Of a DNA stretch of 64,000 nt, positions 1 to 64,000 are shown in pieces. The notes beneath the pieces are model-generated. The model was not told the DNA's origin, ran no database searches, and saw nothing but the letters and a program-made list of their open reading frames with translations. The stretch comes from Fibrobacteraceae bacterium (GTDB lineage: Bacteria > Fibrobacterota > Fibrobacteria > Fibrobacterales > Fibrobacteraceae). Where the stretch lies: positions 1-64,000 of the forward strand of contig JAGBSH010000011.1 in assembly GCA_017631885.1 (NCBI GenBank), written 5' to 3'. How positions within the stretch are numbered: position 1 is the stretch's first letter; each line of letters opens with the position of its first letter. A program made the translations under genes and the position numbers.

Positions 1-141
1 GAAATGGTTACTCCAGGTGATACCGTAACGATTCACGTGAACCTCATTGCTCCAATTGCAATGGACAAGCAGCTCCGTTTCGCAATCCGCGAAGGTGGCC
101 GTACTGTTGGTGCTGGTTCCGTAACTGAAATCATCAACTAA
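1..141 (+). CDS. tuf: Elongation factor Tu, C-terminal fragment (gene starts left of window)
   Basis: The first 46 codons in frame 1 end in TAA at 139-141 and read as the last part of EF-Tu domain 3, including [28 protein letters not shown] and the typical ending [11 protein letters not shown]-Tu is the GTPase that delivers aminoacyl-tRNA to the ribosome. Only the tail is visible, so length and the GTP-binding motifs cannot be judged. It is followed after 11 bases by rpmG, the order seen in many bacteria where tuf precedes rpmG-secE-nusG. Confidence 0.97.
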
Positions 142-152
142 TCGGGAAAAGC

Positions 153-305
153 ATGCCTAGAGAACTCATTACGCTCGAATGCACCGAATGCAATCAGCGC
201 AACTATGATTGCGACAAGAACAAAAAACTTCACCCTTCTCGTGTAGAATACAAGAAGTATTGCCGTTTTTGCCGCAAGCATACGACACACAAGGAAACAA
301 AATAA
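153..305 (+). CDS. rpmG: 50S ribosomal protein L33
   Basis: A 50-codon gene starting [10 protein letters not shown]. It has the paired cysteines of the zinc-binding form of L33: C10 and C13 (CTEC), and C37 and C40 (CRFC), plus a conserved C-terminal KHTTHKE. L33 is a small protein of the large ribosomal subunit near the E site. The length is normal for the family. It lies between tuf and tRNA-Trp, 11 bases after the tuf stop. The cysteine-containing version is usually regarded as the zinc-dependent paralogue; whether a cysteine-free copy exists elsewhere cannot be seen here. Confidence 0.95.
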
Positions 306-316
306 GGTAGTGGTAT

Positions 317-389
317 AGGTCAGTAGCTCAATTGGTAGAGTTACGGTCTCCAAAACCGTCGGTTGGGGGTTCGAGTCCCTCCTGACCTG
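317..389 (+). tRNA. tRNA-Trp (anticodon CCA)
   Basis: A 73-nt cloverleaf. The acceptor strands AGGTCAG (317-323) and CTGACCT (382-388) pair fully, followed by discriminator G389. The anticodon stem ACGGT/ACCGT encloses the loop CTCCAAA, giving anticodon CCA, and the T-arm carries GGTTCGAGTCC. CCA is not encoded. It lies between rpmG and secE, a common place for tRNA-Trp in bacteria, and is probably processed from the same transcript. Confidence 0.97.
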
Positions 390-409
390 CTCCGCTTCAA
401 GGTTATCCA

Positions 410-604
410 ATGCGAAAGTTACAGCAATATATTAAAGAAGTAGTCCAGGAATTGAAAAAAGTAACCTGGCCAACTTGGGAAGAACTCAAGGGTTCTACGC
501 TAGTGGTTATAATCTTCAGTATCATTATGGGATGCTATATTGCTGGCTTAGATTTCGGTCTTTCTTGGATAATTGATAAACTCTTGTCTGGTGGAGGCTT
601 CTAA
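410..604 (+). CDS. secE: Preprotein translocase subunit SecE
   Basis: A 64-residue protein with the short single-spanning form of SecE. The amphipathic start holds the conserved KEVVQELKKVTWPTWEEL stretch (about residues 9-26), then one hydrophobic helix (about 31-57). SecE clamps SecY in the membrane channel. The stop codon TAA (602-604) overlaps the nusG ATG by one base, so the two are translationally coupled, as in most bacteria with the secE-nusG pair. Confidence 0.96.
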   Translation: MRKLQQYIKEVVQELKKVTWPTWEELKGSTLVVIIFSIIMGCYIAGLDFGLSWIIDKLLSGGGF

Positions 605-1140
605 TGAAGTGGTATGCAGTCCATACGTTCTCTGGTCAAGAGCAAAATATCAAGAAATATCTTGAAATGAGAATTGAAAGCGAAGGTCTTCAAGACAAAT
701 TCGGTCAGATTCTCGTTCCTACACGCCAGGTAACAATGAATGGAAAGCGCGGTAAACGCACTTTGACACAGAATTTGTTGCCTGCTTATATTATTATAGA
801 AATGGAGCTGGACGAGCTCACCCAGCACCTAGTAACAACCATTCAGGGCGTTACTCATTTTGCGGGAACGACGCGCGTTAATCGTACGCCGATTCCGCTA
901 TCACAGAGCGAGGTCGATCGTCTTCTTGGAGTTAATCCTGATTCTTCTATGGGAGACGAGATCCAAAGTCAATATGAACGTGGAGAAAGTGTCTGCATTA
1001 AGGATGGTCCTTTCAAGGGCTTTGTTGGCACTGTGGAAGAGGTTGAATCCGATAAATTGAAATTAAAAGTTATGGTTTCAGTTTTTGGTCGTCCAACGCC
1101 AGTTGTTCTTGCTTTTAATCAAGTAGAGCACGTCTCGTAA
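604..1140 (+). CDS. nusG: Transcription termination/antitermination factor NusG
   Basis: A 178-residue protein, normal length for NusG. The N-terminal NGN domain begins KWYAVHTFSGQEQNIKKYL, and the C-terminal KOW domain holds KDGPFKGFVGTVEEV (about residues 139-153). NusG binds the RNA polymerase clamp and links transcription to Rho or to ribosomal protein S10. The start ATG overlaps the secE stop. It precedes rplK by 31 bases, the classic nusG-rplK order. Confidence 0.97.
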   Translation: MKWYAVHTFSGQEQNIKKYLEMRIESEGLQDKFGQILVPTRQVTMNGKRGKRTLTQNLLPAYIIIEMELDELTQHLVTTIQGVTHFAGTTRVNRTPIPLSQSEVDRLLGVNPDSSMGDEIQSQYERGESVCIKDGPFKGFVGTVEEVESDKLKLKVMVSVFGRPTPVVLAFNQVEHVS

Positions 1141-1171
1141 GTTCGTTGAGTCTTTGATACGGAGATAAACA

Positions 1172-1597
1172 GTGGCAAAGAAAATCACAGGTTACATTAA
1201 GCTCCAGATTCCTGGTGGTGCTGCAAACCCAGCTCCTCCTGTTGGTCCTGCCCTCGGTCAGAAGGGTGTGAACATCATGGAATTCTGTAAGCAGTTTAAT
1301 GCGAAAACTCAAGATGCAAAGGGAATGATTATTCCTGTTGTTATTACCGTTTATGCGGACAAGAGTTTTACGTTCATTACAAAAGTTCCGCCGGTTCCAG
1401 TTCTTATCAAGAAAGCTATCGGCATAGAAACTGCCTCCGGTCAGCCAAACCGTAAAAAAGTTGGCAAGATCACTCAGGCACAGGTCCGTGAAATCGCTGA
1501 AAAGAAGATGCCGGATCTTAACACAATCGACCTCGAAGCCGCTATGCGCATGGTAATGGGTACTGCTCGTTCCATGGGCGTTGAAGTAGTGGACTAA
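1172..1597 (+). CDS. rplK: 50S ribosomal protein L11
   Basis: A 141-residue protein with a GTG start; ACGGAGATAAACA upstream supplies a Shine-Dalgarno (GGAG). It shows the L11 hallmarks [22 protein letters not shown] near the start (broken here as [10 protein letters not shown] and [13 protein letters not shown]) and PDLN...[16 protein letters not shown] at the end. L11 binds 23S rRNA in the GTPase-associated centre. It has normal length and sits first in the rplKAJL cluster. Confidence 0.97.
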
Positions 1598-1638
1598 GAG
1601 GCAGGTAATTCACCGTTACGTATCTGACAGGAAACACC

Positions 1639-2325
1639 ATGTTCAGAGGAAAAAAATACAAGAAGGTTGCTGCAGCATACGATCGTACTCAAATGTATGG
1701 TCTAGCTGATGCACTTCAAATTTTGAAAAAGTCCGAGGTGAAATTCGACCAAACAGTTGAAATCCATTTCAACCTCGGTGTGGACCCAAAACATTCCGAC
1801 CAAGTGGTTCGTGGCACTGTAGTGCTGCCTCATGGTACCGGTCGTCAGGTTCGCGTTTTAGTATTCTGCAAGGATAATAACCTTGAAGCTGCTAAGAACG
1901 CTGGAGCTGATTATGCTGGTGGCGATGACTTGGTTCAGAAAATCCAAAGCGGTTGGCTTGAATTTGACGCAGTTGTTGCTACTCCCGACATGATGCCGGT
2001 GATTAGTAAAGTTGCGAAGGTTCTTGGCCCTCGTGGATTAATGCCTAGCCCGAAGGCCGGCACAGTTACGGTTAACGTAGCCCAGACTGTGAAGGAACTC
2101 AAGGCCGGTAAAATTCAGTATCGCGTGGATAAGGGCGCTAATGTGCATGCGCCGGTAGGAAAGCTTTCTTTCTCGGATGAACAGCTCGTTGAAAACATTA
2201 AAGCTGTTATTGAATCCGTTGTAAAAGCTAAGCCGCAGACTTCAAAAGGCACTTATATTAAGAGTCTTTCTTTAGCTGCGACTATGACTCCGGGCATTAA
2301 ACTTGATTTGGGCTTGACCCGATAG
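1639..2325 (+). CDS. rplA: 50S ribosomal protein L1
   Basis: A 228-residue protein. Conserved L1 stretches include FDQTVEIHFNLGVDPKHSDQ (about residues 36-55), the signature region VLGPRGLMPSPKAGTV (about 128-143) and FSDEQLVENIKAVIE. L1 forms the mobile stalk at the ribosomal E site and often represses its own mRNA. The Shine-Dalgarno is the AGGAAACACC just before ATG. It follows rplK by 41 bases and rplJ starts 9 bases after its stop. Confidence 0.97.
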   Translation: MFRGKKYKKVAAAYDRTQMYGLADALQILKKSEVKFDQTVEIHFNLGVDPKHSDQVVRGTVVLPHGTGRQVRVLVFCKDNNLEAAKNAGADYAGGDDLVQKIQSGWLEFDAVVATPDMMPVISKVAKVLGPRGLMPSPKAGTVTVNVAQTVKELKAGKIQYRVDKGANVHAPVGKLSFSDEQLVENIKAVIESVVKAKPQTSKGTYIKSLSLAATMTPGIKLDLGLTR

Positions 2326-2334
2326 GAGTACACG

Positions 2335-2853
2335 ATGAAAGCTATAGAAAAAAAGCAACAAACCGTGGATGCCATCGTTGAGTCTTTCAAGGATGCGGCT
2401 GCCGTTTATCTACTCAACTTCGAAGGGATTACTGTTGAAAAAGATAATGCGCTTCGTCGCTCTTTGAAAAAGAATGGCGTTAAGTATCGTGCTATCAAAA
2501 ATACCCTTTTGAAGCGTGTACTGGAAAAAATGGGCGTGTCCGGATTGGACGATGCTTTAACCGGTGCTACTTCGGTAATGGTTGGCTTTGGCGAAGACCC
2601 GCTCTTGCCGGCTCGCGAAATTGAAGCATTCCACAAGGCTAACCCTGATATCTTGCTAGCAAAGAGCCTTTTTGTTGATGGCGAAATTATGCCTGGCTCT
2701 GCTGTTACTAATTTGGCTAAGATTCCAGATCGCAAGGGAATGATCGCTCAGGTGGTCACTATTATCCTTGGCCCTGGTTCTACCATTGCAGGACAGCTTA
2801 AAACGCTGCAGGAAAAATTGGAAGAAAACGAAGGTTCCAGCACGGAAGCTTAA
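2335..2853 (+). CDS. rplJ: 50S ribosomal protein L10
   Basis: A 172-residue protein with the L10 pattern: KKQQTVDAIVESFKDAAAVYLLN at the start, then LRRSLKKNGVKYRAIKNTLL (about residues 40-59). The C-terminal helix that holds L7/L12 dimers follows. AGGAG lies 6 bases before ATG. In many bacteria an L10-binding leader precedes rplJ, but only 9 bases separate it from rplA here, so any autoregulatory site would have to lie inside rplA or further upstream. Confidence 0.96.
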   Translation: MKAIEKKQQTVDAIVESFKDAAAVYLLNFEGITVEKDNALRRSLKKNGVKYRAIKNTLLKRVLEKMGVSGLDDALTGATSVMVGFGEDPLLPAREIEAFHKANPDILLAKSLFVDGEIMPGSAVTNLAKIPDRKGMIAQVVTIILGPGSTIAGQLKTLQEKLEENEGSSTEA

Positions 2854-2901
2854 CCACAAACCACAAATAACTTTAACACGGAATAATCGGAGAAACACAT
2901 C

Positions 2902-3273
2902 ATGGCAACAGATATCAAGGCTTTGGGCGATCAGATTGTTGGTCTTACCCTTCTTGAAGCCAAGCAATTGGCTGACTATCTTAAAGAAGAACACGGCATT
3001 GAAGCCGCTGCCGGTGGCGCAGTCGTTATGGCTGCTGCTCCAGCTGAAGCAGCGGAAGAAAAAACTGAATTTGACGTTATCCTCGTTGAATGCGGTGCCA
3101 AGAAAATGGACGTTCTCAAGGCTGTTCGCGCAATTACTGGCCTCGGCTTGAAAGAAGCGAAAGAACTTGTAGAAAAGGCTAACAGCGTTGTTAAGGAAGC
3201 AATGCCGAAGGCTGATGCTGAAAAGTTGAAAAAGGATCTGGAAGACCTTGGAGCAAAGGTTGCTCTGAAGTAA
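2902..3273 (+). CDS. rplL: 50S ribosomal protein L7/L12
   Basis: A 123-residue acidic protein. The N-terminal dimerization helix contains [21 protein letters not shown], followed by an Ala-rich hinge (about residues 36-50), then the C-terminal domain [21 protein letters not shown] and [15 protein letters not shown], which recruits translation factors. Normal length. It lies 48 bases after rplJ with GGAGA ahead of the start. A stable hairpin follows the gene before rpoB (see 3301-3330). Confidence 0.97.
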
Positions 3274-3300
3274 TGCTTTCGGATAACTAATTCTTACATC

Positions 3301-3330
3301 CAATAGCCTACACTAAAGTGTGGGCTATTG
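3301..3330 (+). promoter_or_regulatory. Intergenic hairpin between rplL and rpoB
   Basis: CAATAGCCTACACT (3301-3314) pairs with AGTGTGGGCTATTG (3317-3330), 14 base pairs with one G-T pair and a very tight loop. There is no T-run after it (GTGTTTCTC follows), so it is not a standard terminator. By analogy with the E. coli rplL-rpoB gap, which holds an attenuator and an RNase III site, it may be a processing site or partial attenuator; that function is inferred. Confidence 0.6.
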
Positions 3331-3373
3331 GTGTTTCTCAAAAAAAGAATTTTTACTGGATGAGGTATTCCCC

Positions 3374-6300
3374 ATGACGGAGCGAAAGAGCTATTCCTCT
3401 AACAAGTTCCTACTAGAACTTCCCTATTTGATTGAAGTTCAGAAGGCATCCTACGAACACTTCTTACAGGCAAATTTGCCGCCTAACAAACGTTTGAATG
3501 CTGGTCTTGAACGAGTTTTTCGAGACAAATTCCCTATGCAGGATGCTAAGGGGTTAAATGTTCTTAAGTATGAAGGTTATTTTTTCGGAATCCCTAAGTA
3601 TTCAATTACTGAATGCCGTGAAAGGGGCCTCACTTATGCTGTAGATCTCTGGGCCAATTTGACCTTGCAGATCTTTGAAGAAGATGGTGAAGAACGCCGT
3701 CTAAAAGAAGAAATTAAAAACGAAGTTCGTATTTGCGAATTGCCGCAAATGACTGATAATGGTTCGTTTATTATCAATGGTGCAGAACGTGTAGTTGTTT
3801 CTCAGTTACATCGTTCTCCAGGCGTAAGCTTTGACGAAGAAATTTTGCCAAACGGTCGTTCTGATTATAAGAGCCGTATTATTCCTCTTCGTGGTGCCTG
3901 GGTTGAATTCAATACCGATGGTGATATGCTTTACCTCGTTATTGATCGTAAAAAGAAAATGCCTGCAACTACAATGTTGCGTTGCATAGGCTTTGAAACA
4001 ACTCATGATATTTTGGCTTTGTTCTATAAGGATACAGAAACTGTAAACCTTAGAGAAGTAGATATTGATGACTTCAGAGATAGAATCGTTTTCAATGATG
4101 TAATTGATGAAGAAACAGGTGATATTCTTGTCCATGCAAATGACAAATTAGACGATAAATGCTGTGCTCGTTTGCGTGATGCTGGTATTGCTGAAATTGT
4201 TTTGCTTTCTAAAGAAGCTGAAGAAAACAATGCTTTAATTCACAATACCTTGCTTAATGATAAATCAAAATCTCGTGAAGATGCTTTGAATGAAATTTAT
4301 AAAACAATGCATCAATCACAAGAAAGTGCTCCTAATGCAGCAACAGCAGAAGCTTATTTCCAAAATCTTTTCTTAGACGATCCGCAAAAGTATGATTTAG
4401 GTGACGTTGGACGTTATCGTCTTAATGCTAAGGTTTACACACCTGCATTTGAAGAACGTTTAAGAAATTTGAATAAAGAAGATTTCCAAAAGCCATCTCT
4501 TGCTAATATGACCATGTCTAAGGCAGACTTCCTTGCCATTATTGATTACATGGTTGGTCTTTACAATGGCACTCAAGGGTTCTCTCTTGATGATATCGAC
4601 CATTTAGGAAATCGTCGTATTCGTTCTGTTGGCGAACTTTTAGCTAACCAGCTTTCTGTTGGCCTTTCTCGTATGCAACGAGTAATTGTTGAACACTTGT
4701 CTTTGAAAAACGAAGATGAAAACCAGACTCCGCGTGAACTTTTCAATACGCGTATGGTTAGCACAGTAGTTCAATCGTTCTTTGGTTCTAGCCAGCTTTC
4801 ACAGTTTATGGACCAAATGAACCCACTTTCTGAATTGACTCATAAACGTCGTCTTTCAGCTCTTGGTCCTGGTGGCTTGACTCGTGATAGAGCTGGTTTT
4901 GAAGTGCGTGACGTTCATTATACGCATTATGGTCGTTTGTGTCCAATTGAAACTCCAGAAGGTCCAAACATTGGTTTGATTAACTCTCTTGCTACTTTTG
5001 CAATTATCAACCATTTTGGTTTTATTGAAACTCCATATCGTATTGTGGGTTTGCTTGCATTTAAAGACGCAGAAGGCAAAGAAGTTTTCTTCCCACAAGA
5101 TAAGTGGCATTTCGGTATTTTCAAAGGCTTTGTACGTGAACCACATCTCTTTGAACAAATTGAAATTTCAATGGATGATGCTGATTCCGTTCGTATGCAT
5201 CTTGATTCCCGTCAACGCGATTTATTCGATCTCTTTGTAAACAAAGTATTTGAATGCAAAGATGAAGATGGTGAAACTTATTATATGCAAAACGGAACTC
5301 GTCTTTCTGATTTCTCTGGAAAGCCTGATTACGTACAAGCATCAAATAGCGTAGAACAGATTGTCTCTGATTTTATTACTTACTTGACAGCTGATGACGA
5401 AGACGATTATGTTGTGGCTCCAGCAAGCACAATACTTGATGAAAATAATCGTTTTGCTGAAGATTTAATTATTGTACGCATGCGTAGTGAATACCCACAA
5501 ATCATGCGTCAAGATTCTATTGAAATCGGTGACTTTGAAACAGAACGTGTTGAATTGATGGACGTTGCTCCAATGCAGATTGTTTCTGTTGCTGCTGGGT
5601 TGATTCCGTTCTTAGAACACGATGATGCTAACCGTGCTTTGATGGGTTCTAACATGCAACGTCAGGCTGTGCCTTTGTTACGTTCAGAAGCTCCTGTTGT
5701 CGGTACAGGTCTTGAACGCCGTGCAGCTCTTGACTCTGGAACAGTAGTTCGTGCAAAGCATTCTGGCTTAGTTACTTTTGTAGATGCAACCAAGATTGTT
5801 GTGCGTCGTGGTACAATGGTTAATGGTGAATTCAAACCTCTTGAAGGTTTGGGAGCTAATTACGAATTCCTTGGTAAAGAACCAGTAGACGTTTATAACT
5901 TGCGTAAGTTTGAACGTTCTAACCAGGATTCTTGCATCAACCAGAAACCAATTGTTGATATGGATACATTCGTTAAAGCAGGTGATGTTTTGGCTGATGG
6001 CGTATCAACAGATCATGGTGAACTTGCTCTTGGTAAAAACATCCTTATCGGGTTCTTGCCTTGGAATGGTTATAACTACGAAGATGCTGTTATTATTTCT
6101 GAAGAACTTGCTATTAAGGATACTTTCACTTCTATCCATATCGAAGAATACGAATTGGAAGTTCGTGATACTAAGCGTGGTCCTGAAGAATTGACTCGTG
6201 AAATTCCAAACGTCGGTGAAGATGCTTTGCGTAACTTAGACGAAAACGGAATTGTTCGTGTTGGTGCTGAAGTTAATGTTGATGATATTCTTGTTGGTAA

Positions 6301-7618
6301 AGTTACACCTAAAGGTGAAACAGAACTTTCTCCAGAAGAACGTTTGTTGCGTGCTATCTTTGGTGAAAAAGCAGGTGATGTCCGTGATACTTCTTTGAAA
6401 GCTCCTCCAGGAATGAAAGGTGTTGTTATTGAAACACGTGTCTTTACTAAGAAAGATCGCGATAACAAAAAGAACCAACAACTTGACAAGGCTAAGATAG
6501 ATGAAATCCGCGAAAGATTCCAGAAGGAAATTGATGGAATTAAGACATCTTGTGCAAGCTATATGTCTGAATTGCTCCTTGGCAAAACTTCAGGTAAAGT
6601 TTTAGATTATGAAACACACGAAGTTATTTTCCGCGAAGGCCAGACTTATACAGATTCCATGATTCGCAATCTTGATGTGATGATGGTTTCACCAGCTTCT
6701 TGCTTTGTTCAAGACGATAAAGAATTACAAGAAAAAGTTTTAAGCCTTGTTCTTGTAGCTCGTGAAAACTTGGATCGTTTGACTCGCACCATGGAAAAAG
6801 AAATTGATAAGGTAACGAAAGGCGATGAATTAAAACCAGGTGTCTTGCAGACAGTTAAGGTTTACATTGCTAAGAAACGTTGCCTTTCCATTGGTGATAA
6901 AATGGCTGGTCGTCATGGTAACAAGGGTGTTGTCTCTAAAATCGTTCCGGTTGAAGACATGCCATTTACAGAAGATGGCCGTCCACTTCAGATTTTGTTG
7001 AACCCACTTGGTGTGCCTTCTCGTATGAACGTAGGACAGGTTCTTGAAGTACATTTGGGCTGGGCAGCAAAAACTCTTGGCTTTAAAGTTTCTACACCAG
7101 TATTTGATGGTGCATCTTTTGATGAAATCACAGCGGAACTTGAAAAAGCTTATCAGAAAAATCCGATTGTGGATTATGTAATGGATCCAGAAAATAATCG
7201 TATCATTGGTAAAGCAAAACTTTATGATGGTCGCACAGGGGAACCATTCCTTAACCCAGTTACTATCGGCTATATGTACTATTTGAAACTTGGTCACTTA
7301 GTTGATGACAAGATTCACGCACGTTCTATTGGTTCGTACGCATTAGTTACACAACAACCGCTTGGTGGTAAGAGCCAGTTCGGTGGTCAACGCTTCGGTG
7401 AAATGGAAGTGTGGGCACTTGAAGCTTATGGTGCAGCTTATACCTTGCAGGAACTTTTGACAGTTAAGTCAGATGATGTTGTAGGTCGTTCCAAAGTTTA
7501 CGATGCTATTGTACATGGCAAAAATACACCAACACCCGGTATTCCTGAATCATTCCGGGTTATGATTCGCGAAGTCCAATCTTTGGGCTTGGATATTAAG
7601 ACAACTGGAGATAAGTGA
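3374..7618 (+). CDS. rpoB: DNA-directed RNA polymerase beta subunit
   Basis: With the ATG at 3374 the protein has 1,414 residues. This start is chosen because GGATGAGG precedes it by about 8 bases; an upstream in-frame GTG at 3320 lies inside the intergenic hairpin and has no ribosome-binding site. The rifampicin cluster is at about residues 470-500 (FFGSSQLSQFMDQMNPLSEL), followed by ALGPGGLTRDRAG and VHYTHYGRLCPIETPEG, the last typical of Bacteroidota/Fibrobacterota. Residues matching E. coli D516, H526 and S531 are wild type; the N518 position is Met. The C-terminal part with GGQRFGEMEVWALEAYGAA is intact. rpoC starts one base after its stop. Confidence 0.98.
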   Translation: MTERKSYSSNKFLLELPYLIEVQKASYEHFLQANLPPNKRLNAGLERVFRDKFPMQDAKGLNVLKYEGYFFGIPKYSITECRERGLTYAVDLWANLTLQIFEEDGEERRLKEEIKNEVRICELPQMTDNGSFIINGAERVVVSQLHRSPGVSFDEEILPNGRSDYKSRIIPLRGAWVEFNTDGDMLYLVIDRKKKMPATTMLRCIGFETTHDILALFYKDTETVNLREVDIDDFRDRIVFNDVIDEETGDILVHANDKLDDKCCARLRDAGIAEIVLLSKEAEENNALIHNTLLNDKSKSREDALNEIYKTMHQSQESAPNAATAEAYFQNLFLDDPQKYDLGDVGRYRLNAKVYTPAFEERLRNLNKEDFQKPSLANMTMSKADFLAIIDYMVGLYNGTQGFSLDDIDHLGNRRIRSVGELLANQLSVGLSRMQRVIVEHLSLKNEDENQTPRELFNTRMVSTVVQSFFGSSQLSQFMDQMNPLSELTHKRRLSALGPGGLTRDRAGFEVRDVHYTHYGRLCPIETPEGPNIGLINSLATFAIINHFGFIETPYRIVGLLAFKDAEGKEVFFPQDKWHFGIFKGFVREPHLFEQIEISMDDADSVRMHLDSRQRDLFDLFVNKVFECKDEDGETYYMQNGTRLSDFSGKPDYVQASNSVEQIVSDFITYLTADDEDDYVVAPASTILDENNRFAEDLIIVRMRSEYPQIMRQDSIEIGDFETERVELMDVAPMQIVSVAAGLIPFLEHDDANRALMGSNMQRQAVPLLRSEAPVVGTGLERRAALDSGTVVRAKHSGLVTFVDATKIVVRRGTMVNGEFKPLEGLGANYEFLGKEPVDVYNLRKFERSNQDSCINQKPIVDMDTFVKAGDVLADGVSTDHGELALGKNILIGFLPWNGYNYEDAVIISEELAIKDTFTSIHIEEYELEVRDTKRGPEELTREIPNVGEDALRNLDENGIVRVGAEVNVDDILVGKVTPKGETELSPEERLLRAIFGEKAGDVRDTSLKAPPGMKGVVIETRVFTKKDRDNKKNQQLDKAKIDEIRERFQKEIDGIKTSCASYMSELLLGKTSGKVLDYETHEVIFREGQTYTDSMIRNLDVMMVSPASCFVQDDKELQEKVLSLVLVARENLDRLTRTMEKEIDKVTKGDELKPGVLQTVKVYIAKKRCLSIGDKMAGRHGNKGVVSKIVPVEDMPFTEDGRPLQILLNPLGVPSRMNVGQVLEVHLGWAAKTLGFKVSTPVFDGASFDEITAELEKAYQKNPIVDYVMDPENNRIIGKAKLYDGRTGEPFLNPVTIGYMYYLKLGHLVDDKIHARSIGSYALVTQQPLGGKSQFGGQRFGEMEVWALEAYGAAYTLQELLTVKSDDVVGRSKVYDAIVHGKNTPTPGIPESFRVMIREVQSLGLDIKTTGDK

Positions 7619-7619
7619 T

Positions 7620-10600
7620 ATGTCAGAAGAAGCCTTTGAATACACAGAAAATGCGGGCGAAATTTCAATTCACCTCGCTTCTCCGGAACTTATCCGTGAG
7701 TGGTCTTATGGTGAAGTGACTAAAGCTGAAACCATAAACTACCGTTCTTTCAAACCAGAACGTGATGGTTTGTTCTGCGAAAAGATTTTTGGCCCTGTTA
7801 AAAACTGGGAATGTAATTGCGGAAAGTTCCGTCGTGTTCGCTATCGTGGCGTCGTTTGTGATCGTTGCGGTGTTGAAGTGACTAATTCTAAAGTCCGCCG
7901 TGAACGCATGGGGCATATTGAGCTTACTATTCCTCTTGCTCATACATGGTTTGCTAAAAACCAACCTTGCGTCATTGGTGCACTTCTTGATCTTGACAGC
8001 AAATCTTTGGATAATATCATTTATTATGAAAAGTATGTTGTTTTAGATCCGGGTGATACTGGTCTTAAGGAAAGAGAATTGATTAATGAAATCGAATATA
8101 TGGATCTCATTAATGAAGGCCGTCATTTCACAGCTCAAATGGGTGCTTCAGCGATTAAAATGCTTTTAAGTCGCCTTGATTTGACAGCTCTTTCTGAAGA
8201 ATTACGTGAAGCTACAAAAGCTAAGTCTAAAACAAAACGTGATGACGCAATCAAACGTTTAAAGATAGTAGAAGCTTTCCGCAAGTCCCAAATAGATTCT
8301 TTTGCTGCTTACTTTGAAAATACAGGTAAAGCACCTTTCAGCAATCGTCCATCTATGAGCGATTTGCCAGGTATTATCCAAAAGTTTAAAGCAGACTATT
8401 TGAGCAAACATGCAGGTGAAGACATCTCTGTTCCTCAGGCTTATGAAGCTTTCAAGGAACTTTATCCAAGAGAAGCTCGTTTGTTGCCAAACCAACCAGA
8501 ATGGATGATTCTTGATGTATTGCCCATTATACCTCCAGATCTTCGTCCATTAGTACCTCTTGATGGTGGTCGTTTTGCAACTTCTGATTTGAACGAACTT
8601 TACCGCAAAGTTATTACGCGTAACTCTCGTTTGAAAAAACTTATTGATATCAAAGCGCCTAATGTTATTCTTTGCAACGAAAAACGTATGTTGCAAGAAG
8701 CAGTAGATCAGCTTTTTGATAGTGGTCGTCGTGCAGCACGTGCCGGTTCATCTCGCCCATTGAAGTCTCTTTCTGAACTTTTGAAAGGTAAGCAAGGCCG
8801 TTTCCGTATGAACTTGCTTGGAAAGCGTGTAGACTATTCTGGTCGTTCAGTTATCGTTGTTGGTCCTGAATTGAAAATGCACCAGTGCGGTTTGCCAAAA
8901 CGTATGGCACTTGAACTTTACAAGCCATTTATTCTTCGTCGCTTAGAAGAAGAAGGTATTGTTTATACTTTGAAAGCCGCTCGTAAATATGTTGATTCAG
9001 AACGTCCTGAAGTTTGGGATATTCTTGAACAAATTATTGAAGACCATCCGGTTATGTTGAACCGTGCTCCAACGCTTCACCGTCTTGGTATTCAGGCTTT
9101 CTATCCAAAGCTTATTGAAGGTAATGCTATTCGTCTTCATCCATTGGTTTGTGCTGCATTTAACGCAGACTTTGATGGTGACCAAATGGCCGTTCACCTT
9201 CCTCTTTCCTTTGAAACGCAGTTGGAATGCCGCGTTTTAATGCTTTCTTCAAATAACATTCTTCACCCAGCTTCTGGTCAGCCAATTGCTGTTCCTTCTC
9301 AAGATATTGTGCTTGGTTTGTATTACATTTCCAAACCTCGCCCAAAACGCAAAGGTGAAGGCATGCGTTTTGTTGACAGTGCTGAAGCAATTCGTGCTTA
9401 CGAAAATGGTGTTGTTGATTTGAATGCTTGGGTTTATTTGAAACTTGCAGCAGGAAGCAAAGTTTATTCTGGAGCATTTGAAAAAGACACAATTTGTGAA
9501 AAAGAAGTTTTAGATGATTCTGGAGTAACAGAAATTTTAGCGAAAGCTGGTGAAAAAGTACGTTTCGTTACTTTGAAAGAAGATTCTTTGATTAAAACAA
9601 CAGTTGGTCGAATCTTCTTGAATGAAATCATTCCAGCAGAATTAGGATTTGCAAATGAAACATTTGCAAAGAAAGTAATTTCTCGTTCTGTTGATGATTT
9701 GTATCGTCGTACTGGAAATCGTGTGACTGTTGAATATCTTGATAACTTAAAAGCATTAGGTTATCAATGGGCAACACGTTCTGGTTCTTCTGTAGCTATT
9801 GCTGAAATGGTTATTCCAAAAGAAAAGCAGACAATGCTTGATGAAGCAACAGAAAAGGTAGCACGTATTCGTGAAAATTACGAAGAAGGTGTTATCACAG
9901 ATGGTGAACGTTATAACCAAATTGTTGACGTTTGGTCAAAAACTACAACTGATGTTGCTGAAAAACAATGGGATATTCTTTCTCGTGACCGTGACGGCTT
10001 TAACCCTGTTTATATGATGGCTGATTCTGGTGCTCGTGGTAGCCGCGAACAGATTAAACAGCTTTCAGGTATGCGTGGTTTGATGCAAAAGCCAACAAAG
10101 CAACTTGGTGGTCAAGAAGTTATTGAAAACCCAATTAAGTCTTGTTTCCGTGAAGGTTTGAACGCGATGGAATACTTTATTTCATCTCACGGTGCTCGTA
10201 AGGGTTTGGCTGATACCGCTTTGAAAACGGCTGACGCAGGTTATTTGACTCGCCGTTTGGTTGACGTTGCTCAAGACCTTGTTGTTATGGAAGAAGATTG
10301 CCATACGCAGAATGGTATTGAAATTTCTGCGTTTAAAGATGGTGATGATACAATTATTCCATTAGAAGAACGTCTTTTGGGTCGTGCTCCTGTTGAAGAT
10401 ATTGCTCACCCGATTTCTGGTGAAGTTATTGTTAAAGCAGGTGAATTGGTAACAGAACGTGATTTGCCAAAGATTACTGCAGCTGGTATAGAACACGTAA
10501 AAATGCGCTCTGTACTTACTTGTGATTCTAAAATTGGCGTTTGCGCTAAATGTTATGGTCGTATGCTTTCTTCTGGTCGTCCAGTTGATTTGGGCGAAGC

Positions 10601-12062
10601 TGTTGGTGTGCTTGCAGCACAATCCATCGGTGAACCAGGTACACAGCTCACACTCCGTACATTCCACATTGGTGGTGCTTCTAGCCGTTTGACTGTTGAA
10701 AACAACAAGCAAGCTACTGTGAACGGTCGTGTAGAACTTGAAAATATTGATACGGTTCTCTTTGACGGTAAAAAAGTTGTAACAAGTCGCATGGGCGAAT
10801 TGGTTATTTACGACGAAACAGGCATTAATAAAGGACGTTACCAAGTTCCTTATGGTGCATTCATTTACGTTGAAAACAATGCATCAGTCAAACAAGGCGA
10901 TGTAATGTTTGAATGGGATCCGTATATTTCCCCAATTATCTGTAGCGTTGATGGTAAAGTTCAATTTATTGATCTCCAAGAAAACGTTACATACCGCGTT
11001 GAACGTGATGAAGTTACTGATGTTGAATCTTGGATTATCATTAGTGATAAGCGCGGTAAACGTCGCCCGGCAATTAGCGTTGTGAATGAATCCGGTGAAA
11101 AAGTCGGTCATTTCATGTTGCCAGATGCTGCTGTTCTTGCAGTAAAGAATGGTGATATCGTTAAAGTCGGTCAGATGTTAGCAAAATTGCCACGTGCTGT
11201 TGGAAAGACTCGAGATATTACTGGTGGTCTTCCACGTGTGGCTGAACTTTTTGAAGCCCGTATGCCTAAAAACGCAGCAATCATTGCTCCGATTGACGGC
11301 CTTGTAGCTTATGGTGGTGAAGAACGTGGTAATCAAAAAGTCATCATTAAAGACGAAAGTTTGAATCTTGAGGAGCCTGTGCTGATTCCTCGCGGTCGTC
11401 ATCTCGCTGTACACGAAGGCGACCGTGTGCGCGCTGGTCAGAAATTGTGTGAAGGTAGCGTTGATCCACACGATATTCTCCGCGTCCAAGGTCCAGAAGA
11501 AGTACAACGTCATTTGGTTAACGAAATTCAAGCGGTTTACCGTTTGCAAGGCGTAGCTATCGCTGATAAGCATATTGAATGTATTGTTCGCCAGATGATG
11601 CGTAAAGTGAAGGTGAGAAACCCAGGTGATTCTAACCTCCTTCCAGATGAAGAAATTTCTAAGATGCGTTTGCGCGCAATAAACGAACGTTTGTTGCAAG
11701 CTGGTAAGCAACCAGCGGATTCTATACCAATGCTTCTTGGTATTACAAAGTCTTCTCTTGCAACAGATAGCTTTATTTCAGCTGCTTCCTTCCAGGAAAC
11801 AACTAAGATATTGACTCGTGCATCTATTGAAGGTAGTGTAGACCCACTTTCTGGTTTAAAGGAAAACGTCATTATTGGTCGTTTGATTCCTTGCGGAACT
11901 GGAGCTCGTCACCTCAGAAATATTGTTGTCTCCGACCTCGATGCCAAAGCCGAAGAAGAAGCTTTCCGCCGTAGAAACGAAGAAAGTTCTTCTGAAGGTC
12001 CAAATATTCAGATGATGGACGACGAAGAAATCGGTAACAACGACGAGGACGGAATGGATTAA
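7620..12062 (+). CDS. rpoC: DNA-directed RNA polymerase beta' subunit
   Basis: A 1,480-residue protein. In order: N-terminal zinc finger CNCGKFRRVRYRGVVCDRCG, the active-site loop NADFDGDQMAVH at about residues 515-526 with the three Mg-binding aspartates, the bridge-helix region GARGSREQIKQLSGMRGLM, the second zinc site CDSKIGVCAKCYGR, and the trigger-loop region IGEPGTQLTLRTFHIGG. The C-terminus is a long acidic tail (EEEAFRRRNEESS through NNDEDGMD). It is longer than E. coli beta' (1,407 residues). It is separated from rpoB by one base, so the two are coupled. Confidence 0.98.
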   Translation: MSEEAFEYTENAGEISIHLASPELIREWSYGEVTKAETINYRSFKPERDGLFCEKIFGPVKNWECNCGKFRRVRYRGVVCDRCGVEVTNSKVRRERMGHIELTIPLAHTWFAKNQPCVIGALLDLDSKSLDNIIYYEKYVVLDPGDTGLKERELINEIEYMDLINEGRHFTAQMGASAIKMLLSRLDLTALSEELREATKAKSKTKRDDAIKRLKIVEAFRKSQIDSFAAYFENTGKAPFSNRPSMSDLPGIIQKFKADYLSKHAGEDISVPQAYEAFKELYPREARLLPNQPEWMILDVLPIIPPDLRPLVPLDGGRFATSDLNELYRKVITRNSRLKKLIDIKAPNVILCNEKRMLQEAVDQLFDSGRRAARAGSSRPLKSLSELLKGKQGRFRMNLLGKRVDYSGRSVIVVGPELKMHQCGLPKRMALELYKPFILRRLEEEGIVYTLKAARKYVDSERPEVWDILEQIIEDHPVMLNRAPTLHRLGIQAFYPKLIEGNAIRLHPLVCAAFNADFDGDQMAVHLPLSFETQLECRVLMLSSNNILHPASGQPIAVPSQDIVLGLYYISKPRPKRKGEGMRFVDSAEAIRAYENGVVDLNAWVYLKLAAGSKVYSGAFEKDTICEKEVLDDSGVTEILAKAGEKVRFVTLKEDSLIKTTVGRIFLNEIIPAELGFANETFAKKVISRSVDDLYRRTGNRVTVEYLDNLKALGYQWATRSGSSVAIAEMVIPKEKQTMLDEATEKVARIRENYEEGVITDGERYNQIVDVWSKTTTDVAEKQWDILSRDRDGFNPVYMMADSGARGSREQIKQLSGMRGLMQKPTKQLGGQEVIENPIKSCFREGLNAMEYFISSHGARKGLADTALKTADAGYLTRRLVDVAQDLVVMEEDCHTQNGIEISAFKDGDDTIIPLEERLLGRAPVEDIAHPISGEVIVKAGELVTERDLPKITAAGIEHVKMRSVLTCDSKIGVCAKCYGRMLSSGRPVDLGEAVGVLAAQSIGEPGTQLTLRTFHIGGASSRLTVENNKQATVNGRVELENIDTVLFDGKKVVTSRMGELVIYDETGINKGRYQVPYGAFIYVENNASVKQGDVMFEWDPYISPIICSVDGKVQFIDLQENVTYRVERDEVTDVESWIIISDKRGKRRPAISVVNESGEKVGHFMLPDAAVLAVKNGDIVKVGQMLAKLPRAVGKTRDITGGLPRVAELFEARMPKNAAIIAPIDGLVAYGGEERGNQKVIIKDESLNLEEPVLIPRGRHLAVHEGDRVRAGQKLCEGSVDPHDILRVQGPEEVQRHLVNEIQAVYRLQGVAIADKHIECIVRQMMRKVKVRNPGDSNLLPDEEISKMRLRAINERLLQAGKQPADSIPMLLGITKSSLATDSFISAASFQETTKILTRASIEGSVDPLSGLKENVIIGRLIPCGTGARHLRNIVVSDLDAKAEEEAFRRRNEESSSEGPNIQMMDDEEIGNNDEDGMD

Positions 12063-12086
12063 TTTCAGGTTTTTGCAGAGATGCTA

Positions 12087-12124
12087 CCGTCGAAATTCTC
12101 TAAATACAGAGACTTTTTCGACGG
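12087..12124 (+). promoter_or_regulatory. Hairpin downstream of rpoC
   Basis: CCGTCGAAA (12087-12095) pairs with TTTCGACGG (12116-12124), and inside it TCTC (12097-12100) pairs with GAGA (12109-12112). No T-run follows, so it may be a 3'-end stabilizer, a processing site or an imperfect terminator between the rpoBC and rpsLG units. Confidence 0.5.
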
Positions 12125-12129
12125 GAACC

Positions 12130-12157
12130 TTGAAATTTTCTGTTAAATAATTATATT
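12130..12157 (+). promoter_or_regulatory. Predicted sigma-70 promoter for rpsL-rpsG
   Basis: TTGAAA (12130-12135), 16-base spacer, TATATT (12152-12157). A start near 12164 would give a short leader carrying AGGAG (12173-12177) before the rpsL GTG. The position directly after the rpoC 3' hairpin supports a separate str-type transcription unit. Confidence 0.6.
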
Positions 12158-12183
12158 TGCACTCCAAAATCTAGGAGATAACT

Positions 12184-12573
12184 GTGCCAACTATTCAGCA
12201 ACTCGTTCGTAAAGGACGTGAACAAATCAGTAACAGAACCGCTTCCCCGGCTCTGAAATCTTGCCCACAAAAGCGTGGGGTATGTACTCGTGTTTACACA
12301 AGCACACCGAAGAAACCTAACTCTGCTCTTCGTAAAATTGCTCGTGTACGTTTGTCTAACAAAATGGAAGTTACTGCTTACATTCCAGGTGAAGGCCATA
12401 ACCTTCAAGAACACTCCATCGTTCTTATTCGCGGTGGTCGTGTGAAGGACGTTCCAGGTGTTCGCTACCACATTATCCGCGGTACACTTGATACTCAGGC
12501 TGTTAATGGTCGTCAGAATGCTCGTTCCAAGTATGGCGTAAAGAAAAAAGGCGCCGCACCTGCTAAAAAGTAA
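12184..12573 (+). CDS. rpsL: 30S ribosomal protein S12
   Basis: A 129-residue protein with a GTG start preceded by AGGAG at 6-base spacing. Conserved S12 motifs are [31 protein letters not shown] (about residues 27-46) and [20 protein letters not shown]. The lysine of [11 protein letters not shown] that is changed in many streptomycin-resistant strains is unaltered. S12 lies at the decoding centre. The C-terminal [10 protein letters not shown] is a basic tail. rpsG follows 11 bases later. Confidence 0.97.
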
Positions 12574-12584
12574 GGGAGTAAAAT

Positions 12585-13061
12585 ATGTCTAGAAGAAGAA
12601 AAGCTCTCCATCGTTCCATCCTTCCTGATCCACGTTACAAATCAACACTTGTAACAGAACTTGTTGGTGTTGTTTTGAAAGAAGGTAAAAAGACAATTGC
12701 AGAACGTATTGTTTATACCGCTCTTGACGAATTGAACAAGAAAATGGAAGGTTCTGAATCAGCTTTGGAAAAGTTTGAAAAGTGCCTAGAAAACATTAAA
12801 CCACGTCTTGAAGTGAAAACTCGTCGTGTTGGCGGTGCTAACTACCAAGTTCCTATGGAAGTTGCTCCAGACAGAGCTAAAGCTCTTGCTCTTCGTTGGC
12901 TTTTAGACGCTGCTCGTAAGCGTTCTGAATCTAACATGGCTACACGTCTTGCTGCTGAATTGCTTGCTGCTAAAAATAGTGAAGGTAATGCAGTTCGTAA
13001 GAAAAACGAAACTCACAAAATGGCTGAAGCAAACAAGGCTTTCGCTCATTTCCGTTGGTAG
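12585..13061 (+). CDS. rpsG: 30S ribosomal protein S7
   Basis: A 158-residue protein starting MSRRRKALHRSILPDPRYKS. The S7 signature lies near residues 20-45, and the conserved RVGGANYQVPMEV and ALRWLLDAARKR blocks lie at about residues 81-112. S7 nucleates the 30S head on 16S rRNA. GGGAGTAAAAT precedes the ATG. In many bacteria fusA and a second tuf follow; here a strong terminator follows instead and tuf lies upstream of rpmG, so the str operon is split. Confidence 0.97.
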   Translation: MSRRRKALHRSILPDPRYKSTLVTELVGVVLKEGKKTIAERIVYTALDELNKKMEGSESALEKFEKCLENIKPRLEVKTRRVGGANYQVPMEVAPDRAKALALRWLLDAARKRSESNMATRLAAELLAAKNSEGNAVRKKNETHKMAEANKAFAHFRW

Positions 13062-13075
13062 TATTTCCTTATTAC

Positions 13076-13108
13076 AAAAAAGTCCAGGTTTTTCCTGGAC
13101 TTTTTTTT
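13076..13108 (+). terminator. Rho-independent terminator after rpsG
   Basis: AGTCCAGG (13081-13088), T-rich loop, CCTGGACT (13094-13101) followed by a run of eight T. A-run on the 5' side extends the stem. Ends the rpsL-rpsG transcript. Confidence 0.93.
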
Positions 13109-13211
13109 ATCGTTTAAAAATTCGTATTATCCGAAAATAATAAGTTTTTAAACAAACGAGCGTCGTTTATAAAGAGAAGATTTATTATTTTAGGGGCTAA
13201 GGAGATTTTTT

Positions 13212-13928
13212 ATGATTTTTGATCCTCTTTACATGGGTATATTATTATTTGCGTTAGTCCTTTCGGGGATAGTTTCTCTTATTGTAAAAACGCGTTTTAA
13301 AGCCGGTCAGAAAGTTTTTATTCAAAGCGGATTAAGTGGAGCAGATGTTGCTAGAGCGATTTTAGCAGATGCTGGAATTAAAGATGTGACTGTTCTTGAA
13401 CACCAAGGCTTTCTTTCTGATCATTATAATCCATTAAATAAAACTTTGAATTTATCTAAAGAAGTTTATCATGGAACAAATGCAAGTGCCGCAGGTGTCG
13501 CTGCTCATGAAGTTGGGCACGCTATTCAGCATGCAGAAAATTATTTCCCAATGTGGTTGCGTTCTTTTTTAGTCCCTGTAGCAAATATTGGTTCTAATTT
13601 AGGCCCATGGCTTGTTATTATAGGGATTATGCTTATGGCCGCTTATAGTCAAACGCTAGGGCAAAATGTGGCTATTTTAGGCGTAATTCTTTTTGGCTTT
13701 GCCACATTATTTACTTTGGTAACTGTTCCTGTTGAATTTGATGCCTCTGCACGTGCAAAAAAAACATTAGCAAGACTTTCCATTATTCAACCAGGTAGAG
13801 AATACAACACAGTTTCTGGCGTTTTATTGGCTGCAGGTTTAACGTATGTAGCGGCTGCAATAACAGCTTTGTTACAGCTACTTTACTGGGCTCATAAAGC
13901 AGGTCTTCTTGGTCGTCGGGACGATTAA
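13212..13928 (+). CDS. Membrane zinc metallopeptidase, YugP family
   Basis: A 238-residue membrane protein. An N-terminal helix (about residues 8-24) is followed by the zinc-peptidase motif HEVGH at H99-H103 in GVAAHEVGHAIQH, then at least three more hydrophobic segments (about 130-147, 151-176, 208-231). FDASARAKKTLARL after the third segment is the conserved downstream block of the YugP/DUF2495-type peptidases (putative neutral zinc metallopeptidase). Substrate unknown in this family. AAGGAG lies 8-13 bases before the ATG. The next small gene begins 2 bases after its stop, so they form a pair. Confidence 0.85.
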   Translation: MIFDPLYMGILLFALVLSGIVSLIVKTRFKAGQKVFIQSGLSGADVARAILADAGIKDVTVLEHQGFLSDHYNPLNKTLNLSKEVYHGTNASAAGVAAHEVGHAIQHAENYFPMWLRSFLVPVANIGSNLGPWLVIIGIMLMAAYSQTLGQNVAILGVILFGFATLFTLVTVPVEFDASARAKKTLARLSIIQPGREYNTVSGVLLAAGLTYVAAAITALLQLLYWAHKAGLLGRRDD

Positions 13929-13930
13929 TT

Positions 13931-14209
13931 ATGTCAAAAATATTAACAGTTAATTGTCCTTGTTGTGGTAAAGTATTAGAAATAGATTCTCTTTCAGGAG
14001 AAGTTCTTTCAAGTAGAGACAAGAAAAAATTTGCTTCTTTAGAAGATTTTATGGAAAAAGAAAAACAACGACCTAAAGAATTAGAGTCAATGTTTGAAGC
14101 AGCAAAAGAAAAAGAAAAGCACAGAAAAGAAATGCTTGAAGAAAAATTTGAAGCAATGAAATCTAGAACCGATTTAAAAGACCCTCCTCCAACAATCCAA
14201 TGGGATTAA
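13931..14209 (+). CDS. Small protein with an N-terminal zinc-ribbon-like motif and coiled coil
   Basis: A 92-residue protein I cannot assign to a named family. Residues 5-14 hold TVNCPCCGK, a CxxC-like knuckle with a single pair of near cysteines, followed by a highly charged Lys/Glu-rich helix (about residues 30-80) likely to be a coiled coil, and the ending DPPPTIQWD. It starts 2 bases after the metallopeptidase stop and ends at a strong terminator, so it is co-transcribed with that peptidase and could be an accessory factor. A structural role is as likely as nucleic-acid binding. Confidence 0.7.
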   Translation: MSKILTVNCPCCGKVLEIDSLSGEVLSSRDKKKFASLEDFMEKEKQRPKELESMFEAAKEKEKHRKEMLEEKFEAMKSRTDLKDPPPTIQWD

Positions 14210-14240
14210 AAAAACGGCTTTTAAGCAAGCCGTTTTTTTT
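14207..14240. terminator. Bidirectional terminator between the 13.9-kb gene and scpA
   Basis: AAAAAACGGCTT and AAGCCGTTTTTTTT flank a 6-base loop (TTAAGC). The A-run on one side and the T-run on the other let it serve both the + gene ending at 14209 and scpA ending at 14239 on -. Confidence 0.9.
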
Positions 14241-15324
14241 AAGATTTTTCTGCGGGTTCAATTTGTTTAAGCGTTGGTTCTAAAGTAGGCTCGTTTTCAG
14301 ATATTTCAGTTTGAGGCTCATTTATTTCAGAACTTTCACTTTCGTTTTTTTCTGGTTCGTTTTCCGATAAAGCGACTTTACCTTCTAACATAGCCATAAT
14401 ATCTTCTTCTTTAACGATTTTACCGCTAGTAGTCCATAAAACAACTTCACGCATAACAGCATCAATAGTAGCGTTTTTCTGGAGAGCTAAATGTTCTTCT
14501 CTTTTTCGAACGATTTCTAAAAGTCCTGGATCTACTGGTGGGTCAGGAGATAAATAAAATGCTTCATTTGCCATTTCATCTGCGTATTGCATATTATTTT
14601 TTTTACGATAAATCCAAATAGGTCCAAGAGGTTCACCTTGTCTAAAAACCACTTCATCTGTTTTTATCATTTCCATTAAAGCCATAAAGGTAACAGTTGC
14701 TAAAATGGGGTGTGGGTCATTACCGAGCAATTCTTCAAATAAAGCTCGGCCATGTAATGCTAAATGGTTGCTTATAACTTGTTGCCTATCTTCAATAGTT
14801 ACGTAATCAAGTTCAATATGGTGTATGTGTTCAACAGTACCTGTTTTTAAACTTTTTTGATAAGCTCTAAAAAGTTGCCAAATATTTGCATCGGCTAAAG
14901 TATCATCTTCGGAAAACATTTTCTCAGGCCGCCCTCTATAAAAAGCGCCAAAGTTTTCTCGTTCTTTATCTTGTAATTCTTTTGCAACTTGTTTGTAACG
15001 CTGGTATTCTTGTATTTGTAAAAGAAATGCTTCTCTATCTTCGTAAAATTCTAATAATTCATCAGGTGATTGTTCGTCTTTAGGGAGTAGCTCTCTAACT
15101 TTCAATTCCATAAGGCGACTCGCCATAAGCAAAAAATCACCAGCTGCGGAAAGGTCAGTTTTAGAAAGGTCTTTAATCCATTCAAGATATTGGTTTGTAA
15201 TTTCAGCAATAGAGATTGCTTCAGGTTTTACTTCATTTTTTTGAACGAGGTACAAAAGCAAATCCATCGGTCCTTCAAAGGCTCCGATACGCACTTCATA
15301 ATCGTTCTGGAGTAAAGCGCTCAT
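14239..15324 (-). CDS. scpA: Segregation and condensation protein A
   Basis: A 361-residue protein. The kleisin N-terminus is clear: YEVRIGAFEGPMDLLLYLVQ, NEVKPEAISIAEITNQYLEW and GDFLLMASRLMELKVRELLP. ScpA bridges the SMC heads and binds ScpB in the condensin-like complex. It is about 90-100 residues longer than usual because of a Glu/Ser/Asn-rich tail (about residues 318-361) with repeats such as SENEPEKNE and ISENEPTLEPTLK, which looks disordered. The ATG directly abuts the glmS stop, so both are read from the glmS promoter. scpB is not in the window. Confidence 0.92.
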   Translation of the reverse strand: MSALLQNDYEVRIGAFEGPMDLLLYLVQKNEVKPEAISIAEITNQYLEWIKDLSKTDLSAAGDFLLMASRLMELKVRELLPKDEQSPDELLEFYEDREAFLLQIQEYQRYKQVAKELQDKERENFGAFYRGRPEKMFSEDDTLADANIWQLFRAYQKSLKTGTVEHIHHIELDYVTIEDRQQVISNHLALHGRALFEELLGNDPHPILATVTFMALMEMIKTDEVVFRQGEPLGPIWIYRKKNNMQYADEMANEAFYLSPDPPVDPGLLEIVRKREEHLALQKNATIDAVMREVVLWTTSGKIVKEEDIMAMLEGKVALSENEPEKNESESSEINEPQTEISENEPTLEPTLKQIEPAEKS

Positions 15325-17154
15325 TTATTCTACCGTAACGCTTTTTGCCAAATTTCTTGGTTGGTCAACATTGTTTCCGCGTAAGACAGCTATATGATAA
15401 GCTAATAATTGCAAAGGAATACAAGTGATAATTGGGGCTAGCATAGAAATGGTATTTGGTATGCGGACAATATCATCAGCAATATCATCAAGAGGATTTT
15501 TTTCTTCAGATGTTATAGCGATAACTTTTCCACCACGAGCCTTTATTTCTCTAACATTTGAAAGGATTTTATCAAACAGAGCATCTTTTGGAGCGATGAC
15601 AACAACAGGCATGTTTTCATCGATAAGAGCAATAGGGCCGTGTTTCATTTCTGCAGCTGGATAGCCTTCTGCATGGATATAACTAATTTCTTTTAGTTTT
15701 AAAGCGCCTTCCATAGCAACAGGATAATTGTAATGGCGACCTAAATAAAGGAAGTTTTTAGCGTCTTTATATTTTTTAGCAATTTCAAGAATGGCATCAT
15801 TTAATTTCAAAGTCTCTTCTACAAGTTCAGGTATTTTTGATATAGCTGTAGCAATCTCCATACCTTGTTCAAAAGAAACTCGGCGCTGGCGCCCAAGCAA
15901 AAGGGCTATCATAGAAAGAACTAAAACCTGCCCAGAGAATGCTTTTGTAGAAGCAACACCAATTTCTGGACCAGCATGTAAGTAAACACCACCATCAGAG
16001 ACTCTTGCAATAGATGACCCAACGGCATTACAAATGCCAAGAACAGTTGCACCTTTATGGTGAGCTTCTTTCATTGCAGCTAAAGTATCAGCAGTTTCTC
16101 CTGATTGTGAAATGCAAAGAACAAGGGTCCCTGGCTTTATAATAGGGTTACGATATCTGAACTCTGAAGCGTATTCAACTTCAACAGGAACACCTGCCAG
16201 TTCTTCAATCATATATTCTCCGACCATGCCTGCATAATAGCTTGTACCACAAGCGGTAATGATTATTCGGTTAATACTACGAAGTTCTCGAATATTTGCA
16301 TCAAGTCCTGATAATTTTGCAGTACCTTCGTTAATAAGAAGTCTTCCTCGCATTGTATTGCGCAAGGCTTCTGGTTGTTCAAAAATTTCTTTGAGCATAA
16401 AATGTTCAAAGCCACCTTTAGCAACTGATTCTATATCAAAGTCAACATTTTGAACTTCTCGTTGAACAATTTGGCTATGTAAATTTTGGAGTTCATAGCC
16501 GTTGCGTTTAGCAATCACAATATCATTGTCATCGAGGTATATGACTTTTTGGGTGTAATTTATAATAGCAGAAACATCACTAGCCAAATAATATTCACCA
16601 CCATCTCCAATTCCAAAAATTAATGGAGAACCTCTTCTTGCTCCAATTAAAACATCTGGTTGGTCTTTACAAATAACGCCTAAGCCAAAAGCTCCTTCAA
16701 GTTTAGCTAGAGCTTGTAGCACTGCTTTTTTCAAATCACCTTGATAAAAACGAGCAATAAGATGCGCAACAACTTCTGTATCGGTATCAGACTTGAATTC
16801 AATACCTTCTTCTTGAAGCTTTGCTTTGAGAATGGCATAATTTTCTATGATTCCATTGTGAACGACAGCAATTTTTCCATCGAAGCTAGTATGAGGGTGT
16901 GCGTTGTTTTCAGTTGGAGCACCATGAGTAGCCCAACGGGTGTGGCCAATACCTAAAAAACCATCGAGAGGTGTGTTTTTGATTTTTTCTTCTAAAGCGG
17001 CAATTTTACCAGTTGCTTTAATTGTTTCAAGAGATTTTCCAGAAAGTAAAGAAATGCCCGCACTATCATAGCCACGGTATTCTAGTTTTTTTAAACCTTC
17101 AAGCAAAATGGGTAAGGCTTCTCTATACCCGATATAGCAAACAATTCCGCACAT
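15325..17154 (-). CDS. glmS: Glutamine-fructose-6-phosphate aminotransferase (isomerizing)
   Basis: A 609-residue, full-length GlmS that makes glucosamine-6-phosphate for cell-wall synthesis. Cys2 (MCGIVCYIGYR) is the glutaminase nucleophile; HTRWATHGAPTENNAHPH and VHNGIIENY mark the N-terminal glutamine amidotransferase domain. Two SIS isomerase domains follow (GTSYYAGMVGEYM, CISQSGETADT, LGRHYNYPVAMEGALKLKE) and the C-terminus KSVTVE is the conserved ending. It is the first gene of a glmS-scpA pair on - with a good promoter at 17246-17274. The roughly 90-base leader is too short for a glmS ribozyme and I see no such core. Confidence 0.98.
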   Translation of the reverse strand: MCGIVCYIGYREALPILLEGLKKLEYRGYDSAGISLLSGKSLETIKATGKIAALEEKIKNTPLDGFLGIGHTRWATHGAPTENNAHPHTSFDGKIAVVHNGIIENYAILKAKLQEEGIEFKSDTDTEVVAHLIARFYQGDLKKAVLQALAKLEGAFGLGVICKDQPDVLIGARRGSPLIFGIGDGGEYYLASDVSAIINYTQKVIYLDDNDIVIAKRNGYELQNLHSQIVQREVQNVDFDIESVAKGGFEHFMLKEIFEQPEALRNTMRGRLLINEGTAKLSGLDANIRELRSINRIIITACGTSYYAGMVGEYMIEELAGVPVEVEYASEFRYRNPIIKPGTLVLCISQSGETADTLAAMKEAHHKGATVLGICNAVGSSIARVSDGGVYLHAGPEIGVASTKAFSGQVLVLSMIALLLGRQRRVSFEQGMEIATAISKIPELVEETLKLNDAILEIAKKYKDAKNFLYLGRHYNYPVAMEGALKLKEISYIHAEGYPAAEMKHGPIALIDENMPVVVIAPKDALFDKILSNVREIKARGGKVIAITSEEKNPLDDIADDIVRIPNTISMLAPIITCIPLQLLAYHIAVLRGNNVDQPRNLAKSVTVE

Positions 17155-17245
17155 ACATTTGTTTTAGTTAAGGGTGAAAAATCTATGAGTGAAAAATAGA
17201 AAAAAGGAATTGTTTGAATGAATCTTATGTGCAAATTCATGTGAT

Positions 17246-17274
17246 AGTATATACTCTAGTGATGGTGTGTACAA
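17246..17274 (-). promoter_or_regulatory. Predicted sigma-70 promoter for glmS-scpA
   Basis: On the - strand TTGTAC (17274-17269), a 17-base spacer and TATACT (17251-17246). Predicted start near 17240, about 85 bases before the glmS ATG. The -10 lies in the palindrome AGTATATACT, so a -10-like hexamer is also present on +. Confidence 0.6.
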
Positions 17275-17399
17275 TTGTAACCAAAAAAAAGTAAAGAAAA
17301 TTGATTCAATAGTTAGAAAAATAACTAAATTAAATGATACCCAAACACTCCCTGACGCATCTAAGTTTTTCCTCCTTTACTTAGGTGCGTCTTTTTTTT
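17262..17399 (+). ncRNA. Candidate small RNA ending in a hairpin with an anti-Shine-Dalgarno loop
   Basis: GACGCATCTAAGT (17354-17366) pairs with ACTTAGGTGCGTC (17379-17391), followed by T8. Both neighbouring coding sequences are excluded as the source, because glmS runs the other way and the downstream gene starts later. The 12-base loop TTTTCCTCCTTT contains CCTCCTTT, the same as the 3' end of bacterial 16S rRNA, so it could pair with Shine-Dalgarno sites. The 5' end is a guess from the + strand -10-like TATACT at 17250-17255, which lacks a good -35. The hairpin is seen; the RNA and its function are inferred. Confidence 0.45.
17354..17399 (+). terminator. Orphan rho-independent terminator
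   Basis: A 13-base-pair stem with one G-T pair, a 12-base loop and eight T. It lies in a gap where no + strand gene ends; the last + gene ends at 14209 and has its own terminator. Confidence 0.88.
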
Positions 17400-17543
17400 C
17401 TTTAAAGTTCTTGTTCCAACTTGGAATACTCTAACTTGGATTTCTTTTTGAAATAAAAATAAAGGTTGTTTTTCTTACAAAAATAAAAATCAAAAAAAAA
17501 CAAATATTTTTATTACGTTCTATTTTTTTTGGTATTGGGCAAA

Positions 17544-19514
17544 ATGAAATTATTTGATGAACATTGTTTGCTGCGAATCTTACTTATAGTAGTAGGATCT
17601 CTTTTTTCTGTGTTCATGGATGAGTTAGTTGCTTTTGAAGAACACCCTTATTGGATTATTCCTTATTGCGCAAGTATTTCTTTTTTGTTTTTTACTGCAC
17701 TCTTTTATCGTTTTCCGCCCTCGATTAGTTTGAGTCGGATGAGAAAAGATTTAGATGTTCCGATGCCTTCTATGGACGGAGACGATTTTTCCAAAGTTGA
17801 CGATTTACGTCGTTCATTAGAAGAAAAAGAAACACTTCTTAATATGTTCTTTACAAGTTCTTCTGATGGCTTTTGGATTTTGGATTTGCCCACTGGTAAA
17901 GTCCAATGGTCGGCTAGAGTTGCTGAATTATTTGGGATTTCATTAGATAAATTAGGAACTTCTTTTGATACGTTGAAAACATTAGTTTTTGAAAGTGATT
18001 GGGCTAAATTCACGAAAATGCTTAAAATAGCATTAGAATCAAAGCAAAAATTTTCTTTAGAAATTAGACCGGTTCTTGGAAAAAACATAATTGTGGTCAG
18101 CGGAAGTCCGCAAATGAATGAAGAAGGACGCCCCATTAGAATGTTTGGTTCGTTTGTTCCTAAAGCAGATATTTTATCATTTAAAAATCCATTCTTTTTA
18201 GATGAATTGACTGGCTTGAAAAATAGGCGTTATTTTTTAGAGCATTTAAAGGAAAAAGTGAATTATGCACAATTGCATCAAGATTATTCCTTTGCATTAA
18301 TTTTAATAGATATTGATCATTTTGGTCGTATTAACGATGTTTATTCGCCACAATTCGGTGATTGTGTTTTAAAATTAATTGCAGAAAGAATCGTATCTTC
18401 GTGCCAACAACAAGATTGTGTTGCAAGAATTAGTGGGGATATTTTTGCCATTCTCCTTCATGATGTTAATGGAAGAGATAAAGGGAAAATGGTGGAATTT
18501 GCTCAAAATTTGCATTCAAAGATAAGACAGCCTTTGCAACTAGAAGGTAAGGAATTACTTATAGGTGCTTCTATGTCAGTTATTCTGAATAATGATTTGG
18601 ATGCAAGTGATGATTTAATGTCTCATGCAACAACACTTTTAAGAAATTTGAAATCAGGTGATTGTAGAGGAAATATTCAATTCTTTTCTGGTGGTTTGCG
18701 GGAAAAGGCTATGCAGGTTTACCAGTTGGAGTATGAATTACGAAAAGCTATTCAAGCAAAAGTATTTACATTGGTTTATCAACCTGTTGTAGATGTTTCA
18801 AAAGATAATAAAGTGGTTTCTTTTGAAGCGCTTGTCCGTTGGAATAATTCAGAACGAGGGATGATTCCACCATCAGAATTTATTCCTATTGCTGAAGAAA
18901 CGGGTTTGATTGTTCCTTTAGGGGAACTTATTTTACGAGGAGCTTGTAGGCAAGCAAAAGAATGGGTTGATTTGGGGTATACGGATTTAAAAATTGCTGT
19001 TAATTTTTCTGCAAAACAATTTTCTCAAGGTGATTTAGTTCATACGTTACAATCGATTCTTCAAGAAACAGGATTAAATCCTAAGAATTTGAAAATGGAA
19101 ATAACTGAATATACTGTTATGAATGATACGAAAAAAACAGTAGAAATGATGCGACAATTAACTGCAATGGGCGTTGAAATTTCAATAGATGATTTTGGAA
19201 CAGGATTCTCTTCTTTATCTTATTTGAAAAACTTCCCGGTTCATACTTTAAAAATAGATAAGTCTTTTGTGGATTCTTTGTTAGAAAAAGAAGAAGATGC
19301 AGTGTTTATTCGAACGATTATTGGTATAGCAAAATCCTTAAATTTAGAATTGATTGCAGAAGGTGTTGAAACAAAAGAACAATTAGACTTCTTGAAGAAA
19401 GAAGGTTGTTTTATGATTCAGGGGTACTATTTCAGTAAACCTTTACCACCGACAGAAGTTTTAGACTTTTTACAGAAAAAAATAAGCTCGTCTTTTCTCA
19501 AGCAATTAGCTTAA
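17544..19514 (+). CDS. PAS-GGDEF-EAL protein, probable c-di-GMP phosphodiesterase with degenerate GGDEF
   Basis: From the ATG at 17544, 656 residues; a TTG 15 bases upstream is also in frame. Two hydrophobic segments (about residues 6-24 and 34-52) are followed by a PAS-like region (about 90-205), a GGDEF domain (LTGLKNRRYF; metal-site DIDHFGRINDVY) and an EAL domain starting EALVRW (about residue 428). The cyclase motif reads SGDIF instead of GGDEF, so synthase activity is probably lost. The EAL side keeps EALVRW, NFSAKQF, DDFGTGFSSL and AEGVETKEQ and should hydrolyse c-di-GMP. Its stop overlaps the convergent TatD gene in the shared tetramer TTAA. Confidence 0.9.
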   Translation: MKLFDEHCLLRILLIVVGSLFSVFMDELVAFEEHPYWIIPYCASISFLFFTALFYRFPPSISLSRMRKDLDVPMPSMDGDDFSKVDDLRRSLEEKETLLNMFFTSSSDGFWILDLPTGKVQWSARVAELFGISLDKLGTSFDTLKTLVFESDWAKFTKMLKIALESKQKFSLEIRPVLGKNIIVVSGSPQMNEEGRPIRMFGSFVPKADILSFKNPFFLDELTGLKNRRYFLEHLKEKVNYAQLHQDYSFALILIDIDHFGRINDVYSPQFGDCVLKLIAERIVSSCQQQDCVARISGDIFAILLHDVNGRDKGKMVEFAQNLHSKIRQPLQLEGKELLIGASMSVILNNDLDASDDLMSHATTLLRNLKSGDCRGNIQFFSGGLREKAMQVYQLEYELRKAIQAKVFTLVYQPVVDVSKDNKVVSFEALVRWNNSERGMIPPSEFIPIAEETGLIVPLGELILRGACRQAKEWVDLGYTDLKIAVNFSAKQFSQGDLVHTLQSILQETGLNPKNLKMEITEYTVMNDTKKTVEMMRQLTAMGVEISIDDFGTGFSSLSYLKNFPVHTLKIDKSFVDSLLEKEEDAVFIRTIIGIAKSLNLELIAEGVETKEQLDFLKKEGCFMIQGYYFSKPLPPTEVLDFLQKKISSSFLKQLA

Positions 19515-20284
19515 ATACCATAAACGTAGCGCGTATTTTCTCTAGTCGTAAAGTAAACATTCTCTATATCTGTATTTTTTAATTCTGCTATTTTGTCAGC
19601 GATGTGAGGAATCATTCCACTGTGTGCTGGCGTCCCTCTATGTGGTACTGGCGCTAAATAAGGAGCGTCTGTTTCTAATAAAAGACGATTTAATGGAATG
19701 ACTTCTACAGCTTTCCTAACGTTTTCTGCATTTTTGAAAGTAATTATGCCTGTAAAGCCGATGTAAATGTTATTTGAAATTTTTAATAGTTCTTCAGCAA
19801 ATGAAGCATTAGATGTGAAACAATGAACATGGATTTTGGCGTTTTGGAGAGGAGCGTTTTTTAATATCGAAAGGCTATCTTCTTCTGCTTCTCGTAAATG
19901 TAATACAATGGCTTTTTGTGTATTCAAAGCCATTTCTAATTGGTCTTCAAATACGAAGCGTTGTAATTCTTTATTTTCTTTTCCATAATGATAATCTAGC
20001 CCAAATTCGCCACACCCCACACAACGAGGGTGGTCCCAATAATCTGGCAAAAGGTATTTGTTTTGTTCGTAAGTATGAACATATTCAGGATGAATGCCGT
20101 AAGTTGCAAAAACATCAAAATAAGATTCGCTACGAATTCTAGCATCTTCAAATGCTTCAGGGTCACAAGCAACATGTATGTAAGCTTCTGGAGGAGTTTC
20201 TATTCTTTCGCGTAGATTATCAAATGATTCGGCAGAATGCTCTTCATAAGTATCTAAATGGCAATGGGTGTCTATAAAATTCAT
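19511..20284 (-). CDS. TatD-family metal-dependent hydrolase (DNase)
   Basis: A 257-residue TIM-barrel hydrolase, normal length. Metal ligands: FIDTHCHLDTY at the start, GEFGLDYHYG (Glu), VLHLREAEED (His), HVHCFTS (His) and LLLETDAPYLAPVPHRG (Asp). TatD proteins are 3'-5' exonucleases or general metal-dependent hydrolases; the biological substrate is not fixed by sequence. Its start overlaps the upstream Gre factor stop by 4 bases, so the two are coupled on the - strand. Which of the TatD, YcfH or YjjV branches it belongs to is not clear. Confidence 0.92.
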   Translation of the reverse strand: MNFIDTHCHLDTYEEHSAESFDNLRERIETPPEAYIHVACDPEAFEDARIRSESYFDVFATYGIHPEYVHTYEQNKYLLPDYWDHPRCVGCGEFGLDYHYGKENKELQRFVFEDQLEMALNTQKAIVLHLREAEEDSLSILKNAPLQNAKIHVHCFTSNASFAEELLKISNNIYIGFTGIITFKNAENVRKAVEVIPLNRLLLETDAPYLAPVPHRGTPAHSGMIPHIADKIAELKNTDIENVYFTTRENTRYVYGI

Positions 20285-20751
20285 GTGTAAGAGACCTCAA
20301 TAATTTGATATTCTAAAATTCCTTTAGGGACAGAAACTTGCACTGTATCCCCTTGTTTTTTTCCAATGAGCACTTTCCCAACAGGAGAAGAAATGCTGAT
20401 TTTCCCTTGTAACGGATCAATTTCTTGTGGACCTACGAGAGTATAGTTCTTTATTTTTTTTGTTTTTATTTCTTGCAATGACACTTTTGCTCCAAAGCGA
20501 ATGGAGCCATCATTAGAAGAAATATTTTCGACTATTTTGGCATTGTCTAAAATTTTATCAAGAAAACGCAGACGTTTGTCAATTTCTCTAAGACGCATGC
20601 GGCCATAAGTGTATTCAGCATTTTCAGAGCGATCACCTTCTGCAGCAGCATCAGAAACCCGTTGTTGGACGGAAGGTCTTTCTGTATATTTTAAATGTTC
20701 CCATTCGGCCTTTAATTTTTCAAAGCCATCTTTAGATATCAAATTAGACAT
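20281..20751 (-). CDS. greB: Transcription elongation factor, GreA/GreB family (GreB-like)
   Basis: A 156-residue protein with the N-terminal coiled coil that enters the polymerase secondary channel and the C-terminal FKBP-like domain. The tip reads GDRSENAEYTYGRMRLREID, with the conserved Asp/Glu pair that promotes transcript cleavage; the arrangement YGRMRLREIDKRLRFLDK is like GreB rather than GreA (which usually has GDLKENAEY). The C-terminal VGKVLIGKKQGDTVQVSVP is shared by both. It overlaps the tatD gene by 4 bases. It may be the only Gre factor of the genome, in which case databases would call it greA. Confidence 0.88.
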   Translation of the reverse strand: MSNLISKDGFEKLKAEWEHLKYTERPSVQQRVSDAAAEGDRSENAEYTYGRMRLREIDKRLRFLDKILDNAKIVENISSNDGSIRFGAKVSLQEIKTKKIKNYTLVGPQEIDPLQGKISISSPVGKVLIGKKQGDTVQVSVPKGILEYQIIEVSYT

Positions 20752-20794
20752 GTGTAATAATTTAGAAAGTTTTTTCTTTCCTCAAAAGGAATGT

Positions 20795-20824
20795 TTCTAG
20801 AACTTTCTCTGTAAAATTCTAGAA
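20795..20824. repeat. Two TTCTAGAA palindromes 22 bp apart in a divergent promoter region
   Basis: TTCTAGAA occurs at 20795-20802 and again at 20817-20824, centre to centre 22 bp, which is two helical turns. They lie between the gre gene (-) and the DUF2062-DUF1015 gene (+); the second overlaps TAGAAT (20820-20825), a possible -10 for the + gene. This is a plausible operator pair for an unknown dimeric regulator. Confidence 0.4.
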
Positions 20825-20847
20825 TAAATAGCTACATTGTAAACACT

Positions 20848-22716
20848 ATGAAAAATAAGGTAGAACGTAAGCCGAATCCCAATTCAAGGTATGTTAGGAT
20901 ATGGCGAGTAAATGTGAATAGAATGTTTCCTGTAAGACAAGATGCTTTAAAAGTAGCGTTTTCTGTTTTTGCCGGAGTTTTTATTGGTATTTGGCCAACT
21001 ATTGGGATAGCAATTATTTTAACTATAGCTTTTTGTGCTCTTTTTAGGTTGCCTAAAATTCCAGGAACCGTGGCATCATTTGTAGCTAATCCAGTAACGC
21101 AGTTTGGATTTTTTTATCCAGCGGGATATTTTATTGGATGTGCAATAATAGAGCCTCCACCGATAAATTTTGATTTTTTAGAAAAAATAAAAACACTTTC
21201 TTTTAGTAATGTCGTCAGTGTCGTTCAAGAACTTTGGAGTAATGCAGCAGGGCATTTTATTGCCTTTTTGATAGGAATTACGATAGTTGCTGCTGTCTTT
21301 GGCGTTTTGTTTTTTGGGATAGCTTATTTTGTTGTTTTATATCGCAAAAAAAGACACTTAAAAATGAAAAGCAAATTCATGCAAAGTCTTGTTAAAGAAG
21401 ATGTTGAATTGTTAAAGCAAATTCGTAGAGATGAAAAAATTAAACAAGGACAAAACAAGGAAAAATTGACTATGATGCAAATTTACCCTTTTAAAGCGCT
21501 TCGCCCGGTAAACCCAGAAGAAGCAGGTGAAATTTCAGCTTTGCCTTATGATGTAATGAATAGGGCTGAAGCAAAAGAAATGGCGGCAGGACTTCCGCAT
21601 TCTTATTTACGTGTAACGCGTGCAGAATTAGAGTTACCAGATTCTGTCGATGCTTATGACCCACAAGTTTATCAGCATGCAAAAAACAACTTGGACAAAA
21701 TGATTGCCGAAGGTGTTATTGCTCATGAAAAGAAAGATTGCCTTTATGTTTATCGCCAAACAATGGATGGTAGAGAACAATATGGTCTTGTTTGCTGTGT
21801 CCGGGCAGAAGATTATTTTAACGGAACCATTAAAAAACATGAATTGACTCGCGCCGATAAAGAAGAAGACCGCTTGCGCCACGTGCTTACTACCAATGCA
21901 AATACAGGTCCTGTATTTTTAACTTATCGTGATTCTGGACAATTTGATTTATTTGGAAAAGTAAGAGAACGTGCTCCTCTCTATGACTTTGTTTCTGAAA
22001 AAGATGGATTTGGACACACGGTTTGGATTATCGAAGATGATGCAGAAATTGCTGCGATTAGAAAATCTTTTGAAGCAATTCCTGTTTCTTATATTGCTGA
22101 TGGGCATCATCGTAGTGCAGCGGGAGCAAGAGCAGCTCTTGCTCGTAAAGAACTAGATGAAAATCATAAAGGCGATGAAGAATATACTCGTTATTTGGCA
22201 ATATTATTCCCTTCTACTCATTTGAAAATATTGGATTATAACCGCGTGTTAAAATCTTTAAATGGTAGAACTGCAGAACAATTACTTAAAGATTTAGAAG
22301 ATATTTTTGTGATTGAAAAACTCGATTCAATGCAGAGTCCTTCAAAACAAAATCAAGTCAATCTTTATTTAGAAAAAACTTGGTACGCCTGTTCTTTCCG
22401 CGAAGAATTGCTTGAAGATTTAGGACCAGTAGATAGCCTTGATGTAGCTCTTTTACAAAAGCATGTTCTTTCGCCGATGTTTGGCATAGATGATCCACGT
22501 ACATCTGCTCAAATAGATTTTGTTGGCGGAATTCGTGGCTTAGGAGAACTTGTTCGTCGAGTAGATTCTGGAGAATGTGCTTGCGCATTTGCTATGTATC
22601 CAACAACACTAGACCAGTTAATGGCAATAGCTGATGCTGGTGAAATAATGCCTCCAAAAAGTACTTGGTTTGAACCCAAACTCAGAGATGGTTTGTTAGT
22701 ACACACATTAGATTAA
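20848..22716 (+). CDS. DUF2062-DUF1015 fusion protein
   Basis: A single 622-codon frame. Residues about 1-175 form a DUF2062-type membrane domain: basic start, VFAGVFIGIWPTIGIAI, FVANPVTQFGFFYPAGY and a last helix near 140-165. A charged linker (about 168-207) leads to a complete DUF1015 protein that begins at its usual start, MQIYPFKALRPV, and holds the family motif YIADGHHRSAAGARAAL. A second start inside the frame is possible: ATGATG at 21472-21477 with AAGGA about 10 bases upstream would give a free soluble DUF1015 protein of about 414 residues. The function of DUF1015 is not established; DUF2062 is a membrane family often near sugar or glycosyltransferase genes. Confidence 0.85.
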   Translation: MKNKVERKPNPNSRYVRIWRVNVNRMFPVRQDALKVAFSVFAGVFIGIWPTIGIAIILTIAFCALFRLPKIPGTVASFVANPVTQFGFFYPAGYFIGCAIIEPPPINFDFLEKIKTLSFSNVVSVVQELWSNAAGHFIAFLIGITIVAAVFGVLFFGIAYFVVLYRKKRHLKMKSKFMQSLVKEDVELLKQIRRDEKIKQGQNKEKLTMMQIYPFKALRPVNPEEAGEISALPYDVMNRAEAKEMAAGLPHSYLRVTRAELELPDSVDAYDPQVYQHAKNNLDKMIAEGVIAHEKKDCLYVYRQTMDGREQYGLVCCVRAEDYFNGTIKKHELTRADKEEDRLRHVLTTNANTGPVFLTYRDSGQFDLFGKVRERAPLYDFVSEKDGFGHTVWIIEDDAEIAAIRKSFEAIPVSYIADGHHRSAAGARAALARKELDENHKGDEEYTRYLAILFPSTHLKILDYNRVLKSLNGRTAEQLLKDLEDIFVIEKLDSMQSPSKQNQVNLYLEKTWYACSFREELLEDLGPVDSLDVALLQKHVLSPMFGIDDPRTSAQIDFVGGIRGLGELVRRVDSGECACAFAMYPTTLDQLMAIADAGEIMPPKSTWFEPKLRDGLLVHTLD

Positions 22717-22732
22717 ATTTGAAAATGAATAT

Positions 22733-22770
22733 AAAAAGTCCCGAAAGTGATTTCACTTTCGGGACTTTTT
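22733..22770. terminator. Bidirectional terminator
   Basis: An 18-base-pair perfect stem (AAAAAGTCCCGAAAGTGA and its complement) with a two-base nominal loop, ending in T5 on both strands. It serves the DUF2062-DUF1015 gene and the convergent MauE/DoxX-like gene. Confidence 0.93.
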
Positions 22771-22771
22771 A

Positions 22772-23452
22772 TCATTTCCGCCAAAGATTCCAAAGGGTTT
22801 TATTGGGGCGTAGTAATAACCAGAAATTAGGAACAAGTAAGATTAAGTCGCGTATAAGAGAAGTCCAAGTTTCATTTTTATCTTGTGCCCCTTCAATATT
22901 AAAGCAACCACAAGTAATGCCCAAATCATGAAAAATTGCCCAAGATAAAGCGATGATAAAAGAAATAAACATAAGAAATATGACTAAAGCCGCTTCTTTG
23001 GTAAATGGCGAAATAATCAAAGCTAATCCGAACCAGAATTCAAGTTGCGGGTACATAAGGGCAAAAATATTATTGAGAAATTCTAAACCAAGTGCTGGGA
23101 AAAATTGATACTGTGCCATTAAAACAGCGAATTCTTTTGGAGACTCTATTTTAAATAAACTAGAAGCAATAAAGAATCCGCCAATTCCTACACGGAAAAG
23201 AGTTTCAAGAGCTTTTATCGTGAACTCTTTTGATAATTTCCAAGCAGGGATAATAAGAATCGTTGCTAACAGAAAAGCGCCAATTCCGATTTGTATGTTG
23301 TATTTCCAGCCATTTGGGAAAAATTCAAGGAACCAATCTTTGTCAGAAACAGTTAGAAATGTTTCAGGGAAAGAAATCTCTGCAACACAGAACGCAGTTA
23401 ATAACGTTGAGAAAAGCAGAAGAATACTAGCAAATACTGTTTCTTTTTTCAT
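22772..23452 (-). CDS. MauE/DoxX-like integral membrane protein
   Basis: With the ATG at 23452 the protein has 226 residues; this start is preferred over an upstream ATG at 23497 because it overlaps the stop of the small gene before it (ATGA) and has GGAAG 7 bases upstream. It has an N-terminal helix followed by about four membrane segments. FRVGIGGFFIASSLFKIESP and DLGITCGCFNIEG match the MauE/DoxX pattern, the CGCF pair being typical of MauE-like proteins thought to act in thiol or disulfide chemistry. No thioredoxin-like partner is adjacent. Confidence 0.75.
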   Translation of the reverse strand: MKKETVFASILLLFSTLLTAFCVAEISFPETFLTVSDKDWFLEFFPNGWKYNIQIGIGAFLLATILIIPAWKLSKEFTIKALETLFRVGIGGFFIASSLFKIESPKEFAVLMAQYQFFPALGLEFLNNIFALMYPQLEFWFGLALIISPFTKEAALVIFLMFISFIIALSWAIFHDLGITCGCFNIEGAQDKNETWTSLIRDLILLVPNFWLLLRPNKTLWNLWRK

Positions 23453-23619
23453 AGAACGTCTTCCGGCTTTTGAAGAATTTCTTGAGAGCCAATCCATTCA
23501 ATAGATTTGTCGTCAGAAACTCTTATGTTATTTGCGATAGCGCAAAGCAAGCAAAAAATTCCAAAACCAATAAGGAATTTCCAATTTAAACTCTTAATGT
23601 ATTTTATAATATGTTGCAT
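23449..23619 (-). CDS. 56-residue single-span membrane protein coupled to the MauE/DoxX-like gene
   Basis: A short frame that reads MQHIIKYIKSLNWKFLIGFG, continues through a hydrophobic helix with three Cys/Ala-rich turns (about residues 15-30), then a hydrophilic end VSDDKSIEWIGSQEIL and KPEDVL. Its TGA overlaps the next gene's ATG as ATGA, which supports real translation. The outer part resembles the first strand and helix of a rhodanese-like domain that stops early, but this is weak. No strong ribosome-binding site is visible. Confidence 0.6.
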   Translation of the reverse strand: MQHIIKYIKSLNWKFLIGFGIFCLLCAIANNIRVSDDKSIEWIGSQEILQKPEDVL

Positions 23620-23631
23620 GCTTACAAATTA

Positions 23632-23665
23632 CAAAAAAAGCAAGGCTTTGAAAACCTTGCTTTTT
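23632..23665 (-). terminator. Terminator after the FISUMP lipoprotein gene
   Basis: Reading on -, AAAAAGCAAGG (complement of 23665-23655), a nine-base loop, then CCTTGC followed by a T-run (complement of the A-run at 23632-23639). It separates the lipoprotein gene from the small membrane protein gene. Confidence 0.88.
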
Positions 23666-23677
23666 ATTTTTGATAGT

Positions 23678-24592
23678 TTAGTTCTTTACGCAACGAACGC
23701 TAAAGCCTTTGTCTTTAGAGTCTTTTTGGAATAAGAATTCGCCTTCGCCGTAGTCAGGAGATTTTTTCACAAAAATCATAGCACAATTGTCTCCGGAGCA
23801 ATTTTCCACATCGCCATCAACAAACTTTTCAGAAGTGGCTAGCCAGTAAAAGCCCATGTTTCCTTGGTAAGCGTAAGAATAGTTTTTCATTCGCCCACCA
23901 AAAGACCAAGGGAAATCTGGGTCTAGGCTTGCAGCGTCAAATTCATCGCGGCTAGGAAGTCTCCAACCAGAAGGGCAAACTTCACTTAATGCAGAAAAAT
24001 CGTAGAGTGCGCCTTTAGAACAATCTGTGACATCGTAGCAAGAAGAACCTTTAGAAGTTTCGTAATTAATGTTTGTAGCCATCCACATAGTTTTGCCGAC
24101 CATTGTTAGCTTGTAGATATTACCATCACGAGTATCTATGAGAGAATCCCCTTGGACAACAGGAGGTTCTACTTTAGGAGGGTCCACTTTTACACTTGAA
24201 GAAGAAGGTTCTTTCTTGACAGAAGAAGAACTAGGGGAACTAGAAGAGCTAGATTGAGGTTTCTGTGTTGCAACAGAAGAACTAGACGGCTCGTCGTTAG
24301 AAATAAGTTCGTCCCAATTGAATTCTGAAGAATCGTTTGTATAGTAAGGGGTTTCAATAGGATTTACTATCACAAGCGTATCGGCAATGACTAATGTGTC
24401 ATAAACAGTTCCAGGTTTGAACGAAGAAGATGATTTTTTTTGTTCTCCTTTGCTCGATGAAGATTTTGCTCCAGATTCACCAACGACAGAGTCATCAATA
24501 ACAGGAGCTGTGGAAGAAGAGTCATCGCTACAAGCAATAAATGACCCTAAAAGGAAAGAAAAAAGTAAAAAAGCAAAAATTTTATACGGCAT
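23678..24592 (-). CDS. Lipoprotein with poly-serine linkers and a FISUMP domain
   Basis: A 304-residue protein. The signal peptide ends in the lipobox SFIAC (Cys21), followed by low-complexity serine runs (SSSSKGEQKKSSSS, and further runs up to about residue 136). The C-terminal half (about residues 150-304) has the layout of the Fibrobacter succinogenes major paralogous domain (TIGR02145): DGNIYKLTMVGKTMWMATNI, CYDVTDC, ALYDFSALSEVCPSGWRLPS, FYWLATSE and the end GFSVRCVKN. The function of the domain is unknown; such proteins are abundant on Fibrobacter cells. It is the clearest taxonomic marker in the window. Confidence 0.88.
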   Translation of the reverse strand: MPYKIFAFLLFSFLLGSFIACSDDSSSTAPVIDDSVVGESGAKSSSSKGEQKKSSSSFKPGTVYDTLVIADTLVIVNPIETPYYTNDSSEFNWDELISNDEPSSSSVATQKPQSSSSSSPSSSSVKKEPSSSSVKVDPPKVEPPVVQGDSLIDTRDGNIYKLTMVGKTMWMATNINYETSKGSSCYDVTDCSKGALYDFSALSEVCPSGWRLPSRDEFDAASLDPDFPWSFGGRMKNYSYAYQGNMGFYWLATSEKFVDGDVENCSGDNCAMIFVKKSPDYGEGEFLFQKDSKDKGFSVRCVKN

Positions 24593-24704
24593 ACCCTATA
24601 AATTATACCTTTTTTCTTGAGAAAAGACATATTTGCTTTTTTTTACATTCAAGAAACATAAGAAAAGGGTGCCGAAAATAGAGTTTTTTATTATGTTTGG
24701 GTAT

Positions 24705-25100
24705 ATGAGTAATGTTGAAATTTTTGATACAACCTTTGCAGTAACCATTTTAGCAGTTATTGCTTTTTGCGTTCCTTTGTTGCTTTTGTTTGCTAACTGG
24801 ATTTTACATCCCGGTAAAATTAAACGTGCTGAAATTAAAGGTTCGTCTTATGAATGCGGTTTGGCTCATGTTTCTGGCACCGCAAACGAACGTTATCCAG
24901 TTAAATATTACATGGTAGCAATGCTTTTTCTTGTTTTTGATTTAGAAGTAGCATTTCTTTACCCTTGGGCAGTTCAATACCTTAAGATTGATTCTTGGTC
25001 TCCATTGCTTATCTTAATAGGCTTTTTGGTGATTCTTGAAGCAGGCTATATGTATATATATCGTAAAGGTGTTTTGCAGTGGTCTAAAATTAAAGATTAA
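24705..25100 (+). CDS. nuoA: NADH-quinone oxidoreductase subunit A
   Basis: From ATG 24705, 131 residues (ATGs at 24693 and 24633 are also in frame). Three membrane helices are present (about residues 10-30, 66-88, 97-119). Conserved NuoA features are SSYECGLAHVSG, in the loop between helices 1 and 2, and RYPVKYYMVAMLFLVFDLEV with the acidic residue of helix 2 (FDLEVAFLYPWA). The gene is alone: nuoB does not follow, and a terminator comes 22 bases after the stop. In most bacteria nuoA heads the nuo operon, so the remaining subunits must lie elsewhere if complex I is made. Confidence 0.9.
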   Translation: MSNVEIFDTTFAVTILAVIAFCVPLLLLFANWILHPGKIKRAEIKGSSYECGLAHVSGTANERYPVKYYMVAMLFLVFDLEVAFLYPWAVQYLKIDSWSPLLILIGFLVILEAGYMYIYRKGVLQWSKIKD

Positions 25101-25121
25101 TTGACTTTTTTAATAAAGTTT

Positions 25122-25147
25122 AAAATGCCCGAAAGGGCATTTTTTTG
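25122..25147 (+). terminator. Terminator after nuoA
   Basis: AATGCCC, GAAA tetraloop, GGGCATT then T-run (25141-25146). Confidence 0.93.
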
Positions 25148-25275
25148 TATAAAGAAATCTATCGGTTACGCTGACGGGGTTCTTTTTGCCAGGATACAAA
25201 TAAAAAAATGATATTTCATAAAATATGATGTTTTTAGAAATTGTAAAAACAAGTAAAATAATATAGATATAGCTT

Positions 25276-26667
25276 ATGGATATATTTGGAAATTTATCTG
25301 AAAAAATAGAATGGCTTAAACAAGCTTATTTTTCGGTACCAGAAAAACGGATTTTTTTAAAAAAAGGCGAATGTTTATTGCGTGAAGGAGAAAGCAATAA
25401 TCGTTTATTTTTGGTCATTTCTGGATCATTAAATGGAAAACAAATTGTCCATAATACAGCTTGGCAAGAAGAACGTAGTATTAATGTTCTTTTTGCTCAA
25501 AGAGGTGATTTTATAGGAGTATATAGCTTCTTTTCAGGTTCTGTTAGTTTAATGACTGTAGAAGCAAGTGAAAATTCTGAAGTTGCTTATATAGAAACAG
25601 GGACTTTACCAATAGAACCAGAAAAATACGGAACTTTTGTAGAGCAGTTCATGCCTATTATGATTCACGAAATGGCATCGCGTTACCAACGTCTGCTAGA
25701 TCAAGGGCAAGAAAAAGAAACCGCTCTTTATCGATTGAATAAACTAGAAACAGCTGCAACACTTGGACAATTAGCTGCAGGACTTTCTCATGAATTGAAT
25801 AATGCAGTAGGGGTTTTAGCTCGGAAAACAGAATACATTACCACATTTGTTGAACAAGCGATACTTTCAATAAAACCTAAAGAACATAAATTGTTTAAGT
25901 TAGGACAAGAATGTGATAGAATTCTTTCTAGTGGGGAAATGCGACAAAAAGCAAGAGATTATGAAGAACGTTTTAATTTACCCGCTTCACAGGCGAAAAC
26001 ATTGGCTAAAATGGCACCAACAGAAGAATTACTTTCAGAATTAGGGAAAAATTTTTCAAAAGAAATAGATAAACGTTCGATGTATTGGGTTCTAGGGCAT
26101 GATTTACGAGACATGAAAATGGCGGCAGAACATGCTTCTGGTATTGTTCGTTCTGTAAGAGTTTTAGGCGGTTCGCATTTTAAAAGAGAAGCTGGAATAA
26201 AAGTGTACCAATCTTTTGAAGGATCGATAGCTTTATTAAAACAAAATTTAAAAGGCATTACGCTTTATACAGATTTTAAAGAAGAATTTAAAAATTTAGA
26301 GATGTTTGCCGATAGAACTGAATTAGCTCAGATTTGGGTGAACTTGATAAAAAATGCTACCGATGCTTTAAAAGAAGCTAAAACAGAAAATCCAGAAATT
26401 CGGGTTTCTTATTATTCTGACGGGACATTTTTATTTGCCGAAATACAAGATAACGGTCCTGGAATACCACAAGAATTACAAGAAAAAATATTTCAACCAG
26501 ATTTTACGACTAAAAAGAATGGTTTGTCGTTTGGGTTAGGCTTAGGCTTGACAATTGTGAAACGTTTAGTAGATAGTTATGAAGGTGAAATAACTATTGA
26601 CTCTGATAAGAAAAAAACTATTTTCAAAGTAAAACTTCTTCTAGGAGATGAATATGGAAAAAATTAA
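25276..26667 (+). CDS. Soluble histidine kinase with N-terminal cyclic-nucleotide-binding-like domain
   Basis: A 463-residue protein without membrane segments. The N-terminus (about residues 20-130) has the beta-roll pattern of cNMP-binding domains (KKGECLLREGESNNRLFLVI then SGSLNG and GDFIGVYSFFSG). The kinase core has H172 in LAAGLSHELNNAVG, a long helical insert, the N-box (WVNLIKNATDAL), DNGPGIP and FGLGLGLTIVKRL. The classical cAMP-contact Glu/Arg cassette is not evident, so the ligand is uncertain. The next gene, a receiver, starts inside its 3' end, forming a two-component pair. Confidence 0.85.
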   Translation: MDIFGNLSEKIEWLKQAYFSVPEKRIFLKKGECLLREGESNNRLFLVISGSLNGKQIVHNTAWQEERSINVLFAQRGDFIGVYSFFSGSVSLMTVEASENSEVAYIETGTLPIEPEKYGTFVEQFMPIMIHEMASRYQRLLDQGQEKETALYRLNKLETAATLGQLAAGLSHELNNAVGVLARKTEYITTFVEQAILSIKPKEHKLFKLGQECDRILSSGEMRQKARDYEERFNLPASQAKTLAKMAPTEELLSELGKNFSKEIDKRSMYWVLGHDLRDMKMAAEHASGIVRSVRVLGGSHFKREAGIKVYQSFEGSIALLKQNLKGITLYTDFKEEFKNLEMFADRTELAQIWVNLIKNATDALKEAKTENPEIRVSYYSDGTFLFAEIQDNGPGIPQELQEKIFQPDFTTKKNGLSFGLGLGLTIVKRLVDSYEGEITIDSDKKKTIFKVKLLLGDEYGKN

Positions 26668-27136
26668 CATTCTTTGTGTCGATGACCAACCTGAAGTTTT
26701 AGAAACTATTACTCGGGATCTCCAATCACTTGAAAAATTTTTCCGAATAGAAACAGCTGATTCTGTTCAAGATGCAAAAGCATTGCTTTTGGAATTAGAC
26801 GGAAAAAGTGAAAAAGTTGGGCTTGTCATTTCTGATCATGTTATGCCTGGTGATGAAGTTGGTGTTGATTTATTGCGCTATGTAGATACTGATGTGCGGT
26901 TTTCAAAAACGCGAAAGATTCTTTTGACTGGGCAAGCTGGGCATGCAGATACGATTCGTGCTATTAATGAAGCTCATATAGATAATTATTTTGACAAACC
27001 CTGGAAAGCAGATGAGCTACTTTTAGCCGCTAAAAAATTGTTAACTCAATTCATTTTGGATTGTGGCTTAGAATATGAAGATTATATGCCACTTTTAGAT
27101 CAAGAAGTCCTTTTAAAGCATTTAAAGCGTGGCTAA
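26654..27136 (+). CDS. Stand-alone response regulator receiver protein
   Basis: From ATG 26654, 160 residues. That start has AGGAG six bases upstream; an ATG at 26648 touches the AGGAG and is unlikely. Receiver features: CVDDQPE (acidic pair), LVISDHVMPG (phosphorylated Asp), LLTGQAG (Thr) and FDKPW (Lys). There is no DNA-binding domain; the C-terminal tail (about 125-160) is helical. It overlaps the kinase gene by 14 bases, so it is the likely partner. The HDxxPGDExG-like layout (SDHVMPGDEVGVDLL) resembles receivers that work with HD-GYP or cNMP-type modules; output is unknown. Confidence 0.88.
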   Translation: MEKINILCVDDQPEVLETITRDLQSLEKFFRIETADSVQDAKALLLELDGKSEKVGLVISDHVMPGDEVGVDLLRYVDTDVRFSKTRKILLTGQAGHADTIRAINEAHIDNYFDKPWKADELLLAAKKLLTQFILDCGLEYEDYMPLLDQEVLLKHLKRG

Positions 27137-27150
27137 AAAGCCGTTTCTTA

Positions 27151-27192
27151 CAAAAAAAGAGATTAAATGTTAAACATTTAATCTCTTTTTTT
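27151..27192 (+). terminator. Long-stem terminator after the receiver gene
   Basis: CAAAAAAAGAGATTAAATGT and its complement form a 20-base-pair stem around TAA, with T7 within the 3' arm. Works on both strands in principle. Confidence 0.85.
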
Positions 27193-27262
27193 GTAAGTGT
27201 ATTTTTTTATAAGCAAGAAAATAGCAGATTATTTTAAATAAAAATCGTATATTTAGGGTATT

Positions 27263-27709
27263 ATGATTTGTCCTTATTGTAAAAATGATGAAGATAAAGT
27301 CGTTGATAGCCGCATGAGCGGAATGTCAATTAGGCGGCGTAGAGAATGTCTTGCTTGCTCTCGTCGTTTTACGACTTATGAATATGTTGAAACTGTAGCG
27401 TTAACGGTTATAAAAAGAGATAATCGTCGTGAGCCCTTTCAACGGGATAAATTATTAAATGGTATATTGACTTCTTGTAAAAAACGTCCTGTCAGTATGG
27501 ATACAATTAATGAAATTGTAGATAGTGTTGAAAATGAACTTTTTGCATTAGAATCTCAAGAAGTTTCTTATGATCAAATTGGAAATTTAGTAATGCGTAA
27601 GATTCAAAAAGTAGACCCTGTGGCTTACGTTCGTTTTGCTTCTGTTTATCGTAAATTTGAAGAAGTTGGTGAATTTGTAGAACAAGTTTTACAAATGAAA
27701 AAGCCTTAA
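27263..27709 (+). CDS. nrdR: Transcriptional repressor NrdR
   Basis: A 148-residue protein of normal length. The zinc ribbon uses CPYC (residues 3-6) and CLAC (about 31-34) with RRRRECLACSRRFTTYEY between and after; an ATP-cone domain follows (VIKRDNRREPFQRDKL). NrdR senses nucleotides and represses ribonucleotide reductase genes through NrdR boxes. No nrd genes are in the window. Its stop overlaps the stop of the convergent sigma-factor gene in TTAA. Confidence 0.96.
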   Translation: MICPYCKNDEDKVVDSRMSGMSIRRRRECLACSRRFTTYEYVETVALTVIKRDNRREPFQRDKLLNGILTSCKKRPVSMDTINEIVDSVENELFALESQEVSYDQIGNLVMRKIQKVDPVAYVRFASVYRKFEEVGEFVEQVLQMKKP

Positions 27710-28533
27710 ACTTTTTCAGGCTTATCTGCTAGAGCATAAAAAGCATAAATTTCTGTGTTATAGTGCCCATCATCATTTAATTGCGTTATTCTTTTAATTC
27801 CTTGGTCACGTAATTGACGAATACGTTCTCTTGAAAGTCCCATAGTTTCACTGATTTCTCGAATATTTTGAGAAATATCTTTTGTTTGAGATGTGCCATA
27901 GAGGCGTCTTAATACATCGTTTTCTCTAGGCGGAAGTTTTCGGAAAAGTTTATTTAAAAATAAGTGAAGGTTTTCTTTTTCGTGCATTGCTTGAGGCGTT
28001 TCTTCTGTGGGGTCAGAAAGAATTTCATTAAGCTGAACAGAGTCTTCGTTAAGCAAATTTTTGTCTAGTGATATATTTCCATCTGCAATTTGTTGTAACA
28101 TTTTAATTTCTTCAGTTAAAGTTTCGCCTGATTTATTTTTACGTAAACTTTGTCTGAGTTTTAGTTGTTGGTTTGCAGGAAGTCGGACAAGAGAACCTTG
28201 TTCGTTAACGGCTCGAGTGATAAAAGCCCTTATCCACCAAACGGCATAGGTTATAAATTTTAATCCTCGTGTGTAATCAAAACTTTGAATCGCTCGTATA
28301 AGCCCGATTGTACCTTCTGCCACAAGGTCTGAAGTAGATAGATTAGCATAGCTATACTCTTTAGCAACGCTGATAACAAACTTCATATTGGCTTCAATGA
28401 GTTTATCTCGTGCTTTTTTATTGCCTTGAGAAATTAAATGAAATAATTCTTTCTCCTCGTCAATGGAGAGAGGCTCAATGTGTTGTACTTTGTTCTTGAG
28501 CCAAGAAATGTCTTCGTTAGGTATTTGATGCAT
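27706..28533 (-). CDS. RNA polymerase sigma factor, sigma-70 family (no region 1.1)
   Basis: From ATG 28533 the protein has 275 residues; AGG lies 7 bases upstream, and a frame open to 28599 has no better site. Region 1.2 to 2 are present (EPLSIDEEKELFHLISQGN, MKFVISVAKEY, DLVAEGTIGLIRAIQSFDY, FITYAVWWIRAFITRAV), then region 3 (LVRLPANQQLKLRQSL) and region 4 (REISETMGLSRERIRQLRDQG). It is too short for the usual housekeeping factor with a long 1.1 region, but SigA-type factors of Bacteroidota are similarly short, so this may be the primary factor or a general-stress type one. Not resolved here. Confidence 0.88.
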   Translation of the reverse strand: MHQIPNEDISWLKNKVQHIEPLSIDEEKELFHLISQGNKKARDKLIEANMKFVISVAKEYSYANLSTSDLVAEGTIGLIRAIQSFDYTRGLKFITYAVWWIRAFITRAVNEQGSLVRLPANQQLKLRQSLRKNKSGETLTEEIKMLQQIADGNISLDKNLLNEDSVQLNEILSDPTEETPQAMHEKENLHLFLNKLFRKLPPRENDVLRRLYGTSQTKDISQNIREISETMGLSRERIRQLRDQGIKRITQLNDDGHYNTEIYAFYALADKPEKV

Positions 28534-28643
28534 GAGCATACCTGTTTTTTTTCTAACTTGTGTTACAGACGATATAACAATCCAAAATCGCCGTAACAAT
28601 AGTTGATTGTGAAAAAAATAAAAGTTTTTTTTAGAATTGGGTT

Positions 28644-29597
28644 ATGATGAGTAATTTTTTTTCATTATTACAGAAAAGTGTTGAAAAACGAGCTGTTTTT
28701 TCGGCTAAAACAGAGGCTATTCGTTTAGTAAATGGTATTGCTGATGGCTTTCCTGGGTTTACTTTAGATAGTTTTGGGACGCATTATCAAGCACAATTTT
28801 TTTCTGCGGATTTACTTTCAAAAGAATCTTTAATTTCTCAAGCGGTTTTAGAACTATTGCGGCCGGAATATTTTGTTGTAAAATATCGTTTATCGCCTTC
28901 AGGAAAAGCTCTAGAAAATCCAGAAATGCATGTTGTGTGTGGAGATAATCCTATTACCGTAGTTCGGGAAGGAAATTGTTTTTTTCAAGTGAATCTTGAA
29001 GATACAGTGAACCCAGGGCTTTTTCTAGACATGCGTGAAATTCGAGAAGATATAGAGCAAAGAGCTTTAAATAAGAATGTTTTAAATCTCTTTAGCTATA
29101 CTTGTAGTTTTGGCGTCCATGCAAGGGTAGGGGGCGCAAAAATGGCAGTGAATGTTGATATCAGCGGTAAAATTCTTGAAAAAGGGCGTTTGAATTATTC
29201 GTTAAATGGATTAGAGTGCCTACCAGGAGAGTTTTTTAAAGGAAATGCTTTTGAGTATTTAGCTTGGGCAAAAAAACGAGAAAAATTGTTTGATATAATA
29301 GTTTTAGATCCGCCTAGTTTTGCTCGGTATAAGGGCTTTTCATTTAATGTTCAGCGTGATTTAGATTCGTTAGTAGAGGCTTCTGCTGCTGTTCTTGCTC
29401 CTGGTGGCTTTTTAATGGTAAGTTCCAATTATAGTGCTTTTCGGTTAGAAAATTTCGCACAAAAAGCATTGAATAATGTCAAAAAAATATGTGGGAACGC
29501 TCAAATTATTTGGAAACGTTCCCAAAGTGCGGATTTTGTAGGAACAGGTTTGACCAAAGATTCTAGTCTTTGTGCTGTGTTAATACAAAATCTTTAA
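28644..29597 (+). CDS. SAM-dependent rRNA methyltransferase, RlmI-like, without PUA domain
   Basis: A 317-residue protein. The N-terminal RLVNGIADGFPGFTLDSFG block and VNLEDTVNPGLFLDMRE match the middle of RlmI, the 23S rRNA m5C1962 methyltransferase. The Rossmann part has LNLFSYTCSFGVHA (SAM motif I) and VLDPPSFAR (motif IV with the PP dipeptide). E. coli RlmI has a PUA domain of about 70 residues in front, which is missing here. The rRNA target is inferred. A second ATG follows immediately (28647), and either could be used. Confidence 0.82.
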   Translation: MMSNFFSLLQKSVEKRAVFSAKTEAIRLVNGIADGFPGFTLDSFGTHYQAQFFSADLLSKESLISQAVLELLRPEYFVVKYRLSPSGKALENPEMHVVCGDNPITVVREGNCFFQVNLEDTVNPGLFLDMREIREDIEQRALNKNVLNLFSYTCSFGVHARVGGAKMAVNVDISGKILEKGRLNYSLNGLECLPGEFFKGNAFEYLAWAKKREKLFDIIVLDPPSFARYKGFSFNVQRDLDSLVEASAAVLAPGGFLMVSSNYSAFRLENFAQKALNNVKKICGNAQIIWKRSQSADFVGTGLTKDSSLCAVLIQNL

Positions 29598-29608
29598 AAC
29601 TAACATAG

Positions 29609-30712
29609 TTAATAAGTAACGTAACAATAAACATTCATTGATGCTGTTATCGTTATTTTAGACCCGGCAGCAGAGCCATCTTTACAAGATTCAGGTGTGA
29701 TGTTTAATGAATAATCAATGGTATGAGCAACGCCATCAACTTCAAGTATGACACCATTCCCTTGGGCTCCGCACACCATTTGACAATTTACTGCATTAGA
29801 AGGGTATTGTGCCACAATGGTTTGACCACCTGGGAATACTTGCTTTGTAGAATCAGAAATGCCAGAATGGGCAATAGTTACATCTACCATATTAGGGTCA
29901 ATAACTGTGACTGGTTTGCAAGCATAGGTTTCTGTGGTTTTGTCTTCGTTTGTTACATTGACGGTTACAAAGACATTCTTTTTATGCATAGAAGCATCAG
30001 TAGTCAAAGAAGCTTCAGCTCCATTGGCATTAACGGTTCCAAAATCAGAGGACCAGGAATAGCTTTTAATAGGAGAATCAGAGTTTGAAACGACTTTCCA
30101 AGAAACAATATCGCCGGCGACAGCACTAGCAGGGATTGGTTCACAAGATTCTATTACAATAGGAACGCCTTGTACTTGCAGAGTATCGCATAAAACAGAA
30201 TTACCATCAACTAAAAGTGATGCTGTGTATGTTCCAGAATTTTCATATCGAATATTGACTTGGTTTAAACCATTTCCTTGAATTGATTTAGAAGCTGTTC
30301 CTTCGAAAGTCCAAACAAACGGAGCTAAAATTTGATCCCAAACTTCACCTTCATCTCGGAAAAATTGCCAAGTAGCGATATCACCTTTATTTATTTTGTC
30401 TGAAGAGGGACCACAAGAGCCGTTGATTTTATTTTGAGGTTCATTAAGAGCTTCTTGCCCACTAACAGTTTCTTGCTTTACAGAAGAACTACTTTTTTCG
30501 GAAACAGTAGGTTCATCTTTAGCAACGGAGCTAGAACTTTTATCATTAGAATCCTTGTCGGATTCACTAGAAGAAGATTCGCCTTTAGTTGAGGAATATT
30601 CTGTTTCAGGAGAATCATCAGAACTCGATGAAGTAGATTCAGAAGAACAAGCGAAAAAAACAAAAGATAGCCCCAAAAGAGCCATTGGAACAGCTTTTAA
30701 ATGACCAAACAT
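29609..30712 (-). CDS. Lipoprotein with poly-serine linker and PKD-like domains
   Basis: From ATG 30712 (or 30718) about 367 residues; the longer frame to 30856 has no signal peptide at its start and would overlap the promoter. The signal peptide ends in FVFFAC, then Ser/Asp/Glu-rich stretches (about residues 23-90). Two PKD-like beta-sandwich regions follow (about 105-180 and 185-270, the latter with SWSSDFGTVNANG), and a third cysteine-containing domain ends NVYCYVTY. It is surface-exposed and divergent from the GH9 gene with a 145-base shared region, so a role in fibre binding is plausible but unproven. Confidence 0.8.
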   Translation of the reverse strand: MFGHLKAVPMALLGLSFVFFACSSESTSSSSDDSPETEYSSTKGESSSSESDKDSNDKSSSSVAKDEPTVSEKSSSSVKQETVSGQEALNEPQNKINGSCGPSSDKINKGDIATWQFFRDEGEVWDQILAPFVWTFEGTASKSIQGNGLNQVNIRYENSGTYTASLLVDGNSVLCDTLQVQGVPIVIESCEPIPASAVAGDIVSWKVVSNSDSPIKSYSWSSDFGTVNANGAEASLTTDASMHKKNVFVTVNVTNEDKTTETYACKPVTVIDPNMVDVTIAHSGISDSTKQVFPGGQTIVAQYPSNAVNCQMVCGAQGNGVILEVDGVAHTIDYSLNITPESCKDGSAAGSKITITASMNVYCYVTY

Positions 30713-30752
30713 TCTCATGGGCGAAAATATAAACAAAAATAGAGTGTTAATG

Positions 30753-30781
30753 ATTGTAATATTTTGTTTAACATTCTCCAA
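30753..30781 (-). promoter_or_regulatory. Predicted sigma-70 promoter of the PKD-like lipoprotein
   Basis: On the - strand TTGGAG (30781-30776), 17-base spacer, TACAAT (30758-30753). Predicted start near 30747, about 30 bases before the lipoprotein ATG. This supports the short start of that gene. Confidence 0.6.
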
Positions 30782-30857
30782 GATAGCAGAAAAAGTTTTA
30801 ACTTTCCTACAGTCAATGGGTGTTTGAAATTGGGTTTTTTGAAAAAGGAGACACATA

Positions 30858-33800
30858 GTGCCGTTTCTTTGTTATGCTGCTTTTTTGTTTTTATTCGTAG
30901 CGAATACTTTTGCTGTAGAACAAGAACAACCCACCCCTTATGACTTGATTAGACCTATTTGGCCTATGGTTTGGGATACCGCATCTGTTGAAGAAGGCGG
31001 AACGGTAGAAAGTTTTAGTAAATTCGTCCCAAGCCCTTACAAGAGAAATCCAGTGCCTAAAGTAGGTACTGTACCACAAGATTTTAAACCTAATGGTTTG
31101 GTCCCTGATACATTAAACCAAGCTTTCCTTGATGCAAGAAACTTGCGAATAGGTAGAATTCGTATAAATCAGGCAGGGTATTTACCAGATGATCCTGAAA
31201 AGCAATTCTATTATGTTTCTGCTGGGGATTGTTCTGAAAAGTTTTCAGTTGTTGATTTGGAAGGAAATGAAATCGCGACAGGTGGTGAATTTGTATCTAC
31301 AGGTTTACCAACACAGTCTTCTTGGAAAATTGTTGCAGGTACAAATGCAGCGACAAACAAAAAAGAACGTTATTCTGCCGAAACAGTAGGGCCAGAAGGC
31401 ACTATTTGTGTTGCTAATTTGGCTTCTTTTTCCTTGCCTGAAAATGAACGCATGCGTATAAAAGTAGGGAAAGAATATTCTGCATCTTTTATTGTGAGTG
31501 ATAGAGTTTATTCTATGGTTCGAGATGCGACGATTAAATTTTATGGGATTAATCGTAGCGGTAATTCAGAATCTTGGTTCCATGAACCTTCTCACACAAA
31601 AGATGGAGCTGGTTCTTTTGTTCAAGGAATTGGTGGTGTTGCTGGTTTTACAAGTAAGGAAGGTGCACTTGCCGGTGGTTGGTATGATTGTGGCGACCAT
31701 TTAAAAGAATCACAAACACAAGCGTATGCTTTTATGGTTCTTTCTGTTATGGCTGCCGCAAATCCTGATAGAGATGAAGACAATTATGCATATAATCATG
31801 GAGAAACGGTTAATACAGATGGTATTCCGGATATTCTTCGTGAAGCAAAACATGGTGCTGACTTTTTCCTGAATTCCTATCGTTTTGCTGAAGGCGTTGT
31901 TGATAATATGGTCGTTTCTGTCGGCAATTTTGGTGCAGACCATGGTTGGTGGGGACGCCCGGAAAACCAAGATGCTTTGCCTTTAACTTTAACAGGACGT
32001 GGTGGGCCTCATGAAAGAGATTTGCGTCTTGGTGAATTAGGTTCAAATATTTCTGGCCAGATAGCAGCAGGCCTTGCATTGCTTTCAAAAGAATATGCAA
32101 TGTATGATAAAGCTTTTGCAGATTCTTGTTTAATGGTTGCAAAAGATTTGTATGATTTTGCAAAAAATTTAAAATTAGGTAACTCCACTTATGGTAATGG
32201 ACGACCATTTGTTTATAATACCATTCCAGATGGTTGGTCAAGTCCTGCTTATAACGGGAACAATGAATCTCATGATGATTTGGGATTGGCTGCTATCGCT
32301 CTCCATTATGCGGCTTATGACCCTGCAAATCCTGATATGAGTTATTTGAATGATGCTGTAGAAGAACAATCTTATGCAAGCCCGCAAGAACCAGGACCTG
32401 GATTTTTCCGAGGTGGTTGGTTCGCTTTAACACGTGATGGTATGCGGAAAAGTATGAAAAATACGAGTTGGGCTAATGCTTACACTTACACTCTTTATGC
32501 TTTCTATAAACTTTTGTTAAAAGATGATGAAACTTCTGTAAAATATGGCATTAGTCCTTCTGATCGTTTATGGTATGCAGAAAACGTTATTTATATCCTT
32601 GCAGAAAACTTGAGTAACGTTGCTTCTACTGGTGGTTCTTCTATTTCAATTCCTGGGCGTAATAATCCTTTTAATATTTCTTTTGGTACGCTTTGGTATA
32701 ACATGCAAACGGACCAAACATGGATTTATAACCGTTATCAAGCAGGAAATATTTTTGAAGTTTTTGCGTATGCTGATGTGGCTAAAGATTTGGAAGGAGT
32801 TCGTTTGCCACAAAAAGGCCAACAAAATTGGAAATCAGCAGAAATGCGCCAATTAGGCATTAACCAAATGAACTATATGCTTGGTGTAAACCCATGGGAT
32901 GTTTCATTTATGCTTGGTGTTGGAGACAAAAATGACGCTCACCCTCACCATCGTGCTTCAAACCCAGAAGGGAAAAATATGCCAGGGGCTGCTTATGTAT
33001 ATAATCCGCCAGTTGGTGCTTTATTTGGAGGAGTAACTCCAGGGGATATAAATGCTTGGGCTCCATCAACGATGAGTTGGGAAGATTATCATCTTTCTGA
33101 AACTTGTATTGACGGAACAGCTATGTTCCTTGCTGCTGGCGCTATGGCTACACGGGCAGAAGATTTGGGGCGAGCACCAAAAGATGTTAATGTTGAAATC
33201 CGTTATGTAGGTTATGACTCTGCGATTGTCAATATTATTCAAGATGTTCGTGGTCAGTCTATGATTCTTTATAGTGAAAGTGAAACAGGACCTTTTAATC
33301 AAATGGCTTTGGATTCTGTTCCTGGAGTAAAGCATACCATTCATATGAAAGGTTTAAAGAATGGAACTACTTATTATTTTAAAGTGGTGTCGATTAATTC
33401 AAGAAGTGAAAAATATGCCACAAAATGGTTAGTAGATAGTACAAGTACACCATTCTATTTTACAACACTTGCAAGTGAACCTCCTTCAGCGGATATTCAA
33501 AATGTTAAAGTTTGTAACTTGTCTGCCGATAGCGCTGAAATTATGTGGTTTACGCCAAATGGTCAGTACGAGTCTAAAATTTATTGGGATACAGTTTTAA
33601 CTACTTATGATAAAATGGCTTGGAATACAGGCGATGCGAATGCTGATGTTTCTGGTATTCCAACTAATTTCCATTATGTAAAAATTGGTGGTTTAAAAGA
33701 AAAGACAACATATTATTATGTTGTAGAAAGTAATGGTGTGCGTCGTAGTGTTGACGAAAAAGGGAACCCGTTAAAATTCACCACTCCTGTGATGCAGTAC

Positions 33801-36800
33801 GACTTTGAAGTCCGTACCTATCAATATGAATTTACTGGTCTTGATTTTATCAACATGAACATTTATAACAACGAAGACAGAGCTTTTGATAGTTTGACAC
33901 TACGTCTTTATTTAACGGCTCGAGAAGATCAAGTGGCAGAATGCGCTTTAATGATAGATTTAGATATCTGTCAAGCTTACGATGAAGCTGGTTTCAATAA
34001 ACCATGTGAAACAGATAGTGAAATTCGTGGGCTTTTGCGTGGAGCGATGCCTGTTAAATTAGAAGATACTTATGATGCAGCAACAGGGATGTATTCTTGG
34101 TATTATCCAATTCCTTTAGGTTCTACAACTATCAAATCATCGTCTCGTATGCGTATGGATTTAGGTTTTTCAGTAGGGCTTTATCAAAATGGAAAATGTG
34201 ATCCTTTGAGATCTACGCCACAAAAACGGATGTCTGCAACAACAGGTGATTGGAGTTGGGCTCCACATACTCGTGAAGAAGATGGCGCTGATTATGAAGG
34301 TATGCTAGATGCAGACAAAGATTTTGGAGATAGTGATTTAGCTCCTGTTAACCCATATATTGTTGTATATCGTAAAGATGAATTTGTTTCAGGTTTTAGT
34401 CCATCTTATCAAGAAATGACCACAAAACGTGCTAATTATGAAATGACTGTTTCATTGGATGCTCCGTTTAATGTTTCTAATGGTTCTTATATACAAATTG
34501 ATTCTACAACAAGTACAATGCGTGTTAAAGGGAACGCCTTTATTACTGAAAGTGGATTTGTAACGTCTATTTGGGTTAATGGTGTTGCTTTAAGTAAAGA
34601 ACAATTGAAAACAGCAGCTATTTATAACAAGGCAACAGGTAAATTTGATTTAGATATTCCTGTTAAATTAGCGATAGGAACAAATAAAGTAGATGTGACT
34701 ATTTTTGCAGGCCCAGATCCAGAATGTGAAGCTTGCACAGAAAATGGCGGGTGTGCATTTGTCAACCGTAGTTATTATATCCAATATAGTAAGGGTGATA
34801 GAACAGCTGGAATTTTAACGCTTTTGCAAGAAAATGGTTCTTCGGTTTCAAGTCCTGCTTTGACAGATGGTTCTGCTAAATTCTTTATTGTTGTAAAGGA
34901 TAAAGACAATAAACAAAATGAATCAATTGAAGCTAAAGTTGTAAATTCAAGAACTGGTGATACGGTTAGTGTGTCATTAAAACGAACAAATGAAACAACC
35001 GGAGAATTTAAAAGTGATTTATTGACTCCTGTTGATTCTAAAGATGCAAAATATCCAGAATTTTCATTCTTTGGTGGCGATACTTTGACTGTTATCTATA
35101 TAGATGCAGAAGACCCAGAAGATATTGTAACACAATCTTTCTTTGCAAATCCAACGCACCCAGTTCCACAAATTGCAGCAATTTATGATGAAAATTGTAA
35201 TGCTCTTGGCGATGTTGTTATGGCAACATTTGGTGGAAGTGCTTTTGGTGATGGAATTTCTTTAGATAGTGCGGAGTTTGCTTTTGACTCTACCACAACA
35301 TCTTCTGCAATTACATTTATGGCAAAACCAAGTTCTATAGATGGTATGACAGCAACCTTTGCTTTGAATGAAGATATGATTCCACAAACAGGTTCACCAT
35401 CTGGAACGGTTGTTTTTTATATGACAGAAAAGGGAACCGCAACAACGGAAAAAATAGTTTTAACAGATAAAATTTCTCCACAACTTTTAAGTATTACAAT
35501 GCTTGAAAATGAAGAACCTCGTAGCGTTCAAGATACATTGAAAGTTGCTTTTACAGAACCAGTTGTATTGCCTTCAAAAACAGCATGGCCATTACGTGTA
35601 ACAGATGGAACTTCTGAAATAGACCAAATGGGAATATCGGTTAAAAATGTGTCCACAACTGATAATGGAAAAAGTTGGTTGTATGTAATTGAAGGTAATA
35701 CGAATGGTGCTGTTGTTAAAAAAGGATTCTTAGCAGAAGTCGCAGAAACATTCGTTATTTCTGATATTGCTATGAACACTTTGACAAATTGTGCTGGACC
35801 AAGAACAATTGCTGAATCTGTACGTCCGGTTCCTGTGACATTTGCTCGGATAAGTGATGAAACAGGAGATGGTAAGCCGGATGAAATTTATTTGGAATTT
35901 GAAAAGGTTTTACGTGACAAGGACATGCTTGATAGCTTTGACGTTTATTGGGGAAATCCAGCTGTATATGTTGCATTTAAACAACCTGCTAGTGGCTGGA
36001 GTGTAGATACAGTATATGGAGAAAAGTACGCAAAACCTATTACGGCCGTAGTTGATTCTTCAATGGAAGAAAAGAAAACAATTTATAAAGAAGTGGTTGG
36101 CCAAAAAACGATTTGGTGTGATCAGTTTGAAGTTGTTTTTGATTCTGCTTTAAATGTTTGGGATTCTGTGAAAGTTCAGGATTCTCTAGGCAATACGCTT
36201 CAGTATGCTTGCGGTCTCCAAGATTCTACAGTAAACGTTACAAAAATAGATACTATTTGGAGTTATGTGGTGGATACTACAGGGTTTGATACGATTCAAA
36301 ATGTTGCTTCTGCAATTCGTATTGATGTTCCAAAAGGTGTTTATGAAAAGATGACTTATGGGGCAAAAGATGGTAAAGGTTCTGTTATGCCTCGTAAAGG
36401 AGAAGAAGGTGGTTTCTTTGATAAAACTTATTCGTTGAATGATGATTGTCCTCCAATTATCTTGTCTGCTTCGTGGAGTGCTCGAGAAACCAATAGCGGT
36501 CAAATGGATTTGTTAGAAGTAAACATGTCTGAACCATTGGATTCTGTTTCGGGTAATAGTTATTACATAGAGCGTCGTCGTGCAGGTGCTGGTGGAGTAT
36601 TCTTGCAACCATATTCTATTATGAATGGTGATGGTTTGAAAAAGGTTACATTCCTTTATCAAGATGATGCAGAAGATGCTGTCTGGTTTGGTGACTCTAT
36701 TCGTCTAGTTCCAGATGCTCATAAAAGTTTCTATAAAGATAAAACAGGACTTTTCCCAGGTGAAGAAAACCCGTGGACTCCAGTAAGTGGTGCTATTGAT

Positions 36801-37394
36801 AAAGTTAAATTCAAAGTAAAAATGGAATCTTCTGTGACAAAGAAAGATCCTTCTATTGTTCCTTATTCAGGGCAACAACTTTCAGAAGATGAACATTTCC
36901 GCTTGACAGTAGCAAATGAAGCAGGAGAAAAATTGATAGCCTCTGGAAAAGAAACTCTTGAAAAAGTGAACACATCTATAGCAAAAGATTATAAACATGC
37001 TGGCCCTGTATTTAGACTAGATATAACGTTGCCAGAAGTTCATGATAAAACAGAGTTAGGAGAATATAAACGGCTTTATCGTATGGAAATAGCTTTAATG
37101 CTTTACAATAACCAAGGTAGTTTTGTAAATAAAATGAGCTATCAATTTAACTTAGATGAATTGAGAGAATTCGTGACAGCGAACAATGTTTTGACTCTCT
37201 ATTTAGAGTGGTGTTCAAAAGAAGAGGCCCCTGTTTCATTAGAAGGTCGAAAAATAGGAAGTGGAGCCTTTATTGGTAAATTTGACTTTGAAGCCAAGGC
37301 TATGTATGTAGCAGAACATCCAGATGAAGGTGATAATAAAAAGCCTATTTACAGCGATAAATCTTCTATGGTTACTTTTGGGTTTAAACGTTAA
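30858..37394 (+). CDS. Very large multidomain GH9 cellulase
   Basis: A 2,178-residue secreted protein with a GTG start; AGGAG lies 8 bases upstream. After the signal peptide (cut near FAVEQ), a CelD-type N-terminal Ig-like domain starts at RINQAGYLPDDPEKQFYYV (about residue 100). The GH9 domain spans about 230-770: GGWYDCGDH with the catalytic aspartates (about 274-282), HPHHRAS (about 695) and SWEDYHLSETCIDG with the proton-donor Glu (about 748). Then come two FN3-like domains (about 775-870, 875-985) and about 1,200 residues of beta-rich modules without a recognised name, some with the repeated layout PP-x-ILSA...LxVxxSEPL. No dockerin or type IX-like tail is obvious. Followed by a terminator. 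Confidence 0.93.
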   Translation: MPFLCYAAFLFLFVANTFAVEQEQPTPYDLIRPIWPMVWDTASVEEGGTVESFSKFVPSPYKRNPVPKVGTVPQDFKPNGLVPDTLNQAFLDARNLRIGRIRINQAGYLPDDPEKQFYYVSAGDCSEKFSVVDLEGNEIATGGEFVSTGLPTQSSWKIVAGTNAATNKKERYSAETVGPEGTICVANLASFSLPENERMRIKVGKEYSASFIVSDRVYSMVRDATIKFYGINRSGNSESWFHEPSHTKDGAGSFVQGIGGVAGFTSKEGALAGGWYDCGDHLKESQTQAYAFMVLSVMAAANPDRDEDNYAYNHGETVNTDGIPDILREAKHGADFFLNSYRFAEGVVDNMVVSVGNFGADHGWWGRPENQDALPLTLTGRGGPHERDLRLGELGSNISGQIAAGLALLSKEYAMYDKAFADSCLMVAKDLYDFAKNLKLGNSTYGNGRPFVYNTIPDGWSSPAYNGNNESHDDLGLAAIALHYAAYDPANPDMSYLNDAVEEQSYASPQEPGPGFFRGGWFALTRDGMRKSMKNTSWANAYTYTLYAFYKLLLKDDETSVKYGISPSDRLWYAENVIYILAENLSNVASTGGSSISIPGRNNPFNISFGTLWYNMQTDQTWIYNRYQAGNIFEVFAYADVAKDLEGVRLPQKGQQNWKSAEMRQLGINQMNYMLGVNPWDVSFMLGVGDKNDAHPHHRASNPEGKNMPGAAYVYNPPVGALFGGVTPGDINAWAPSTMSWEDYHLSETCIDGTAMFLAAGAMATRAEDLGRAPKDVNVEIRYVGYDSAIVNIIQDVRGQSMILYSESETGPFNQMALDSVPGVKHTIHMKGLKNGTTYYFKVVSINSRSEKYATKWLVDSTSTPFYFTTLASEPPSADIQNVKVCNLSADSAEIMWFTPNGQYESKIYWDTVLTTYDKMAWNTGDANADVSGIPTNFHYVKIGGLKEKTTYYYVVESNGVRRSVDEKGNPLKFTTPVMQYDFEVRTYQYEFTGLDFINMNIYNNEDRAFDSLTLRLYLTAREDQVAECALMIDLDICQAYDEAGFNKPCETDSEIRGLLRGAMPVKLEDTYDAATGMYSWYYPIPLGSTTIKSSSRMRMDLGFSVGLYQNGKCDPLRSTPQKRMSATTGDWSWAPHTREEDGADYEGMLDADKDFGDSDLAPVNPYIVVYRKDEFVSGFSPSYQEMTTKRANYEMTVSLDAPFNVSNGSYIQIDSTTSTMRVKGNAFITESGFVTSIWVNGVALSKEQLKTAAIYNKATGKFDLDIPVKLAIGTNKVDVTIFAGPDPECEACTENGGCAFVNRSYYIQYSKGDRTAGILTLLQENGSSVSSPALTDGSAKFFIVVKDKDNKQNESIEAKVVNSRTGDTVSVSLKRTNETTGEFKSDLLTPVDSKDAKYPEFSFFGGDTLTVIYIDAEDPEDIVTQSFFANPTHPVPQIAAIYDENCNALGDVVMATFGGSAFGDGISLDSAEFAFDSTTTSSAITFMAKPSSIDGMTATFALNEDMIPQTGSPSGTVVFYMTEKGTATTEKIVLTDKISPQLLSITMLENEEPRSVQDTLKVAFTEPVVLPSKTAWPLRVTDGTSEIDQMGISVKNVSTTDNGKSWLYVIEGNTNGAVVKKGFLAEVAETFVISDIAMNTLTNCAGPRTIAESVRPVPVTFARISDETGDGKPDEIYLEFEKVLRDKDMLDSFDVYWGNPAVYVAFKQPASGWSVDTVYGEKYAKPITAVVDSSMEEKKTIYKEVVGQKTIWCDQFEVVFDSALNVWDSVKVQDSLGNTLQYACGLQDSTVNVTKIDTIWSYVVDTTGFDTIQNVASAIRIDVPKGVYEKMTYGAKDGKGSVMPRKGEEGGFFDKTYSLNDDCPPIILSASWSARETNSGQMDLLEVNMSEPLDSVSGNSYYIERRRAGAGGVFLQPYSIMNGDGLKKVTFLYQDDAEDAVWFGDSIRLVPDAHKSFYKDKTGLFPGEENPWTPVSGAIDKVKFKVKMESSVTKKDPSIVPYSGQQLSEDEHFRLTVANEAGEKLIASGKETLEKVNTSIAKDYKHAGPVFRLDITLPEVHDKTELGEYKRLYRMEIALMLYNNQGSFVNKMSYQFNLDELREFVTANNVLTLYLEWCSKEEAPVSLEGRKIGSGAFIGKFDFEAKAMYVAEHPDEGDNKKPIYSDKSSMVTFGFKR

Positions 37395-37410
37395 AATAAA
37401 ATAAAGTTTT

Positions 37411-37447
37411 AAAGTCCGAATTCTTGTAAAGGGTTCGGACTTTTTTT
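37411..37447 (+). terminator. Terminator after the GH9 gene
   Basis: AAAGTCCGAA (37411-37420) pairs with TTCGGACTTT (37434-37443) around a 13-base loop, followed by T-run to 37447. Confidence 0.88.
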
Positions 37448-37544
37448 GTTAATGGGCTTAAAAATTTTAGTTACAAAGGAAAATATTTTATGATTTTTCA
37501 AAAAAAAAGGTTTTATTGTCGTTTGAAAACTTAAATTAGAAAAT

Positions 37545-39827
37545 ATGAATGGTGAGTTTTTAATAAAAGCAAATTTAAGTTTTGCGTATATAGTTTTTGT
37601 TTGCCTTTTTGTATTGTGTGTGATCTTTTTTCACAACAAAATGTTTTCTGCTCAAAAAACTAGAATGCAATTATTCAGAATGCTTTTAGTGTTAGGGATA
37701 GGTTGGAACTTTTGTTCGCTTATAACAGTATTACCAAATCCAGTTAGTCTTAATACGCATCTTTTTAATGTGCCTATTATTGTAAATACTGTTTTTATGA
37801 TTCAAACTTTTTTTTGGTTGCCATTTGGTTATTTTGTCTATAAAACACTTGCTATAGCATTTAATCGTAAACCATCAAAATTTTTAACCATATATACTTT
37901 TGCTGGGATTTTAGTCTATTGGATTTTATTTTTCATTTGTTTGTTTACTGAACCATTAGATATATCAGGAGATTACCTAATTGTAGTGATAACGATTTCA
38001 GGTTATTTTTTGTTAGTTGTGCCTTCGCTTATTATTAGTGGTATTAACGCACTCTTGTGGGGGATTGAGTCTTGGGAATTACAAGAAAAATTTTATTATA
38101 TGCGGATAGCTGCGATATTGTTCTTATTTGGTTTTTTAGCTCTTGGTCAGGATATATTTCTTCCTTATGTTTTTTATGGGGGAGCAGACCCCACGTCATT
38201 TTTAAAAAACACACAAATCTGGGCTTCTATTTTTCTTTTGGCATTTTATCAAAATTTAGTTCCTAAAATTGAATACACGCAGTTGCAGAAAATTTCATTT
38301 CATGTAGATCATATTATAAATGATGGGGTTATTGTTTATAACGAAAAAGGACGAATTAGTTTTGCTAACACGGCAGCACCTTTTTTATTGCATTTGTCTG
38401 AAGAACGGTTAAAGAAAATGAACATACAAAAGATTTTTCCGCAGATAAATGTTTTTGAATCTAGTTTTAGGCAATCCATATTGTTGGTTATGCGAAATAT
38501 TTCTCGTTCGTTTTTGGTTTCAGTTGTTCAAGATGCTTTCTGGTATGGTTCAAAACATTATATGTTGATTTTCTCAGATGTGACTGCTGAAAATTCTATT
38601 TTGCATAAGTATGAATCTTTTAAAGATAGAGCAATGCAAAGAGAATTACAATCACAGCAACAAATGTTGAAAGTTTATGAAGAAGGACGCAGTAAAGAAA
38701 GATTATTGCAAACCTTAATAGATAATCTTCCGTTCAGAGTCGCTGTAAAAAATCAAAGTGGAACCTATATTTTACAAAACGTTCCAGATAAAAAATATGC
38801 GGGAGATTTATATGGTTTGTCGTCTGTAGAACCAGAACTTCGTGAATCTGAAAAAGATGCTTTGCAAGGTAAGGTCGGACATTACGATAAAATAGAATAC
38901 AAAGAAGGTGAAAGTGGTGATATTGCAATAGCAGAACATATTACTTATTTGCCTGTTCCTATGGAGAATGATGAATACTTTGTGATTCGTTTAGTACAAG
39001 ATTTAACAGAAGCGATGAAAATGGAAGAAGAACGCAAACATTTTCGGGCTAGAGAAGAGCAACGAACACGATTAGAAGAACTAGGTTCTCTTGCAGGCGG
39101 TATTGCCCATGATTTTAACAATATTTTGGGAGCACAACAAGGTTTTTGTGAACTAGCAATGGCTACAGTAGAAGAAACAAGCCGAACGAATAAATATTTA
39201 CAAGAAATAGAAAAAGCATGTCATCGAGCGAAAATTATTATCAGTCAAATGCTTACAGGAGTTCGCCAACTCAAGCAAACAAAGGAAACAAAAAAGACAT
39301 TTAGATTTTCAATTTTATTACAAGACCTTATAACGCAAGTGCGTTTGACTTTACCGCCTAATATTGTGATTGTTTCGGGTTCATCGGAATCAGATATCTT
39401 TTTGCAAGGTGTTGAAATGGATTTGTTCCGTGTGTTGCAGAACTTAATCAATAATGCTGTTTTTGCAATGAAAGAATCTGGTGGAGAACTTCGAATATTT
39501 GTAGAAAGAGTTTATTTAAAAGAAGCACATCAAGAAGGTTTTTCTCAAACTATTCCAGCAGGAGCTTATGCTAGGATTGATATTTCAGATACAGGTTCGG
39601 GAATTAAAGGAAATGAACTTCAGAAAATTTTTAGTCCGTTTTTTACCACAAAACCACCAGGAGAAGGTTTTGGCTTAGGCCTTTCTTCGGCGATTTCTTT
39701 GGTTAGACAGGCTCAAGGAGAAATAATAGTTCAATCAATTCTTGGAAAAGGTACTACATTTAGTGTATATTGGCCTTTGATGGAAAATAACGAAGGAGAT
39801 GATTATGGCAAAAGTGCTTATAATTGA
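37545..39827 (+). CDS. Membrane sensor histidine kinase (7TM sensor, PAS, HisKA, HATPase)
   Basis: A 760-residue protein. The first about 240 residues hold seven to eight hydrophobic helices, similar in layout to 7TM or histidine-kinase N-terminal receptor modules. A PAS-like region follows (about 250-350, HIINDGVIVYNEKGRISFAN), then a second PAS-like region (about 390-490, LIDNLPFRVAVKNQSGTYIL). The kinase core has H522 in LAGGIAHDFNNILG, NLINNAVFAM, DTGSGIKGNELQKIF and GFGLGLSSAISL. The HDFNN H-box is of the type that often pairs with NtrC-like partners, which fits the following genes. The receiver gene starts inside its 3' end. Confidence 0.87.
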   Translation: MNGEFLIKANLSFAYIVFVCLFVLCVIFFHNKMFSAQKTRMQLFRMLLVLGIGWNFCSLITVLPNPVSLNTHLFNVPIIVNTVFMIQTFFWLPFGYFVYKTLAIAFNRKPSKFLTIYTFAGILVYWILFFICLFTEPLDISGDYLIVVITISGYFLLVVPSLIISGINALLWGIESWELQEKFYYMRIAAILFLFGFLALGQDIFLPYVFYGGADPTSFLKNTQIWASIFLLAFYQNLVPKIEYTQLQKISFHVDHIINDGVIVYNEKGRISFANTAAPFLLHLSEERLKKMNIQKIFPQINVFESSFRQSILLVMRNISRSFLVSVVQDAFWYGSKHYMLIFSDVTAENSILHKYESFKDRAMQRELQSQQQMLKVYEEGRSKERLLQTLIDNLPFRVAVKNQSGTYILQNVPDKKYAGDLYGLSSVEPELRESEKDALQGKVGHYDKIEYKEGESGDIAIAEHITYLPVPMENDEYFVIRLVQDLTEAMKMEEERKHFRAREEQRTRLEELGSLAGGIAHDFNNILGAQQGFCELAMATVEETSRTNKYLQEIEKACHRAKIIISQMLTGVRQLKQTKETKKTFRFSILLQDLITQVRLTLPPNIVIVSGSSESDIFLQGVEMDLFRVLQNLINNAVFAMKESGGELRIFVERVYLKEAHQEGFSQTIPAGAYARIDISDTGSGIKGNELQKIFSPFFTTKPPGEGFGLGLSSAISLVRQAQGEIIVQSILGKGTTFSVYWPLMENNEGDDYGKSAYN

Positions 39828-40185
39828 TGACGATGAGCAAATCAATTTCTTGCTTAGAGAAACCTTTGAATTAGAAGGGTATTCTGTTGATACGGCAAAG
39901 AATGGGCAAGAAGCTCAGGTACTTTATACAAAGAATCCTTATGATGTTATCATCACAGATATCATTATGCCAGAACAAGATGGATTTGAAGTGATTCTGG
40001 ATTTAAGACGTCTTGGAATGTTAGACCGCGTTATTGCCATCAGTGGTGGTGGAAGAATGAGTGCAGATGATTATCTAGTAACTGCCGATCACTTTGATGT
40101 AGCTGCATCATTTGCTAAGCCTTTAGACCGTAAAGCTATTTTAGCGAAAGCAAAAGAAATAGTAGAAACTGTCGGAAAGAAATAA
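39805..40185 (+). CDS. Single-domain response regulator
   Basis: From ATG 39805, 126 residues; AGGAG lies six bases upstream, while an ATG at 39799 touches it. Receiver features are complete: LIIDDDEQ, VIITDIIMPEQDG with phosphorylated Asp, AISGGGR (Ser in place of Thr) and FAKPLD (Lys). It overlaps the kinase by 23 bases and is followed directly by the sigma-54 activator. Since that activator lacks the phosphorylated Asp, this receiver is the likely phosphate target of the kinase, possibly acting on the activator in trans. Confidence 0.88.
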   Translation: MAKVLIIDDDEQINFLLRETFELEGYSVDTAKNGQEAQVLYTKNPYDVIITDIIMPEQDGFEVILDLRRLGMLDRVIAISGGGRMSADDYLVTADHFDVAASFAKPLDRKAILAKAKEIVETVGKK

Positions 40186-41589
40186 ATGCAAATTTTGTTG
40201 GCTGATCCGGATGCACAATTTGTGCATTCCGTTTTTGATTCGTGGCATCTGCCAGAATCGGTTTTGTTGCCTGTTCTTACCGAAAGGGAATTAATTGCAA
40301 CTATTGAACAAAAGTCAATAGATTTAGCTTTTATCAACGTGCAATTATTATTGCACGATGGTTTGGATATAGTTTCTTTTTTAAAAGAACGACACCCCAT
40401 AGCAGAAATAATAGTTTTGGCAGATCATGCCTCTGGCATTTCTATAGCAGAAAATGCTTTGACTAGAGGTGCTTCTCGTTATTTAAAGAAACCAATAAAG
40501 ATTTCTGCGTTAGAAGAAATTGCTCAAAAGTGTAAACAGCAACAAAGAGAAACTTCTGCAAATCGTTTAATGGAAGACCATGTTTTGGATTCCCTTTTGG
40601 GAGACACTCCAGAAATGCGTAAAATATTGAAAACGGTTTATAAAATAGCGCCAACAACAAGTACGGTCTTGATTACTGGGGAGTCTGGTTCGGGTAAAGA
40701 ATTTTTAGCCAATGTAGTACATCGTTTAAGTAAGCGGTCTTCAGAGCCATTTGTAGCAGTGAACTGTGGTGCTATTCCAGAGAATATTGTTGAAAGTGAA
40801 TTGTTCGGTAGTCGGAAAGGTGCTTTTACTGGAGCAATAGCAGATAAAAAAGGTTTGTTTGAAGCGGCTTCTGGAGGGACTTTATTTTTAGATGAAGTAG
40901 GTGAACTTTCTTTAGCTACTCAAGTTAAATTACTTCGTTTTTTGCAGAATAAAGAAATTCGTCGGGTTGGGGATTCTGAAAATCGTTACTTAGATGTTCG
41001 GATTATTGCAGCAACAAATAAAAATTTAAAACAAGCAATGCTCGAAGGTAAATTTCGCGAAGACCTTTATTACCGGTTGAATACATTTCATTTGCATTTG
41101 CCCCCTTTGCGTGAACGTCAAATAGTAATCCCGCGACTTGTTTCTTATTTTATTTTAAAGTACAAGCAAGAGCATGGAAAAGAAGTTAATGGCTTAGATC
41201 CTGCAGCCCAAATGGCTTTAGCAGCTTATCGTTATCCTGGAAATATTCGAGAATTAGAAAATATTATTGAACATGCAATTGTTCTTTCTGAAGGCGGAAT
41301 TATTCGTTTAGAAGATTTACCAGAAACGGTTTTGCAAGAGAATTTGCCATCGGCACGGATGCTGTTATCTTTACAGGAACAACAGCCAGAAGAACCTTTG
41401 CCTTTATTGCCAGACCTTTCTGGAAAAGAAAAAATATTGACATTAGGTGAATTAGAACGCCAGTATATAATACATACTCTTACACAACTTAAAGGTGAAA
41501 AATTAGACGAAATAGCAAAAATATTAGGTATAAGTAGAACGACTTTGTGGCGTAAAATAAAAGAGAATAATATTGAGTTTTCTGAATGA
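40186..41589 (+). CDS. Sigma-54-dependent transcriptional activator with pseudo-receiver domain
   Basis: A 467-residue NtrC-type protein, start directly after the receiver stop. N-terminal receiver-like domain (about residues 1-120): the phosphorylated Asp is Asn51 in LAFINVQLLLHDGLD, and the Thr position is Ala (VLADHA), so phosphorylation is not expected. The AAA+ domain is intact: GESGSGKE (Walker A), GAFTGA, TLFLDEVGEL (Walker B), and R-finger region YRLNTFHLHLPPLRER. The C-terminal Fis-type helix-turn-helix ends LGISRTTLWRKIKENNI. Regulation must use another input than its own phosphorylation. Confidence 0.92.
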   Translation: MQILLADPDAQFVHSVFDSWHLPESVLLPVLTERELIATIEQKSIDLAFINVQLLLHDGLDIVSFLKERHPIAEIIVLADHASGISIAENALTRGASRYLKKPIKISALEEIAQKCKQQQRETSANRLMEDHVLDSLLGDTPEMRKILKTVYKIAPTTSTVLITGESGSGKEFLANVVHRLSKRSSEPFVAVNCGAIPENIVESELFGSRKGAFTGAIADKKGLFEAASGGTLFLDEVGELSLATQVKLLRFLQNKEIRRVGDSENRYLDVRIIAATNKNLKQAMLEGKFREDLYYRLNTFHLHLPPLRERQIVIPRLVSYFILKYKQEHGKEVNGLDPAAQMALAAYRYPGNIRELENIIEHAIVLSEGGIIRLEDLPETVLQENLPSARMLLSLQEQQPEEPLPLLPDLSGKEKILTLGELERQYIIHTLTQLKGEKLDEIAKILGISRTTLWRKIKENNIEFSE

Positions 41590-41648
41590 TTTAGATAAGT
41601 CAAGAATGGGAAAAGAAAGCTTACATGTTGGCGTTAAGCTTTAAAAGG

Positions 41649-42170
41649 TTATTTGATTTTATCAATGCAAAATTCTTTGCGACCACATTTTGCACAATGA
41701 GTTCCCATCCAAAGGGTGTCGAATTGTTCTATTGCGGCTTCCACGATTTTAGGCTCATTAGTTAAAATTCCAGATTCAAAATTTCTACGGTTGGGACCTT
41801 TCATTCCTATACCAGCACCAGTTAAATTTGCAGATCCGATATAAACGATTTCTAAATCAAAAATGATCATTTTAAAATGAACGCGAGGACATAAAACTCG
41901 TTCTAATTCTGTTGTTAAAATAGGAAACTTATCAAAATCTTCTTGAAAATTAGAGCCTGGTTCTTTAGCATGAACTAGACGTACTCCCACTCCGCGTTTA
42001 AGTAAATCTGCTAATTGTCCAAGTAAAGGAATGGCTGAAGAATTTTGCTTTACATATACATCTTTAATATCAGCCGTTCCTATCCATAACGTTTTACGGA
42101 CAGAAGTAATACGCGAAAGGACTTCGGAATAATGTTCTTCATTTTGGATATACTTTATAAAAGTAGGCAT
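41649..42170 (-). CDS. Phospholipase D-like protein with a single HKD motif and C-terminal Cys cluster
   Basis: A 173-residue protein. One HxK(x4)D motif is present, HFKMIIFD with following SANLTG (about residues 98-119), so an active enzyme would need a dimer as in Nuc-type nucleases. The C-terminal tail has a CAKCGRKEFC cluster, possibly a metal-binding knuckle. The start is ATG 42170, and I see no strong ribosome-binding site. It is convergent to the sigma-54 activator gene. Nuclease and defence-type roles are known for single-HKD proteins, but no defence partner lies near. Confidence 0.72.
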   Translation of the reverse strand: MPTFIKYIQNEEHYSEVLSRITSVRKTLWIGTADIKDVYVKQNSSAIPLLGQLADLLKRGVGVRLVHAKEPGSNFQEDFDKFPILTTELERVLCPRVHFKMIIFDLEIVYIGSANLTGAGIGMKGPNRRNFESGILTNEPKIVEAAIEQFDTLWMGTHCAKCGRKEFCIDKIK

Positions 42171-42515
42171 AAATGAAATATATAATTATTGTTAGCTCTT
42201 ATAATTCAATCTACTTTTATTTGAATTCGGTCTTTTTTATAAAATTCTGCCATATTCTCATTTTTCTTTTGTATGGCAGTATTTGTAAATATCGGAAAAA
42301 CTCTCTAACTTAGTTTTAGTAAATCAAAATTTTACTTATAACTTTGTTCGTAAACGAAATATTTATTGATAAAAATCAAAAATGAGTTTATATTGCATTT
42401 ACTTGGAACTAATAATTCCAATTCTCCGAAAGAGCTTTGCTCTTTGACTAAATTCTGGAATATAAGGCTGTATTGTAGTAAGGCGTTAAAACCCAAATTT
42501 ATCTCAGGAGATTTT
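42171..42515 (+). other. 345-base intergenic region upstream of the xylanase pseudogene
   Basis: AT-rich. From left to right: PLD gene leader, then a promoter (42366-42394), then two hairpins in the predicted 5' leader, TTGGAA/TTCCAA (42403-42421) and AAAGAGC-TTT-GCTCTTT (42429-42445), and AGGAG before the ATG at 42516. The long structured leader could influence stability or translation; no riboswitch is recognised. Confidence 0.6.
42366..42394 (+). promoter_or_regulatory. Predicted sigma-70 promoter of the xylanase pseudogene
   Basis: TTGATA (42366-42371), 17-base spacer, TATATT (42389-42394). Close to consensus. A start near 42401 would give a leader of about 115 bases. Confidence 0.65.
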
Positions 42516-44048
42516 ATGAAGAGAAACTTTTCATCTTTCCTTATCGGATTCCCTTTAGTTTTAGGGTAGTCTAGTGCAGCAATTGCTCAAGATGTTGACC
42601 CTTGTAAAACAGATATGGGGCACCCTGGCAATGTACTACCGTTAATTATAACCAAACAGGTTCCATCAGTGGAACACCGTGGGGCTATGAAATTTGGTTT
42701 GACGGTGGCAATAACTCCATGACTTATTATAGCAATGGTACATTCAAAGCTTCATGGAGTGGTAGTAACGACTTTCTCGCCCGTGTAGGTTATCGTTATG
42801 GAGATAACGGATCAGGTATTAATCACAATGATTACCAATTCACAGTAGATTACAGTTATAAAAAACAAAGTCAATCTGCTGGCTATGGTTATATTGGTGT
42901 TTACGGCTGGACAGTTAACTCAGGTTGAATACTACATCGTTGATGACTGGTATAGCCAACCAAATGAACAATATATTGGCGCTAAATTTGGTGAAATTAC
43001 TGTTGATGGCGCAAAATATACTATTCATGCTTTCCTTCGTCAAGAAGAACCTTCTAAAACTGGAACTTCTACATTCTTGCAAATTTTCAGTGTTCGTCAA
43101 ACTCCTCGCCAGTGTGGTCATATTGATATTTCTGCACACTTTAAAAAGTGGGACGAAGTCTTTACGGGCCAAACAGCACAACTCAGAGGTTCAAAAGGTG
43201 GTGGCTCTGCAACGCTTAAATTTGGTAAAGTAACTGAAGTGATGCTTATGAACGAAGCTGGTGGTAATGCTTCTGGTTCTGTAGATTACACATATTTTAA
43301 TATGAGTGATAATGGCAAAGCTTCTGAAATTGTTCCACCAAAAGATATTCCTCGCCAACCATATAAGGGCGTAAAAGCAAAAATTCCTGGAACAATTGAA
43401 ACTGAAAACTTTGATGAAGGAAACGAAGGGGATTCTTACGCTGGCGCAACAGGTTCTTCTGGTAGTGATGGACTTGATTATCGTGGTGAAGATTACTTTA
43501 TTGACATTGTAGGTTGCGGAGAAGGTGCATGTCTTGGCTATACAGCAGCAAATGAATGGCTAGAATACACTGTAGATGTTCTTGAATCAGGTGAATATGA
43601 TATTGAAGCTTACGTTTCTAATGGTTCTGGCTCTGGTACTGTAGAACTTGCTTTAGATGGTAAAGCCCTTGCTTCATTACCATTTACAGGAACAGTTGAT
43701 GATTGGAATACTTATGAATCAGCAACCGGTAAAGCTTCTTTGACTGCTGGCGAACATGTTCTTCGTGTAACTATTGCTACAGCAAATACAAACTTAGACT
43801 ATGTTAAATTTACTTTGCCAGGTTATACACCTCCAGCAGAAGATCCTTCAGCAATTGCTGCAACACTTCGTTTGAATGCTGTTGGTAAAACATATCAAGT
43901 GTTTGATATGCAAGGTCGTACACTTGGTCAAGTAGATGTTGTAAAGGGTTCTTCTATTTCATAAGCTCTCTTCAGCAAGTTCCAAAAGACTGGTCTTTAT
44001 ATCGTTAAACAAGGTTCTTTTATTCAAAAAGTAAAAGTATCTCGTTAA
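42516..44048 (+). pseudogene. GH11 xylanase-CBM6 gene with two stops and two frameshifts
   Basis: Joined across three frame pieces the product reads as a signal peptide, a GH11 xylanase (GYEIWFDGGNNSMTYYSNG, VEYYIVDDWY with catalytic Glu, FSVRQTPRQCGHIDISAHFK), a CBM6 domain (IPGTIETENFDEGNEGD to LDYVKFTLPGY) and a C-terminal sorting-like domain (GKTYQVFDMQGRTLGQV). Lesions: TAG at 42567-42569 after LVLG; a missing base near 42635 (GTACTACC for GTAACTACC); a second shift near 42920-42926, where TGA follows NSG; and TAA at 43962-43964, after which ALFSKFQKTGLYIVKQG continues to a stop at 44046-44048. The GH11 fold is otherwise conserved, so decay is recent or the sequence is locally poor. The promoter and ribosome-binding site are intact. 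Confidence 0.85.
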
Positions 44049-44065
44049 TTCAAAAATAACGATAA

Positions 44066-44108
44066 TATAAAACAATAAGCGCGCCATAGGCGCGCTTATT
44101 GTTTTATA
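44066..44108 (+). terminator. Strong hairpin after the xylanase pseudogene
   Basis: TATAAAACAATAAGCGCGCC and its complement form a 20-base-pair stem around ATA. TTTTATATA ends the 3' arm. It is placed where a terminator for the xylanase gene is expected. Confidence 0.8.
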
Positions 44109-44112
44109 TAAA

Positions 44113-44143
44113 AATATTCCTAGAATAAAATTCTAGGAATATT
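44113..44143. repeat. Second perfect inverted repeat next to the terminator
   Basis: AATATTCCTAGAAT (44113-44126), AAA, ATTCTAGGAATATT (44130-44143): 14 base pairs, no T-run. It lies between the first hairpin and the fumarase gene end (44180, -), so it may protect the fumarase mRNA 3' end. Confidence 0.7.
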
Positions 44144-44179
44144 CATTATGAATTAAAAAGAGTTGAACAGATATGAATT

Positions 44180-45817
44180 TTAAAGAAGTTCTTTAAAGAA
44201 ATCATTCCCTTTATCATCAACCAAAATAAAAGCAGGGAAGTCTTTAATCGTAATTTTACGAATGGCTTCCATACCTAGTTCTGGGAAAGCGACAATGTCA
44301 TTAGAGAGAATATTCTGTTCTGCAAGAATTGCTGCTGGACCACCAATGGAACCTAGGTAGAAACCACCATATTTATGGCAAGCGTCTGTTACATCTTGAC
44401 TACGGTTTCCTTTAGCAACCATAATCATAGAAGCTCCTTTGCTTTGGAATCCCATAACATACGGATCCATACGACCTGCGGTTGTTGGGCCAAAACTACC
44501 TGTAGGCATTCCTTCAGGTGTTTTTGCAGGGCCAGCATAATAAATCGGGTGGTTGCGAACGACTTCTAAAACAGTATTTTCTTCAGCAGTAAGTTCTTCA
44601 CCTTTTTCTTGTTTTTCAAAGATTTCAGCAATTTTCGCATGAGCCATATCGCGAGCAACTATCATTGTGCCCTTCAAGTTCAAACGAGTTTTTACTGGGT
44701 ATTTTGAAAGTTCGGCTAAAACTTCATTCATTGGTTTGTCCAAATCAATTTCTACTGCAGGAGCCATATTAACAGCGTTTCCTTCTAGCAAATATTGTTC
44801 TGGATTGTGTTCCATTTTTTCAAGCCAAAGCCCATTTTCATCAATTTTAGCTTTGATATTTCTATCTGCAGAACAGCTAACTCCAATAGAAACAGGGCAA
44901 CTTGCCGCATGACGAGGTGCGCGAATGACGCGAACATCGTGAACAAAATATTTACCGCCGAATTGAGCACCAATCCCTGTATTTTGACAAATATGCAAAA
45001 CCTTTTCTTCCATTTCTAAATCGCGGAACATACGTCCACCTTCAGATCCAGAAGTTGGTAAATCATCGTAATAACCGCAACTAGCAAGTTTTACGGTATG
45101 TGTATTCATTTCTGCACTTGTTCCGCCAATAACAATTGCCAAATGGTATGGAGGGCATGCTGCAGTTCCTAGAGTTTTGACTTTTTCAGTAATGAATTTT
45201 TCTAAAGACTTTGGATTTAATAAAGCCTTTGTCATTGGCCAATAATAGGTTTTGTTTGCAGAACCGCCACCTTTAGCGACAAACAAAAATTTCATTTCAT
45301 CGCCTTCTTCTGCATGCACATCAATTTGAGCCGGCAAATTACAAGCAGTATTTTTTTCTTCATACATGGTTAAAGGAGCAATTTGGCTATAGCGTAAATT
45401 CTTTGAGGTATAAGCATTATAAATACCTTCAGAAATAGCTTTAAAGTCATCACATCCTGTCCAGACTTGTTGGCCTTTATGGCAAACGCAAATAGCTGTT
45501 CCTGTGTCTTGGCAGAAAGGAAGAACTCCCTTAGCGGCAACACAAGCGTTTTTCAAGAGTGTTAAAGCCACAAATTTATCATTATCACTAGCTTCTGGAT
45601 CTTGTAAAATTTTCGCCACTTTCTTTGTATGTGCTGGGCGTAAACAAAAGCTAACTTCTTCAAATGCAGCTTGTGCAATTTTTGTTAAAGCTTCTGGAGC
45701 GACTTTTAGAATCTTTTTTCCTTCAAATTCTGCTACAGAAATGCCTTCTTTACCAAGATTTACATATTCTGTTGTATCTTTACCGTGTTGAACGGTTGCT
45801 TCGTATTGAAATGCCAT
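44180..45817 (-). CDS. fumA: Class I fumarate hydratase (iron-sulfur)
   Basis: From ATG 45817, 545 residues; AAGAGG lies 7 bases upstream, and the frame extends 30 codons further without a better start. It has both halves of class I fumarase in one chain: an N-terminal alpha part ([13 protein letters not shown] with a cluster Cys, [20 protein letters not shown]) and a C-terminal beta part ([12 protein letters not shown], and the end region AVPE-like [12 protein letters not shown]). The enzyme converts fumarate and malate with a 4Fe-4S cluster and is oxygen sensitive, which fits an anaerobe that makes succinate by the reductive branch of the TCA cycle. Confidence 0.95.
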
Positions 45818-45989
45818 AAAATAACCTCTTAATTGATGATAACCGAAAATTACTCTTTTTTTTGCACTTTTGGAATACTTTTTAGTTATTGTAACTCTTT
45901 TTTTCACTTTTCCATAAAAAAAAGGATATCCTTTTCATTTTAAAAAAGGTATTTTTCAAGCGTACAATTTTGAAAAAATAAGGAGTCTT

Positions 45990-46883
45990 ATGAATTTAAC
46001 AAAAATGCTTTGCGCTATCGCTTTCGTTTCTGTTGCAGCTTTTGCACAAAATGCTACACCTGCTAAAGCAGATGTTAAAGCCGCCCCAGCGAAAGAAGTT
46101 GTAAAACCAGCTGAACAACCAGCCGCAGCTCCAGCGAAAGAAGCAGCAAAACCAGCTGAACAACCAGCTGCAGCTCCAGCGAAAGAAGCAGCAAAACCAG
46201 CTGAACAACCAGCCGCAGCTCCAGCGAAAGAAGCAGCAAAACCAGCTGAACAACCAGCAGCTGCCCCAGCGAAAGAAGCAGCAAAACCGGCTGAACAACC
46301 AGCAGCTGCCCCAGCGAAAGAAGCAGCAAAGCCAGCTGAACAACCAGCAGCTGCCCCAGCGAAAGAAGTTGTAAAGCCAGCTGAACAACCAGCTGCTGCT
46401 CCTGCACAAGAAGCAGCAAAACCAGCTGAACAACCAGCCGCAGCTCCTGCACAAGAAGTAGCAAAGCCTGCTGAACAACCAGCAACTGATTCTGCTAAGG
46501 TAGCAGAAACCGCTCCAGCAGCGCCTGCTGATTCTACAGCTCCAGTTGCAGTAGCAACGGATTCTGCACAAGCAGCCCCTGTTGCTGATTCTGCTAAAGT
46601 AGCAGAAACTGCTCCAGCTGACTCAGCAAAAGAAGTTTTAGAACCAACAGCTCCAGTTGCTGCAGCAACGGATTCTGCGCAAGCAGCCCCTGTTACTGAT
46701 TCTGCTAAAGTAGCTGAAGCTACCCCAGCAGAACAACCAACTGAAACAGAAGAACAAGTTGCTCCTCGTGAAGTAACAGCGACAGCAGGAAAAACCATTA
46801 TGGAAAATCCATGGGAATTCTTAGTTGTTTCTGTTTTGTTTATTGCAACAACAATTGCAATTATTTTCACCGGTAAAGACTAA
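45990..46883 (+). CDS. Secreted/anchored protein with Ala-Pro-Glu-Lys tandem repeats
   Basis: A 297-residue protein starting with a signal peptide (LCAIAFVSVAAFAQ). Residues 34-168 are nine units of 15 residues of the type AKEAAKPAEQPAAAP, then a looser Ala/Asp/Ser/Val-rich repeat (DSAKVAETAPA, DSAQAAPV; about 169-255), and a C-terminal helix near 268-292 (ENPWEFLVVSVLFIATTI) that anchors it. The repeat region is probably an extended, proline-stiffened spacer. AAGGAG precedes ATG. An antisense open frame over the same region is a shadow of the repeat. Function unknown. Confidence 0.85.
   Translation: MNLTKMLCAIAFVSVAAFAQNATPAKADVKAAPAKEVVKPAEQPAAAPAKEAAKPAEQPAAAPAKEAAKPAEQPAAAPAKEAAKPAEQPAAAPAKEAAKPAEQPAAAPAKEAAKPAEQPAAAPAKEVVKPAEQPAAAPAQEAAKPAEQPAAAPAQEVAKPAEQPATDSAKVAETAPAAPADSTAPVAVATDSAQAAPVADSAKVAETAPADSAKEVLEPTAPVAAATDSAQAAPVTDSAKVAEATPAEQPTETEEQVAPREVTATAGKTIMENPWEFLVVSVLFIATTIAIIFTGKD
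46089..46493 (+). repeat. 45-bp tandem repeat, nine copies
   Basis: Nine head-to-tail 45-bp units inside the repeat-protein gene. Several units differ only at synonymous sites (for example GCCGCAGCT or GCAGCTGCC for the Ala run), so copy number may change by slippage or recombination. Confidence 0.9.
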
Positions 46884-46913
46884 TTTGATTACAGTCATTT
46901 AGACTATTAAATT

Positions 46914-46945
46914 AAAAGTCTCCTCATTGTTGGGGAGACTTTTTT
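46914..46945 (+). terminator. Terminator after the repeat-protein gene
   Basis: AAAAGTCTCC and GGAGACTTTTTT around a TCATTGTTGG loop. Confidence 0.88.
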
Positions 46946-46980
46946 ATGCGTTGTTAATGTTTGGTTGTAAATAGTAGAGT

Positions 46981-47409
46981 TTAATTGTCTTTAGAATTTT
47001 TAGGTGAAAAAACCCAAAATCGGAAAAGAGAATAAGACACTAATACATATGCGATATTAGCAAAAAGGTTTGCTATATAACCAGGTTTTACCCAAGTTAA
47101 TATGGCTGTTGGCAATGTTTTCATAAAATAATCGCTTAATAAATTGTCACACAATTTTAATACAAAAAGATTCACTAAATAAGCAATAAGAAAAACAATA
47201 ATAAACCGAATAACTTCGGATCTTTTTTTGTTCTGACTTTTAAAGTTCCAAATACGATTACATAAGTATGAATTTATCGCCCCAGCAACAAAACCTAAAA
47301 AATTGGATAGAATTAAATTAAGAGAAAAAAGTTGGTATAAAATCCAAACCACCAATAGCGATATAAGTGTATTTAAAATACCGATTAGATTATATTTCAA
47401 AAAATGCAC
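46981..47409 (-). CDS. GtrA-like flippase-family membrane protein
   Basis: A 142-residue protein with four membrane helices (about residues 8-30, 36-55, 68-90 and 108-133). The layout YNLIGILNTLISLLVVWILY, FLGFVAGAINSYLCNRIWNF and NIAYVLVSYSLFRFWVF matches GtrA/DPMS-associated proteins, thought to move lipid-linked sugars across the membrane. It lies 11 bases after the hemW gene in the - direction and may be co-transcribed with it. Confidence 0.85.
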   Translation of the reverse strand: MHFLKYNLIGILNTLISLLVVWILYQLFSLNLILSNFLGFVAGAINSYLCNRIWNFKSQNKKRSEVIRFIIVFLIAYLVNLFVLKLCDNLLSDYFMKTLPTAILTWVKPGYIANLFANIAYVLVSYSLFRFWVFSPKNSKDN

Positions 47410-47420
47410 TAGAAATTCTC

Positions 47421-48557
47421 CTAAATACTTAAATCATTAACAATTTGATCCATAAAAAGCCATCCATCACCAGTAAGGAAAATTTTGTCCTTATTAAAAC
47501 CTAGAAAACCTTTTTCATACCATTGTATTAAGTTTTTCTTTGGAACTTCATAATCGTATTTTCTTTGAAGATTTTTTATATCTAAACCTTCTGCTTGCCG
47601 TAAAGAAAGCCAAATTTCTTCTAATATTTCAGCGTTTCTATCTAAAATATCTTTTTCATATAAAGTATCTGGGCAGCCATTTTTTATCCAAGATTTCCAA
47701 TGGCTGTAACGCATAGGAGCATTAAATCTGATTTTATTTATAAAGGAATGGGCTCCAGGACCTATTCCTAGATATTCTCCGCGGCACCAATAATTTTTAT
47801 TATGCAAACTTTCTTTGCCTAAAAGAGCGAAATTAGATACTTCGTAACGATGGAACCCATGAGCTTCTAATAATTCTACTCCTACTTTATACATTGGCGC
47901 ATATAGCGATTCATCAACAAAAAGTTTGCCTCGACGAATTTTAGATTCAAGCATTGTTCGTGGTGAAATTTGTAATCCATAAAAACTGATATGCGAAGGG
48001 GTATATTCTAATAGCGTTTTTAAATCTTGCTTAAAATCTTCTAAAGTTTGGTTAGGCAACATAAACATCAAATCAGCATTAAACTGAATGTCGTTGTTTT
48101 GAATATGATTCAATATTTTTAATGCGTCATAAGCCATTTGCGGAGAATGTGAACGGCCAATAGTTTTTAAAAGTTCTTGATTAAAAGTTTGAATCCCTAA
48201 GCTAAAACGTTTTACACCAAAATCTTTTGCGGCATATACTTTTTCCATAGAACAAGATTCTGGATTAAATTCCATTGAAACTTCTTGTAATTTGTTTATT
48301 CTTACTCCATTTTTTTGTAAAGCATTGAAAATTTTTTCTAATAAAGGAATTGGTAATTGAGATGGAGTCCCGCCACCAATATAAAGAGTTTCTGCTTTTT
48401 CAAAAAAGTCTGGAAATTGCAAATGCAAATATTCCATTTCATGTTCTAATAAATCAACATATTCTGCATACAGCCGTTCTGGAGCAGCTAATACAGAAAA
48501 ATCGCAATAATCGCAAACTTTATTGCAAAAAGGAACATGTAAGTACAAACCACGCAT
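47421..48557 (-). CDS. hemW: HemW-like radical SAM protein (heme chaperone)
   Basis: From ATG 48557 the protein has 378 residues; a TTG two codons upstream opens the same frame. The radical SAM cluster is CNKVCDYCDF near the start; GGGTPSQL, FNPES and RFSLGIQTFN follow, and the C-terminus has the HemW-type domain. HemW differs from true coproporphyrinogen oxidase HemN by lacking the fourth cluster Cys (HemN has CxxxCxxCxC; here CDYCDF). HemW is a heme chaperone. No other heme genes are near. Confidence 0.92.
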   Translation of the reverse strand: MRGLYLHVPFCNKVCDYCDFSVLAAPERLYAEYVDLLEHEMEYLHLQFPDFFEKAETLYIGGGTPSQLPIPLLEKIFNALQKNGVRINKLQEVSMEFNPESCSMEKVYAAKDFGVKRFSLGIQTFNQELLKTIGRSHSPQMAYDALKILNHIQNNDIQFNADLMFMLPNQTLEDFKQDLKTLLEYTPSHISFYGLQISPRTMLESKIRRGKLFVDESLYAPMYKVGVELLEAHGFHRYEVSNFALLGKESLHNKNYWCRGEYLGIGPGAHSFINKIRFNAPMRYSHWKSWIKNGCPDTLYEKDILDRNAEILEEIWLSLRQAEGLDIKNLQRKYDYEVPKKNLIQWYEKGFLGFNKDKIFLTGDGWLFMDQIVNDLSI

Positions 48558-48670
48558 AATCAAGATTATTTTAATTTAAAAATAAAAAATGATTCATTAT
48601 GGACGAAATATCAACAGAATAAATCTTTTTTTTAAACCCCTTTTTGTTGAAGAGAGTTTATATTCTTAAT

Positions 48671-48850
48671 ATGCAAAAAAAGCCTTTTCAAAAACTGAAG
48701 AAAAAAATTGCCGACAAATATTCTTTGCCGATTCTTGCATTATTGGCTGTTCTTACTCTTCTTTTTGTCGCAACGCTTTTATTTGGAGAATCTTATAAAG
48801 ATATTTTTTTAATTCTTATGATTTGGTCTCTCCCATTGTTTTTTCATTAA
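48671..48850 (+). CDS. Small two-helix membrane protein upstream of the cyclase
   Basis: From ATG 48671 a 59-residue protein: a basic N-terminus (KKPFQKLKKKIADKY) then two hydrophobic helices (about residues 19-37 and 42-58). The stop at 48848-48850 is followed by AAAGGTG and the cyclase ATG at 48863, so the two are likely coupled. The upstream TTG at 48644 would add nine residues. No family recognised. A membrane-anchored partner of the cyclase is one possibility. Confidence 0.5.
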   Translation: MQKKPFQKLKKKIADKYSLPILALLAVLTLLFVATLLFGESYKDIFLILMIWSLPLFFH

Positions 48851-48862
48851 AGGTGTGTCTTA

Positions 48863-49948
48863 ATGCTATCTAGGATAACAAAACGCAAATTTAAAGCAAT
48901 GTGTTTTTATATGTCGAGCTGGCTTTTAGGTTGCTTTGCTTTTATTTTGTTATACTATTTTGGAACACCTAATGTTTTTAGCTTTTCTTTTTACCTTTAT
49001 ATAATCCAGTTTTCAATATTTACAGGGCTTTCACAAGGCATTTATGATATTTTGATTCTTCAAGATGATAAAGACCATCGCTCAGTTATTCCTTCTCTTT
49101 TGATTCGTTCTCTTTATCTTTCTTTAACTATAGTTATAAATATATCCCTTTGCGTATTTATTGAACACTTGTATTCAACAGGGTCTCTTATTTCTGAAAA
49201 TAGTTTGACTGCTTTATGCCAACATTGGTCTGAAAATTCAACAAGAGCTTTTGCGATTTATTCTTTTTTATTGGGGTATCTCATTACTTTTATTCGTTCG
49301 GTTCATAAGAAATTTGGAACTCGTGTTTTAATAAATACTGTTCTTGGAAAATACCAAGAACCGACAGAGGAAGAACGCGTTTTTATGTTTGTTGATTTGC
49401 GGCAATCTACAGCTTTAGCAGAAGAATTAGGGAATTTTAAGTATAGTAGTTTTTTAAGGGATTATTATCATTACCTTTCAAACTGTTGTGAAGAAAACCA
49501 TGGGGAAATTTATCAGATTGTTGGTGACGGAGTTGTACTTTCTTGGGCAATGAAAAAGTGCCTTAAAAAGCCAAGGCCTATTTATTGCTTTGAAGATTTA
49601 AAGCTTTGTTTTCAACGGTTAGCTCCAGTTTTTCAAAAAAAATATGGTAAAATACCTTCTTTTCGAGCTGCGGCACATTGTGGAAAAGTGATTGTAAGTG
49701 AAGTCGGGAATTTTGGTAGCGCGATGGCTTATCACGGAGATGCTGTTAATACTACAGCTCGTTTGCAAACACTTTGTTCTCAAAATAATTATGAATTCTT
49801 AATTAGCGAAGAATTACTCTTAAAATTGAAAAAAATGGAAAAATACCACCCAGAGAATAAAGGAATTATGGAACTTAAGGGAAAAAAAAGAAATATTTTT
49901 GCATATACTCTTGATTTTTCCCTTGACAACCTAAAAAATATTTCCTAA
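48863..49948 (+). CDS. Membrane class III nucleotide cyclase
   Basis: A 361-residue protein. About four membrane helices occupy residues 10-155, and a class III cyclase domain fills about 168-350. Metal Asp residues are in FVDLRQST and VGDGVVLSW, and GDAVNTTARLQ carries the Asn/Arg transition-state residues. The product is cAMP or cGMP; the substrate-selecting residues cannot be assigned with certainty. It could supply the ligand for the cNMP-domain kinase at 25276, which is a guess. The tRNA-Gly promoter overlaps its last codons. Confidence 0.88.
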   Translation: MLSRITKRKFKAMCFYMSSWLLGCFAFILLYYFGTPNVFSFSFYLYIIQFSIFTGLSQGIYDILILQDDKDHRSVIPSLLIRSLYLSLTIVINISLCVFIEHLYSTGSLISENSLTALCQHWSENSTRAFAIYSFLLGYLITFIRSVHKKFGTRVLINTVLGKYQEPTEEERVFMFVDLRQSTALAEELGNFKYSSFLRDYYHYLSNCCEENHGEIYQIVGDGVVLSWAMKKCLKKPRPIYCFEDLKLCFQRLAPVFQKKYGKIPSFRAAAHCGKVIVSEVGNFGSAMAYHGDAVNTTARLQTLCSQNNYEFLISEELLLKLKKMEKYHPENKGIMELKGKKRNIFAYTLDFSLDNLKNIS

Positions 49949-49951
49949 CTT
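49923..49951 (+). promoter_or_regulatory. Predicted sigma-70 promoter of tRNA-Gly
   Basis: TTGACA (49923-49928, perfect consensus), 17-base spacer, TAACTT (49946-49951). It lies inside the cyclase 3' end and overlaps its stop codon. The start would be about 5-7 bases before the tRNA. Confidence 0.75.
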
Positions 49952-49963
49952 GTGGCTACTCTC

Positions 49964-50036
49964 GCGGGAATAGCTCAGTTGGTAGAGCATAACCTTGCCA
50001 AGGTTAGGGTCGGGGGTTCGAGTCTCCTTTCCCGCT
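49964..50036 (+). tRNA. tRNA-Gly (anticodon GCC)
   Basis: A 73-nt cloverleaf. Acceptor GCGGGAA (49964-49970) pairs with TTCCCGC (50029-50035), discriminator T. The anticodon stem TAACC/GGTTA encloses TTGCCAA, anticodon GCC; the T-arm is GGGTTCGAGTC. CCA is not encoded. It is a single tRNA unit with its own promoter and terminator. Confidence 0.97.
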
Positions 50037-50039
50037 CTA

Positions 50040-50070
50040 AAAAAAACGATGTAATAACATCGTTTTTTTT
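50040..50070 (+). terminator. Terminator of tRNA-Gly
   Basis: AAAAAACGATGT, AATA loop, ACATCGT and T8. Confidence 0.93.
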
Positions 50071-50211
50071 GTTTTTATAAGAAAAATGTTTAAAAGAAAC
50101 TTGCTTTTTTTTTAAAATTTAAAGTTCTGAATGAAAATATACTAGCGAGTTTTTGTTTTTTATTGTAGATTATATCTTGTAATTTTACACTTACCCCTAT
50201 GGAGGCTTAAA

Positions 50212-50751
50212 ATGAAAAAGATTATTATGGCTTTTGCAGTTACAGCTTTTCTTGTTGGTTGTGCAGGGACTCCTCAAGAAAAATCCGCGGACATTCTTGT
50301 AGAAATGCAAATGAAAAAAGTAAATCTCATTAAAAAGGAACATATTCCTGCCGGTTTAGGGATTGGCGTTTCTAAAGATGAACAAATTGCAATGGAAAAA
50401 GCAGACCAAAATGCCCGTGTTGATTTAGCTAAAGAAATTGATGCTCAAATGAAAGCCCTTACAAAAAATTTTAAAGAAGAAGTGGGTGGTGATATTGTAG
50501 AACATTTTCAAACAGCTTCTAAAACAGTTGTTGATACACGTATGAATGGAGCTACATTAACAGATGTTAAAGTGGAGACAACAGAAGATGGTCAATTTAA
50601 AATTTATGGCATTATGACTCTTGAAGTTGATTTAGTTTCTGAATATTTAAAATCTCTTCAAGATACTGACGCCGCTAATGAAGAAATGAAAAATAAAATT
50701 CGTGCTGCTGCTGATAAAGCATATGCAGAACTTGATGCACAAACAAAATAA
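50212..50751 (+). CDS. LPP20-like lipoprotein
   Basis: A 179-residue protein. The signal peptide ends in the lipobox FLVGC (Cys17). The mature part has the LPP20 pattern: GLGIGVSKDEQIAMEKADQN (secretin- or BON-like small alpha/beta fold) and a helical C-terminus rich in Lys, Glu and Ala. GGAGG lies 9 bases before the ATG. A TATACT at 50138-50143 may be the -10 of its promoter, with a poor -35. It is a single-gene unit with its own terminator; function unknown. Confidence 0.85.
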   Translation: MKKIIMAFAVTAFLVGCAGTPQEKSADILVEMQMKKVNLIKKEHIPAGLGIGVSKDEQIAMEKADQNARVDLAKEIDAQMKALTKNFKEEVGGDIVEHFQTASKTVVDTRMNGATLTDVKVETTEDGQFKIYGIMTLEVDLVSEYLKSLQDTDAANEEMKNKIRAAADKAYAELDAQTK

Positions 50752-50782
50752 TTTTTCTTGATTAAAATTACTGACGTTAAAT

Positions 50783-50811
50783 GCACTACCTTTTTAGGTA
50801 GTGTATTTTTT
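50783..50811 (+). terminator. Terminator after the LPP20-like gene
   Basis: CACTACCT, TTTT loop, AGGTAGTG then a T-rich run (TATTTTTTATTTT). Confidence 0.85.
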
Positions 50812-50840
50812 ATTTTCAAAAAGATTCTAAATTTGTGTGT

Positions 50841-52127
50841 ATGGAAAATCGCCCTAATTCTTTAGATTTGCCGGCTTTTAAAAGTTTTGAAGGAACTCTT
50901 CGTGTTCCTGGTTCTAAAAGTATTTCAAATCGAGCTCTTTTACTTTCTGCTTTAGCTAAAGGTGAAACCAGGCTCCATTATCTTTTACAAAGTGATGATA
51001 CCATACACATGGGGAACGCTTTAGCGCAACTTGGTGTTGATATTTCTTTTTTTGAAAATGGTACTGAAGCTGTTATTAAAGGACTTGGCTCTTCTTTTGT
51101 AGCGCAAGAAGGCAAATTTTTCCTTGGTAATGCCGGAACTGCAATGCGTTCTTTAACGGCTGCTTTGTGTTTAGGAAATGGTAAATTTACGCTCCATGGT
51201 GAACCAAGAATGCATGAACGTCCTATTGGCGATTTGATTTTTGCTTTGCGTTCTTTAGGGGCAGATATTCGTTGTTTAGAAAATGAATCTTATCCTCCGC
51301 TTGAAATACATGCAAATGGCTTAAAAGGTTCTTCTGTTTCTGTTCGTGGAAACATTTCTAGCCAGTATTTAACAGCTCTTTTGCTTTGTGCTCCTTATAC
51401 AGAAAATGGTTTAACCATTACTGTAGAAGGCGAACTCATTTCAAAGCCTTATATTGCCTTAACGATTTCGATGATGAAGGATTTTGGGATTACAGTAAAA
51501 AACAATAATTTTGAATCTTTTGAAATACCAAAAGGTGTTTATATTGCTCCTGGTGATTACGAAATAGAAGGAGATGCGTCTTCTGCAAGTTACCCATTAG
51601 CAGCGGCTGCGATTTCTCATGGTAAAGTTCGTGTAGAGGGCGTGGGAGAAAATAGTATTCAAGGTGATATTCGCTTTGCAAGTGTTTTACAACAAATGGG
51701 GGCTCAGATTACCTATGGTAAAAATTGGGTAGAATGTAAAGGGTGTGAATTGAATGCTATTGATATGGATTTAAATCATATTCCAGATGCGGCGATGACT
51801 ATTGCTGTACTTGCGTTATTTGCAAAAGGAACAACAAAAATTAGAGGCATTGCTAGTTGGAAAGTTAAAGAAACCGATAGACTTTTTGCATTAAAAACAG
51901 AGCTACAAAAACTTGGTGCATTTGTTGAAACGGATGATGATTCTATAACTATTACGCCACCAGCAAAATTAAAATCAGCAAGTATTGATACTTATAATGA
52001 CCATCGTATGGCAATGTGTTTTAGTTTAGTTTCTCTCGGAGGAACTCCTATTACTATAATGGATCCAGCTTGTGTAAATAAAACCTATCCCAGTTATTTT
52101 GATGATTTTATGCGGTTAGCGAAATGA
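50841..52127 (+). CDS. aroA: 3-phosphoshikimate 1-carboxyvinyltransferase (EPSP synthase)
   Basis: From ATG 50841, 428 residues (a GTG two codons upstream is in frame). EPSP synthase motifs: LRVPGSKSISNRALLLSAL (phosphate and shikimate binding), GNAGTAMRSLTAAL, HERPIGDL, GDASSASYPLAAAAI, KETDRL and NDHRMAMCFSL. It makes the aromatic amino-acid precursor EPSP. The stop overlaps the PBP4 ATG (ATGA), so the pair is coupled. LGNAGTAMR with Ala after GT is the pattern of the class I glyphosate-sensitive or, depending on flanks, class II type; this was not resolved. Confidence 0.95.
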   Translation: MENRPNSLDLPAFKSFEGTLRVPGSKSISNRALLLSALAKGETRLHYLLQSDDTIHMGNALAQLGVDISFFENGTEAVIKGLGSSFVAQEGKFFLGNAGTAMRSLTAALCLGNGKFTLHGEPRMHERPIGDLIFALRSLGADIRCLENESYPPLEIHANGLKGSSVSVRGNISSQYLTALLLCAPYTENGLTITVEGELISKPYIALTISMMKDFGITVKNNNFESFEIPKGVYIAPGDYEIEGDASSASYPLAAAAISHGKVRVEGVGENSIQGDIRFASVLQQMGAQITYGKNWVECKGCELNAIDMDLNHIPDAAMTIAVLALFAKGTTKIRGIASWKVKETDRLFALKTELQKLGAFVETDDDSITITPPAKLKSASIDTYNDHRMAMCFSLVSLGGTPITIMDPACVNKTYPSYFDDFMRLAK

Positions 52128-54268
52128 GTCGAATTTTATTTGTTTTTCTTTTCTGTTTTTTTTCAATATCTTTTGCAGAAAGTTTATTTCCTTTAGAAAG
52201 TTATCAAACTTTAGTGGATTCAATGGTCCCAGAATCTAAACTAGGACTTTCTATTCGCTCTTTAAAAACAGGAAAAGAATTAGCAAATATTCGAGCTAGT
52301 GAACCTTTTACTCCAGCAAGTACTTTAAAAACTTTAACTACAGCAGCCGCACTTTATCACTTACCTTTAAATTATGAACCACAAACGCACTTTTTTTTAG
52401 ACGGAAGTGTTTCGCAAGGTGTTTTTAAAGGGATTCTTCGTATTCGTGGTGAAGGTGACCCCAATATTTCTGCTCGTTTTTACCCAGAACCTCTTTATTT
52501 GTTACATGTAATGGCTGATTCTTTAAAAGAATTGGGTATAGATTCTCTTGTTGGTAAAATTGAACTAGATACTTCCTTTTATTCTGGGCCTAGAAAACCT
52601 CTTTATTGGGCTCCTCATTTTTACAATGCATGGTATGGTGCAGAGGTTTCTCCTTTGCAATTTAACGATAATTGTACATTGATTCGCTTGAAACCAGGCC
52701 AAAAAATTGGAGATACTGCAACCATTTCTATTCACCCTGATGTGGGTTATGTACAAGTGAAAAATGAATTAGTTACAGGGAAAAAGAAACGCCGCCGTTG
52801 GACTTGGGCTTTAAATGATACTTTGCCAATTATTACTATTGGCGGAAATATTGGAGAAAAAATAGATTCAGCGAGTTTAGTTTTACCTGTTAGGAACCCT
52901 CCTTTATATTTTAAACACGCTCTTTTGTTTGCATTAAAAGACAAGGGAATTGGATTTCAAGAAACAGAAAATATTTCACGTGGGATAGAAATTAAATCTT
53001 TTTCTTTTTCGGCAGCGCCATTTCTTAGCATTTTAGATGAAATCAATCAACGGAGTCAAAATTTACATGCTGAAACGCTATTACGTAATATGGGAAAAAT
53101 TGTAGCTAATAAAGGTAATGTGGAAGGTGGAAAAATTGCTATCCATAAATATTTAAATCATATTGGTTTATCTCCTGAGGATTTTTACTTTGTGGACGGA
53201 AGTGGACTTTCTCAAAAAAACAAAGTAAAACCTTCTGCAGAAAGTGCATTGCTTTTTAAAGTGGCTCGTTCATCTTTTGCAGATACATATATTAGAAGTC
53301 TTGCTTCTCCTGATATTGGTACTGGTTCAAAACGCATGAAAGGAATTCAACACCCTTGGCGGACTCGGTTTAAAACAGGTTTTATTGGCGGTGTTCATGC
53401 TCTTGCCGGTTATATATTTACAACAGAAGATACGCTAGCAGTAGCCCTTTATTTAAATGAAACGGGGAAAAATCCTGATGCTATTTGTAAAGACGCGTTA
53501 GATTCTATTTGGTTACGCCTTGTGAATTTTGCAGATGCAGAATACGCGCATGTTTTAAAAGCCAAAGAATTATGGCTTAATGCTATTTCTAAAAAAGGTT
53601 TGAATGAAAGAATCCGTTATTTTTCAGAAGCCCTTAAAGAAACTCCTTATAATTTAGGCCCGACTGGAGAAGGATTTAAAGGTAAAATAGATACAAAACC
53701 AATTTTCCGTTTAGATTCTGTTGATTGTGTTACTTATATGGAAAGTGTTTTAGCGTTAACATTTGCACCCCATGAAGATTCTTTATTGTCTACACTAAAA
53801 CAGATCCGTTACTTAAATGGTGAAGTAAGTTATTTAAATCGCAAGCATTACTTTGTTGCCGATTGGATTCAAAAAAGTGATTTTGCAAAAGTTCTTGAAG
53901 ACAAAAATACTCAAACAATGAAACGAACCCTTCCTAAAAAGAAATTTTTCAAAAATAAAGGGATAGATTTTTCAAATGATGAAAAAATAGAATTTGCTTA
54001 TTTACCTTTAGATAAAGCCAAGGATTTTGCGAGTAAAAATTGGAATGGCACTTCTGAAATTCGTGGGGTAGGATTTGTTTTTGCTGGCGATGTGGTTGAC
54101 GTATTCCATGTTGGATTTTTGCTTTTAAACCCAGGTGAAAAACCAATTTTTAGACATGCTTCTCAAATTTCAGGAAAAGTTATTGACCAGACTTTAGAAA
54201 GCTACTTGGCAAATTCCAAAAAGAAAATTCCAGGAATCGTTCAGTTTGAGTTTTTAGGGAAAATTTAA
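52124..54268 (+). CDS. PBP4-type D-Ala-D-Ala peptidase fused to a DUF1460 amidase-like domain
   Basis: A 714-residue secreted protein with a signal peptide (FVFLFCFFSISFAES). The N-terminal part (about residues 30-460) is a class C penicillin-binding protein (DacB/PBP4, S13): S66-x-x-K69 in PASTLKT, S311-Q-N313, and K417-T-G419. The C-terminal part (about 475-714) is DUF1460, with the Cys535 of SVDCVTYMES, YLNGEVSYLNRKHYFVADW and GVGFVFAGDVVDVFHVG, a family related to NlpC/P60-like cysteine amidases. One chain would combine DD-carboxypeptidase/endopeptidase and an amidase-like activity on peptidoglycan. It overlaps aroA and its stop overlaps the convergent ABC gene in TTAA. Confidence 0.88.
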   Translation: MSRILFVFLFCFFSISFAESLFPLESYQTLVDSMVPESKLGLSIRSLKTGKELANIRASEPFTPASTLKTLTTAAALYHLPLNYEPQTHFFLDGSVSQGVFKGILRIRGEGDPNISARFYPEPLYLLHVMADSLKELGIDSLVGKIELDTSFYSGPRKPLYWAPHFYNAWYGAEVSPLQFNDNCTLIRLKPGQKIGDTATISIHPDVGYVQVKNELVTGKKKRRRWTWALNDTLPIITIGGNIGEKIDSASLVLPVRNPPLYFKHALLFALKDKGIGFQETENISRGIEIKSFSFSAAPFLSILDEINQRSQNLHAETLLRNMGKIVANKGNVEGGKIAIHKYLNHIGLSPEDFYFVDGSGLSQKNKVKPSAESALLFKVARSSFADTYIRSLASPDIGTGSKRMKGIQHPWRTRFKTGFIGGVHALAGYIFTTEDTLAVALYLNETGKNPDAICKDALDSIWLRLVNFADAEYAHVLKAKELWLNAISKKGLNERIRYFSEALKETPYNLGPTGEGFKGKIDTKPIFRLDSVDCVTYMESVLALTFAPHEDSLLSTLKQIRYLNGEVSYLNRKHYFVADWIQKSDFAKVLEDKNTQTMKRTLPKKKFFKNKGIDFSNDEKIEFAYLPLDKAKDFASKNWNGTSEIRGVGFVFAGDVVDVFHVGFLLLNPGEKPIFRHASQISGKVIDQTLESYLANSKKKIPGIVQFEFLGKI

Positions 54269-55632
54269 ATCTGCGGCATATACAACAATCGGTTCATGCA
54301 CTTTGGCCATTCTCTATAATGCGAAACAAACAGAATAGATGTTTTGTCTGAAAGGAAGTTCAGTAAATCAAATAATCGTTCGCGTGATTTTTCATCCATT
54401 CCTTGCGTGGGTTCATCTAATACAAGAACTTTTGGTGGGCGAATGGCTGCTCTTGCCACAAGCGCAAGGCGTTTTTCCATTGTGGAAAGAGCAGCGAAAG
54501 GAATTTCTGGGTTTGTAAAGCCAAGTTCTTTAAGCCAATGTAAAGCCTTGGTGCGTTCTTCATAATTAATTTCTTGAAAAAGACCTAAATTGCTTGAAAA
54601 ACCTGTGCAAAGGACTTCATAAAGTTTCAGCTTTTCTTTATAATGCAAAGCAAGTTCGGGTGAGAAAAAACCTATTTGAGCTTTGTGTTCCCAAACATCT
54701 AAACCTTGCCCCGGCCGCATTCCAAGCAAAACAACATCGTTATTATACATTTGCGGATGGTCGCCAGATAAAAGGGCTAAAAGAGTGCTTTTTCCAGCAC
54801 CATTAGGGCCCATAATAACCCAATGTTCACCTTTTCGCATTTGCCAATTTAAATTACGTATAATTTCATTTTCGCCAAATCGAATCGTGACATTTTTTAA
54901 ATCAAAAAGAATTTCTCCATTTAAAGGTGCTTCTGAAAGAATTTCTGTTGAATATTGTTTTTGGGTATTATCCTTTTTTATGAAGTTTTCTTCAGTTTCT
55001 GTTTTAAATTCAATGCTTTCAAGTTTCCCATTCAAAAAAACAAACGCCGGTATGCCAGCTAATAATTCATCTTCTCTTTGCATTCTAAAAATAGAACGAA
55101 TATTAGTGTGCGCTAAATTTTTTAAAACATGAGTTAAGTGTTTTCGGTATTCTGGGTCAAGTCCGCCAAAAGGGTCGTTAAAATAAGCCCATTCCGGACT
55201 TTCCATCCAAAGTCGGGCAAGTAAAACACGGCGCAGTTCTCCATTTGAAAGGCTTATCAATTTTTTTTCTAATATGTCTGTTTTTAATGAAGCTAATTCT
55301 AAAGCACTTTCTAAAAGTTCTGGATTAGTTTTTGGGAATGGTTCAGAATCTACAAAGAATTCTGTTTGCAAAAAAAACTTTGGAGATAGCAATAAATCTT
55401 TAACTAAAAGAGCTTCTTCGCCTGCAATGCTTATATAACGTTCTTGCCAAAATGGTGTAACAGCCCGCCTAATTTTTTGTTGAATAGCTTCGGAAAAAAC
55501 AGAAACGTAATTTTGTTTTTTTAAAAAATCAGTAATGTATTTTTCTGCACTTGACAATGGGTCCAAAATTTGAACCTGCGCGTGTTTTATAAACAAATTA
55601 TGTAAACATTCAGTTGTATTAGTTTGATTCAT
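54265..55632 (-). CDS. Tandem ABC ATPase, ModF-like, with asymmetric motifs
   Basis: A 455-residue soluble protein with two ABC modules and no membrane segments. Module 1 (about residues 15-200): no Walker A is visible, the signature LSNGE (128-132) is intact, and the Walker B region reads WAYFNDPFGGLD with Asn and Asp in place of the usual Asp-Glu. Module 2 (about 240-450): Walker A GPNGAGKS (275-282) and Walker B LVLDEPTQGMD are intact, but the signature is LSTMEKR. The only complete composite site would be Walker A/B of module 2 with the signature of module 1. ModF-type proteins have an uncertain role. Transporter membrane partners are not adjacent. Confidence 0.82.
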   Translation of the reverse strand: MNQTNTTECLHNLFIKHAQVQILDPLSSAEKYITDFLKKQNYVSVFSEAIQQKIRRAVTPFWQERYISIAGEEALLVKDLLLSPKFFLQTEFFVDSEPFPKTNPELLESALELASLKTDILEKKLISLSNGELRRVLLARLWMESPEWAYFNDPFGGLDPEYRKHLTHVLKNLAHTNIRSIFRMQREDELLAGIPAFVFLNGKLESIEFKTETEENFIKKDNTQKQYSTEILSEAPLNGEILFDLKNVTIRFGENEIIRNLNWQMRKGEHWVIMGPNGAGKSTLLALLSGDHPQMYNNDVVLLGMRPGQGLDVWEHKAQIGFFSPELALHYKEKLKLYEVLCTGFSSNLGLFQEINYEERTKALHWLKELGFTNPEIPFAALSTMEKRLALVARAAIRPPKVLVLDEPTQGMDEKSRERLFDLLNFLSDKTSILFVSHYREWPKCMNRLLYMPQI

Positions 55633-55726
55633 TTTATAAAAGGCCTTTAATTTTAAAGCAAAAATAGAAAAATCTCTTTGTTTTATAATTTTTAATAAAA
55701 TTTCACACTTGTTTAGAATAAAAAAC

Positions 55727-55754
55727 TTGACATAATTTTGTGAATATTTTTAAT
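55727..55754 (+). promoter_or_regulatory. Possible promoter of the pectate lyase gene
   Basis: TTGACA (55727-55732), 16-base spacer, TTTAAT (55749-55754). A second pair, TTGTTT (55709-55714) and CATAAT (55731-55736), overlaps it. Either is plausible. Confidence 0.4.
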
Positions 55755-55776
55755 TTTTATAAAAAGGAGTTTGTTT

Positions 55777-57459
55777 ATGGGTACATTCAAAATCAGAGCA
55801 TTATTGCTCTTGTCTTTTTCTTTGTCTTTTGCAGTAACTTCAAAAGATTTACCAATGACTGGGTGGGCAACTGTCAACAATACTACAGGGGGACTTGGTT
55901 ATGATACCGTTACCGTTGATAATGTTTCTGCCTTAAAGTCTTTTGCCGAAGATGGCAATAAAGTCATTTTTGTAAAGCCAGGGAATTATCTTGGGCCAAT
56001 TAATGTTGGCTCTAATGTTACGATTTATGGCTATCAAGGTGCAGTCATTCAACAACCTTCAACAGGAAGCGCAATGAAACTCAGCGAATCAAAAAACGTT
56101 ATTATTCGCAATTTAGAGTTTCAAGGCGTGGGCGCTCTTGATGAAGATGACGAAGATTGTTTACAGATAAATAAAAATTCTACTAATGTTTGGATCGATC
56201 ACGTTTATATTTACGATGGTCATGATGGAAATTTAGATATTACAAATGGTTCGAATTACATCACTATTTCATGGACAAAATTTGCTTATACAAATGCTTC
56301 TTCAAATCACCAGTTTAGTAACCTTATCGGAAACAGCGATTCTAAAACTAGTGACGAAGGAAAACTTAAAGTGACTTTTCATCACACTTGGTGGAGTGAT
56401 GGTGTAAAAGAACGCATGCCTCGCGTTCGTTATGGTCAAGTTCATCTTTACAATAATCTTTTTGATAGCAAAAATTCAAGCACTTGTATTCGGGCCGGAA
56501 TAAAGGCCGATTTAAGAGTAGAAAACAATGTTTTTATTGGGGTAAATAAACCGATTGATTTATATGAAAATGATTTTACCGCTGTTAGCGCGAACGGAAA
56601 TTATTTTGAAAATACTTCAGGCAATACAAGTGGAAGTGGTAATGCTTTTACACCAGGTTATACAGTTTCGCCTACTGATGTAAGTACGCAAGCTAAAGCT
56701 TACGCCCTGCGCGATTCTATACAACTTTACGCTGGTGCGACTTTACCTAATCCAGGGACAATACCACAAATTCAATCTTCCTCTTCTATTCCTAATAGTT
56801 CTTCTAGTGCTGTTAGCAGTTCTTCTGTTAAACCAGTATCGTCTTCATCTGGCATTTCAAATGGGAGTGCTACCCTTACAAAACATGGAGCAGGTTCTTC
56901 TTCACAGACAGTAAACCAAGGAGATTCTATTCAAAGTTTCTATTACACTTTTGAAAACGCCACAAGTGCTAGTGTTTCTGGTTTACCCGAAGGCCTCCTT
57001 TCTAGCATTAAAGGCAACAATATTCACATTTCTGGAATAGTTTCTTGTTCTGCTGAAGCAAAAGAATACCCTTATGTTATAACAACTGTAGGGGGCTCCA
57101 CTGATGCCTCAAAGAAAGGAACCATTACAGTAGTTGCTGTAGAACAAGATTCTTCTGAAATAAATCCAACACCAAATGATTCTTCAACAAACTCGATTGT
57201 TCAAAATAAACAAAACCTTTTTGTAATTCCGCAATCTTTTGCAGAACAAGGGAAAATTGAATTTTATTCTACCAAATCAGGAATTTCAAAAATTTTCTTG
57301 TTTGATGTGAATGGTGTTATGCTAAGATCAAAAACTATTAACACGCAATCTGGTTTTAACGCCATTACCATTGAGCGAAAAGGAATTTCTTCAGGAGCGG
57401 TATATTTGGTGTTACAAACTCCAGAATATTCCTTAAAAAGACGAATTGTTATTGAATAA
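55777..57459 (+). CDS. Pectate lyase, PL1 family, with poly-serine linker and C-terminal sorting-like domain
   Basis: From ATG 55777, 560 residues; AGGAG lies seven bases upstream. The signal peptide is followed by a right-handed beta-helix (about residues 20-300): KNVIIRNLEFQGVG, STNVWIDHVYIYDGHDG (Ca-site region), VTFHHTWWSDGVKERMPRVR with the catalytic Arg. A serine-rich linker (about 325-365), an Ig-like region with one Cys (about 375-460) and a C-terminal domain of the gliding/type IX sorting layout (about 485-560, KIFLFDVNGVMLRSK) follow. PL1 enzymes cleave polygalacturonate by beta-elimination. It lacks a recognisable CBM. Confidence 0.9.
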   Translation: MGTFKIRALLLLSFSLSFAVTSKDLPMTGWATVNNTTGGLGYDTVTVDNVSALKSFAEDGNKVIFVKPGNYLGPINVGSNVTIYGYQGAVIQQPSTGSAMKLSESKNVIIRNLEFQGVGALDEDDEDCLQINKNSTNVWIDHVYIYDGHDGNLDITNGSNYITISWTKFAYTNASSNHQFSNLIGNSDSKTSDEGKLKVTFHHTWWSDGVKERMPRVRYGQVHLYNNLFDSKNSSTCIRAGIKADLRVENNVFIGVNKPIDLYENDFTAVSANGNYFENTSGNTSGSGNAFTPGYTVSPTDVSTQAKAYALRDSIQLYAGATLPNPGTIPQIQSSSSIPNSSSSAVSSSSVKPVSSSSGISNGSATLTKHGAGSSSQTVNQGDSIQSFYYTFENATSASVSGLPEGLLSSIKGNNIHISGIVSCSAEAKEYPYVITTVGGSTDASKKGTITVVAVEQDSSEINPTPNDSSTNSIVQNKQNLFVIPQSFAEQGKIEFYSTKSGISKIFLFDVNGVMLRSKTINTQSGFNAITIERKGISSGAVYLVLQTPEYSLKRRIVIE

Positions 57460-57480
57460 AATAAAACGTTAAAAGTAACT

Positions 57481-57498
57481 CGCCGGCTTTAGCCGGCG
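57481..57498. repeat. GC-rich hairpin after the pectate lyase gene
   Basis: CGCCGGCT, TT, AGCCGGCG: a perfect eight-pair GC-rich stem in AT-rich DNA. No T-run follows, so it may be a 3'-end stabilizer or a factor-dependent terminator. Confidence 0.6.
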
Positions 57499-57561
57499 CA
57501 CTTATTATGACTTAGTCCATTTTAAATAAACATTCAACAAGCCAGTCCCAAAAATTGAAAG

Positions 57562-57589
57562 TTGACACAGATTATAAAAAAAATATTTT
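57562..57589 (+). promoter_or_regulatory. Predicted promoter of the frameshifted membrane-protein gene
   Basis: TTGACA (57562-57567), 16-base spacer, TATTTT (57584-57589). Confidence 0.5.
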
Positions 57590-57668
57590 TTTGTAAAATT
57601 TGTTCTGTAGAAGCATGGAAGATAAAAACTAAATATGGCGGTATCATAACTATTCATAAGGAGTTGTA

Positions 57669-58227
57669 ATGTCTTTTATGCGTTATATTTTTTTGATTTT
57701 TTTTCGGAATTCACTTATTAAGTTCTGTTGCATTAGCAAGCGATTTAAATTCGTTTGATACACAAATAGCAAAAGACATACAACTAACAGAAATAGATAG
57801 TGCTGAAATTTACCAGAACTTAATTGCAGAGGAAAACTTAGATGCTAATTACAAACCAAATATATCAGGAATGATTGTTGGAGGAACTTTGTTTGGGCTA
57901 GGCACCTTCTCAATTGGAGCAGGATACTATTTATTGTATGAATATTCAAATTCTAAAGACTGGGGAAATGAATTTGCTGCGAAAATGGAAGGTACAATCT
58001 GTTTATTAGGAGGTGGATTGTTATTTGCTATCGGAACGCCTCTTTTGGCATATAATATTTATCAATATAACGTTCGTAAAAATCATGCCGAAAAACGCGA
58101 TGAATACATAAGAGCTTATAAACGTTATAAAAAACAAAAAGAAGAAACATCATTACAAATTATGCTTTTACCTTCTATAAATTTTGCACATAACGCTGCA
58201 GGTTTAAGTGCTGTTGTTGCGTTTTAG
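57669..58227 (+). pseudogene. Membrane protein gene frameshifted at a poly-T tract in the signal peptide
   Basis: ATG 57669 has AAGGAG five bases upstream and reads MSFMRYIFLIFFR, then stops after 29 codons. In the frame reached by dropping one T from the T8 at 57697-57704 the signal peptide continues as GIHLLSSVALAS and the frame stays open to TAG 58225-58227. The whole product would be about 185 residues: signal peptide, a DTQIAKDIQLTEIDSAEIYQN segment, two hydrophobic helices (MIVGGTLFGLGTFSIGAGYY and CLLGGGLLFAIGTPLLAYNI), and a basic helix. A T7 lies just upstream (57688-57694). Either a real frameshift, a phase-variable tract or a homopolymer sequencing error. Function unknown. Confidence 0.7.
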
Positions 58228-58320
58228 TTTGTTTTCATAAAAACAAATTTGAACTAGTTGAAATAGAAAAAATTACACACTGAAGTAAACAACGGGACTG
58301 ATAGAGTCCAATTTTCATTG

Positions 58321-58354
58321 AAAAAAATCCCACTTCTTTTGAAGTGAGATTTTT
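58321..58354 (-). terminator. Terminator after glgE
   Basis: On -, TCTCACTTC, AAAA loop, GAAGTGGGA and T7 (complement of 58321-58327). It also forms a hairpin on + for the gene ending at 58227. Confidence 0.85.
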
Positions 58355-58375
58355 GAATTTAAACTACGCTTTTTA

Positions 58376-60106
58376 TCAAATTTTCTTTAGAATAAATAAA
58401 TGACCAGGTGCTTTTGAAGGTTCTAAACGAACAAAATTTTTAGAACCACGCCAAACAAATGATTCATCAGTAATGACATCTTTCAAGAAATAGAAAGCGT
58501 CTTCTTCTAAACCAAGTTTTGACATATCTAATTCAACAAGTCCTTCTTGTGTATTATCCATATCTAAGTTTGCAATGCAAAGGATTCTATCTTCACCAAG
58601 AACTTTTGAATATACCATCAACTGATCATTTGCAGCGTAATGGAATTCCAGGTTGTCGTATTCTTGTAAAGCAGCATGAGCTAAACGAGCTTCGTTTACT
58701 CTACGAATAAAATCCTTGATGCCTGGAGCGTTCCAATCGTGAACTTTGTATTGATACTTTTCACTGTCTTGCAATTCTTCTTTAATTGGCGAAGGAATAT
58801 TTTCGCAGAGTTCATAACCATTATACAATCCAGTAAGACTAGAAAGTGTTGCTGCTAAGAAATAACGCAACTGGAAAGCATTAGCGCCTTTATAAGCCAA
58901 ATACTTCGGGAAAATATCTGGAGTCGTCGGGAAGAAAATCCCACGCATATATTCCTTTGCATTTGATTGAGTGAGTTCTTTCAAGTATTGTTCAAATTCC
59001 CACTTTTCACTACGCCAAGTAAAATAAGTGTAGCTCATGTCAAAGCCAGCTTTTGCCAAGCGATGCATCATTTTAGGGCGAGTGAAGGCTTCTGCTAAGA
59101 AAACTAATTCAGGACGTTTTTCTTTAACATCAGAAATCAGCCATTCCCAGAATGGGAACGGTTTGGTATGTGGGTTATCAATGCGGAAAATTTCAATTCC
59201 TTTATCAGCCCAGAATAAAATGATATTTTCAATTTCTTGCCAAAGTGCTTTATAATTTTCGTTGTAATAATCAAACGGATAAATGTCCTCGTATTTTTTA
59301 GGAGGATTCTCAGCAAACTTAATAGAGCCATCTGGTTCATGATAGAACCATTCCGGATGATCTTTTACATAAGGGTGGTCAGGGCTACAATTCAAAGCAA
59401 TATCTAATGCAAGGCGTAAGCCCTTTGCACGAGCTGCTTTGGCAAACTTTTCAAAATCCTTCATAGAACCAAGCTCTGGATCCACAGCAAAATGCCCGCC
59501 ATGCTTATTTCCTACCGCGTATGGGCAACCAGGTTCTAGCGGTTTTCCCTTTTTATCTGTCTTTGCATGAAGCGCATTGTTAGCACCTTTTCGGTTCGTA
59601 ATTCCAATAGGGTGAATAGGAACTAAGTAAACCGTATCAAACCCCATTTCTGCAATGTAATCTAATTGCTTTTCACAATCTTTCCATGTAGCACTTTTCG
59701 AAGGATCACTACCTTGACTTTTGGGCCATATTTCATACCATGTACCAATGCGAGCGTAAAGCGGATCTACGCGCAATTTCATTACAGGACTTTCAGTAGG
59801 AACATCTTTTGGTTCTAAAGTCCAAGCAACCACTTTGTATTCGTAATAACCAATGTTTTGCACAATAAAAGTGCCTTCCCAAAGGTCATTATCAACAAAA
59901 TACATAGGTGCTTTTTCCCATTTCTTTTTGGAAATGTGGCGATACATAATGGCAGCATCGTATTTTTCATGACTGTGTCTGAAAATATCGGCCTGGATAG
60001 TTACAGAATCGCCGGGTTCACGTTTAAGCATAAAACGCCCACCTTCAATTTGCGGGCGAATATTTTCTATTACAAGATTGTCTTTTAAAGAAGGTATAGT
60101 AGCCAT
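58376..60106 (-). CDS. glgE: Alpha-1,4-glucan:maltose-1-phosphate maltosyltransferase, GlgE type
   Basis: A 576-residue protein, shorter than most GlgE (about 650-700). An N-terminal Ig-like region (DUF3416 type, about residues 20-115) leads to a GH13_3 barrel. The candidate nucleophile is Asp310 (FRIDNPHTKP) and the acid/base Glu339 (FLAEAFTRP); the 29-residue spacing matches the Asp394-Glu423 pair known in Streptomyces coelicolor GlgE1. HGGHFAVDPELGSM, YPFDYYNENY and GLYNGYELCEN are also typical. GlgE extends alpha-glucan from maltose-1-phosphate. The usual partners (treS, mak, glgB) are not in the window. Confidence 0.92.
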   Translation of the reverse strand: MATIPSLKDNLVIENIRPQIEGGRFMLKREPGDSVTIQADIFRHSHEKYDAAIMYRHISKKKWEKAPMYFVDNDLWEGTFIVQNIGYYEYKVVAWTLEPKDVPTESPVMKLRVDPLYARIGTWYEIWPKSQGSDPSKSATWKDCEKQLDYIAEMGFDTVYLVPIHPIGITNRKGANNALHAKTDKKGKPLEPGCPYAVGNKHGGHFAVDPELGSMKDFEKFAKAARAKGLRLALDIALNCSPDHPYVKDHPEWFYHEPDGSIKFAENPPKKYEDIYPFDYYNENYKALWQEIENIILFWADKGIEIFRIDNPHTKPFPFWEWLISDVKEKRPELVFLAEAFTRPKMMHRLAKAGFDMSYTYFTWRSEKWEFEQYLKELTQSNAKEYMRGIFFPTTPDIFPKYLAYKGANAFQLRYFLAATLSSLTGLYNGYELCENIPSPIKEELQDSEKYQYKVHDWNAPGIKDFIRRVNEARLAHAALQEYDNLEFHYAANDQLMVYSKVLGEDRILCIANLDMDNTQEGLVELDMSKLGLEEDAFYFLKDVITDESFVWRGSKNFVRLEPSKAPGHLFILKKI

Positions 60107-60208
60107 AGCTTAAATATAAATTATCTGTTTTAAAAAAAATCAAATTTTAGAATAAGGATTCCATTTTTGGACTTCCTTTGAAGATTAGATAGATTTTATA
60201 TTTGTCGT

Positions 60209-61018
60209 ATGTCAAAATGGCGAGCATTCTTTTTAAGTTTTCTGCTCTTTTTTTCTGTAAGCCAAGCTAGTGAAAGAATTCCCTTATGGGAAAACCTTTT
60301 TTATCGTATTGGACAAAATTCTCTTGGAACTTTCACGTATGCTTATGGTTCGCACTTGGCACTTGGAATAGGTGCTACTTATGCGATGGTTGAAAGCGGT
60401 ATAGATTGGAAATGGAATCGTTTTTGTGTCCGGCATGAAACCCTTTCTCTATGGGCTTCTCTCCCCGGGGGAGTTGTTGGTACATTTGCACCGGTAGCGC
60501 TTCCGCTAGCACTTTATCTTGGTTCTGATGATAAAGAAATTCAATTGGCAGGAATTGCCATGGGGCAGGCCGCTCTTTTAGCTTTTGGAACTACAACCGT
60601 TATTAAAGCTTTTACGGGAAGAACGCCACCTCACGTTTTAGACGCTATAGACAATGACCCAAAATACCAAGAAGATTATAGTGACAAATTCCGCTTTGGA
60701 TTTGTTCGAGGGAGCCTAATTGATGGTTGGCCTTCTGGGCATACAGCGACAGCCGTTGCCATGGCAACTACTTTAATCACTCTTTACCCAGACAATTCTT
60801 GGATTCTCGCCGGTGGTATTCTTTATTCAGCAACCATTGGAATCAGTATGTCTTTTATTGCTCATTGGGCAAGTGATATTTTTGCTGGAATGTTAACGGG
60901 AATTGCAATTGGGCGAACTGTTGGAAAAAGTTTTGCTGCATTACAAAATAAACAAGCGCAAAGTAAAGTATCTTTTTTAATAACACCTTCATTTGCTGGA
61001 ATCAATGTAAAATTTTAA
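60209..61018 (+). CDS. PAP2-superfamily membrane phosphatase-like protein with changed catalytic motifs
   Basis: A 269-residue protein with a signal peptide and about five membrane segments. PAP2 motif 2 is intact (WPSGHTATAV). Motif 1 is KAFTGRTPP, in which the Arg-Pro of KxxxxxxRP is Pro-Pro. Motif 3 is SMSFIAHWASD, in which the Arg before x5-His is Ser. The His and Asp remain. Two phosphate-binding arginines are therefore altered, so activity is doubtful or the family variant differs. Typical substrates are phosphatidate or undecaprenyl pyrophosphate. It is a single gene; the C-terminal tail after the last helix is Gln/Lys-rich and short. Confidence 0.75.
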   Translation: MSKWRAFFLSFLLFFSVSQASERIPLWENLFYRIGQNSLGTFTYAYGSHLALGIGATYAMVESGIDWKWNRFCVRHETLSLWASLPGGVVGTFAPVALPLALYLGSDDKEIQLAGIAMGQAALLAFGTTTVIKAFTGRTPPHVLDAIDNDPKYQEDYSDKFRFGFVRGSLIDGWPSGHTATAVAMATTLITLYPDNSWILAGGILYSATIGISMSFIAHWASDIFAGMLTGIAIGRTVGKSFAALQNKQAQSKVSFLITPSFAGINVKF

Positions 61019-61128
61019 TTTTAATCCATTTGATTTCAAGAAATCTGCTTAAAATATTATAGCCTTTACAGAATTATTTGTATACATTTAAGTAATCTTG
61101 GAAAATTAGAGTTTTTAGATGAGGCTTT

Positions 61129-62622
61129 ATGCGTTTTTCGCTTTTGATTTTCATTATACTATTACAAGTGAGTTCCATAATGGCTATGGACACGCTTTCT
61201 GTATGGATAATGCCAAATGGTGCTTCACCTAAAGAAAAATTAGAAGCTCAATTAGAAAATTATACAAAGCAAACGGGTATAGCTACTAAAATTGTTGTTT
61301 TAGATTGGGGTGAAGCTTGGAATCGCATTAGTACAGCTCTTGAACGCAATAAAGATCTTCCGGCGGTTCTTCAGGTAGGAACCACTTGGATTCCATTTTT
61401 TGCAGCGCAAGGTTACCTTCTTGAATTAAATCCTTGGTTAGATAAAATTCAACAAGAACGTTTTATTCCGGTTAGTTTTAATACAACGCATATAGAAGGC
61501 GATTCTTCTATTTATTCTGTTCCTTGGTTTGTTGATGCAAGAGCTTTACTTGCCAACAAAAAATTACTTGAAGCAAATGGTATTGAACCATCAGATGTTA
61601 AAACGTATCAAAGTTTTAGAAATGCTTTAAAAAAAATAAATGAAGCCAAAATGCAACTTCCTGACGGCACGCCTATTGAAGCTTTTGCCTTTCCGGGAAA
61701 AAGTGACTGGAATATCCCTCATAATTTTGCTCCTTGGATTTGGTCAGAAGGTGGTGATTTTATTAAAAAACAAGATTCTGTTTATCGCTCAGCTCTTATG
61801 GACAAAGAAACATTGCAAGGAATTGCAAAATATTTAAGTCTTGTTGTTGATTCTCTTGTATATAGAACCAATTTAACGCAAAATACAGCACAAATAATCC
61901 AGCGTTTTAATAATGGTGAATTGGCTTTTATTTTAAACACGGCAGAAATCGCAATGCTTACAAGAATTCCTTCTGTAAATGGAGGCTTGCAAGGTTCAAG
62001 AATAAGCAACGATGGCATTGTTGTATTACCGGTACCTCAAGGTTCAAATGGCAGTGTTAGTTTTATAGGTGGTAGTAACTTAAGTATTCCTGCCAATTAT
62101 CCTAACAAAAAAGAAGCTATTGAATTGCTTATGTTTTTAACAAGCGATTCTTCTATTGATGCTTACACTAAAACGATAGGTTTTTTGCCTCCGATTCAAT
62201 CGGCTTTAAAGTCTTGGGAAACAGATTCCGTTTACAAATCTCTTGTTGAATGTTTGAATAATGGAAAAGCCTACACAAGCATTCCAAAATGGTGGGAAGT
62301 TGAAAATATTTTAGCTTCGTTATTTTCAGACATTTGGTCTGTTTTAGAATTTGAAGATTTATATTCTGAAAAAAGGATTTATAGTATTTTATTAAAATAC
62401 CACATTGAAATAAATAAATTACTTGGTTACGAAGAAGACGCACCAAAATTTGATTATTTTTCTCAAATTTGGCGAAATGCACTTCCTGTCAAAAAGCAAA
62501 TTGTAGAAAATACAGAAAATTCTTCTGACAATGCTTTGCTATTTTCCAAGAAATTTTCTCTAGGTCTTTTTTTGACTATGATGCTTTTTGGATTTGTTTT
62601 TACTTACAGAAAAAAAAGATAG
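61129..62622 (+). CDS. Extracellular solute-binding protein with C-terminal membrane anchor
   Basis: A 497-residue protein. It has a signal peptide (LLIFIILLQVSSIMAMD), a family 1 type binding-protein fold (LSVWIMPNGASPKEKLEAQL, WFVDARALLANKKLLEANG, GGSNLSIPANYPNKKEAIEL; typical of ABC sugar-binding proteins), and a hydrophobic helix at about residues 472-491 (SLGLFLTMMLFGFVFTY) followed by RKKR. ABC sugar-binding proteins are normally lipoproteins or free, so this anchor is unusual. No permease or ATPase gene is adjacent. A membrane diguanylate cyclase starts 6 bases after its stop, so a sensing role is likely. Confidence 0.85.
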   Translation: MRFSLLIFIILLQVSSIMAMDTLSVWIMPNGASPKEKLEAQLENYTKQTGIATKIVVLDWGEAWNRISTALERNKDLPAVLQVGTTWIPFFAAQGYLLELNPWLDKIQQERFIPVSFNTTHIEGDSSIYSVPWFVDARALLANKKLLEANGIEPSDVKTYQSFRNALKKINEAKMQLPDGTPIEAFAFPGKSDWNIPHNFAPWIWSEGGDFIKKQDSVYRSALMDKETLQGIAKYLSLVVDSLVYRTNLTQNTAQIIQRFNNGELAFILNTAEIAMLTRIPSVNGGLQGSRISNDGIVVLPVPQGSNGSVSFIGGSNLSIPANYPNKKEAIELLMFLTSDSSIDAYTKTIGFLPPIQSALKSWETDSVYKSLVECLNNGKAYTSIPKWWEVENILASLFSDIWSVLEFEDLYSEKRIYSILLKYHIEINKLLGYEEDAPKFDYFSQIWRNALPVKKQIVENTENSSDNALLFSKKFSLGLFLTMMLFGFVFTYRKKR

Positions 62623-62628
62623 GCTGAT

Positions 62629-64000
62629 ATGAAAATCAAAGTGTTATTACATAGCCTTATTTTTAGGAGTTTAATTTTACTCGTTCTTTTTATTTGTCTC
62701 TTATTATGTGGGATATCTCTTTATTTTATTAATACGCAAAAAAAGTCATTAGGGGATTCTGTTTTTAAAAGGAATTATGAAGAAATTGTCCGTTTAGAAG
62801 AATCCATTGGCTTAAAAATGGACCAATTTTCAAGTCTCTTATCGCTTTTAGCTAAAACCTCTTCTATCATCGCTTTAGACCCAACAGAATCTTCTGGATT
62901 TCTCAAAAGTTTTGATGTAACATCGCTTTTTGTTTCAGGAGAAAGTGTTTTTCTTTATGATAGAAATCAAAAACTAATCTGTGATAATTCCATGCTTGGA
63001 ACGAATTTAAAAGACAAAAAACAATTTACTGATTTTGATAAAGTAACCCCTATACGTGCTTATACAACGCCTTGGTTTTGGGAAAACGATTCTCCTCAAA
63101 AAATGTTCGCTTATGCCGTTGGTTCTAAAGCAACAGCTAGTGGAACAATTGTTGCTTCATTTTCATTCAGAAGAATATGGCAGACTTATGCCAATTACAC
63201 AATTGGTGAAAAGGGCTTTTTAATAGCGACTGATTTAAACGGCAAAATTTTAATGCATCCTGATTTACAATTAGCCACATCTGGGAAACATCATATTTCA
63301 GAATTTGGCATTTCTATGCCTCAAAAATTGTCCGAAAAACAAGCCCTTCCTTTGGTTATTCAAAATAAGAACAAACAATATTTAGTGACTTACGCGTATA
63401 ATTCAAATTATCAATTTGCCTTATTTTCTCTTCAACCTATTGCAGAAATTGAATCAACTCTTTCAACATTCCGTTCAGGGATTCTCCTTGTTTTTGCGAT
63501 TATTTTACCGACAACTATTTTAATCATTATTTTACTCTTTTTCCATTTTGCAACTCCTCTTTATCGTTTGATTTCTTATATCAATCATGTGGGCGAAGGC
63601 CATTTTAATGCAAAACCGTTCCCCATTACTAAACGTAAAGATGAAGTAGGTTCTTTAGCAACAGCTTTCAATAAAATGTTGTTACTTATACAAGATCAAA
63701 TGAAACAATTAAACGACCATCAAAAATATCTAGAAGAACAAGTTCAAAAGCGAACATTAGAATTAGAGAATGCAAAAAATCAACTTGAAATACTTTCTAG
63801 AACAGATGAACTTACGAAGCTTCCGAATCGGCGCGATTTAATGGAAAAAATCCAACATGAATCGCATAGAGCGAATAGAATGCATCGTAACTTCTGTTTT
63901 ATTTTTATTGACATTGATAAATTTAAAAGTATTAATGATACTTATGGTCACCATTGTGGAGATGTTGTTTTGCAAACGGTTGCAAATACAATAAGACAGT
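62629..64000 (+). CDS. Membrane diguanylate cyclase with Cache-like sensor and HAMP (runs off the window)
   Basis: ATG at 62629; frame open to the right edge (457 codons seen). It has an N-terminal helix (about residues 11-33), a periplasmic segment of about 240 residues with Cache-like hints (YDRNQKLICDNSMLGTNLKD, KGFLIATDLNGKILMHPD), a second helix (about 282-308), a HAMP region (LYRLISYINHVGEGHF and KDEVGSLATAFNKMLL), a coiled coil, and a GGDEF domain that begins RTDELTKLPNRRDLMEK and continues DIDKFKSINDTYGHHCGDVV. The GG(D/E)EF motif itself lies beyond the window. AGG sits 5 bases before ATG. It is paired with the binding protein upstream. Confidence 0.88.
   Translation, partial: MKIKVLLHSLIFRSLILLVLFICLLLCGISLYFINTQKKSLGDSVFKRNYEEIVRLEESIGLKMDQFSSLLSLLAKTSSIIALDPTESSGFLKSFDVTSLFVSGESVFLYDRNQKLICDNSMLGTNLKDKKQFTDFDKVTPIRAYTTPWFWENDSPQKMFAYAVGSKATASGTIVASFSFRRIWQTYANYTIGEKGFLIATDLNGKILMHPDLQLATSGKHHISEFGISMPQKLSEKQALPLVIQNKNKQYLVTYAYNSNYQFALFSLQPIAEIESTLSTFRSGILLVFAIILPTTILIIILLFFHFATPLYRLISYINHVGEGHFNAKPFPITKRKDEVGSLATAFNKMLLLIQDQMKQLNDHQKYLEEQVQKRTLELENAKNQLEILSRTDELTKLPNRRDLMEKIQHESHRANRMHRNFCFIFIDIDKFKSINDTYGHHCGDVVLQTVANTIRQ

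Follow-up and report, generated by a model that had tools for sequence, protein, structure and literature searches.

A predicted independent small RNA gene in a divergent gap

The question raised by this locus is whether a terminator-like hairpin lying where no gene ends belongs to a small RNA (sRNA) gene of its own and, if so, which mRNAs such an RNA may control. The window, i.e. the whole stretch of 64,000 nucleotides that was analyzed, carries glmS on the minus strand (15325-17154) and a PAS-GGDEF-EAL gene on the plus strand (from 17529 or 17544). The gap between them is divergent and, as the original prediction had it, no plus-strand gene ends in it. The hairpin at 17354-17399 of the plus strand was also found exactly as predicted, with a stem of 13 bp, a loop and T8. 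The two arms, supported by covariation, are GACGCAUCUAAGU (5' arm, plus strand, 17354-17366) and ACUUAGGUGCGUC (3' arm, plus strand, 17379-17391). They enclose the loop UUUUCCUCCUUU (plus strand, 17367-17378), which by window sequence and fold holds the anti-Shine-Dalgarno (anti-SD) motif CCUCCUUU, and are followed by a U8 tract (plus strand, 17392-17399) as the predicted transcription end, a U-rich tract being present in nearly all relatives. The sequence TTTCCTCCTTT occurs once in the window against 0.09 expected.

The terminator had thus been placed rightly, but the gene itself appears to be only about 60 nt long (about 17337-17399, plus strand; 5' end inferred within 17337-17339), and hairpin, loop and U8 form its 3' half. 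The other part is a single-stranded 5' tail, AUACCCAAACACUCCCU (plus strand, 17337-17353), a candidate seed on the evidence of alignment, fold and target enrichment; the layout of the RNA predicted from 17337 is 5'-AUACCCAAACACUCCCU-(GACGCAUCUAAGU UUUUCCUCCUUU ACUUAGGUGCGUC)-U8. The 63-nt RNA folds with -19.4 kcal/mol (z = -7.7, none of 200 shuffles being as good) into one structure with a frequency of 0.95. Tail and loop are both invariant and unpaired in this fold, as the conserved, accessible seed of a base-pairing sRNA should be.

Conservation of the predicted sRNA across Fibrobacteraceae

A covariance search, the check proposed with the original prediction, recovered hairpin and tail family-wide. 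With a model built from 25 sequences, the sRNA was detected in 92 of 111 Fibrobacteraceae genomes and in 7 of 11 genera, mostly as a single copy (own genome: model R1, G000:C17:17336-17398, E = 5.7e-19), and in 0 of the 57 genomes taken from the rest of the phylum. The same model detected no copy in genus g5, in the genomes G007, G009 and G012 and in a few others. When a spaced exact pattern was searched in 84,980 species genomes, 41 stretches were obtained, all titled Fibrobacter, Fibrobacteraceae, Fibrobacterales or Fibrobacteria. DNA search of relatives delimited a conserved island of about 80 nt, shared by several family genera, whose flanks are unrelated. Two-sided changes were observed at 9 of the 13 stem pairs and 97.8% of cells are paired; covariation is 0.561 versus 0.216 in shuffles (0/500), and the signal collapses on sliding the arms.

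The stretch ACCCAAACACUCCC of the 5' tail is invariant in the 25-row alignment. The loop core UCCUUU is present in 57/57 distinct loci, a set selected partly on the presence of UCCUUU, and loop constancy was also seen in a separate alignment. Tail and loop stay constant while flanks and neighbor genes vary, the reverse of the outcome (loop variable, flanks conserved) that was to speak against the original prediction. The neighbor is glmS in genus g1, speA (arginine decarboxylase) in g3 and g4, and in Fibrobacter an uncharacterized gene adjoining queH. Taken together, these searches show that the predicted sRNA has been retained in most Fibrobacteraceae, at several genomic sites unrelated to one another.

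In several genomes a plus-strand gene follows within about 100-150 nt, and the hairpin may be viewed as a cis element that serves this gene (here GGDEF-EAL) as its attenuator or riboswitch-like leader. However, the downstream genes vary (GGDEF-EAL, speA, the uncharacterized gene near queH), and because the neighbors differ between genera, a leader function for one gene is unlikely. In addition, no alternative antiterminator fold was seen in the 63-nt RNA, and the element keeps its own terminator and a fixed distance to its promoter. A cis role seems very improbable to us. Slightly harder still to credit is an ordinary terminator (one that stops antisense transcripts at glmS, for example) or a small ORF on the minus strand with AAAGGAGG as its SD. 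It is true that, lying in a divergent gap, the element has the form of an intrinsic terminator and that the minus-strand frame of 11 codons, named at the outset as the main alternative, exists and is open, but its SD plus ATG are kept in only 6 of the 57 distinct relatives. Against a plain terminator, the unpaired tail is invariant, and the loop and an upstream palindrome are kept while the stem turns over. Minus-strand ORF, leader or riboswitch, and plain terminator were all rejected on conservation.

A palindrome at a fixed distance upstream of the sRNA

The feature extends beyond the hairpin first reported: its 5' tail is conserved too, and a promoter region begins at 17266. An inverted repeat, TGTGTACAATTGTAACCA (17266-17283, plus strand), was located in the own genome and matches a consensus over the relatives' loci; it is a candidate activator site. 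Its consensus is TGTTTAC-N4-GTAAACA, with positions G2, A6, C7, G12 and C17 invariant, and its center lies 60-64 nt upstream of the tail in 56/57 distinct loci. Column counts over the 57 loci, and inspection by eye in the window, further point to a -10-like box, TAAATTAA (17326-17333, plus strand; family consensus about TATTTTAT), which ends about 4 nt before the tail. Class I activator sites have a position of about -61.5. If the transcription start is taken at or just before ACCC, the palindrome would lie at about this class I spacing.

A promoter-like layout in 57 loci plus the terminator would suit an independent transcription unit. By sequence comparison, the locus has the make-up of a free-standing predicted sRNA gene with its own conserved promoter region and Rho-independent terminator. 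It is because of the family-wide conservation, the stem covariation, the fixed tail and loop and the fixed palindrome distance that we regard it as a probable independent sRNA gene and not as a leftover terminator, a leader or a small ORF; covariation, the fixed promoter palindrome and the varying neighbor genes all speak for the candidate sRNA originally proposed.

The exact palindrome has 7 sites in 20 genomes, 5 of them at the sRNA. A wider palindrome regulon was considered and rejected (8 own-genome sites versus 7 for the reversed control pattern). The palindrome differs from the CRP consensus TGTGA-N6-TCACA. One clear Crp-family protein was found, with the CRP-type helix TRETVSR, which is expected to read TGTGA; this protein as regulator of the sRNA is unsupported by recognition helix and palindrome motif. 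A perfect copy of the palindrome was noticed just before a TIGR02147/DUF4423 gene of a relative (G022:C14:38726; L133, 1501-1518), and this Fibrobacter paralogous family is possibly a clue to the regulator of the sRNA.

The terminator loop resembles the 3' end of 16S rRNA

The claimed identity of the loop with the anti-SD end of 16S rRNA was borne out: CCUCCUUUA is identical to the 16S 3' ends of relatives from three genera, while a 16S of the own genome was not found with the 16S-end pattern. The 16S 3' end reads GGATTACCTCCTTTA in these relatives (G009, G003 and G017; L123-L125, near 1501-1540) and appears as GGAUUACCUCCUUUA in three family genera, which have a U at a position that is C in a more distant relative. 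In the Fibrobacteraceae 16S 3' end a T replaces the usual C of GGATCACC. The commonest loop context of the sRNA, UUACCUCCUUUACC (27/57 loci), shares the 12-nt UUACCUCCUUUA with the 16S end. Within genus Fibrobacter, the loop and the 16S 3' tail of the clade are identical (UUACCUCCUUUA); other genera share fewer nucleotides.

A conserved sRNA might act mainly through its anti-SD loop or on the translation machinery, either by imitating the 16S end and binding SDs in general or by titrating a protein that recognizes this end; the tail would then match fiber-degrading enzyme genes only incidentally. Conservation of the loop does equal that of the tail, and the Fibrobacter loop is identical to the 16S end; moreover, genome G002 of the own genus retains the loop with a changed tail. 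However, the tail is equally invariant elsewhere, and the complementarity described below is specific to secreted genes and to their start region. We hold this explanation to be unlikely. We favor the invariant 5' tail AAACACUCC as the probable site of the most specific mRNA pairing, the anti-SD loop being generic.

The case of G002 deserves description. There, a weak match occupies the corresponding position, divergent from glmS, and combines an unchanged loop with a new tail (G002:C82:17835-17896, minus strand, L107); stem and loop are kept, the 5' tail reads AUUGAGGAUCUAACCUCGUAG and there is no palindrome. Some G002 start regions carry GAGGTT, the complement of this new tail. At G002 start sites (229 kb, underpowered) the own-genome tail gave no clear excess and the G002 tail no significant excess. 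The variant neither proves nor breaks the targeting model. Four other genomes (G073, G080, G116 and G081; L109-L112) have an altered sRNA tail (e.g. CAUACUUCCC) with the same palindrome and loop, and such altered-tail Fibrobacter variants constitute a natural test of tail/target co-evolution.

Predicted complementarity of the tail to start regions of secreted enzyme genes

Many secreted, enzyme-like genes carry the complement of the tail beside their ATG, in the form GGAGTGTTTATG. A global over-representation of GGAG-TGTTT-ATG was not upheld, GGAG-TTTTT-ATG being as common or commoner in several genomes; therefore, a permutation test of the tail was used instead. ORFs were called in samples of the own genome (464 kb, with the window) and of the relative G022 (1.18 Mb), and tail duplexes were scored at -25 to +12 of the starts against permuted tails in which the anti-SD end was kept.

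Among secreted genes of the own genome, 10 at or below -13 kcal/mol were obtained versus 3.27 ± 1.97 (5/600 permuted tails reach 10), and 7 versus 1.25 at or below -15 kcal/mol (2/600 reach 7), an enrichment that enzyme paralogy inflates somewhat by lowering independence, for a hypothesis that was reached by exploration with heuristic ORF and signal-peptide calls. Non-secreted genes of the own genome showed no excess (9 versus 8.5), nor did the control windows -65 to -28 and +30 to +67. In G022 an excess was observed at the strongest energies only (5 versus 1.5 at or below -17 kcal/mol; 5/200 permutations), and there was no enrichment in mean duplex energy. The predicted complementarity of the tail to start sites of secreted enzymes is thus statistically supported in the own genome; the target complementarity expected of a base-pairing sRNA is found there and is weaker in G022.

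The top own-genome matches are, by Pfam, rhamnogalacturonan lyase, GH43, GH44, GH45 and pectate lyase. For the pectate lyase gene of the window (PF00544, 55777-57459, plus strand), an inferred target, the predicted pairing site (55766-55783, plus strand) comprises SD, start codon and codon 2. The duplex has 14 bp with two 2-nt bulges and -15.2 kcal/mol, and the predicted pairing can cover SD, spacer, start codon and codon 2 (AUGGGUA); taken alone this site is not significant, since 14/200 permuted tails score as well. An exact site is also present at a GH8 gene of a genome in which no sRNA was detected. Enzyme genes of genus g4 often carry a TTTTT spacer, with one mismatch to the tail. Among genes with a TTTTT or GTTTT spacer sampled in two Fibrobacter genomes, no polysaccharide-degrading enzyme was recognizable by eye.

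A base-pairing sRNA could also have other main targets, for example polyamine or general metabolic mRNAs, with the enzymes as minor or false ones. The strongest conserved exact site common to the own genome (G000) and G001 precedes a saccharopine-dehydrogenase-like gene, and the weak enrichment in G022 points the same way. Nevertheless, the enrichment in the own genome is restricted to secreted genes, mostly polysaccharide-degrading, and we consider such other targets a rather remote prospect.

Comparison with known sRNAs and a possible mechanism

Searched against Rfam, nothing but tRNAs reached the gathering score, and we know of no sRNA described for Fibrobacterota in the open-licence literature, where none was found. 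CyaR (RyeE, RF00112), a CRP-activated enterobacterial sRNA, was the only family with any similarity (19.4 bits against a cut-off of 47, i.e. below the gathering threshold), and six relatives' sRNA loci gave no CyaR match. CyaR binds the SD of ompX and requires Hfq (PMC11795201). Like CyaR, the predicted sRNA combines a conserved terminator loop with an SD-complementary seed (here loop CCUCCUUU and tail CUCCC) and has an upstream activator site, a candidate one in this case. In contrast, a search for Hfq (PF17209) in 13 relatives, the own genome among them, gave nothing while the positive controls were detected; the palindrome is not the CRP consensus, though at a class I-like distance; and CyaR has 85 model positions against about 60 nt here and belongs to a different phylum. 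Because the CyaR model score was not reached and Hfq, which CyaR needs, was not found, the predicted sRNA was not filed as CyaR, and we claim no homology, the sub-threshold match being judged convergent or chance.

GibS of Bacteroides thetaiotaomicron has a single-stranded conserved 5' seed, through which it pairs with metabolic mRNAs at their translation initiation regions (PMC7366714). The likeness lies in this 5' seed and in a polysaccharide-degrading host without Hfq (PMC7366714). GibS differs in its larger size, a largely unstructured form, a seed of 30-50 nt and other targets, and it is not known to have an anti-SD terminator loop like the present one.

Exposed C-rich, SD-complementary motifs are also used by RsaE/RoxS and AbcR-type sRNAs to repress translation initiation of metabolic and transport mRNAs. 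The predicted sRNA differs from these in having one hairpin plus a tail, no Rfam match, and a different phylum and promoter; an anti-SD region is present in AbcR1 (PMC6234868). The predicted RNA is, on its sequence features, a new family of a known kind, the trans-encoded base-pairing sRNAs.

We consider it fairly probable that this is a CyaR/GibS-like sRNA that pairs with start regions and represses translation of secreted plant-fiber enzymes. In some nutritional state, an activator that occupies the palindrome, about 62 bp upstream, would switch the sRNA on. Without Hfq, the tail AUACCCAAACACUCCC would then pair around the SD and start codon of mRNAs that encode secreted enzymes for plant polysaccharide degradation, and the anti-SD loop might strengthen the hold on the SD. 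Ribosome initiation on the paired mRNA would be blocked, which would amount to a post-transcriptional brake on the synthesis of fiber-degrading enzymes. We put forward more tentatively, as something we would not yet expect to hold in full, that a family-wide Hfq-independent sRNA with a 16S-end-mimic loop and a fixed tail governs the secreted cell-wall-degrading enzymes as one regulon, with the G002 sites having co-evolved.

To our knowledge, little is understood of how these fiber degraders adjust their large set of secreted enzymes. The question becomes testable with a single sRNA for which seed, promoter site and a list of targets are defined. If the reading is true, the pattern of anti-SD, carbon-linked sRNAs (CyaR, GibS) would extend to another phylum, apparently without Hfq.

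Additional observations

Secondary covariance matches in six Fibrobacter genomes (L113-L118, e.g. G025:C1:1006144-1006198) were rejected as members, as they follow coding genes and are without tail and palindrome. They consist of a conserved hairpin with the loop AGGAACCTCCCCTG, located directly after a coding gene and preceded by CAACCCCAAACAACCCC, and are possibly another C-rich 3'-UTR RNA.

Elsewhere in the own genome, repeats TCTACAACAGTAGAAATTTAATAGTTCGTTTAAAC (G000:C20:69666; L069, around 1501) have the look of a Cas12a-type CRISPR array. In the window, a gene at 45990-46883 (plus strand) encodes a protein of long tandem PAEQPAAAPAKEAAK-type repeats with a signal-peptide-like start, and the opposite strand likewise has a long open frame that runs through the repeat.
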